Shown here piece by piece: positions 1 through 27,516 of a stretch of DNA of 27,516 bases. Below the pieces are notes generated by a model. It had not been told where the DNA came from, did not search any database, and was given only the letters and a program-made list of their open reading frames with translations. Within the stretch, counting starts at the first letter, position 1. The number at the start of each line of letters is the position of its first letter. The position numbers and the translations under genes are program-made. The stretch covers positions 1 to 27,516 of the IMG/VR virus record IMGVR_UViG_3300023179_000424. One strand, 5' to 3'. Source of the stretch: a virus.

Positions 1-1
1 T

Positions 2-2047
2 GGTGCAGAGATTGCCAGCGATGTGCATTTTATAGCAGAAGAATTGTTGCTAGTTATTGATGGACTAAAACCACTAGAACAAATATCAAATAACATAGAA
101 AAGCTAGTAAGAGCATCAGAAGAAGCGGCGGAGGCTCAAGATAGACTTACCTTAGATAGCTTAGAAAGCTCTGCTGAGGGTTCGCTGCTACCTGGTGGTG
201 ACATAGGTGCAGGAACCCCTGCAGGAGAAGGAAAAAGTGGTAAAGGAGGTCTATTAGGAAAAGTTGGTGGGATGCTGCCCGATATGAAGGGTCTAGGAAA
301 GGTCGCATCAACAGCTATGGGTGGGTTAAGCAAAGCTCTATTCAGTGGCACCACCGCATTAGTAGCAGGATTAGTTTGGGCAACTATCGACGGAGTTACT
401 GGGTGGTTAAAATCTGGTGATTGGGGTGTGGGAAAAATAGCAGGATTTATTGGAGGATTCTTCGGAGGAACTGGCGACAATCAAGTAAAGAGAACTATAG
501 GTAACATGGGTAAGTGGGCTCTTATAGGAGCTGGTATAGGCAGTTTCATTCCTGTTGTGGGAACTGCGATTGGTGGGTTAATAGGAGCATTAATTGGTGG
601 AATACTAGGATGGATCGGAGGGCAAAATATTGCAATATTCTTCGACGACTTCGGAACTTGGATAACCAACAGTTTTACAAATGGTATAGACACAATTAAA
701 AATTTCATATATGACATATGGGATTTTGTTAAAAAAATGGTTAATGACGCCTTAAACGTAGTCGATACTATAAAAATGGGAATAGTAGGCTGGGTAAAAA
801 GCATGGCCGATTGGTTAATTGATCTGTTACCGGATGATATGGTTCCGGAAGCACTGCTCAAATTTTCTCAAGGAGCTGGAGAAAAGGTCAAAGAGTATCA
901 AGGAAATATTGATAGAAGAAACGCAGAAAATGCCACAATGGATGAAGAGTCTAAACAAAGATGGCAGACACTTGATGATCAAAAAGCTCAACAGCAAGCT
1001 GAAATAGCAGAAAAGGAAAAAACACGAGCGGAATACAAAGAAAGAGTTGCTGAAAATGCGAGCACATCTCTAGCAAATCCGCAAACTCCAGGCGCCAGTG
1101 CTGCTGCTGTTGCTGGAGGAAGCGAATTCATAAGTTCAGAAACCGGAAAACCAGTACCATCTACAGGATTTGATGGTAAACCATCTACTAATGTTGCAGG
1201 ACCTTCTGAACAATCTCTCTCCAAAGATGAAACAAAGAGCGCAGTATTAGCAGAATTGCAGGCAAAAGGAATAACAGACCCAAATGCACAAGCTAACATA
1301 CTTGCAAATCTTCAAGCTGAGTCAAATTTTAAAGCTCAGAGCGAAAATCTTAATTATTCGGCAAAAACTCTTATGAAACTTTATGGACCAGGAAGTGGAA
1401 ATAAAGTAAGAGTAAAGAGTATGGAAGAAGCTCAAGCAATAGTAGATCGGGGTCCTGAGGCTGTAGGAAATCTAATCTATGGTGGTAGAATGGGTAATGC
1501 AGCTAATGAGGGATACAAGTTTAGAGGTCGTGGTCTTGTTCAATTAACAGGAAAAGACAACTACACTGCGATGAGTAAAAAGTTAGGTATAGATTTGGTG
1601 AATAATCCAGATTTAGCTAATGATCCTCAAATAGCAGCTAAGATATCAGCACAATATTATGCCGATAGAAAGTCTAAGTTTAACTACAATGATATAACTC
1701 AGGTCGCAAAAGCAACAGGTCATGCGGGAGGGCATCAAGAAACTCTTAAAAGAGCAGGATACGCACAATCACTAAAAGCAGAGATAGCATCTGGAAAAAT
1801 TTCTGCTGACGGAGTTGTCTCACCAGAATCTATTAAACCAGATTTGCAAGGCGCATCGATTGTCCCTGCGAGCTATAACACAGTTAATAAACAATCAGCG
1901 CAGACTGCTCAAGCAGCACCAACCATTGTTAATAACGTAAACAACACATCAAGTGTCTCAAATGGTGGTGGTCAGCAGCAGAGTAGACCAAATGACACCG
2001 GGACCTCTTCTATGAGGCCCACGGTGTTAAATGCCTATAGAGCTTAA
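2..2047 (+). CDS. Virion-associated protein with GH19-like lysozyme/chitinase domain (5' partial)
   Basis: The frame is open to the left window edge, so the gene begins upstream; 681 residues are visible. A Gly/Ala-rich hydrophobic stretch coded at about 500-625 alternates small residues with Ile/Leu (glycine-zipper style, probably membrane-interacting). A charged coiled region (about 880-1060) and a low-complexity linker follow. At about 1235-1790 lies a GH19-like domain: a candidate catalytic Glu in LQAESNF (codon 1319-1321), then ENLNYSA, the strongly conserved YKFRGRGLVQLTGKDNY, and AQYYADR. GH19 enzymes cut chitin or peptidoglycan; in a phage, peptidoglycan is the likely substrate. The C-terminus is Asn/Ser/Gln-rich. 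I infer a tail or internal virion protein that opens the wall during entry rather than a free endolysin, because of its size and hydrophobic core. It ends one base before the gp32 stop on the other strand. The domain call is firm; the virion location is inferred. Confidence 0.75.
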   Translation, partial: GAEIASDVHFIAEELLLVIDGLKPLEQISNNIEKLVRASEEAAEAQDRLTLDSLESSAEGSLLPGGDIGAGTPAGEGKSGKGGLLGKVGGMLPDMKGLGKVASTAMGGLSKALFSGTTALVAGLVWATIDGVTGWLKSGDWGVGKIAGFIGGFFGGTGDNQVKRTIGNMGKWALIGAGIGSFIPVVGTAIGGLIGALIGGILGWIGGQNIAIFFDDFGTWITNSFTNGIDTIKNFIYDIWDFVKKMVNDALNVVDTIKMGIVGWVKSMADWLIDLLPDDMVPEALLKFSQGAGEKVKEYQGNIDRRNAENATMDEESKQRWQTLDDQKAQQQAEIAEKEKTRAEYKERVAENASTSLANPQTPGASAAAVAGGSEFISSETGKPVPSTGFDGKPSTNVAGPSEQSLSKDETKSAVLAELQAKGITDPNAQANILANLQAESNFKAQSENLNYSAKTLMKLYGPGSGNKVRVKSMEEAQAIVDRGPEAVGNLIYGGRMGNAANEGYKFRGRGLVQLTGKDNYTAMSKKLGIDLVNNPDLANDPQIAAKISAQYYADRKSKFNYNDITQVAKATGHAGGHQETLKRAGYAQSLKAEIASGKISADGVVSPESIKPDLQGASIVPASYNTVNKQSAQTAQAAPTIVNNVNNTSSVSNGGGQQQSRPNDTGTSSMRPTVLNAYRA

Positions 2048-2992
2048 TTATTCCTCGTTAGCAAGCTGTTGCAGATAAGACAAGTCATCTGAGATATCTT
2101 CATCGTCAGAGAATGTGGTTTCTTGAGCCGTAACTTCACCAACATCTGCTGCACTTTCGGCAACTGAAGCTCTAGTTGTAGTCTTAGTAACAGGAGATGT
2201 TGCAGTTGAATCTTCAACCTTAATTCCTGCACTCAATCCTAAAACTCGATCCAATCGCTTCTTTAGATCGTCATAAGATTTAAATTGTGATGGATTCAAT
2301 AGCTCAGTTAGCTTGTGCTGACTACGCCAAAGTGTTTCGATTTTCTTATCATCACCACCTAAAATAGCCTCAGAATTTGCAAAGTCCGATTGATCGTAGT
2401 TGGGATATCCATCAACCTTTCTGCACTTCAACTTGAAGTTTGCTCCTTTCCATGGGCAAAAAGGATTTAGCGGGTCTTTCTGATCAACAGGATCAGACTC
2501 AGGAATCATAGCTTCTTGAATCTTCTGAAAAATCTTCTTACCATACTTAAACAAGAATACTTTACCCTCGTTTTCGGGATTAGCAGGATCTTTTACAACT
2601 AAAATGTTTGATACATATCGAGGAGTTCTCTTTTGCTTTCTAGCAAGATCCTTATTAGCATCGATGCCGGAGTTCCAAAGCTGATTGTTGTACTCAAACA
2701 CAGGATCTGGATTACCTTTACCTAAACTTGTTCTGGACTTCTCAATATACCATCCACCTGGACCCTTAAATGCATGTTCGTATAAAAGAACCCAAGGAAG
2801 AGAATCACCATCACTCTCTGGTAAAAAACGAATGACCGCCGCACCGACACCAGACTTATCAACAGATAGCTTCCAAAACCTATCATCATCACTAGAAGTT
2901 GCAGAATCCTTTTTATTCATCTTCTCAAGCTCATCTTGAAGATTCTTTAGACCTGCTACTCCTTGATTTTTCTTTAGATCGGCAAATGACAT
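2048..2992 (-). CDS. 32: Single-stranded DNA-binding protein gp32
   Basis: T4-type gp32, 314 aa (T4: 301 aa), which coats ssDNA during replication, recombination and repair and recruits gp59. The N-terminus MSFADLKKNQGVAGL is the basic self-interaction region. The OB-fold core carries RFLPESDGDSLPWVLLYEH, GGWYIEKSRTSLGK and EYNNQLW, diagnostic for the family. The C-terminus is a Ser/Thr-rich linker and then an acidic tail (FSDDEDISDDLSYLQQL), which in T4 binds partner proteins. T4 gp32 holds zinc through one His and three Cys in the core; no such Cys cluster is present between the corresponding blocks here, and the only Cys visible are in NPFCPW and KLKCRK. An RBS (TTGGAG) precedes the ATG. 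It heads the run 32-59-33, whose genes also neighbour each other in T4. Confidence 0.97.
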   Translation of the reverse strand: MSFADLKKNQGVAGLKNLQDELEKMNKKDSATSSDDDRFWKLSVDKSGVGAAVIRFLPESDGDSLPWVLLYEHAFKGPGGWYIEKSRTSLGKGNPDPVFEYNNQLWNSGIDANKDLARKQKRTPRYVSNILVVKDPANPENEGKVFLFKYGKKIFQKIQEAMIPESDPVDQKDPLNPFCPWKGANFKLKCRKVDGYPNYDQSDFANSEAILGGDDKKIETLWRSQHKLTELLNPSQFKSYDDLKKRLDRVLGLSAGIKVEDSTATSPVTKTTTRASVAESAADVGEVTAQETTFSDDEDISDDLSYLQQLANEE

Positions 2993-3017
2993 AGTTTTTC
3001 TCCAATTAAAAATAGTT

Positions 3018-3031
3018 CACTAATAATAGTG
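3018..3031 (-). promoter_or_regulatory. Small hairpin in gp32 mRNA leader
   Basis: Perfect inverted repeat CACTA-4 nt-TAGTG, 26 bases upstream of the gp32 ATG. T4 gp32 represses its own translation by binding a structured leader, so this could play that part, but the stem is only 5 bp and the leader otherwise looks unlike the T4 pseudoknot. The structure is seen; the role is a guess. Confidence 0.3.
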
Positions 3032-3064
3032 TTACAATCAATCTAACAGATTTATAAAAGATAT

Positions 3065-3688
3065 TCAAGCATTTTTTGAAACAAAAATATTTTTCATTAT
3101 GGACTTATATCGTTTAGTATCAATGTCCAAGAAAGGACTGTATTTGATACAAAGTGTTCTAAACTCAGGCCATATAATTCCATCATCAATTTGTTTGTCT
3201 ATTCTTGGTATAAAATTCAGTATCTTATTCATTAGTATAAAAGTTTCAATTTTTATGGTGTGTTGCACAACCAAATTTACAATCTCTGGCCAATTATTAG
3301 AATCTGTAACAACAAACAAATCATCTAAATTATCCAAATCATATGAAGTTTCAATAATTTCTTTTATTTTGTTTAAATCTTCGGTGAAAGAATACTCCAA
3401 ACTTTGATATGTCTTTTTCCAATTAATGTATAATTTTCTACCATCTTCCGACAACAAATCTCCTACCCAGACATTTTTGTTTACTATAAAATTTGAGACT
3501 AGCAGTTGCTCAAATTGTTTTTCGGTATACAGCTTAGAGATTCTTTGAAAAAAATACTTATCTCGACGAGTTTCAAACTTTTCACGAGATACTTTTACAC
3601 CACCAGAAAATTTAAAATAATCGTAATTTTCTCTTTGAAAGTGTAATTTCAATGCAACGTATTTTTTATACGCTTCATATGCGTTCAT
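3065..3688 (-). CDS. 59: Helicase loader gp59
   Basis: Homologue of T4 gp59 (217 aa; 207 aa here), which loads the gp41 helicase onto gp32-covered forks and recombination intermediates. The N-terminal half has the family signature: AYEAYKKYVALKLHF, YDYFKFSGGVKVS, then RRDKYFFQRISKLY (T4 has RRDKYFFQKLSEKY), followed by LLVSNFIVNKNVWVGDL (T4: ISNLVANQDAWIGDI). The C-terminal half keeps IETFILMNKILNFI and a basic end. The product is rich in Lys and aromatic residues, as expected of a fork-DNA binder. It lies between 33 and 32 as in T4. No convincing RBS is seen before the ATG, which follows the gp33 stop by a few bases. Confidence 0.93.
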   Translation of the reverse strand: MNAYEAYKKYVALKLHFQRENYDYFKFSGGVKVSREKFETRRDKYFFQRISKLYTEKQFEQLLVSNFIVNKNVWVGDLLSEDGRKLYINWKKTYQSLEYSFTEDLNKIKEIIETSYDLDNLDDLFVVTDSNNWPEIVNLVVQHTIKIETFILMNKILNFIPRIDKQIDDGIIWPEFRTLCIKYSPFLDIDTKRYKSIMKNIFVSKNA

Positions 3689-3691
3689 ATT

Positions 3692-3919
3692 TTATAGTAA
3701 AAATTTGGCTGATTTCTTTCCTCTGTTTATTAGATTTAAATCTGTAGCCTCTGCTTCTATTTTCTGCTTAATACTTATGTTTAACAATCGAGGTACAGAC
3801 TCGGGCTCGATGTTGTAAGTAGTCATATAATTGCACACGGCTTCAAAATATGAAATCTTATCTTCTCTTACGAGCTTTTCTATTTCTTGCGAAAATGTTG
3901 TTTGTGTATGAATTTTCAT
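3692..3919 (-). CDS. 33: Late transcription co-activator gp33
   Basis: 75-aa protein matching the conserved part of T4 gp33 (112 aa). T4 gp33 binds the flap of host RNA polymerase and links it to the gp45 clamp for late transcription. Seen here: IEKLVREDKISYFEAVCNYM (compare T4 IEKMVEEFGMSYLEATTAFL), KQKIEAEATDLNL (T4 IEKIQSEAIDENL), and the end KFLL, equivalent to the hydrophobic C-terminal tail (T4 DFLL) that contacts the sliding clamp. It is shortened mainly at the N-terminus. The ATG overlaps the TGA of the upstream gene (ATGA), so it is translationally coupled. Its place beside 59 matches T4 gene order and supports the call. Confidence 0.9.
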   Translation of the reverse strand: MKIHTQTTFSQEIEKLVREDKISYFEAVCNYMTTYNIEPESVPRLLNISIKQKIEAEATDLNLINRGKKSAKFLL

Positions 3920-4149
3920 GCTATCATTCCATTATCTTTTAACAGTTTTTCCAATACTTCATCATCCATATATCCTCCAACATCGAATTGATCTATAGAT
4001 AATGTTGCTATCAATTTATCATTACAAAAAATTTTTGTTCTACCATGTCTATAAGAAATTTTTATCTTCTGATCATCTTCAGATTTTCCTTCCCACTCCG
4101 AAGGAAAGCCCAAATGAGTTCTGACAAGGCTAGCAAAATCGATCTTCAT
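3916..4149 (-). CDS. Small conserved protein, paralogue of its upstream neighbour
   Basis: 77 aa, function unknown. It has a strong RBS (GGAGG before ATG) and overlaps its neighbours at both ends. It resembles the 103-aa product immediately upstream: both start with M-K/RKIDF..L, have a G.PS..E segment, an I-YR--R-K/R---N block and a C-terminal GY---E-L--LLK----L stretch. I read the pair as a tandem duplication that later diverged. No catalytic or metal-binding motif is seen. Its place between gp33 and ligase suggests a role in replication or transcription, but nothing in the sequence fixes one. Confidence 0.75.
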   Translation of the reverse strand: MKIDFASLVRTHLGFPSEWEGKSEDDQKIKISYRHGRTKIFCNDKLIATLSIDQFDVGGYMDDEVLEKLLKDNGMIA

Positions 4150-4441
4150 TACTTTCCTCCAAAAGATTGTGTTTTTTTAGAATGTAAAATAGCTCTTCGC
4201 TGGTAAGATATCCACGGAGATAATCTTTTGGATCCGAAGATAACTGATCTATACATAATACTAAATGTCGCTCTTCAATGCAATCAAAAATATCATCAAC
4301 TGGTTCTTGATTGGCATAAACTCTAAGTCTATTGCTACGATAATGAATATAAACACCTAAACCATTTTCAAAATATTCCCGTTGACTGGGGCAAACACCA
4401 CAAGTTTGCTCTAGCTTATTGAAATCAATCTTTCTGCTCAT
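4130..4441 (-). CDS. Small conserved protein, paralogue of its downstream neighbour
   Basis: 103 aa, function unknown. Shares the order KIDFNKLEQT, CPSQREYFENG, IHYRSNRLRVYANQEP and GYLTSEELFYILKKHNLL with the following 77-aa gene, but carries an extra central insert (about residues 48-75, DDIFDCIEERHLVLCID) and a short tail. The start ATG overlaps the ligase stop (ATGA) and its 3' end overlaps the next gene by 20 bases, so the block from ligase to gp33 reads as a tightly coupled operon. A stand-alone origin of either copy from a known family could not be recognised. Confidence 0.75.
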   Translation of the reverse strand: MSRKIDFNKLEQTCGVCPSQREYFENGLGVYIHYRSNRLRVYANQEPVDDIFDCIEERHLVLCIDQLSSDPKDYLRGYLTSEELFYILKKHNLLEESNEDRFC

Positions 4442-5319
4442 AAGTCTAGCTTGCTTCTGAACCCAAGAAATACGGGAAATCTAGGTGCGTCTTTAACACC
4501 AACTGATTGATATTTATATTTAACTATTTTATTCTTATACTTCTTGCGATGAATCCAAATCTCCTTTTTTAGTTCGTCTGTAAACCCCGACCCTATACCA
4601 AATTTAACTCCTGTTTTTAAATCTTCAACTATTAATGCACCTAACGTGTCGGCTGGTATTAAGCCACCTTTTTTAGTAGAACGTTTTGATAAACCAAACT
4701 CATCTTTTTCCTGCTTGTTTTCGTTGTGCATCTTCTCTTCAAAGCCAACTATTTGAGCTTCTGCATCATAAAATCTTTTGAGCTTCATGAGTATTTGTTC
4801 TTTTGATGTGGAGCGACCACATTTATATTTACCATCTGGTGTTCGTATCATCACACCTTCGTAGCCCTGTTCTAGACACGTTTTTTCATACTCAAACAAC
4901 TGTTCTGGTGAATGTATCCACACAGGATACAAAACAATAACCTGAAACTCTTTCGTTGGATTGTCAACAAAATGATGCAGCAAGTCGTCGATTCGCTCTT
5001 TGTAGTCACGATTCAAATCGCTTTGTACAAAATCAAATGCATAGAATGTGAAATCTGGTTCACCATCGAATGACATGACTTTTGATTGAATATCATTAAA
5101 TGTACCTTCAGTCATAATTTCGCCGTCAATACCATCCGGTAAATGTTTTTCCAATAGTTCTCTGATGTGTGTGTTAGGTATGGGCTTAAATTTTCGTGTG
5201 ACAGCTTTACCATCAACTTTTAGTACACGAATGCCATCTAGCTTTGGTGTTGCAAGAACAGGAAATTTTAGTGATGATACATCTTCTAAGGTGGCTGCAA
5301 GAAGTGGTCTAGTAATCAT
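4438..5319 (-). CDS. Compact ATP-dependent DNA ligase
   Basis: 293 aa, which seals nicks by transferring AMP from ATP. Motif I is PKLDGIR with the adenylated Lys at residue 26 and the conserved Arg at 31; DGE lies at 65-67; motif III is FYAFDF at 92-97; motif IV is EGVMIR; motif V is LMKLKRF. After this catalytic half there is a short OB-type domain. T4 gp30 is much longer (487 aa) and has an extra N-terminal domain, so this resembles the minimal ligases of chloroviruses and of T7-like phages. The ATG sits only 5 bases past the T-tract of the hsp20 terminator and has no Shine-Dalgarno sequence, so expression may rely on terminator read-through. It is followed by coupled small genes leading into gp33. 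Confidence 0.93.
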   Translation of the reverse strand: MITRPLLAATLEDVSSLKFPVLATPKLDGIRVLKVDGKAVTRKFKPIPNTHIRELLEKHLPDGIDGEIMTEGTFNDIQSKVMSFDGEPDFTFYAFDFVQSDLNRDYKERIDDLLHHFVDNPTKEFQVIVLYPVWIHSPEQLFEYEKTCLEQGYEGVMIRTPDGKYKCGRSTSKEQILMKLKRFYDAEAQIVGFEEKMHNENKQEKDEFGLSKRSTKKGGLIPADTLGALIVEDLKTGVKFGIGSGFTDELKKEIWIHRKKYKNKIVKYKYQSVGVKDAPRFPVFLGFRSKLDL

Positions 5320-5324
5320 AAAAT

Positions 5325-5352
5325 AAAAAAACAGCCACTTGCTTGTGGCTGT
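5325..5352 (-). terminator. Rho-independent terminator after hsp20
   Basis: On the minus strand an 8-bp perfect stem (ACAGCCAC with GTGGCTGT, 6-nt loop) is followed directly by seven T. It lies 40 bases past the hsp20 stop and just before the ligase ATG, closing the hsp20 transcription unit. Confidence 0.88.
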
Positions 5353-5392
5353 TGTTAGAATAACACAGAGCTTTATATAAGTCTATGATTAT

Positions 5393-5758
5393 TTAATGCG
5401 TAAGTAAAATCTTTTTGGGCTTTTTGTGTTCAGGAACTTTACATTCCAAAACTATTGACAACAATCCATTTTTTACTGTGGCTGTTTTTACTTCCATATC
5501 TTCTCGTAGTGTAAATCGTCTCATAAAAGACGTGCTTGATATGCCCTTATGAAGATACTTTCGCTCGTCAGGAGTCTTAGTCGCAGAGATTTTAAGACTG
5601 TTACTGACGAGTTCTATGTCAATCTCGCTCTCAGAGAAACCCGCAACATTTAGTTCCAATGTAAGCTCGTTTTCCTCACTTTTGACCAAGTTATACTCCA
5701 TCGAGTCAAAACTTGTAGTGTTGTAAAACTCTGGGAAAAAGGTGTGTAAAAAAGTCAT
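5393..5758 (-). CDS. hsp20: Small heat shock protein Hsp20
   Basis: 121 aa, alpha-crystallin-domain chaperone that holds unfolding proteins without ATP. The domain spans roughly residues 20-115: an early strand pair (ELTLELNVAGFSESEIDIEL), SLKISATK, a loop with HKGISSTSFMRRFTL and the terminal signature KNGLLSIVLECKVPE, equivalent to the G-x-L family motif. A short basic tail (KKPKKILLTH) follows. Hsp20 genes are common in T4-like marine phages, where a role in virion assembly or host stress has been proposed. Here it appears to be the only protein of a separate transcript with a long structured leader containing a hammerhead ribozyme. It has a strong RBS, AGGAGGA, next to a hairpin. Confidence 0.95.
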   Translation of the reverse strand: MTFLHTFFPEFYNTTSFDSMEYNLVKSEENELTLELNVAGFSESEIDIELVSNSLKISATKTPDERKYLHKGISSTSFMRRFTLREDMEVKTATVKNGLLSIVLECKVPEHKKPKKILLTH

Positions 5759-5763
5759 AAAGA

Positions 5764-5791
5764 TCCTCCTATAAGATTAAAACTCTTATAG
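5764..5791 (-). promoter_or_regulatory. hsp20 RBS with adjoining hairpin
   Basis: Shine-Dalgarno AGGAGGA (5764-5770) lies 5 bases before the hsp20 ATG. Immediately upstream is a perfect 8-bp stem (5769-5776 with 5784-5791, 7-nt loop), almost all A-U. The last two stem bases are the first AG of the Shine-Dalgarno. An AU-rich stem touching the RBS of a heat-shock gene could act as a simple RNA thermometer; that function is inferred. Confidence 0.6.
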
Positions 5792-5851
5792 AAGAATTAT
5801 AATCACTATGTTGTATGATTTCAAGAGCTAGAGGAGAATTATTTTGATAAA

Positions 5852-5936
5852 CTGCACGACAGGGTAGACAGGGAAGCAACCATACGGAAGCCTATGATCT
5901 ACCACTGTTTCGCCCTTCTGGGCTCGTCAGGTGCAG
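5852..5936 (-). ncRNA. Type I hammerhead ribozyme in hsp20 leader
   Basis: Every element of the hammerhead core is present in order on the minus strand. Stem I 5' strand CTGCAC (5936-5931); core CTGACGA (5930-5924); stem II GCCC-AGAA-GGGC (5923-5912), a perfect 4-bp stem; core GAA (5911-5909). Stem III is 5908-5898 paired with 5868-5859, ten pairs with one bulged T and starting with the required A-T pair, closed by a loop of about 29 nt. The cleavage triplet GTC ends at 5858, and stem I 3' strand GTGCAG (5857-5852) pairs perfectly with the first strand. Stem I is open-ended, so this is type I. Predicted cleavage lies between 5858 and 5857, leaving about 100 nt of leader on the hsp20 mRNA. Confidence 0.93.
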
Positions 5937-6080
5937 AAGCGCCATAGCTCATTTTCCAATTTTGCGCTCTAATGAGCGTCTTATACAACTCACAGCCAGA
6001 ATCCTAAGTCTTCCAAAGATAGAATCTGTTTTATGCGCTACCAGTTTCATGTTAGTCGAAATAGGGCTGTTGCTATGAGA
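5937..6080 (-). ncRNA. Unrecognised structured RNA domain upstream of the hammerhead
   Basis: No start codon with a usable frame is seen, but complementary segments nest well on the minus strand. CATAG near 6075 pairs with CTATG near 5945 to close the domain. ACAGCC near 6070 pairs with GGCTGT near 5993 around about 67 nt. GCTCATT near 5978 pairs with AATGAGC near 5949, with CGCTC-ATTA-GAGCG as a competing hairpin. Together these make a plausible three-way junction. The start of the domain contains TTTCGACTAACATG, similar to the tmRNA 5' segment TTTCGACTTAATG, but no tag frame, T-arm or CCA end is present. Ribozyme cleavage would leave this domain at the 3' end of a separate RNA of roughly 220 nt. 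Confidence 0.55.
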
Positions 6081-6082
6081 CT

Positions 6083-6114
6083 ACTATATATAAAAACCAT
6101 CCTCTGTTCTACAA
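6083..6114 (-). promoter_or_regulatory. Promoter block of the hammerhead/hsp20 transcript
   Basis: Minus strand TTGTAG (6114-6109), 16 bases, TATATA, continuing as TATAGT. The block TTTTTATATATAGTAG is identical to the sequence in front of the tmRNA. It lies just past the stop of the 6120-6632 gene and before the structured leader. It could be read as sigma70-like or, less well, as a variant of the T4 late TATAAATA element. Confidence 0.6.
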
Positions 6115-6119
6115 ACTTT

Positions 6120-6632
6120 TTACCAATTAAATGCATCACGATATGATCCCCAACCACCATTCATCAAAGTTCCAATAGTCTTTGCTTGTCTAGCTACGTT
6201 GGTTGCAGCGTTGGCTGCTTGGTTGACATTGTTAATCATGTTCATGTTGTTTTCGTATCGTCGTTGATTCTCCTGGATCTCTCTGGAGTTCTCGGCGATT
6301 CTCTGCGAGTTGTGTCTGGCTGCGATCTGTTGTCTATAGGTTTCTTGTTGGGCTCGCTCACGCATCATCTGAGTTTCAAATCGTGCTTGCGCTAGTGCCT
6401 CTGACCTAGAATCTCCTGATCCTGTGCTAGGTATTCTTGCTCTGGGTGCATACTGACTAGGAACTCTATAGTCAACCTCAGAGTATGTGTCATCATTCGA
6501 TGCATCATATTGTGTCTCTATCGAACCATCTTGTGCATCATACGATGTATATGATTCATACTCATCAGCCTTGACCAACAAAGGAGTAAAAGCAATACAT
6601 GACAATAGTGTGATTAGTAATTTTGTTCTCAT
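6120..6632 (-). CDS. Secreted protein of unknown function, probably leaderless mRNA
   Basis: 170 aa. The N-terminus MRTKLLITLLSCIAFTPLLVKADE is a classic signal peptide with a likely signal peptidase I site after VKA. The mature part has an acidic, Tyr-rich start (YESYTSYDAQDG), then a long Gln/Arg/Glu/Asn-rich helical region (residues about 80-135, coiled-coil-like), and ends in a short Gly/Trp segment (GGWGSYRDAFNW). No family was recognised. The ATG has no Shine-Dalgarno; instead a near-consensus sigma70 promoter ends six bases before it, so the transcript would begin at or next to the ATG. Export to the periplasm suggests a role in envelope modification, exclusion or lysis, but nothing decides between these. 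Confidence 0.8.
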   Translation of the reverse strand: MRTKLLITLLSCIAFTPLLVKADEYESYTSYDAQDGSIETQYDASNDDTYSEVDYRVPSQYAPRARIPSTGSGDSRSEALAQARFETQMMRERAQQETYRQQIAARHNSQRIAENSREIQENQRRYENNMNMINNVNQAANAATNVARQAKTIGTLMNGGWGSYRDAFNW

Positions 6633-6638
6633 ACTAAC

Positions 6639-6667
6639 ATAATATCAAACACACCGATCAGTGTCAA
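6639..6667 (-). promoter_or_regulatory. Consensus sigma70-like promoter with operator-like palindrome
   Basis: Minus strand -35 TTGACA (6667-6662, full consensus), 17-base spacer, -10 TATTAT (6644-6639, 5 of 6). The ATG starts six bases past the -10. Inside the spacer, ACACTGATCGGTGT (6651-6664) is a near-perfect palindrome centred on GATC, in the classic place for a repressor site. Confidence 0.8.
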
Positions 6668-6675
6668 TAACTATT

Positions 6676-7554
6676 TTATATGAGATAACTCTCTGTCTTT
6701 ATTAGATTATCTAGTTGATTTATCTCTTTGGAAGACAGTTTGTTGTCATCACCCATGATTTCTTGTATCTTATGCAAAAAATTAAGATACAGATGACGCT
6801 CCAATAACTTATACAAAACATTTCCTGGAAGTCTGTTTTTGACTCCATATTCCTTAATTTCTGCGGCAGTTAGAGGACGTGCAAAGCCTGATGCTCGATC
6901 TTTCTTTATCTTATCATATAAGTCTATTAATCCCTGAGCGTCATTTTCTATCTCTTTAATTTTTGCTTCGATTTCTTTTCGCAGAGTTTGCATATCATCT
7001 TTAGAAAAATGCTTTAACTCATTATAATCCACAATATCGTCTTTAAGTTCATCTTTAAGCACATCGATTTTTGAAACTGTGTCTTGAAACAATTTCATAT
7101 ATTTTTGTATATGAAAAGGCTTTTCTATTGGTTTCCGAACAAATTTGTTATTACTGATATCAAAAACGCCGTCTGCCGAATTATTAGCATTATCATAATC
7201 AGATTTGTCATTCAAAACGTGCAAGTTTATAGGATGTTGTGTACCAGAAACAATATCGCCGCTTAATTCAATAGCAATCTTTCTGACTTGATCCATTTTT
7301 TCATCTGATGTTGCCACTAAAACGTTTATATCAACATCAGAATCGTTTGAATATCTTTTAGTTAAAATGCTTCCTATCAGCGAATAATCTATTATATCAA
7401 CCTTTTTGCCTAGTATAGCAATTTTTACCAGAATTTGATCTCTGACAGAATCTTTAAGTTTTGGTTCGTCAACTATATCAAAAATTAAAGGACTTAAACT
7501 TGATTGTTCAGGGTCCAATATAGATTCGTGCAAAAAATTATTAAAAGATTTCAT
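6676..7554 (-). CDS. Nucleotidyltransferase-fold protein of phage MKSF type
   Basis: 292 aa from the ATG of MKSFNNFLHES. I chose this start because it follows the upstream stop directly and because MKSF/MKTF..FL.E is the usual beginning of many T4-type phage proteins; the open frame extends 21 codons further into the neighbour. At residues about 60-85 the segment YSLIGSILTKRY followed by SDVDINVLV gives the G-S-x(n)-D-x-D signature of the polymerase-beta/MNT nucleotidyltransferase superfamily, with acidic residues able to hold Mg. A long charged helical region with several KEIE-type heptads and an unclassified C-terminus follow. Substrate unknown: nucleotide addition to RNA, a protein or a small molecule are all possible. 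The gene lies downstream of, and probably shares a transcript with, the Cys-rich membrane peptide. Confidence 0.75.
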   Translation of the reverse strand: MKSFNNFLHESILDPEQSSLSPLIFDIVDEPKLKDSVRDQILVKIAILGKKVDIIDYSLIGSILTKRYSNDSDVDINVLVATSDEKMDQVRKIAIELSGDIVSGTQHPINLHVLNDKSDYDNANNSADGVFDISNNKFVRKPIEKPFHIQKYMKLFQDTVSKIDVLKDELKDDIVDYNELKHFSKDDMQTLRKEIEAKIKEIENDAQGLIDLYDKIKKDRASGFARPLTAAEIKEYGVKNRLPGNVLYKLLERHLYLNFLHKIQEIMGDDNKLSSKEINQLDNLIKTESYLI

Positions 7555-7555
7555 A

Positions 7556-7768
7556 TTAGTTACAATCGGTAGGACATGTAATGTTTGTTTCTGTGCAGGG
7601 ACAGCCTTGGCCTGCACAAACTATGGGCGAACAAATACCATCTCCACACTGATTTACACAAATAGGAAGATTTAAATTTTTGTGTTGATACTTTCCTAAC
7701 AGGGCAACACCAATCAATAGTGCAACAACAAAACAAACAGTTAAAATTGGTGTTAAAATCTTCATCAT
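7556..7768 (-). CDS. Cys-rich membrane-anchored micro-protein
   Basis: 70 aa. Residues 1-25 are one hydrophobic segment (KILTPILTVCFVVALLIGVALL), then a short basic link and a Cys-rich end. The pattern CVNQCGDGIC, C-A-G-Q-G-C-P-C-T-E and ITCPTDC resembles the CGDGxC...E..xxCPxDC module of some secreted eukaryotic and bacterial proteins; eight Cys fall in the last 35 residues. With the N-terminus in the membrane, the Cys domain is probably periplasmic and disulfide-bonded. RBS AAGGA lies before a double ATG; the first is used here. It has a 90-nt folded leader of its own. The stop lies one base before the start of the nucleotidyltransferase-like gene, so the two are coupled. Function unknown. 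Confidence 0.78.
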   Translation of the reverse strand: MMKILTPILTVCFVVALLIGVALLGKYQHKNLNLPICVNQCGDGICSPIVCAGQGCPCTETNITCPTDCN

Positions 7769-7783
7769 AAAATCCTTTCGAGA

Positions 7784-7873
7784 GAGCTACTTACTTCCAA
7801 CTCTTGACATCGTTCTGCTACAGAGTCAGATTCGGAGCAGGAAACGATAAAAACACTCCCTAGCAAGTAGCTC
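7784..7873 (-). ncRNA. Structured 5' leader of the Cys-rich peptide gene
   Basis: Three nested perfect helices on the minus strand: P1 GAGCTACTT/AAGTAGCTC (7865-7873 with 7784-7792, 9 bp), P2 ATCGTT/AACGAT (7843-7848 with 7809-7814, 6 bp) and P3 CTGCT/AGCAG (7836-7840 with 7815-7819, 5 bp). P1 and P2 are separated by a 16-nt purine-rich internal loop on each side, the arrangement expected of a riboswitch or protein-binding leader. It ends about 15 nt before the ATG. I do not recognise a known riboswitch or ribozyme core. Confidence 0.65.
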
Positions 7874-7876
7874 ACT

Positions 7877-7885
7877 ATTATTTAT
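7877..7885 (-). promoter_or_regulatory. Candidate late promoter ATAAATAAT
   Basis: Minus strand TAATAAATAATAG lies directly in front of the structured leader and overlaps the stop codon of the preceding gene. It resembles the T4 late element TATAAATA, and gp33 is encoded in this genome. In such AT-rich DNA a chance match is possible. Confidence 0.4.
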
Positions 7886-8205
7886 TAGTCATAATCTTTA
7901 GGTGTCCATCCTAATTTGGTTAAAACATCTAAAACATCGGGAAAAACTTCTCCCTCACGCCCAGACAAATAAAAATCCAAGTATTCTTCATTTAGTCCAC
8001 CTTTAACATTTCTTAAATTTGCAACTAAACCTCCTGCATAACGCCAAGATGCAGAAAACTCCTCATCATCTTTTACCCATATTTTATTACACAATGATGC
8101 ATAAAGATTTTTGGCAAAAGTTTCGTCCATAACTAAATTCATTATATCAGAGCTATTTAAAAGCTCCGTTTCAAACTTAGTATTTCCATAAATTTCGTAT
8201 ATCAT
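7885..8205 (-). CDS. Hypothetical small acidic protein
   Basis: 106 aa from MIYEIYGNTKF. An in-frame GTG lies 12 bases further upstream, but its GTGGAG is the likely Shine-Dalgarno for this ATG, which follows the neighbour's stop by one base; I therefore use the ATG. The product is soluble and mildly acidic, with segments DEEFSASWRYAGGLVANLRN and EYLDFYLSGREGEVFPDVLDVLTKLGW. The middle part reads like a small two-domain helical protein; no family recognised. It is translated after the DUF5658-like membrane protein from what is probably the tmRNA-headed transcript. Confidence 0.72.
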   Translation of the reverse strand: MIYEIYGNTKFETELLNSSDIMNLVMDETFAKNLYASLCNKIWVKDDEEFSASWRYAGGLVANLRNVKGGLNEEYLDFYLSGREGEVFPDVLDVLTKLGWTPKDYD

Positions 8206-8206
8206 A

Positions 8207-8530
8207 TTAAACTCCACTTAAAACATACAACCAGGGAATAATTGCAAATATTAAATAAAAAGATATCATAGACACCAAAAAGTTTTGCAACCACTTTCTA
8301 TCTTCGGCTCTGATGCATCTAGCGCCGATGATGATCATAACTGTTATTCCTATGATCTTGACAAAAAATAATCCTAGAAATGGACCTAAAAGTTGAATAA
8401 AATATCTAACCAGTGGGTTTCCTTCGGCTGAGGAACCTAGACGAGTAACGCCTATGTACGTTAATACTCCATCTGCAATTTGAAGAAGTCCAAAAAATAT
8501 GGACAAAATATATAATCTAGTGTTCGTCAT
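8207..8530 (-). CDS. DUF5658-like integral membrane protein
   Basis: 107 aa from MTNTRLYILSIFFG. A frame extension upstream would run through the tmRNA T-arm and is not used. Three to four transmembrane helices are clear: residues about 5-25, 45-70 and 80-105. The motif ADGVLTY followed by GSSAEGNPLVRYF, with Asp and Thr in helix 1 and E-x-NP in the loop, is the pattern I associate with DUF5658. The ATG lies 5 bases after the encoded CCA of the tmRNA; the only possible Shine-Dalgarno (AGG) is inside the tmRNA acceptor arm, so tmRNA 3' processing and translation of this gene should exclude each other. Function unknown; membrane context only. Confidence 0.75.
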   Translation of the reverse strand: MTNTRLYILSIFFGLLQIADGVLTYIGVTRLGSSAEGNPLVRYFIQLLGPFLGLFFVKIIGITVMIIIGARCIRAEDRKWLQNFLVSMISFYLIFAIIPWLYVLSGV

Positions 8531-8535
8531 AAAGT

Positions 8536-8932
8536 TGGTGGACCTGATCGAGAGTCGCACTCGATGTCCATAACGTCTTTGCTATTCCGTGTACAACAAT
8601 ATTTTGAACTTTCTTGCTTTCCAGGCACTTAACCCCGTTGACATTCCGTTCAAACAACTCTCAGTCACAAGGGGCTGATCAATCAGCTTTCTCACCCAAG
8701 ATTAGGTTTTACCCTCACATAACGGATGGTTATCTGTGAGCACCGCTAGTTTGAATTACGCAATTTATAGAGTAACTAGCAGAACATCTATAAATCACGG
8801 CTTATGCAGCTAAGGCGTAAGCAGAGTCGTTAAAGTTTGCACTTAAACGTTAGTCCATTTATTACGATGCCAAGGACTATCATCGTGTTGTGGGAAATAG
8901 CTCCGAACATTAAGTCGAAACTACGCAGGCCC
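8536..8932 (-). ncRNA. ssrA: Transfer-messenger RNA (tmRNA)
   Basis: Complete tmRNA of 397 nt including an encoded CCA. The 5' end GGGCCTG pairs over 7 bp with CAGGTCC before ACCA, and the third pair is G-U, the alanine identity pair. TTTCGAC follows the acceptor strand. The tag frame (8840-8802) is GCA AAC TTT AAC GAC TCT GCT TAC GCC TTA GCT GCA TAA, giving ANFNDSAYALAA, with the ALAA end used by ClpXP. P2 is seen as GCTATTTCC (8901-8893) with GGAATAGC (8588-8581). After the tag come a hairpin ATTTATAGA/TCTATAAAT whose loop GCTAGTT pairs with AACTAGC downstream (pseudoknot), then CTCACA/TGTGAG and GCTGA-TTGA-TCAGC hairpins. The T-arm has loop TGCGACT and a 6-bp stem, slightly unusual. It rescues stalled ribosomes with SmpB and tags proteins for degradation. 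Confidence 0.96.
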
Positions 8933-8942
8933 TTATTTCTCT

Positions 8943-8970
8943 ACTATATATAAAAATGGAAAAAAATCAA
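8943..8970 (-). promoter_or_regulatory. Promoter of the tmRNA transcript
   Basis: Minus strand TTGATT (8970-8965), 16 bases, TATAGT (8948-8943), ten bases before the mature tmRNA 5' end. It contains TTTTTATATATAGTAG, identical to the block in front of the hammerhead/hsp20 leader. The short extra 5' sequence would be removed by RNase P. Confidence 0.65.
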
Positions 8971-8977
8971 GAATTTA

Positions 8978-9550
8978 TTAAAATAAATTAGATTCCAAAA
9001 GTTCACACCAAAGATGAATTATGGTTATATGAGTTTCTTGGATTCTCTCTGTGAAAGATGATGGAACTATTAAAGAAATATCGGCCAAAGAGCGAAGTTC
9101 TCCACCATCTTTTCCAGTTAATGCAATTACTTTTGTTCCTTTTGTTTTTGCAGCTTTACAAGCCTCTATAATGTTTTTAGAATTTCCTGATGTAGAAATT
9201 GCAACTAACACATCGCTGTCTCCACAAAACGTTTCTACTTGTCGAGCGAAGGCTTGATCAAAAGAAAAATCATTTGACCAGCAGGTTAAAGTTGAAGCAT
9301 CCATTAAATGCATAGCTTTAATTCCAGGTCGATTCTTTTTATATCGTGCAACAAGCTCTTCTGTTAAATGCATGGCATCACACGTTGAACCACCATTTCC
9401 GCACGAATAAATTGTGCCACCAGATTTAACTGTCGTGAACAGAAGATTATACGAGTCTAGTATGTTCTTACAAAACTCTTGATCACCAGCCAATTTCATT
9501 TTCAATGCACCAGACTGAAATAACAAGTCTGATATCATATTGCAACTCAT
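8978..9550 (-). CDS. gmhA: Sedoheptulose-7-phosphate isomerase (SIS domain)
   Basis: 190 aa, full length for GmhA (about 190-195 aa). GmhA converts sedoheptulose 7-phosphate to D-glycero-D-manno-heptose 7-phosphate, the first step to the ADP- or GDP-heptose of LPS core and surface glycans. A SIS fold is clear: SCGNGGST at 49-56 (phosphate binding), then H61 and E65 in MHLTEE, AISTSGNSKNI (second phosphate loop) and ERIQETHITIIHLWCELLE with the Gln and His that complete the zinc site. No other heptose genes are in the window. In phages such genes are thought to modify host surface sugars or virion proteins. An alternative start four codons in (MISDLL) has the better RBS spacing. Confidence 0.93.
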   Translation of the reverse strand: MSCNMISDLLFQSGALKMKLAGDQEFCKNILDSYNLLFTTVKSGGTIYSCGNGGSTCDAMHLTEELVARYKKNRPGIKAMHLMDASTLTCWSNDFSFDQAFARQVETFCGDSDVLVAISTSGNSKNIIEACKAAKTKGTKVIALTGKDGGELRSLADISLIVPSSFTERIQETHITIIHLWCELLESNLF

Positions 9551-9552
9551 AA

Positions 9553-9876
9553 TTAAGCGTTACGTTCAATAAAATGTAAAATGTGTATAGGTATTAATTT
9601 TTTTGTTCCTGCATCCAATTTATCTATCAGATCTTGGGCCAACAGAAAGTTTTCTTGTTTAATGTGAGCTGATATGGATTTTAATATCTGCTTCTGATAA
9701 GAAGTTTTTGCAGTTGATATGCTATCGATCTCCAACGAAAACTTTTTACAATTTGCAGAAAATTGTTTTTTAGGAACTTCTAGTGATCCCATATATGAAT
9801 AAGCATATTTGTAGTCCATTGAGGACTCTGATAGCTTATAGAGATAATTTAAAAATGTTTGTTTATTAAAACTCAT
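9553..9876 (-). CDS. Hypothetical protein
   Basis: 107 aa, basic and rich in Lys, Ser and Tyr. It reads as a mostly helical protein (residues 60-107, ISAHIKQENFLLAQDLIDKLD) with no recognisable motif. It begins MSFNKQTFLNYLYKLSE. No clear Shine-Dalgarno; a short hairpin (AACTA-TAGTT) lies just before the ATG. It sits between the diphosphohydrolase-like gene and gmhA with gaps of 8 and 2 bases, so it is co-transcribed with both. Coding is supported by the tight packing rather than by homology. Confidence 0.65.
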   Translation of the reverse strand: MSFNKQTFLNYLYKLSESSMDYKYAYSYMGSLEVPKKQFSANCKKFSLEIDSISTAKTSYQKQILKSISAHIKQENFLLAQDLIDKLDAGTKKLIPIHILHFIERNA

Positions 9877-9884
9877 GCAACTAT

Positions 9885-10337
9885 TTAGTTGGCTAATACT
9901 TCCTCTTCTTCTGAGTTTTCTTCAGTTGAAATACTTGTGTTTTGAGTTGATTTTAGCATCTCAAAAATATTTTCCATAAAGTCTGTATTGTCCATATGTT
10001 CTAGCAGTTTGGGATCCAGTTTTGGTCTATCATCGACTCCTACTTGCCGGAGTTCCCACGCCAAAAGAAAAAACAAACAACAGCCAGCATTAGCCAGATG
10101 AGTGAGCCTCGTTTCTTTGTCTTTGTCTTGTCCATGAAACCACCTAGTTAGATGTCTTTGCAGTGCACCGAACGCTCTAGACCAATTCATTCCCTTTTCC
10201 CAATTTCTAGCTTCATATTTTGCTGCACCAAAGGTCAAAACTTTGGCTATCTCATTAACAGCATCATAAGGTACCAAATCCCATCGGATTTTTTGCTGAT
10301 CGTGCTTGATGCCTTCTGTTTTTTTGTTTTTTGTCAT
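9885..10337 (-). CDS. dATP/dGTP diphosphohydrolase-like protein (MazG-like all-alpha)
   Basis: 150 aa. Matches the phage family often annotated as dATP/dGTP diphosphohydrolase N-terminal domain (formerly DUF5664; MazZ of phage S-2L is a relative): KHDQQKIRWDLVPYDAV near the start, then AKVLTFGAAKYEARNWEKGM, RAFGALQRHLTRWFHGQD and E-T-R-L-T-H-L-A-N-A-G-C. These blocks supply the acidic and basic residues of an all-alpha NTP pyrophosphohydrolase that splits a dNTP into dNMP and pyrophosphate. Residues 110-150 form an acidic low-complexity tail. An RBS (AGGAGAGG) and a sigma70-like promoter precede it. Likely role: shaping the dNTP pool; the substrate is not determined by sequence. The family call is strong, the exact reaction less so. 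Confidence 0.82.
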   Translation of the reverse strand: MTKNKKTEGIKHDQQKIRWDLVPYDAVNEIAKVLTFGAAKYEARNWEKGMNWSRAFGALQRHLTRWFHGQDKDKETRLTHLANAGCCLFFLLAWELRQVGVDDRPKLDPKLLEHMDNTDFMENIFEMLKSTQNTSISTEENSEEEEVLAN

Positions 10338-10367
10338 GATACCTCTCCTAGATAATTTGTTATCTTA

Positions 10368-10396
10368 TGTATAGCACAGATGCTAAAAAATCTCAA
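10368..10396 (-). promoter_or_regulatory. Sigma70-like promoter before the diphosphohydrolase gene
   Basis: Minus strand TTGAGA (10396-10391, 5 of 6), 17-base spacer, TATACA (10373-10368). It lies in the short gap between phoH and the next gene, about 30 bases before that gene's ATG and RBS. Confidence 0.6.
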
Positions 10397-10400
10397 ATAT

Positions 10401-11165
10401 TTAATCTAGACCAAGATTTATTCTGGCAATAATATATTCTTTAACAAAACCAGATCTAACAATATCTTTTACTCCAAATTCTACTAGAGAAAAACTATCC
10501 ATAAATCTGGCAACTTTTATTAAATTTTCTATTCCTGATACTTGATTTTTTTTACCAGTCATTTTCAAATCATCTTGTCTATGATCTCCGCAAAGAATTA
10601 CACGAGTGTTTTTTCCTACACGGGTCAAAACGGAATTTATTTCGTGATCGGTACAATTCTGCACCTCATCGACAATAATTATTGCATCATCAAAAGTAAC
10701 ACCTCTTATGAATGAAGTGGACATAAACTCCAAGTAATCTCTCTTTTTTAAGAGATCATACACATCTCTTCTTCCACCACAAAGCTCGGCGAAAATTTCA
10801 CGATATGGTGCTTCGTAAAGTGCCATTTTTTCTTGCAAAGTACCAGGAAGGAATCCCTGATCTCTGGTAGTAACAGCACTTCTAACAATAATTATTCTTT
10901 TTGCCATTCCTGACAAAAGATCATTTAAAGCAAAGTATGATGCCAGAAACGTTTTTCCAGTTCCTGCTACACCATATAGAAGAATGTTTTTTCCCGAGCC
11001 GTTTGCATGAAACGCACCTTCTTGATTGTCTGTTAGCGGCGACACGTTGGCTAAAGAAAAATTGTGCTTTAGTATTTTCTTTTGTCGTCTGTATTCGTCT
11101 CTGATCTCTTCTATTAAAGTTACATCTTCCTGTTGACGATGAGACTGTCGTGATCTTTTACCCAT
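10401..11165 (-). CDS. phoH: PhoH-like P-loop ATPase
   Basis: 254 aa. Walker A is GVAGTGKT at 65-72; Walker B is IIIVDEVQN with D166 and E167; CGDHRQDD further on is the sensor-like block of PhoH proteins, and IVRSAVTTRDQGFLPGTLQEK is the typical helicase-like segment. The Q-like entry motif SPLTDNQEGAF precedes Walker A. PhoH is widespread in marine phages; its role there is unproven, although RNA helicase activity has been shown for some bacterial relatives. The basic Arg/Gln/Ser-rich N-terminus may contact nucleic acid. The ATG overlaps the FmdB-like gene's stop region, and an RBS (AAGGGA) lies inside that gene. Confidence 0.94.
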   Translation of the reverse strand: MGKRSRQSHRQQEDVTLIEEIRDEYRRQKKILKHNFSLANVSPLTDNQEGAFHANGSGKNILLYGVAGTGKTFLASYFALNDLLSGMAKRIIIVRSAVTTRDQGFLPGTLQEKMALYEAPYREIFAELCGGRRDVYDLLKKRDYLEFMSTSFIRGVTFDDAIIIVDEVQNCTDHEINSVLTRVGKNTRVILCGDHRQDDLKMTGKKNQVSGIENLIKVARFMDSFSLVEFGVKDIVRSGFVKEYIIARINLGLD

Positions 11166-11425
11166 TAGTGATCCCTTAGATTGTGTTTTGTCTTTCCCAA
11201 ACCTTTTTTAATTTGAGCCATTCTTTCTTTGAAAGCTCCCGAAGGTTTTTTCAATCCATCGAGCCTAAAGGGACTAAGCAAAGATGGTGCTGATAGAACG
11301 GAGGTGACTGAATTACTATTACAATTTGGACAAGGTTCTTTTATAGGAGTTTCTCGATCATCTATTCTTAATAGTTTATCAAACTTAAAATTACAAGCTG
11401 TGCAGAGGTAATCGTATGTTGGCAT
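11165..11425 (-). CDS. FmdB-type zinc ribbon protein
   Basis: 86 aa. MPTYDYLCTACNFKFDKLLRI, followed 20 residues later by EPCPNCNSNSV, is the FmdB/CxxC-CxxC zinc ribbon: C8 and C11 with C32 and C35. The C-terminal half is basic and Pro/Lys-rich (SPFRLDGLKKPSG, KKGLGKTKHN). In bacteria FmdB is named as a putative regulator; phage copies are common and uncharacterised. Strong RBS (TGGAGT). It is the first gene of the phoH unit and shares a boundary with phoH. Confidence 0.85.
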   Translation of the reverse strand: MPTYDYLCTACNFKFDKLLRIDDRETPIKEPCPNCNSNSVTSVLSAPSLLSPFRLDGLKKPSGAFKERMAQIKKGLGKTKHNLRDH

Positions 11426-11453
11426 TATTTACTCCACTATAAATTGATAAAAC

Positions 11454-11466
11454 CACATAGATTTAT
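11454..11466 (-). promoter_or_regulatory. Candidate late promoter CATAAATAAAT
   Basis: Minus strand ACATAAATAAATC, about 35 bases before the FmdB-like gene start. It matches the core of the T4 late element. Chance occurrence is possible given the base composition. Confidence 0.35.
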
Positions 11467-11516
11467 TTATGTCATAAAAAATATGTTGGAATGACTTCAC
11501 ATTCATCACTATCAAT

Positions 11517-11530
11517 ATAACATAAATAGA
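11517..11530 (+). promoter_or_regulatory. Candidate late promoter for the plus-strand small gene
   Basis: Plus strand AACATAAATAGAAA, about 35 bases before the ATG at 11564. It carries the ATAAATA core of T4 late promoters and is the only regulatory candidate for this isolated plus-strand gene. Confidence 0.4.
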
Positions 11531-11563
11531 AATATGCGTAAACAACTTTTATAGGTGTTAATT

Positions 11564-11710
11564 ATGAGTATTAAAAAGAAAGTTAAATGTTTGGTATGTC
11601 GATTGCTAGTTGCGCTAGGTCTAAAGAGCGTAGAGTCTTGCAAGGCTGGGCCTCTTCCAGTATCTGCACCCAAGAAAGCCAAGAAAAATACATCCAAAAA
11701 ATCTAAGTAA
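11564..11710 (+). CDS. Small basic protein with CxxC motif (48 aa)
   Basis: Plus-strand frame of 48 codons: MSIKKKVKCLVCRLLVALGL, then KSVESCKAGPLPVSAP and a Lys/Ser tail. A CLVC pair near the N-terminus is followed by a short hydrophobic helix; nearly a third of the residues are Lys or Arg. A weak RBS (AGGTG) lies 8 bases before the ATG, a late-type promoter candidate lies upstream, and a bidirectional terminator covers its stop. It is one of only two plus-strand genes in the window. The basic, Lys-rich end suggests nucleic acid or membrane contact. No family recognised. The frame on the opposite strand over the same bases lacks these signals and is rejected. Confidence 0.62.
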   Translation: MSIKKKVKCLVCRLLVALGLKSVESCKAGPLPVSAPKKAKKNTSKKSK

Positions 11711-11723
11711 AAACTACTTAGAT
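11696..11723. terminator. Bidirectional terminator between convergent genes
   Basis: Perfect 9-bp stem ATCTAAGTA/TACTTAGAT (11701-11723, 5-nt loop). On the minus strand it is followed by six T; on the plus strand by GGTGTTTTT. The stop codons of both converging genes (11708-11710 plus, 11714-11716 minus) lie inside it. Confidence 0.85.
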
Positions 11724-12430
11724 GGTGTTTTTGTAGGGGCTGGTTTCACACCAGCCTTTACTTTATCTGAAGGCTCGTAGTAAGGTGGTTCGCATTTTTG
11801 CCATATTTCTTGATGATGTCCTCCACCACCAGTCTCCGGGTTATGAGCATGAAGAAAATAGTGCTGTAGCTCGTGACGATAGATCATGGCTGCGTCAACG
11901 TTTTCAATGATAAAAACGGTTCTTGTTTCTGGCTGATAAACTCCAACCACAGCACCTACTTGTATTCCCATAGGAGTAGCTTCAAAAATAGGAATAAAAT
12001 TAAACCCTATTTGAGGTTTAGTGTAAACATCTACAGTTTTGGCCTTTACAATAAAACATCTGGGCAGATGCACAACCGTTTCGTCAACTATTGGTGACTT
12101 AGGCCACACGTTTTGATTTACACATTGTAATGCTGTATTAAATTCTTTTTGTTCGTCAAAATGAAGACCGCATGGCTCAAGATCATTCCATGACGCATGA
12201 GGAAATAATTCATGAATCATATACTGGGACTGAGGATCGTTTCCTTGTCCCGGAACACCTTCACCTCTAATTAAATCTATTTGAGGTTGATATATCACAC
12301 TTAAAACAAAGGTGCTGGCTAAAGTAAATGCCACTAGATGATATGTGGAAAAAACAATTCTTTTTCCAACGTTTAATCCCGTTTTTAGTAATTTTGCGAC
12401 TTTTTTTAGTTTCTTATTATTGGTTTTCAC
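11714..12430 (-). CDS. Membrane-anchored HELQH zinc metalloprotease-like protein
   Basis: 238 aa with a GTG start and RBS GAGG. A basic N-terminus (residues 1-25) leads into one transmembrane helix at about 30-48 (LVAFTLASTFVLSVIY), which would place the rest in the periplasm. MIYRHELQHYFLHAHNPETG holds the HExxH zinc site at 186-190 (HELQH); H194, H196 or H205/H206 in the following Gly-rich loop could be the third ligand. Four Cys in the exported part (87, 103, 125, 213) could form disulfides. The family was not identified beyond the motif. A periplasmic protease from a phage could act in lysis, exclusion or modification of host surface proteins. The C-terminus is a Pro/Lys-rich tail ending inside the terminator. 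Confidence 0.75.
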   Translation of the reverse strand: MKTNNKKLKKVAKLLKTGLNVGKRIVFSTYHLVAFTLASTFVLSVIYQPQIDLIRGEGVPGQGNDPQSQYMIHELFPHASWNDLEPCGLHFDEQKEFNTALQCVNQNVWPKSPIVDETVVHLPRCFIVKAKTVDVYTKPQIGFNFIPIFEATPMGIQVGAVVGVYQPETRTVFIIENVDAAMIYRHELQHYFLHAHNPETGGGGHHQEIWQKCEPPYYEPSDKVKAGVKPAPTKTPSK

Positions 12431-12442
12431 TCAAATCCTCGT

Positions 12443-12462
12443 GTCTAAATCTTTATTTAGAC
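12443..12462 (-). promoter_or_regulatory. Leader hairpin before the metalloprotease gene
   Basis: Perfect 8-bp stem GTCTAAAT/ATTTAGAC with a 4-nt loop, ending 5 bases before the GAGG Shine-Dalgarno of the GTG-started gene. There is no T-tract on the minus strand, so it is not a terminator; it may stabilise the 5' end after processing or affect initiation. Confidence 0.45.
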
Positions 12463-12485
12463 GTTCAAGGATCTTTATTTCCAAA

Positions 12486-12746
12486 CTAATCTTCCAGATC
12501 TTCTGGTTTTATAGGTATAATAGCAATTTTGGCTTTCTTTTGCTTATCTTTGTAGATTTGTGGTAGTGAATCTTTTATGGTTTTAGCCAACAGTTGATTG
12601 ATCTTGTCGATGAGTTCGTTTGTCTCTTCTTCAATTTGCTCGTTGGGCTTATTTGTGTCGAAGGTCAGAACAACTTCATACACCTTCACCATCGCTCTTA
12701 GCGGTGGAGGTGTTTGTGTTTTTTGCTGACTCTTTTTTACCGCCAT
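12486..12746 (-). CDS. Hypothetical small charged protein
   Basis: 86 aa from the first ATG. It overlaps the upstream gene by 71 bases, which is long for this compact genome; an internal ATG at 12692 (MVKVYEVVLTF) would shorten it to 68 aa and the overlap to 17 bases, and may be the real start. The core alternates strand-like (VYEVVLTFDT, AKIAIIPI) and helical (EQIEEETNELIDKINQLLAKTI) segments with an acidic end. No recognised family. It is coupled to the conserved protein upstream of it. Confidence 0.65.
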   Translation of the reverse strand: MAVKKSQQKTQTPPPLRAMVKVYEVVLTFDTNKPNEQIEEETNELIDKINQLLAKTIKDSLPQIYKDKQKKAKIAIIPIKPEDLED

Positions 12747-13179
12747 GTTTTGTATTCTCGCTACGAATTAGACCAGGAAAAACCTCATCTATTAATTTCT
12801 TAGTTAATCCTAAATCAAGTTTTCTGTCCTTAGCATTTAACAAAATCTCAGCTTCTTTTGAATCTAATTTTTCCAAAAGACTAATAAAAATACTCTCTCT
12901 TTTAGTCTGCGTCAATGAAGGAGCAAGCTCTTTAGTAAAAACATACCAGCCCTTTGCACTGGCTTTTAGTGTTGTGTCACCAAAACCCACGGGTGAGGTA
13001 GATTTATTAAACGGTGGAACTCCTTCAGGCAAAGCAAGTTTAAGAGAAGCATCAAAATTCATTCGCAGAAGCCCTCTTAGAGCTCCACAATCATTTGCTT
13101 TCAAGATATCCAATCTTTCCGACTTGGTTCTTGCTTTTTCAAGTTTATCCACAATTTCTGCTATGCTCAATCCACTCAT
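12676..13179 (-). CDS. Conserved T4-type phage protein (resembles DUF6433)
   Basis: 167 aa, RBS GAGGAA. The sequence LDILKANDCGALRGLLRMNFD, then ALPEGVPPFNKS and SIFISLLEKLDSKEAEILLNAKD, is a pattern I recall from a conserved T4-type phage family labelled DUF6433; this is from memory and should be checked. Mostly helical, with a basic Ser/Thr/Lys-rich, probably disordered tail (KHGGKKESAKNTNTS). The segment DSKEAEILLNAKDRKLDLGLT looks like a small interaction module. It lies next to RNase H in the replication region. Function unknown. Confidence 0.8.
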   Translation of the reverse strand: MSGLSIAEIVDKLEKARTKSERLDILKANDCGALRGLLRMNFDASLKLALPEGVPPFNKSTSPVGFGDTTLKASAKGWYVFTKELAPSLTQTKRESIFISLLEKLDSKEAEILLNAKDRKLDLGLTKKLIDEVFPGLIRSENTKHGGKKESAKNTNTSTAKSDGEGV

Positions 13180-13188
13180 AGTTATTCC

Positions 13189-14076
13189 TCAAAACTCTGA
13201 AATACTTTCCAACAAGTATTTCAATTTATTCTCTACAAAATAATTTAGTAAATTTCGCTTGTCTCCTGTTGGACCTTTTTGATAACATTCTATAATTTTT
13301 GATTGAATGTGTTCAGGTGTATTATCCAAATTGATTAATAACTCATTACGCTTAAAGTTTCTTAGCATAATATCATCACAGAACTTCTCTGGATCTACAG
13401 CAGACAACCACAAATCTAGCTTATCTTTTCTAATAGGCTTTTGTCGATCACCTTCTGTTACAAACACGGCGTCATTAGATAAAAAATTAGGAATACCATC
13501 ACCAGAATCACCAGTCAAAATGTGCTCTAGCAAAGTTCTATGTGGATCATCGGTAGTTAAAAACTTCTTTTGCATAGGAGAAAACTGCTTTACGTTAGAG
13601 TATTTCTGCAACTGAACAAAGTCTTTATCACCAGATAGTATCAAAACATCTTGAGGAGAAGGATCTAATGAATTTGATAACAACTCATGTGTCTGAGAGT
13701 ATTTGACCATGGTGGCTATGATATCGTCAGCCTCAGCACCTTCTACTTGAATGACTTGATAAGGAAACTTATCTCTAATCTCATCTCGAATCTTATTGAG
13801 AGTATTAAAAATTAAATTCCAGTCAAACTTAGATGCATCACGCATCTTCTTTCTGTTGGCTTTGTAGTAAGGAAATACTTCTTTTCTCCAGTATTTCTTG
13901 TCATCAGCACAAAACACCATTTTACCATATTTGTCACCGAATTTCTTCTTGTAAGAAAGAATCGATGATAATACCATGTGTCTAATTAAATTCTCCGATA
14001 ACTCAGCATTTGGGTTTGAGCTAATCTGAGACATCAGATTTGAGATAAGAGTTTGGTTAAAATCAATTAATATCAT
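13189..14076 (-). CDS. rnh: T4-type RNase H (5'-3' exonuclease, FEN family)
   Basis: 295 aa (T4 RNase H: 305 aa), which removes RNA primers and 5' flaps from lagging-strand fragments. The metal-binding acidic residues of the FEN/PIN-like fold are visible: D5 in MILIDFN, the VFCADDKKYWRKEVFPYYK block (arch region, with KANRKK), EGAEADDIIA, ILSGDKDFVQL, and GDSGDGIPN in the helix-hairpin-helix region. The C-terminus is helical and Lys-rich. T4 RNase H works with gp32 and the clamp; gp32 is encoded in this window. The ATG has no Shine-Dalgarno; a sigma70-like promoter ends exactly six bases upstream, so a leaderless mRNA is likely. Confidence 0.93.
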   Translation of the reverse strand: MILIDFNQTLISNLMSQISSNPNAELSENLIRHMVLSSILSYKKKFGDKYGKMVFCADDKKYWRKEVFPYYKANRKKMRDASKFDWNLIFNTLNKIRDEIRDKFPYQVIQVEGAEADDIIATMVKYSQTHELLSNSLDPSPQDVLILSGDKDFVQLQKYSNVKQFSPMQKKFLTTDDPHRTLLEHILTGDSGDGIPNFLSNDAVFVTEGDRQKPIRKDKLDLWLSAVDPEKFCDDIMLRNFKRNELLINLDNTPEHIQSKIIECYQKGPTGDKRNLLNYFVENKLKYLLESISEF

Positions 14077-14082
14077 TCTATT

Positions 14083-14111
14083 ACTATAACACGAATAAAG
14101 ATCAAAGACAA
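14083..14111 (-). promoter_or_regulatory. Sigma70-like promoter of RNase H gene
   Basis: Minus strand TTGTCT (14111-14106), 17-base spacer, TATAGT (14088-14083), then six bases and the ATG at 14076. The spacing would place the first transcribed base at or next to the A of ATG. Confidence 0.65.
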
Positions 14112-14115
14112 GCTA

Positions 14116-14370
14116 TTAGTGCTTTTCTGGACCATATTTTATGGCTTTATACTCTTTGTAAGAATCTTCGGCAATTTCTATTCTAAACATTTCTGGACAA
14201 TATTCATCCAAAGTATAATAAATTCCAGACTCAAATCCATGACAGTATATTTCCTTTTCTGTTTGTTCTTTTATATCGATCACACGTCTCATCGCCGTCA
14301 AAAATCCAACACCAACCCCAAGTAGAAAATTAAAAAATAGAACCAAAACAAATACAAAATATCCAATCAT
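14116..14370 (-). CDS. Small single-span membrane protein
   Basis: 84 aa from MIGYFVFVLVLFF. The ATG overlaps the TGA of the UNG gene (ATGA) and has GGAG six bases upstream; an ATG four codons earlier lacks these and is rejected. Residues 1-25 form one strongly hydrophobic helix with a Gly-rich end (FLLGVGVGFL), followed by a soluble acidic domain with two Cys (CHGFESGIYYTLDEYCPEMF). Topology probably N-out/C-in or a cleaved signal; no family recognised. Translational coupling to ung links its dosage to that enzyme but need not mean shared function. Confidence 0.72.
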   Translation of the reverse strand: MIGYFVFVLVLFFNFLLGVGVGFLTAMRRVIDIKEQTEKEIYCHGFESGIYYTLDEYCPEMFRIEIAEDSYKEYKAIKYGPEKH

Positions 14371-15008
14371 ATAGTTCTCCAATTAATAGTGACTTTTCCT
14401 TTCGAGTTTAAAAATTGATTAGTCATAGAAAAGTGTTTGCACCCAAAAAATCCCGTGTGAGCGGAGAGAGGCGAAGGATGTGGACACTCTAATATTAAAT
14501 GCTTGCTACTATCTATCAAAGAATTTTTAGATCGAGCGTAAGAACCCCATAGCAAAAAAACTACATCGGTTAAATGCATTGAAATATCAGATATAATTTT
14601 ATTGGTAAATTTCTCCCATCCTAAATTTGCGTGAGATCCTGGACAATCTTTAGTCACAGTTAAAATGCTATTTAATAACAAGACTCCTTGTTTTGCCCAA
14701 CAGGTTAAATCTCCACAATAATTTATTACAGAAACATCTGTTTCTATTTCCTTAAAAATATTTCTCAGCGAAGGGGGGATTGTTTGATCTTTATTAACGG
14801 AAAATGCCAGTCCGTTTGCTTGACCTTCTCCATGATAGGGATCTTGCCCTATAATGACCACTCTTATATCATTAAACGACACAAGCTCTAATGCTCTAAA
14901 CATATCTTGTTTAGAAGGACACACATCTGATTTTTGTTTTATTGCGGCTGCAAGTTCCAGAAAATATGGTTTTTTTATTTCTTCTGAAAGCAAATCTTCC
15001 CAAGTCAT
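14367..15008 (-). CDS. ung: Uracil-DNA glycosylase, family 1
   Basis: 213 aa, close to bacterial Ung (about 225 aa). Motif A is GQDPYHG with catalytic D56 (water activation); AFSVNKD and the PPSLRNIFKE block follow; LLLNSILTV holds the uracil-contacting Asn; HPSPLSAHTGFFG carries catalytic H177 and the minor-groove loop. It removes uracil from DNA. This speaks against uracil-substituted DNA in this phage and for repair of deaminated cytosine. The ATG overlaps the end of a 39-aa membrane peptide (AATGA), and the stop overlaps the next gene. Family call certain. Confidence 0.95.
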   Translation of the reverse strand: MTWEDLLSEEIKKPYFLELAAAIKQKSDVCPSKQDMFRALELVSFNDIRVVIIGQDPYHGEGQANGLAFSVNKDQTIPPSLRNIFKEIETDVSVINYCGDLTCWAKQGVLLLNSILTVTKDCPGSHANLGWEKFTNKIISDISMHLTDVVFLLWGSYARSKNSLIDSSKHLILECPHPSPLSAHTGFFGCKHFSMTNQFLNSKGKVTINWRTI

Positions 15009-15124
15009 TTTCGGCTTCGCACCTTTTTCATATCATTTATGGCCTTTTCGTAGCCCACAACTACTCCAAAGGAAAATATCATAATAGTGTAAAGAACAAA
15101 TAAAAATATCAAAAAAAATTTCAT
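15005..15124 (-). CDS. 39-aa membrane peptide upstream of ung
   Basis: A 39-codon frame: MKFFLIFLFVLYTIMIFSFG, then VVVGYEKAINDMKKVRSRK. One hydrophobic helix covers residues 2-24, followed by a basic tail, the form of phage inner-membrane micro-proteins. The TGA overlaps the ung ATG, and the start follows the preceding stop by four bases, filling an otherwise unexplained 120-base gap. RBS is weak. The coupling is the main support; function unknown. Confidence 0.58.
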   Translation of the reverse strand: MKFFLIFLFVLYTIMIFSFGVVVGYEKAINDMKKVRSRK

Positions 15125-15128
15125 ATCA

Positions 15129-15359
15129 TTATTGTTTATTTTTTAAATCTAGCTGCTCAGTTACCTTATTGACAACTTCTACAATTTTTAAATCCTTGAT
15201 AGATTGTCCTTTAAAAGACAATAATTGATCCACTTTAATAATAGCATCAATTATTACGATTAGCTGATCTCTAAACGCTATTTGATGTTCTATTTTTGCC
15301 GACAATCTGCCTAACATAAAGGCAAAAAACGTACAAACTGCTGTTATTATAATACTCAT
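15129..15359 (-). CDS. Small membrane-anchored helical protein
   Basis: 76 aa. Residues 1-20 (MSIIITAVCTFFAFMLGRLSA) are an N-terminal membrane anchor; the rest is amphipathic helix (IEHQIAFRDQLIVIIDAIIKVDQLL, then KIVEVVNKVTEQLDLKNK). Looks like a short coiled-coil protein bound to the inner membrane. The ATG overlaps the previous stop by four bases. No known family; a partner in the adjacent small genes is possible. Confidence 0.7.
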   Translation of the reverse strand: MSIIITAVCTFFAFMLGRLSAKIEHQIAFRDQLIVIIDAIIKVDQLLSFKGQSIKDLKIVEVVNKVTEQLDLKNKQ

Positions 15360-15673
15360 ATCCTAGTCCAATTAAAAAATTTAGTCCAAAATCGCTCATT
15401 TAACTTAACGTTCTCTCTAAACCACAAAAGTATCTTAATAGCACTGTTGATTCTATCTATTTGTTGAATAAAATATACTTTCTGATCTGATGTTAATGGC
15501 ATCTTTAAACTTTCCATATACATTAAATCCATTTTATTCATGTTGAGCGTGTCTATTAAAAAATCCAACTGGATAATTAAATTGCTTTTTCTGTGTATGA
15601 AGTCGCTAGACTTGGATTTTTTACGTCTAAAAACAGAAAATAACAATTTCAAAACATCATTAATTTTCTTCAT
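15356..15673 (-). CDS. Hypothetical basic helical protein
   Basis: 105 aa from MKKINDVLKLLFSVFRRKK. I use this ATG, which overlaps the ExoI-like stop by 14 bases; a start 14 codons earlier would give a 56-base overlap. An amphipathic N-terminal helix followed by RRKKSKSS suggests peripheral membrane binding. Next come helices with many Leu/Ile (LIIQLDFLIDTLNMNKMDLMYM) and an aromatic C-terminus (WFRENVKLNERFWTKFFNW). No recognised domain. Coupled on both sides. Confidence 0.65.
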   Translation of the reverse strand: MKKINDVLKLLFSVFRRKKSKSSDFIHRKSNLIIQLDFLIDTLNMNKMDLMYMESLKMPLTSDQKVYFIQQIDRINSAIKILLWFRENVKLNERFWTKFFNWTRI

Positions 15674-17030
15674 TTGATTTAACTCGGTTGATTGTTGATA
15701 GCTCTGATCCAGCAAGACTGGTTATTATGCTGCTGTCATAAAACTTTCGTAGCTGATTCATTAGGTGAATATTTTCTGGCTTTTTGCTCAATTCTTCTAT
15801 CTGAAATAACAACTCATTATAGGTTGTATGAAAACTTTCGCTATACACACCTTCTTGATATTTTGCATCAAAATTTTCTTTATCAATCTTTAATTTTCCA
15901 CCATATCTGTATTTGGCATATTCTTTAATTTGATTTTCTACTTGGTCTACATCAGCATTATTCATTAAAAATCTAAGATAAAGCTGACTAGCAAACTTGC
16001 TCTTGGTTTCTTTAATCAAAAACAAGTCTTTTCTCCAAATAGCATCATATAGCGATGTTATATGTCCTATAGGCATCATGTAAACAAACTGCTCGATGTC
16101 ACAGTTTTTGTCTGGCCAAAAATTTTCTATTTTGATATCAGATAAGACAGATCTTGCTTTGTCTGCTCTCTTTTTGTAATCATCTCCTCTTAAAACCTTT
16201 TCAACAAAAAGTGGAGAAGTGTTCTTATTATACCAAGATACTGCCTTTTTACCTAAACCTTCTTCAAACTTTTTTAGATTTATCCAAAGAGCTTGCGTTT
16301 TGTTTTGCTCTAACAGAGCCATGTAACAATATTCATCCGAAATTTTCTGATTATTTTGATCTACAAAAGGAAAAACTTTTACTACATCAAAATTATTTTT
16401 GTGAATCTCGTATGAGCTATATGTTCTTACATCAATTCCATAGTTTTTATGTATATGTTCCGCTAATTTAATTGTTAGTAAAACATCTGATAGAGATTCA
16501 TGATCTTGTGTGACATTTTTGTCCATTATTCCTAGCGACTTGGCCACAGATTCTAATTTAAAACTGGGTTTTCCGTTTTGTTTCTTCTCTAGCTTTTCGT
16601 AGAAGTCTGGTCTGTCGCAAGCCAATCTCTTTACAACGTGCAGAACATCACCGTATTTTATAGATCCACCAAAATATGGATTAAGACCGTTTCTAATCAT
16701 GCTTGTGCGTAGATATGGCACATCAAAATTATTTGAGTTGTATCCTACTATTCGTGTTTCATTCCACTCCACAATATCTTGGAGATACTTTTGAATTTTA
16801 GCCATAGCGATGTGTTCAGCATCACGAGCTTCGCTACAGTGAGCAAGAATATCGGTTTTAGATGCAATTATGGCATACGGAGAAGGTAGCTGAAGTCTGG
16901 AGATTTTAATCTTGTCTCGTAAACACGATTTAATCGTCCAGTTATCATCAATCTCTACAAAGGCGTAGTTTAATATTTGTCCCACAGAGTTTAAGTCCGT
17001 GGTTTCTAAGTCAAAAAATATAGTTGTCAT
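15660..17030 (-). CDS. Exonuclease I-like 3'-5' ssDNA exonuclease (DEDDh)
   Basis: 456 aa, near the length of E. coli ExoI/SbcB (475 aa). The DEDDh catalytic set is visible: D7 and E9 in FFDLETTD, D103 in YNSNNFDVPYLR, H177 and D182 in TQDHESLSDVLLTIKLA. LPSPYAI and GGSIKYGDVLHVVKRL match the ExoI layout, and the C-terminal two-thirds keeps an ExoI-type organisation with a WINLKKFEEGLGKKAVSW segment rather than a polymerase. ExoI digests ssDNA 3'-5' in recombination and mismatch repair. T4 itself lacks a stand-alone ExoI. Starts one base after the upstream stop with no clear RBS, so it is coupled. Confidence 0.9.
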   Translation of the reverse strand: MTTIFFDLETTDLNSVGQILNYAFVEIDDNWTIKSCLRDKIKISRLQLPSPYAIIASKTDILAHCSEARDAEHIAMAKIQKYLQDIVEWNETRIVGYNSNNFDVPYLRTSMIRNGLNPYFGGSIKYGDVLHVVKRLACDRPDFYEKLEKKQNGKPSFKLESVAKSLGIMDKNVTQDHESLSDVLLTIKLAEHIHKNYGIDVRTYSSYEIHKNNFDVVKVFPFVDQNNQKISDEYCYMALLEQNKTQALWINLKKFEEGLGKKAVSWYNKNTSPLFVEKVLRGDDYKKRADKARSVLSDIKIENFWPDKNCDIEQFVYMMPIGHITSLYDAIWRKDLFLIKETKSKFASQLYLRFLMNNADVDQVENQIKEYAKYRYGGKLKIDKENFDAKYQEGVYSESFHTTYNELLFQIEELSKKPENIHLMNQLRKFYDSSIITSLAGSELSTINRVKSNEEN

Positions 17031-17031
17031 A

Positions 17032-18183
17032 CTAAATTGCTTTTAATAGTATAGTATCTCTATTAATTCTTCCAGTCAATTTTTTATCCTTTGCTCTTAT
17101 ACCAGGAAGTATTTTGCGAAGAGCTACTTTTCCGGCTTCTAATACTTTGGGTATAACATCTTCGGGCTTTCTCAGCTTCTTGGCAATAGATTCGGCTGCA
17201 TCAAAATTTAATATAGTAGAACCCTTCACAGAAAATCCATGTACATTGTTACATACATAAACACCTAAGGTTCTATATTTGGTGTTATATACCCAAAGTT
17301 GTGTTGCACCACATATCTGAGTTGGTGGAATACTCTTGAGATTTTCATGCTCTCTCAAAAAGTTTAATCTGGCAACCTGCTTGATTGCAGGCTTTGGTTT
17401 CTTAGCTCTAGGTGCTCGATTGTTTATCGATATTTGTTTTGCAATATCACACCATCTAGCAGTATCAGAAACTATTTGTTCTACAAACTGAGCATAATCT
17501 TTCAGTTGCTTCTTTGATAAGAATGAATATCCTTCTTTTAGTTGCTCACACTCACCAGAAATGGCTTCTTGAAGTTCTGGAAGAACATGATCTGAAAAAT
17601 ATTTACCAATGTTACTGGCTTGTGTGTGCTTTATGTTTTTTGTTTTTAACCACTCGTAAACATCAAAAGTCTTTTTGCATTTACTTACCAAAAACTCGTC
17701 TATCTTTTCGTCAATTTCGCCTAAATATTCTCTTAATTGATTTTGCAGATGATCTTGAACGCTGGGCTTATTAGTAGTCACCGAAGTTGGACTGGTTTGA
17801 TCCGAAACATTTTTGGCAAAAAAATCTACAATATTATTTTTTGTTTGTTCAATGTGTTTATCATACTTTGACGGAACGATTGTGCCATTTATAGATTTAA
17901 TTCTACACAACCAACCTATGGTGTTAGTAAATGGGATATCATCATCTTTAGCTATTCTGTTTAGCAAATCGGGCTGTTCGCCTTCAACTCGCAAAAACTC
18001 CACAAAATATTTTCTGGCATCTTCTGATGTTTTGTTGTAGTTATACCAAGTTAGCATTTGAGCCAACTGTCCGTCATCAGCATCTATTTTCCATCTTGGC
18101 TCATTATCACCTATTTTTGACAAGCGAGATCGTGCTGTGGTTTGTTTCATATCAATCCAAAAAGAATGTGAGTTGTCTATCAC
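17032..18183 (-). CDS. Conserved phage protein of unknown function
   Basis: 383 aa from a GTG; an ATG 11 codons in (MKQTTARSRL) with a weak GGA upstream is a real alternative. The N-terminal third contains WKIDADDGQLAQMLTWYNYN and ARKYFVEFLR; the middle is long helix (ISGECEQLKEGYSFLSKKQLKDYAQFVEQI); the C-terminal third has basic RAPRAKKPKPAIKQVARLN, TQLWVYNTKYRTLGVYVCNN, FSVKGSTILNFD and KLRKPEDVIPKVLEAGK. I recall the last block from T4-type marine phage genomes, where it is unannotated. The basic patch and its place beside the resolvase and ExoI suggest DNA-related work, but no motif proves it. Confidence 0.8.
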   Translation of the reverse strand: MIDNSHSFWIDMKQTTARSRLSKIGDNEPRWKIDADDGQLAQMLTWYNYNKTSEDARKYFVEFLRVEGEQPDLLNRIAKDDDIPFTNTIGWLCRIKSINGTIVPSKYDKHIEQTKNNIVDFFAKNVSDQTSPTSVTTNKPSVQDHLQNQLREYLGEIDEKIDEFLVSKCKKTFDVYEWLKTKNIKHTQASNIGKYFSDHVLPELQEAISGECEQLKEGYSFLSKKQLKDYAQFVEQIVSDTARWCDIAKQISINNRAPRAKKPKPAIKQVARLNFLREHENLKSIPPTQICGATQLWVYNTKYRTLGVYVCNNVHGFSVKGSTILNFDAAESIAKKLRKPEDVIPKVLEAGKVALRKILPGIRAKDKKLTGRINRDTILLKAI

Positions 18184-18307
18184 TAAGTTTACAGTAATGT
18201 TGTGCTAGAGACAACAAAAAAGTCATTTTTTTTATTTAATAAAATCAATAACTTAACTTTTTAAAAATCAATTAGGAGCGATTTTCCTGAAGGAGCTATA
18301 CTCCGAG
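18184..18307. other. Intergenic spacer with 9-base direct repeat
   Basis: 124 bases between the resolvase stop and the 383-aa gene. GAGCTATAC occurs twice three bases apart (18293-18301 and 18305-18313), the second copy overlapping the end of the resolvase gene. A weak promoter (TTGTCT, 17 bases, TAAACT) may serve the downstream gene. A 24-codon frame is present but has no support. Confidence 0.5.
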
Positions 18308-18883
18308 CTATACCCTTGCTTTTTTTTGATTGGAAGAGCTTCCAAACGTTTTGTCAAATCCATACTTGGCAACAAAATATGAGTCTATAACATCTGACAT
18401 GGGTGAGTCACCTTCATTACAGTGAATTATTGATGATATATCAAGGTGTGTTTCTGCAACAAAACTCTCGTACATTACCATCTTATTGGCATTTCCTTTT
18501 CCGGTGGCGAATTTTTTAATAGCGGGGGGAGAGATCTCGACAAATGCAATATCTTTTGTCCACAAAGTGTGCTTTAGCAAACCGGTGTTTTCTCCAATAT
18601 GAAAGACAACTCCTTTGGAGGCGTAGGCATAACCTTCAATAAAAACCTCAGCGTGAAGAGGAATCTTATCTATAGCCCAAGCAGCCAACTTTGCAAAACG
18701 TTCTTCTTGTGTTTTGTAAACAACTTGTGTGTCACCATAAAACATTTTTGTTTTCATGGTACATTTCTTTTTTTGTGTTAAAAAGAAAAATTTGCAGTTG
18801 TCTAGAGACCACTTATCGCCTAGATGAACGCATATGCTGGGACTTGACATAGAATAGTCTATGCCCACCACGCACTTAGTCAT
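18308..18883 (-). CDS. RuvC-like Holliday junction resolvase
   Basis: 191 aa with the RNase H fold of RuvC. VGIDYSMSSPSI gives the first catalytic Asp (D9) in the D-x-S/T context; VFIEGYAYASKG gives E83; VEISPPAIKKFATGKGNANK is the RuvC block resembling P-x-x-K-K-x-x-x-G-x-G-x-A; and PMSDVIDSYFVAKYG gives D164 and D167 near the end. It would cut four-way junctions from recombination and replication. T4 uses unrelated endonuclease VII (gp49), so this may be a functional replacement; gp49 is not in the window. Overlaps the upstream zinc-ribbon gene by 8 bases. Confidence 0.88.
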   Translation of the reverse strand: MTKCVVGIDYSMSSPSICVHLGDKWSLDNCKFFFLTQKKKCTMKTKMFYGDTQVVYKTQEERFAKLAAWAIDKIPLHAEVFIEGYAYASKGVVFHIGENTGLLKHTLWTKDIAFVEISPPAIKKFATGKGNANKMVMYESFVAETHLDISSIIHCNEGDSPMSDVIDSYFVAKYGFDKTFGSSSNQKKARV

Positions 18884-19112
18884 CTTCTATCTCATCTTCA
18901 TCTGTGTAATATTTGTCATCATCAAAATCGTCATAGTCATCAAAGTCTTTTAAAAATGGGCGATCATCTTCTAACTCAACGACATCTCCACAGAAAGGAC
19001 ATATTTCTGGTGTAAATTTTGATCGTTTATCTCCGGTAAGAGTGCTAGTCACTACTATTTCGATAGTTACTGCACACTCATGACACACACACGTTTGTTT
19101 CTTTTTTTTCAT
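18876..19112 (-). CDS. Zinc-ribbon protein with acidic tail
   Basis: 78 aa. MKKKKQTCVCHECAVTIEI, with ICPFCGDVVEL 30 residues on, gives a CxCxxC...CxxC set, a probable zinc ribbon. Residues 50-78 are almost all Asp, Glu and Tyr (DFDDYDDFDDDKYYTDEDE), a DNA-mimic-like tail. It sits between nrdJ and the resolvase with overlaps at both ends. Candidate roles are binding to RNA polymerase or to a nucleic-acid enzyme; not recognised as a known family. Confidence 0.75.
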   Translation of the reverse strand: MKKKKQTCVCHECAVTIEIVVTSTLTGDKRSKFTPEICPFCGDVVELEDDRPFLKDFDDYDDFDDDKYYTDEDEIEDD

Positions 19113-21040
19113 TAAATAATCTCACAGTTTCCAGAACTACAAGCAAGTTCATGGGTGGAAGTAGTTGTATCTTCCTTTTCGTATATATGTAAATTAGCCC
19201 AGTCGGCGTGCATTGGCATCTTTTCTAACAAAGCCAAATATTGTTCTTTGGTACAATCTTGGTATGGTGCTTGTTTATACACATGATCACTAAATGGAAG
19301 AAAAGATATTCCAGAAATTTGATCAAAGTTTTTATACACAAATGCCGCAACATCTAACCATTCATTTTCTTTTACCGAAATTGTTATGGAAACGGTATGC
19401 TCGGCCCAATGTTTCTTGTAAAACAACCAAAGTTCAAGATGCTCAATAGCTGTTAGTTGATCTCTAAACACAGCATTTTGTGGTGATGCAACAGGAAAAG
19501 AAAACACAGTTGTGTGTTCAGGTTTGGTGACATCAGGTTCGTGCGGAAAGCCCATTTGCTTCATGAGTATGCATAATGGATCTTTGTTGTCTGAGCGAAC
19601 AGTTCTAATATAATATCTAGAATGTCGAGGATGAATTCCTGAGGCACTATCTACTAGCTGAGATACGGTGCCTGAGGGCTTAACGCAAGTAATAGACGCA
19701 GATGCTTCTATTCCCAACATCTTTGCCCATTTGGCGTTTACTTTTATTGCATGAGTTCTAAGCTCTGTTAAAAGAGTTTTTAAATCCTCATTTGGGGTTG
19801 ACATCATTACATTATCTAATATTCCAGTTAAAGAAACGCCTAACAATCTTTCTTCTTCAGCGTTCTTTTGCCACTCTTTGGTCAAATATCGAAAATTTGT
19901 TAGAGTAGATTGAATAGTGCCTAAAATAGTAGCAAGCTCAACTTTTTTAAGCAAAGTTTCTTTGGTATCCTCAGCTCTTACAACCACTTCGGACAAATTG
20001 CAGAAGCCTCTATTACGCAAAAGAATCTCGGCGCAGGGATTAGTTCCTGCAATTTTAGTAGCATCTCTTCTAGGACTATTATTCAATGACACTAAAGAAT
20101 CTGCACCTTTCTTTGCTGCAACTAAATTAAATATACCCCGCTCACCTGAGCGAGATTCATAAAGAGATTTCCATTCGTCCATGAAAATACCAATATCGGG
20201 CTTTTCCGTGTAACAAGCAGAATTATTTGCTAATGCACGTTGAACGTTTTCAATCCACCACTGTCCACCCTTTGCGGCTCGCATCCTATCATCCGATAGA
20301 TTGCTTAAAGAAATAAGTGCGGAGCGTCTAACTCCTCCAACCACAATTACTTCTGCAATCTTACATACGATATCGTGACATTCGATTGATTGCAGTTTTC
20401 TTCCTGCGGAGGTCTTGAATGTCTTTACACAAAAATCAAAAAGCGCAACTAAAGGTTCTGGCCCAGAGGCACGACCACCAAAAGTTTTAAGAGGAGTTCC
20501 AGCAGGTCTAACTCGACTAACATCAATTTTGGGTATTTGTCCTTGATATAACAGTCCTATAATTTCTTTTAGAGACTTGGCCCATCCAATTCTTGAGTCT
20601 TGAACAACCACCGTGGTGTCTGATTCATAAAAAGACTCGGCGACCACAGGAAGCTGAGACACATATTGACGCTCGACTGAGAAACCAACTCCTGTTCCGC
20701 ACGAAAGAATATATAAAATTTCGTCGAACGCCCTGGGATTATCGATAGCAATAAATGAACAATTATATCCTGCGGTTTCATCTCGTTCAAGAGCTTCTCC
20801 CGCTGTCATCAAACATCGCATGGAGGGCATTACATCCAATTTTGATATAGATTCTTTTAGTTCATTTTGAATGGACTTTTTAAAATCAAAATTGCATCTC
20901 TCTTTCAAATGTTTTTCAAAAAATACAAAATATCTATCTACTGTTTCTGTCCAAGTTTCTCTTCTTCCTTTTTCTGGCAACCATCGACTGTAGCGAGAAA
21001 GGTGAATAAACTCTTGATAAAGAGACGGTAAATTTTTCAT
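19112..21040 (-). CDS. nrdJ: Adenosylcobalamin-dependent (class II) ribonucleotide reductase
   Basis: 642 aa, shorter than the monomeric Lactobacillus leichmannii enzyme (739 aa) but of the same type. It reduces ribonucleoside triphosphates to deoxy forms using B12. Active-site Cys94 in GYNCSFIAID; radical-site block TNPCAEILL with N334, C336 and E338; C347 in GFCNLSEV is the second Cys of the redox pair. GTGVGFSVER, RPAGTPLKTFGGRASGPEPL and KPSGTVSQL are family hallmarks. The C-terminal HELACSSGNCEII holds the shuttle Cys pair (634, 639). No NrdB radical subunit is needed and none is seen nearby. RBS AGGAG and a sigma70-like promoter lie upstream. B12 must come from the host or environment. 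Confidence 0.95.
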   Translation of the reverse strand: MKNLPSLYQEFIHLSRYSRWLPEKGRRETWTETVDRYFVFFEKHLKERCNFDFKKSIQNELKESISKLDVMPSMRCLMTAGEALERDETAGYNCSFIAIDNPRAFDEILYILSCGTGVGFSVERQYVSQLPVVAESFYESDTTVVVQDSRIGWAKSLKEIIGLLYQGQIPKIDVSRVRPAGTPLKTFGGRASGPEPLVALFDFCVKTFKTSAGRKLQSIECHDIVCKIAEVIVVGGVRRSALISLSNLSDDRMRAAKGGQWWIENVQRALANNSACYTEKPDIGIFMDEWKSLYESRSGERGIFNLVAAKKGADSLVSLNNSPRRDATKIAGTNPCAEILLRNRGFCNLSEVVVRAEDTKETLLKKVELATILGTIQSTLTNFRYLTKEWQKNAEEERLLGVSLTGILDNVMMSTPNEDLKTLLTELRTHAIKVNAKWAKMLGIEASASITCVKPSGTVSQLVDSASGIHPRHSRYYIRTVRSDNKDPLCILMKQMGFPHEPDVTKPEHTTVFSFPVASPQNAVFRDQLTAIEHLELWLFYKKHWAEHTVSITISVKENEWLDVAAFVYKNFDQISGISFLPFSDHVYKQAPYQDCTKEQYLALLEKMPMHADWANLHIYEKEDTTTSTHELACSSGNCEII

Positions 21041-21070
21041 TAAATTCTCCTGTTTTAATTAACTAGAACG

Positions 21071-21099
21071 ATGATAACAAATTTTGATTGTGTTAGCAA
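21071..21099 (-). promoter_or_regulatory. Sigma70-like promoter of nrdJ
   Basis: Minus strand TTGCTA (21099-21094), 17-base spacer, TATCAT (21076-21071, 5 of 6), followed by a leader of about 25 bases with RBS AGGAG before the ATG. Confidence 0.6.
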
Positions 21100-21106
21100 G
21101 AATGAT

Positions 21107-22426
21107 TTAGTCTAATCGTATTCTAGGATTAGACAATCTGTAACACATTTTTCCTGCAGGAGAGTCGTGTGTTAAATACACATTCATTGGGTAAGTTGTT
21201 GGAGAAATCGATGATCTGAATAGTAATCTTCCATCTTTGTAAGACCCTGAGCTTGAATATGAATCTACTATTTCACCAGCACGTTCAATTTTGACATTAC
21301 TTGCACGAGATCTTGATGGTAGTATTACAACACCACCTCTGTCCCTAAACTCAGACTGTTTCAACAAATTTCCACTTTTTGGTCCATCAACAAAAGAATC
21401 AGAAACAGATGAACAGCCAGATTCAATCGCAGAATCTTGAACAAAAGGCTCATTTACATAAACGACACCTTCGCTTTGAACTTTTGCAACATCTTCAAAA
21501 ATTGTTTTGTAAACCTCCAAAGGTATAGAGTGATTTCTGCTTCGAGGATCTACAAACCCCGATGCTCTGTAATCTAGACCGTTACCTTCCGCAGACCAGA
21601 TCAATGCAACTTCACATCTATTAGCCATCTCTTCTATTAATTGAAATAGTGGTGCTCCACTTTGTACCCAATTTTTTGCTTGTCCTTCTCTATGATTTAA
21701 TTCGCCCAGCGCAGGACGATTTGGATAAGAAACGTCGGTTCCATCCATATTATAAACACACGGCGCAGAAATATTTGGTGTTGCACCATGACCTTCTAGT
21801 GTGTCGGCTCCTGTTGCAGTCAATCTATCAGGAGATGGATTTAATGGATTCCACACCACTCTGGCGTTTGGAAAAAGCTCTCTAGTCCAGGTCATCAGTG
21901 TTGCACCAGCAGCATCACTAACATTACTTTCTAATCCCGGATTAATTAAAAGCTGTGTGCTAGAATCTAAATTCTTCAAAACTTCTTGCAGAGGGGCCAC
22001 ATACTCAACAAACTTTTGCTTTAATGCAGCATCTTGACTTCTCAATTTATTGTCATAGTCACTCACCGAACCGACATCAGCAAGGAACTCGTAAGACCCT
22101 AATCGCCCATTTCTGTGTCCAGGCTCATTTATTAAATTAACTTCTAGCGTCTCTAATCTAGAATCATTCATAAGCTGTTCAAGACAGGAAAAATTATTTC
22201 CAAAAGTATTATATAAAAATGCAATATGCAAATGATTTACGACTTGAGATGCTTCTAAAAAAGCATTACAATTAAATTGATCCGCAGTTAAATTAAAAGG
22301 GGCGTATCCCACATTTGTTAGTCCATCTGAAGGATTTGGTGAAGAATCGTCGGATCCACCATTAGAGCCGCAAGCTGTCAGACACAAAGCAAAAGTACAA
22401 AAAATATTTTTATAAAAGCAATTCAT
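21107..22426 (-). CDS. Large predicted lipoprotein of unknown function
   Basis: 439 aa. Signal peptide with lipobox LTAC at 16-19 (lipidated Cys19), then a Gly/Ser/Asp/Pro linker typical of outer-membrane or surface lipoproteins. The body mixes strand and helix: HIAFLYNTF, LEVNLINEPGHRNGRLG, TQLLINPGLESN, NARVVWNPLNP, VALIWSAEGNGLDYR and YVNEPFVQ. The alternation of hydrophobic strands ending in acidic or aromatic residues looks like a TIM-barrel hydrolase, possibly glycoside hydrolase-like, but this is inference. The last 90 residues look beta-rich. RBS GAGGTG. A lipoprotein this large is rare in a phage; receptor shielding, superinfection exclusion or polysaccharide cutting are candidates. 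Confidence 0.8.
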   Translation of the reverse strand: MNCFYKNIFCTFALCLTACGSNGGSDDSSPNPSDGLTNVGYAPFNLTADQFNCNAFLEASQVVNHLHIAFLYNTFGNNFSCLEQLMNDSRLETLEVNLINEPGHRNGRLGSYEFLADVGSVSDYDNKLRSQDAALKQKFVEYVAPLQEVLKNLDSSTQLLINPGLESNVSDAAGATLMTWTRELFPNARVVWNPLNPSPDRLTATGADTLEGHGATPNISAPCVYNMDGTDVSYPNRPALGELNHREGQAKNWVQSGAPLFQLIEEMANRCEVALIWSAEGNGLDYRASGFVDPRSRNHSIPLEVYKTIFEDVAKVQSEGVVYVNEPFVQDSAIESGCSSVSDSFVDGPKSGNLLKQSEFRDRGGVVILPSRSRASNVKIERAGEIVDSYSSSGSYKDGRLLFRSSISPTTYPMNVYLTHDSPAGKMCYRLSNPRIRLD

Positions 22427-22436
22427 ATCACCTCGA

Positions 22437-22691
22437 TTAATTCTTTAATTTAATTATAATTCTACAGGGAGAATTAAATTTATTTACTAACTGAGATTTT
22501 GTGGGCAAAACAAAGGTGTCATTATCGTCTATAACGTTTCCTTTTAGAATGTCAAACACATCTTGATAATCTTTTTTGGACAATCTTTGTCCGTTTACTT
22601 CTATAAAATTGCTGGGAAAATTATCGCTCGGAAAATTAATCATATATCCCACAGGCAACCAATCTAAAACTTCTGAGGCACCAGTTATCAT
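22437..22691 (-). CDS. Stand-alone phage tail-collar domain mini-protein
   Basis: 84 aa from MITGASEVLDWLPVGYMINFP. The ATG overlaps the primase TGA (ATGA), so I prefer it to an ATG four codons earlier. VGYMINFPSDNFPSNFIEVNGQRLSKKDYQDVFDIL, then DTFVLPTKSQLV, is the pattern of the tail-collar domain (P-G-x-I..., W/F-hydrophobic-x-x-x-G-x-x-L, Y-x-x-L/V-F, F-x-L-P), normally found inside long tail fibre proteins. Here it is alone, and within a replication operon. It could be a short fibre tip, a fibre-trimming part or a relic. The domain pattern is convincing; the function is not. Confidence 0.72.
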   Translation of the reverse strand: MITGASEVLDWLPVGYMINFPSDNFPSNFIEVNGQRLSKKDYQDVFDILKGNVIDDNDTFVLPTKSQLVNKFNSPCRIIIKLKN

Positions 22692-23698
22692 ATTTTTTTC
22701 CATCTACAAAATTCTAATTGAGCTTCTAACCCGCAAAAAGTTCTGGTCTTTATGATAGAGATCAACTCTTCTGAGGACTTTCCGCTCAGTATCATATCAT
22801 TTATATCCTTTTCAACTATGGATGAAGGCCAAATACAAACTTTTTTTCCATCATTTATTGATGATTCCAATAGTTTAACAATTTCTTTATTTCTAGGTTC
22901 GTTATCGTAAATTAACACCAAATTATCCGCTGTGACCTTTTTACACACTGATTCTAGATCGGAGTTGGCTGCCGCTAAACAATTTGGTAAAAACATACTA
23001 TCGATTGGTCCTTCTACAACGTATCCAGTTTTTCTACTATCGAATTGATCCAATCCATAAATTAAATTGATGTTCGATTCTGCTCTTATCGTAATATATC
23101 TTAATGATCTTTCTGGAGTGAAAGAGCGACCTTGAAGTCCTATCAACTTATTTTGCGAATTAAAAAATGGAATTATCAATCTAGGATCATTTTTACTTAA
23201 ATTTGAATATTTACCAGGAAAAACGTCATCTACTAAATCTGCAAAGTCATCAGCAAAATATATTTTTGCCAAAAATTGTTTAGGAATTTTTCTAGCTAAT
23301 GCATATTTTTTGGCATAATGCTCATCTGGTAAATCCAACAGCTTAGTAGCTTTTGATGAGCTAAAATGAGATAACGTGATTTTAGAAGCAACTTCTACGA
23401 CCTTGCGAGTAGTTTTATTATCAACACCCGATTTATATTTTTCTAAAACATATTGATCGTGATAAGATGGAAAATGCTGTTTGAGAAAATTTGCTAGACC
23501 TAAACCAGAACCACAGTTATGGCATCTGTAAAACATTGAGGTGTTTTTTTGATAAAAATACCCTCTGGCCTTGGTCTTTTTCTTCTCACTATCTCCACAA
23601 ATTGGACAAGAACAGTTATAAAGATTCTCTTTCTTTTTCTTAAAATTGCGAAGATGTGTTCCTATAGTGGATATGTATTTTAAATCGATATAAAGCAT
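22688..23698 (-). CDS. 61: DNA primase gp61
   Basis: 336 aa (T4 gp61: 342 aa). It makes the pentamer primers of the lagging strand with the gp41 helicase. N-terminal zinc site: CPICGD with C31 and C34, and RCHNCGSG with C59 and C62. RLIIPFFNSQNKLIGLQGR precedes the TOPRIM region, where VVEGPIDSMFLPN gives E229 and LIYDNEPR gives D265; DINDMI follows, as in T4. The C-terminus is helical. No Shine-Dalgarno precedes the ATG, but a promoter with a full-consensus -10 ends six bases upstream, so the mRNA is probably leaderless. Confidence 0.93.
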   Translation of the reverse strand: MLYIDLKYISTIGTHLRNFKKKKENLYNCSCPICGDSEKKKTKARGYFYQKNTSMFYRCHNCGSGLGLANFLKQHFPSYHDQYVLEKYKSGVDNKTTRKVVEVASKITLSHFSSSKATKLLDLPDEHYAKKYALARKIPKQFLAKIYFADDFADLVDDVFPGKYSNLSKNDPRLIIPFFNSQNKLIGLQGRSFTPERSLRYITIRAESNINLIYGLDQFDSRKTGYVVEGPIDSMFLPNCLAAANSDLESVCKKVTADNLVLIYDNEPRNKEIVKLLESSINDGKKVCIWPSSIVEKDINDMILSGKSSEELISIIKTRTFCGLEAQLEFCRWKKI

Positions 23699-23732
23699 TT
23701 CTGAATTATATCAGAAAAACTATAGTGTGCAA
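23699..23732 (-). promoter_or_regulatory. Promoter with inverted repeat around the -10, before primase
   Basis: Minus strand TTGCAC (23732-23727), 16 bases, TATAAT (23710-23705), six bases, ATG. A perfect inverted repeat TTCTGA/TCAGAA (23699-23716) flanks the -10 hexamer exactly, in a position where a bound repressor would block polymerase. Confidence 0.65.
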
Positions 23733-23960
23733 CTACATTTTAGATTTTAATTCGTCTAACTGTTTTTCTACCAAACTTAATCGCTCGCTAAGACGATCTA
23801 TCTCCATTAAAAGATTATGAGGAAGCAATCTTTTAGTTTGAGTGGGAGGTGCGGGTGTAACCTTGGCTACTGGTGCTATTATCTTTTTTGGAGTTTCTAT
23901 AGAAGATTCTGGTGATTCTGTTGATGCTTTTTTGGACTTTTTCTTACTCTTGGTTGCCAT
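23733..23960 (-). CDS. Small protein with Lys/Pro-rich start and coiled-coil end
   Basis: 75 aa. Residues 1-45 are disordered and basic (KSKKKSKKASTESPES, then TPKK and PVAKVTPAPPT); residues 47-75 (LLMEIDRLSERLSLVEKQLDELKS) are a clear heptad coiled coil. RBS GGAG. Overlaps the o-spanin-like gene by 17 bases. Possibly an oligomeric adaptor or a capsid/tail-associated small protein; no family assigned. Confidence 0.7.
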   Translation of the reverse strand: MATKSKKKSKKASTESPESSIETPKKIIAPVAKVTPAPPTQTKRLLPHNLLMEIDRLSERLSLVEKQLDELKSKM

Positions 23961-24291
23961 TTGCTACTCCATTTTCATAGTATTCTTTGTATAACTGTAT
24001 AATTTTGGCCTGTTCTCTAATATATGCCTTTAGCTTTTGCATATTTATTGCCAAATTTTTATAGTCTTGACCAGTGAGAGCAAATACAACAGCTCTTCGA
24101 GTTTCATCGTCCATAGAATTAAAATACTCTACGACATTATCTTTGGTTAAAACCTTGAATTTAACTCGCTCCATTTTTATTGGTCTAGGTGCCGGAAGAT
24201 TTAATGCGGGAAGTGGATCTGGCTCAAACATATCAACAACAGCAGAGCAAGAACACAATAAACAGCAAAGAACACCTAATAGATATTTCAT
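23944..24291 (-). CDS. Outer-membrane spanin-like lipoprotein (o-spanin)
   Basis: 115 aa from MKYLLGVLCCLLCSCS; the ATG has RBS GGAG and overlaps the i-spanin-like TGA (ATGA). The frame could also begin two codons earlier at a GTG. A short signal with lipobox-like LCSC gives lipidated Cys15. A Pro-rich region (EPDPLPALNLPAPRPIK) follows, as in Rz1-type proteins, then a helical domain (VVFALTGQDYKNLAINMQKLKAYIREQAK). Paired with the upstream coiled-coil membrane protein, it fits an inner/outer membrane spanin couple that fuses the membranes at lysis. The block LTGQDYKNLAINM resembles conserved partners in T4-like marine phages, as far as I recall. Confidence 0.72.
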   Translation of the reverse strand: MKYLLGVLCCLLCSCSAVVDMFEPDPLPALNLPAPRPIKMERVKFKVLTKDNVVEYFNSMDDETRRAVVFALTGQDYKNLAINMQKLKAYIREQAKIIQLYKEYYENGVANGNQE

Positions 24292-24728
24292 TTGCACTCC
24301 TGTCCATTGGACATAGTTTCAAAGCAACTTAACACATCTTCTGTTGCTTTATTAATTATTTTTTCTACTAGAGCGGGCTTTTTTCTAGCCAATTCTTCCA
24401 GTGACATTTTTCCGTGATTTTCTCTGAATAATTTGTTGCGTAACTCATCAAGTTCTTTTTGAGCATCTAGTATTTGTTTAGTGAGTTCTTCTTTTGAAGC
24501 AATAATTTTCTTATAGCTTTCTTTCAAAAGTTCCATCTGTTTTTGTTGCTTTTCTACTATCTGCTCAAGCTCCAGTTTCTCTCGATTAAGAGATTCTATA
24601 AGATGACTGGTGTGAAGATAGTAAATATAAAAGGAGACTAGGAGTCCTAGTGCTGATACAACTAGAATAGTTTTTCTATTTTCCCAAATTAATTTCAAAT
24701 ACATCAAAAAAGAAGTCATCAAGTTCAC
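24288..24728 (-). CDS. Inner-membrane spanin-like protein (i-spanin)
   Basis: 146 aa from a GTG whose bases overlap the upstream TGA; ATG at 24719 is an alternative. One transmembrane helix at about residues 19-40 (TILVVSALGLLVSFYIYYL), N-in/C-out, then a long periplasmic coiled coil (residues 48-110, LNREKLELEQIVEKQQKQME, LLKESYKKIIASKEELTKQI). The end MSLEELARKKPALVEKIINKATEDV resembles Rz-type C-termini of T4-like phages. With the next gene it forms the expected Rz/Rz1-like order, membrane coiled coil followed by a small lipoprotein. Acts at the last step of lysis of a Gram-negative host. Confidence 0.75.
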   Translation of the reverse strand: MNLMTSFLMYLKLIWENRKTILVVSALGLLVSFYIYYLHTSHLIESLNREKLELEQIVEKQQKQMELLKESYKKIIASKEELTKQILDAQKELDELRNKLFRENHGKMSLEELARKKPALVEKIINKATEDVLSCFETMSNGQECK

Positions 24729-25114
24729 GCTCGCTTAATAATCCATCTACCATCAGGTACTACATTATATATAGTTTTAATTTCTCTGAGTCGGTAAATA
24801 ATTACTGAAAGTTGATCCACAAAACCATCACAAAGCACATAACACTTTGTTCTCATTGGTTCTGTGAGGCCAGATTTAGCTCCTACAAAGTATTCAAACT
24901 CAGATATTTGATTGGAATCATGAGCTAACCAAATTTGTCCATATATCTGTGTTATTCCTATGGGCGTATAGCCAGCGTCCACTCCCAAATCCCACAGAGT
25001 TCCATCTACAAAAGTTTCGTGTTCCCAAGTTAATAGCTCAAAGCCAGGAAATGGCTGATCTTGTAGTGCAAAAGTATTTACTTTCAGATTATTAAAAATA
25101 AAATACGCCTGCAT
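24725..25114 (-). CDS. Gamma-glutamylcyclotransferase-like (AIG2-like) protein
   Basis: 129 aa. The middle part (TLWDLGVDAGYTPIG, then IYGQIWLA and NQISEFEYFVG) follows the usual order of the GGCT/AIG2 fold: a G-x-L-[WY]-D-L-G strand, G-Y segment, hydrophobic-x-G strand, then L-x-x-hydrophobic-[DE]-x-[FY]-[EV]-G. The N-terminal Y-G-T-L loop that binds the substrate is not obvious, so activity is uncertain. If active, it would cleave gamma-glutamyl amine bonds to 5-oxoproline. GGCT-like proteins occur in several T4-type phages without a known job. Moderate confidence in the fold, low in the reaction. Confidence 0.55.
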   Translation of the reverse strand: MQAYFIFNNLKVNTFALQDQPFPGFELLTWEHETFVDGTLWDLGVDAGYTPIGITQIYGQIWLAHDSNQISEFEYFVGAKSGLTEPMRTKCYVLCDGFVDQLSVIIYRLREIKTIYNVVPDGRWIIKRA

Positions 25115-25126
25115 TGACCGCTAAAA

Positions 25127-25468
25127 TTAATTCCATACGAGATCTTCGGGAAGATCCTCATATCCTGTGTTTATGCTACTCAACAAAGATCTTGCATCCG
25201 ATTTAATCATGTCGGCTATGGCCTTTATTTTCAATGACAACAAATCGATTCCCTCAAAATCCTTGCGCTCGATTAAAATATCTAACATATTTACATATTC
25301 TTGTTGCTTTTCTAAAGCCGAATAATAGGAACGAATTCTTTTTACAATATAGTGATCTTCAGAATACATTTCACTCATTTTGTCACAAGCAGCATCAATA
25401 GACTGCTTTAGCTGATTCATGCTAATTTGCAACTCTCGCTTTATTTCTAACACACTTTTAGTTTCCAT
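25127..25468 (-). CDS. Hypothetical helical protein
   Basis: 113 aa, strongly helical and charged: LEIKRELQISMNQLKQSIDAACDKM, YSALEKQQEYVNMLDILIERKD, LLSLKIKAIADMIKSDARSLL. An antiparallel helical bundle or coiled-coil protein is likely. It starts one base after the upstream stop with a weak RBS. No family recognised; conservation with other T4-type phages would be needed for a name. Confidence 0.7.
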   Translation of the reverse strand: METKSVLEIKRELQISMNQLKQSIDAACDKMSEMYSEDHYIVKRIRSYYSALEKQQEYVNMLDILIERKDFEGIDLLSLKIKAIADMIKSDARSLLSSINTGYEDLPEDLVWN

Positions 25469-25469
25469 A

Positions 25470-25799
25470 TTAATTCATTTCTTGATTAGTTCTTTTTCCG
25501 AAAACAACAGTTGTGCACGTTCCTTTAATCTTTTCTCCCTTCTCTTCTATAAGAGTTACAAATATTCCAGGATCAAAACATCTTTCCTTAATCAATTCAA
25601 TTTTATCAGCATCCTCAACAGAAAGTAACAACTCAATATTGTAATTAACTACAACTCGCATATTACCCGGAGTCATAGACAAAATATTTGTTATCATTCC
25701 ATACAGAGGGTAAGTATGACCCACCTGAACCTCTCCATGTTCGATAGTTACACCTAGAGAGTCAAACACATTATTTTCATCGTGAAGTTTATCAGTCAT
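25470..25799 (-). CDS. Hypothetical beta-rich protein
   Basis: 109 aa from MTDKLHDENNVFDSLGVTI; the frame could begin 15 codons earlier at a GTG, but the intervening DNA is a long inverted repeat, so I prefer the ATG. Strand-like stretches dominate: VQVGHTYPLYGMITNIL, NMRVVVNYNIELLLSVE, PGIFVTLIEEKGEKIKG, TCTTVVFGKR. It reads like a small beta-sandwich or barrel. No motif recognised. A stem of 8 bp lies 22 bases before the ATG. Confidence 0.7.
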   Translation of the reverse strand: MTDKLHDENNVFDSLGVTIEHGEVQVGHTYPLYGMITNILSMTPGNMRVVVNYNIELLLSVEDADKIELIKERCFDPGIFVTLIEEKGEKIKGTCTTVVFGKRTNQEMN

Positions 25800-25820
25800 A
25801 TGATTACCAAAATGTAAACG

Positions 25821-25842
25821 GTTACTATAAGTTAATAGTAAC
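25821..25842 (-). promoter_or_regulatory. 8-bp inverted repeat in intergenic leader
   Basis: GTTACTAT, 6 nt, ATAGTAAC: a perfect AT-rich inverted repeat between the stop of the upstream gene and the ATG at 25799. There is no T-tract, so it is not a terminator. It may be an RNA-processing hairpin or a protein-binding site. Confidence 0.5.
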
Positions 25843-25859
25843 ACGGAAACACTAAAGTA

Positions 25860-26228
25860 TCAATGTATATTTAATCGTTTTCTCTTGAGCAAAACTGGAT
25901 TTTTTGCTATTATTGGTTCTTTTATTCCAGCAATATTTCCAGATCCAACATTATTCACTGGAGCATCTTCTTCTACACTCTTGAGTTTGGTGTAGTAATC
26001 TGGTTTTTCTTTTAAATGAGCCAATACTATTTTGGCTAAATCTTTCTTGGAATCTACTACGTCTAGTTCTGAATCGTCGTCATGTTCGGATTCGACATCT
26101 AATCCCATTTTAAACTGTTTTAGATCGATTTTTTCCCAATCAACAGACATACTATCTCCAAGTTTCTTTGCATCTGCTAAAGAAAACTTTTTTTCTTCAG
26201 TTAAAAGATAGTTTCTAAAGGATTTCAT
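25860..26228 (-). CDS. Conserved MKSF-type phage protein (resembles DUF5661)
   Basis: 122 aa. MKSFRNYLLTEEKKFSLADAKK is the typical N-terminus of many small T4-type phage proteins. The core VDWEKIDLKQFKMGLDVESEHDDD, then LAKIVLAHLKEKPDYYTKL, is the pattern I associate with DUF5661 (W-x(6)-[FL]-x-x-G-x-x-[VE]-E-x-E-H ... I-x-x-x-H-L-x-E-x-P-x-Y-Y). Small, acidic in the middle, with a basic KRKRLNIH end. RBS GAGAG lies inside the upstream gene's end; the two overlap by 4 bases. Function unknown. Confidence 0.78.
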   Translation of the reverse strand: MKSFRNYLLTEEKKFSLADAKKLGDSMSVDWEKIDLKQFKMGLDVESEHDDDSELDVVDSKKDLAKIVLAHLKEKPDYYTKLKSVEEDAPVNNVGSGNIAGIKEPIIAKNPVLLKRKRLNIH

Positions 26229-26638
26229 ATCTCTCGCAAAACTGATATTATTCCTTGATCCAAAGGGATATCGGTGGTAATTATTTCACAATTTTCTAAA
26301 AATGTTAGCTTCTCTGGCATATAATTTAAATACACCAAAAATGTTTTTAGATACGACCAATAATCACTATCAATCTTAAAAAATAGTATGTTAGTAGCAA
26401 CTTCTATGGGGAATACGTTATACAATATAATAAGATGATTCAGTATCAGTCTCTCTTTTAGCTCATCAGAATTTTGATATCTGGCAAACAATCGTTTTAT
26501 ATAATTGATTCTTTTTAAATCGTCATAAAACTCATCTACATCAACACACTGAACGTTCTCATAATGTTTCATGGCATACATTACAAGATTCTTTTCTGTA
26601 AGTCTTGTTGTCATATTTGAATCAACAGAATCAATCAT
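26225..26638 (-). CDS. Conserved T4-type phage protein of unknown function
   Basis: 137 aa from the first ATG, or 129 aa from MTTRLTEKN eight codons in; neither has a clear RBS. NHLIILYNVFPIEVATNILF, followed by KIDSDYWSYLKTFLVYLNYMP, is a strongly patterned helical block that I recall seeing unannotated in T4-like marine phages. The N-terminus (LTEKNLVMYAMKHYEN) is also helical. Soluble; probably a small helical scaffold or regulator. It overlaps the DUF5661-like gene by 4 bases. Confidence 0.78.
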   Translation of the reverse strand: MIDSVDSNMTTRLTEKNLVMYAMKHYENVQCVDVDEFYDDLKRINYIKRLFARYQNSDELKERLILNHLIILYNVFPIEVATNILFFKIDSDYWSYLKTFLVYLNYMPEKLTFLENCEIITTDIPLDQGIISVLREI

Positions 26639-26652
26639 AACGAAGAAAATAA

Positions 26653-26967
26653 TTAAGCGGGGTCTGAACCTACGTCAACGCTAGTTTCAGCAGCATCGCT
26701 GTCGTCCTTAACCACACCAGAAACTACACGAGGAGCATCATCTAGTGCAATAAGTAGCTCGGCCTTAACTCTGCTACCAGTTTTTTGAATTAAATACCAT
26801 CCAGCACCAGTAATTCCCTTTGCTTTATTTGCTGGTAGTCCAGCTTCGAGATTATCGATAAGCACGAGTTTCTTTCCTGAAGCGTCTTGAGCAATAGAAC
26901 CGTCGGGTTTTAGCTCTACGAATTTTGGACGATTAGCTACCGTATCTGATTTTCCCCAAAGTGCCAT
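26653..26967 (-). CDS. MALWG-type small phage protein
   Basis: 104 aa. MALWGKSDTVANRPKFVELKPDGS is a recurrent start in T4-like marine phages, where such proteins are usually listed as hypothetical or structural. The body has GAGWYLIQKTGSRVKAELLIALD, a short beta-rich unit, and an acidic Ser/Asp tail. It has the best expression signals in this part of the window: RBS AAAGGAG and a late-promoter candidate, pointing to high late expression and hence a structural role. Recognition is from pattern memory. Confidence 0.8.
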   Translation of the reverse strand: MALWGKSDTVANRPKFVELKPDGSIAQDASGKKLVLIDNLEAGLPANKAKGITGAGWYLIQKTGSRVKAELLIALDDAPRVVSGVVKDDSDAAETSVDVGSDPA

Positions 26968-27005
26968 ATATTTCTCCTTTAATTAACTCAAGTATAAAAT
27001 TGTAT

Positions 27006-27014
27006 ATTATTTAT
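27006..27014 (-). promoter_or_regulatory. Candidate late promoter GATAAATAAT
   Basis: Minus strand CGATAAATAATATAC, about 40 bases before the MALWG gene and overlapping the end of the preceding HAD gene. It fits the T4 late core, and the gene it precedes has a strong RBS. Confidence 0.5.
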
Positions 27015-27516
27015 CGAAATCCCAGTTTCTTTAGTTTACCTATAACTTGATTAGCAGTAGTAACTTGGATTGCTATTCCACCGGCTGCCTTGTATTCCTG
27101 ACAATTTTTTATATAATCGTCTATCAATACAGTAGGCTTTTTATCTTCAGTTCTCGCAAACAGCTTCTTTTGACTTCTTTTGACCAAATAGATCTTTCCT
27201 AAATTCTTCATACCTAATCGTCTAGCTAACCATCGTCTTTTACCGGCTTTACAGGTCTTAGCTAGTGTACCACACGCACTTAAAATATTAGGTCTATATT
27301 TTTTAACAAACTTCCAAATTAGTAAACCATCGGGCGTAAATTCAAGATTTTCCCAAAAATTTGGAGTTTTGTTTAATATTGCCCATCGAATCTCATCTGC
27401 TTCTTCATCGGAGTGATTTTCTTTCCAGTAAGGATCTTTCCACTCGGGTTTTCCTGCTGCTAGTAGTGCTGCGTTAGCTCCTGACATCCAATCTACAAGC
27501 GTTTCATCCATATCTA
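27011..27516 (-). CDS. HAD-family hydrolase/5'-nucleotidase-like protein (5' partial)
   Basis: The frame runs through the right window edge. An ATG at 27511 could be mistaken for the start, but reading one codon further gives DMDETLVDW, HAD motif I (hydrophobic-D-x-D-x-T-L) with the nucleophile Asp before that Met; the true start is therefore outside. Downstream come RPNILSACGTLAKTCKAGKRRWL (motif II/III region, with S or T and Lys) and KPTVLIDDYIKNCQEYKAAGG (motif IV, D-D). The last part resembles phage 5'(3')-deoxyribonucleotidases. Likely acts on a nucleotide monophosphate or DNA 3'/5' phosphate. Confidence 0.82.
   Translation of the reverse strand, partial: DMDETLVDWMSGANAALLAAGKPEWKDPYWKENHSDEEADEIRWAILNKTPNFWENLEFTPDGLLIWKFVKKYRPNILSACGTLAKTCKAGKRRWLARRLGMKNLGKIYLVKRSQKKLFARTEDKKPTVLIDDYIKNCQEYKAAGGIAIQVTTANQVIGKLKKLGFR

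Follow-up and report, generated by a model that had tools for sequence, protein, structure and literature searches.

Hammerhead ribozymes have been described in prophages, where they flank single genes or small groups of genes and process long transcripts, and in the haloviruses HF1 and HF2 a hammerhead lies 13 nt upstream of a helicase gene (PMC3088659). In gut phages, tRNAs are associated with theta (HDV-like) ribozymes whose cut lies at the tRNA 3' end, and a role in tRNA maturation has been proposed for them (PMC10879173). The locus analysed here has in common with the type I hammerheads of bacteria and phages (PMC3088659) the core, the three helices, the type I topology and the phage setting. 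It differs from them in that the ribozyme has a constant place, at the 3' end of one conserved noncoding RNA (ncRNA), while the gene behind it varies, and in that this gene points the opposite way in all contigs but the one presented here. With the theta ribozymes (PMC10879173) it shares a self-cleavage site that marks the 3' end of a noncoding phage transcript; those ribozymes, however, belong to a different class, lie downstream of the cut and are removed from the tRNA, whereas the hammerhead would mostly stay on the ncRNA, in which ARAGORN found no tRNA. Compared with phage small RNAs that end in a terminator, a form in which a sister phage (contig L241) ends the same ncRNA, the cleavage end would carry a 2',3'-cyclic phosphate. 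In the literature searched, in which subscription journals are largely missing, neither the ncRNA itself nor any conserved phage ncRNA that ends in a hammerhead was found. Phage hammerheads are known; the new element is an RNA family that carries this familiar ribozyme at its 3' end.

The window, that is, the entire stretch of 27,516 nt under analysis, is the whole 27.5-kb IMG/VR record of a T4-like phage with genes for gp32, DNA ligase, ribonucleotide reductase and PhoH. On its minus strand lies a hammerhead of type I, so classified because its 5' and 3' ends lie in helix I, followed on the same strand by an hsp20 gene and preceded by a conserved structured region (Table 1). All core bases are present, together with the A15.1-U16.1 and G10.1-C11.1 pairs, and the minimum free energy (MFE) fold of 5936-5852 is exactly the hammerhead structure, whose helices keep a high predicted probability in long sequence context as well. 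The initial annotation had described a type I hammerhead with all core bases and three helices, on which sequence, folding and comparative evidence now agree, and its perfect stems I and II are indeed a helix I of 6 bp and a helix II of 4 bp.

Table 1. Coordinates of the features of the ncRNA-hammerhead unit and of the adjoining hsp20 gene in the window.
Feature	Position	Strand	Evidence or remark
TATATATAGTA box, probable ncRNA promoter	6082-6092	-	Kept at the start of the unit; putative promoter function
ncRNA body, reaching from near the promoter box up to the hammerhead	5937-6081 (5' end approximate)	-	Alignment, covariation, covariance model matches in ten other contigs
Long irregular hairpin with internal UUCGAC/GGAAGA and apical loop GGUAGCGCAnnAAAC	5989-6079	-	Covariation, MFE fold
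Small hairpin CGCUC-AUUA-GAGCG	5965-5978	-	MFE fold; sequence varies in the alignment
UAUGGCGC element immediately 5' of helix I	5939-5946	-	Invariant in the first eight sequences
Type I hammerhead ribozyme	5852-5936	-	Core and helices read directly, MFE fold, nine relatives with compensatory changes
Helix I, strands CUGCAC and GUGCAG	5936-5931 and 5857-5852	-	Read from sequence
Hammerhead core CUGACGA (positions 3-9)	5924-5930	-	Position 7 is C, A or U among relatives, as the consensus permits
Helix II GCCC-AGAA-GGGC	5912-5923	-	MFE fold and pair counts; AUCU...AGAU in L254
Core GAA (positions 12-14)	5909-5911	-	Invariant in 10 of 10
Helix III ACAG...CUGU with extended inner hairpin	5859-5908	-	ACGG/CCGU in L209 and L254
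Predicted cut	between 5858 (C17) and 5857	-	Putative cleavage site
Probable hsp20 promoter TTGAAA-17-TATAAT	5796-5824	-	Sigma70-like, downstream of the cut
hsp20 gene, ATG at 5758	5393-5758	-	PHROG 432, Pfam HSP20; neighbour, judged outside the system

A descriptor scan of the window for all hammerhead types returned 5936-5852 as its sole match, while a type I match of any kind occurred in 4 of 200 dinucleotide shuffles and a match whose helices measured 6/4/4 bp or more in a single shuffle of the 200. A chance origin is rejected; besides these shuffles, what decides the matter is that nine other contigs preserve the structure with compensatory changes. The search with Rfam hammerhead models, suggested as a check by the initial annotation, did lead to Hammerhead_3 (RF00008) as the best match for the window, but a weak one of 17.1 bits (E 0.61) against a gathering score of 48.5 bits, so that model matching alone would overlook this hammerhead. 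The relative L126 matched Hammerhead_HH9 (RF02275) best, over the whole model and with 31.7 bits (E 2.2e-4), which is below the gathering score of 52 bits, and the window copy was not matched by that family; for both reasons we regard the ribozyme as similar in shape to RF02275 and not as a curated member. Across the curated hammerhead families (RF00008, RF00163, RF02275 and others), neither the window nor L126 gave a match above the gathering score. The window sequence is confirmed as a genuine hammerhead, of which catalytic activity is predicted.

A strict hammerhead pattern search of IMG/VR returned seven other viral contigs, all with the ribozyme in the same genome place wherever the flanks could be read, and searches anchored on the ligase and gp59 genes added two more members, L209 and the distant L254. 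The hammerhead is present in the window and in these nine phage contigs, and the catalytic core bases are found in all nine relatives, including L254, in which helix II (AUCU/AGAU) and helix III differ and the full core is retained. Across the ten contigs (nine distinct sequences), 100% of the cells of the hammerhead helices are paired, and four pairs, at least one per helix, have changed on both sides, a value reached by none of 500 shuffles. The A15.1-U16.1 pair is A-U in all ten, and G is absent from position 17, which holds C, A or U. Helix I has six perfect pairs and loop II is variable across the set (AGAA, UUUA, UGAA and others). Folded alone, all ten sequences gave the hammerhead helices with small deviations at the helix ends; in long context, the predicted probability of helix I was moderate or low for some relatives. 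The inner part of helix III (5859-5908 and its counterparts) consists of at least four unrelated sequences on a fixed core, as if the hairpin had been exchanged. In the IMG/VR contigs L081-L199, hammerheads are common and type III dominates in the sample, and several of these contigs carry one type I and one type III hammerhead about 0.3-2.3 kb apart.

Alignment of the relatives revealed that about 180 nt upstream of the hammerhead are also conserved; the structured RNA takes up roughly 140 nt upstream of the ribozyme. A pattern made separately from this upstream region alone retrieved the same seven IMG/VR contigs as the hammerhead pattern, and with L209 and L254, which add two contigs carrying both elements, ncRNA and hammerhead occur together in ten phages; an eleventh, L241, has the ncRNA alone. 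In the irregular hairpin of about 90 nt, compared in ten sequences, 14 of 25 pairs have changed on both sides, and its covariation score of 0.397, against 0.200 in shuffles, was reached in none of 500. Hardly any variation is seen in the apical loop GGUAGCGCAnnAAAC, which L254 lacks, or in the internal UUCRAC/GGAAGA, and the element next to helix I is retained in L209 and takes the form UAUGGCAC in L241. This conserved UAUGGCGC is a candidate participant in a tertiary contact of loop II with the helix I region. A candidate pseudoknot between the loop GUAGCGCA and UAUGGCGC comprises at most four invariant pairs, with no covariation and one mismatch in L241. An antisense target of the conserved loop (TGCGCTACC), sought in the window and its relatives, was present only in the ncRNA itself.

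The covariance model (CM) of the family matched as a single copy per contig, found no further members over 80 hsp20 loci, and over gp59-anchored loci added only L254, while a final relaxed ncRNA pattern returned only L241 and L254. No match was obtained in a DNA search of named phages, nor with the exact ncRNA pattern in GTDB genomes, and the ncRNA bodies of the window, L126, L209, L241, L254 and L134 had no credible match in Rfam. Judged by its alignment, the upstream ncRNA is a previously undescribed, predicted structured RNA family of T4-like phages that is absent from Rfam.

The function of the hammerhead is suggested by the phage that lacks it. The ncRNA of L241 was detected independently by nhmmer (E 8.4e-6) before it joined the model; its CM match is stronger (E 9.8e-13), but L241 was then part of the alignment from which the model was built. 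Its neighbourhood is the same, with hsp20, gp33-like and gp59-like genes. L241 has no hammerhead, and after UAUGGCAC it continues with a long hairpin and then TTTTTT, a terminator that a simple scan missed because the stem has bulges. The same ncRNA is hammerhead-ended in one lineage and terminator-ended in its sister, which would make the ribozyme an exchangeable maker of the 3' end. The terminator form is one case, known from a single 4.3-kb contig, and it is the main argument for the hammerhead as the putative 3'-end maker. We consider it likely that the locus encodes an independent phage ncRNA of late type that would owe its 3' end to hammerhead self-cleavage in place of a terminator.

At the start of the ncRNA, L134, L241 and L254 carry TATAAATA, the T4 late-promoter sequence, and the window box TATATATAGTA departs from it. 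Alternatively, the hammerhead could serve the upstream operon by trimming its mRNA at the 3' end, with the conserved structure acting as a 3' UTR stabiliser. In the window that operon consists of a nucleotidyltransferase gene and a gene for a small secreted protein, and the unit starts 30 nt after the same-strand upstream gene and could for that reason be the 3' UTR of the operon; in several relatives, too, such a gene ends shortly before the ncRNA box. In L209, however, the block of opposing gene, hammerhead and ncRNA (L209:3467-4620) is inverted relative to the ligase and the upstream genes, and the unit adjoins the divergent ligase gene with no same-strand gene upstream; since none feeds the ncRNA, this copy needs its own promoter. 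The gene upstream of the ncRNA is a different one in L241 and L254, and a promoter-like box is retained at the start of the unit, all of which makes a 3' UTR unlikely. Judged from these arrangements, ncRNA and hammerhead form a unit independent of the neighbouring genes.

Two other structured RNAs lie on the same strand of the window. A tmRNA at 8536-8932 (-), detected with Rfam (E 7.8e-28) and uncalled by ARAGORN, recurs in most of the relatives that carry the ncRNA unit. In the window the same 16 nt, TTTTTATATATAGTAG, stand before the tmRNA (at 8942-8952, -) and before the ncRNA (at 6082-6092, -); a late promoter common to both was considered and rejected, as the relatives' tmRNA genes lack the identical box and their promoters look sigma70-like. 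The second, a CyVA-1 RNA (RF02965) at 7791-7866 (-), here in a phage, scores above the gathering score and has a partial, weak match in L126.

The initial annotation had placed the hammerhead in the leader of the hsp20 mRNA, with a cut about 100 nt before the ATG at 5758. The distance is correct, and in the window hsp20 is the next same-strand gene downstream, 94 nt from the ribozyme, so that cleavage 99 nt before the ATG might alter the life of an hsp20 mRNA; read-through RNA from the ncRNA promoter would hold both. This adjacency is seen in the window only, and the hsp20 gene has a probable, near-consensus promoter of its own after the cut, of a pattern (TTGAAA-17-TATAAT) with one occurrence in the window where 0.13 would be expected; mRNA started at this promoter would lack the hammerhead because the promoter lies downstream of the cut. 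A TTGAAA box also stands 58-71 nt before hsp20 in L241, L254 and L202; for L202 no -10 was recognised. The gene that follows the hammerhead in the nine relatives is encoded on the opposite strand in every case, is unrelated to hsp20 and differs between contigs. Two relatives (L195/L202 and L254) have both hsp20 and the hammerhead, with the opposing gene in between, and neither L202 nor L254 has the ribozyme on the same strand directly before hsp20. None of 80 other viral hsp20 loci has the ncRNA or a convincing hammerhead. Processing of an hsp20 leader is accordingly very unlikely, and the leader assignment has to be given up; of the effects that had been offered for cleavage, the freeing of the upstream RNA domain is the one favoured by the evidence, and an action on the hsp20 leader is not supported.

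In all nine relatives 0-12 nt separate helix I from the stop codon of the opposing gene, too little for a terminator to fit in before that gene. The opposing genes of L083, L095, L111, L175, L201, L202 and L209 are diverse, and several look PD-(D/E)XK-like by eye; Pfam and PDB sequence searches gave no confirmation of a PD-(D/E)XK nuclease identity. Relatives of the opposing genes of L201 and L134 occupy a variable slot near the cyanophage primase-helicase gene, one being annotated as the type-2 restriction enzyme CviJI. A homing element made of the ncRNA and an opposing nuclease-like gene was rejected, given that the cyanophage relatives of two opposing genes have no hammerhead; for that reason, and because the genes differ between contigs, we treat the opposing gene as a variable neighbour.

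The position of the highly conserved structured domain, with its invariant apical loop directly 5' of helix I, would also fit a natural aptazyme, in which cleavage by the hammerhead is turned on or off when the upstream domain binds a ligand or protein; allosteric hammerheads made in the laboratory exist (discussed in PMC3088659). A ligand, a protein or the infection stage would then gate cleavage, and the phage would toggle between free ncRNA and read-through transcript. L241, however, has the upstream domain without a hammerhead, L254 has the hammerhead without the invariant apical loop, and the helices of the window copy are predicted to be highly probable in long context, so that a switch of this kind is highly improbable. 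That the hammerhead is an inactive relic or a ribozyme-like structural stem, as its scores under the Rfam cut-offs and a cleavage predicted from sequence might suggest, is scarcely credible in view of catalytic positions that are invariant in ten divergent contigs, of helices II and III and a loop II that vary with compensatory changes, and of a position 17 that avoids G.

Formation of the ncRNA 3' end by the hammerhead, the reading we favour, would proceed as follows. The minus-strand ncRNA gene would start just after the late-promoter-like box at 6092-6082, a putative promoter, and its RNA would fold into the long irregular hairpin and the small hairpin, followed by the type I hammerhead at the end. 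RNA polymerase would read through the unit, and the hammerhead would fold and cut the growing transcript in the cell after C5858. This would release an ncRNA of about 220 nt that carries nearly the whole ribozyme and a 2',3'-cyclic phosphate end, and would leave the read-through RNA as a separate 5'-OH fragment. The cut would do the 3'-end forming that is done by an intrinsic terminator in the sister lineage, and it would separate the ncRNA from read-through RNA that in the relatives would be antisense to the gene packed against the ribozyme from the other side. Since a type I ribozyme lies almost wholly 5' of its cut, the ncRNA may keep the folded hammerhead as a stable 3' end. A benefit of the hammerhead end for stability or against antisense RNA is inferred from this scheme, whereas the comparison of contigs directly supports the structured ncRNA and the hammerhead, shows that the two are linked and that the unit is independent, and reveals a terminator in the hammerhead's place in L241.

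The relatives described here give a direct hint as to what natural hammerheads may do in the genomes of phages and bacteria, and the ncRNA would be a new covariation-supported family.
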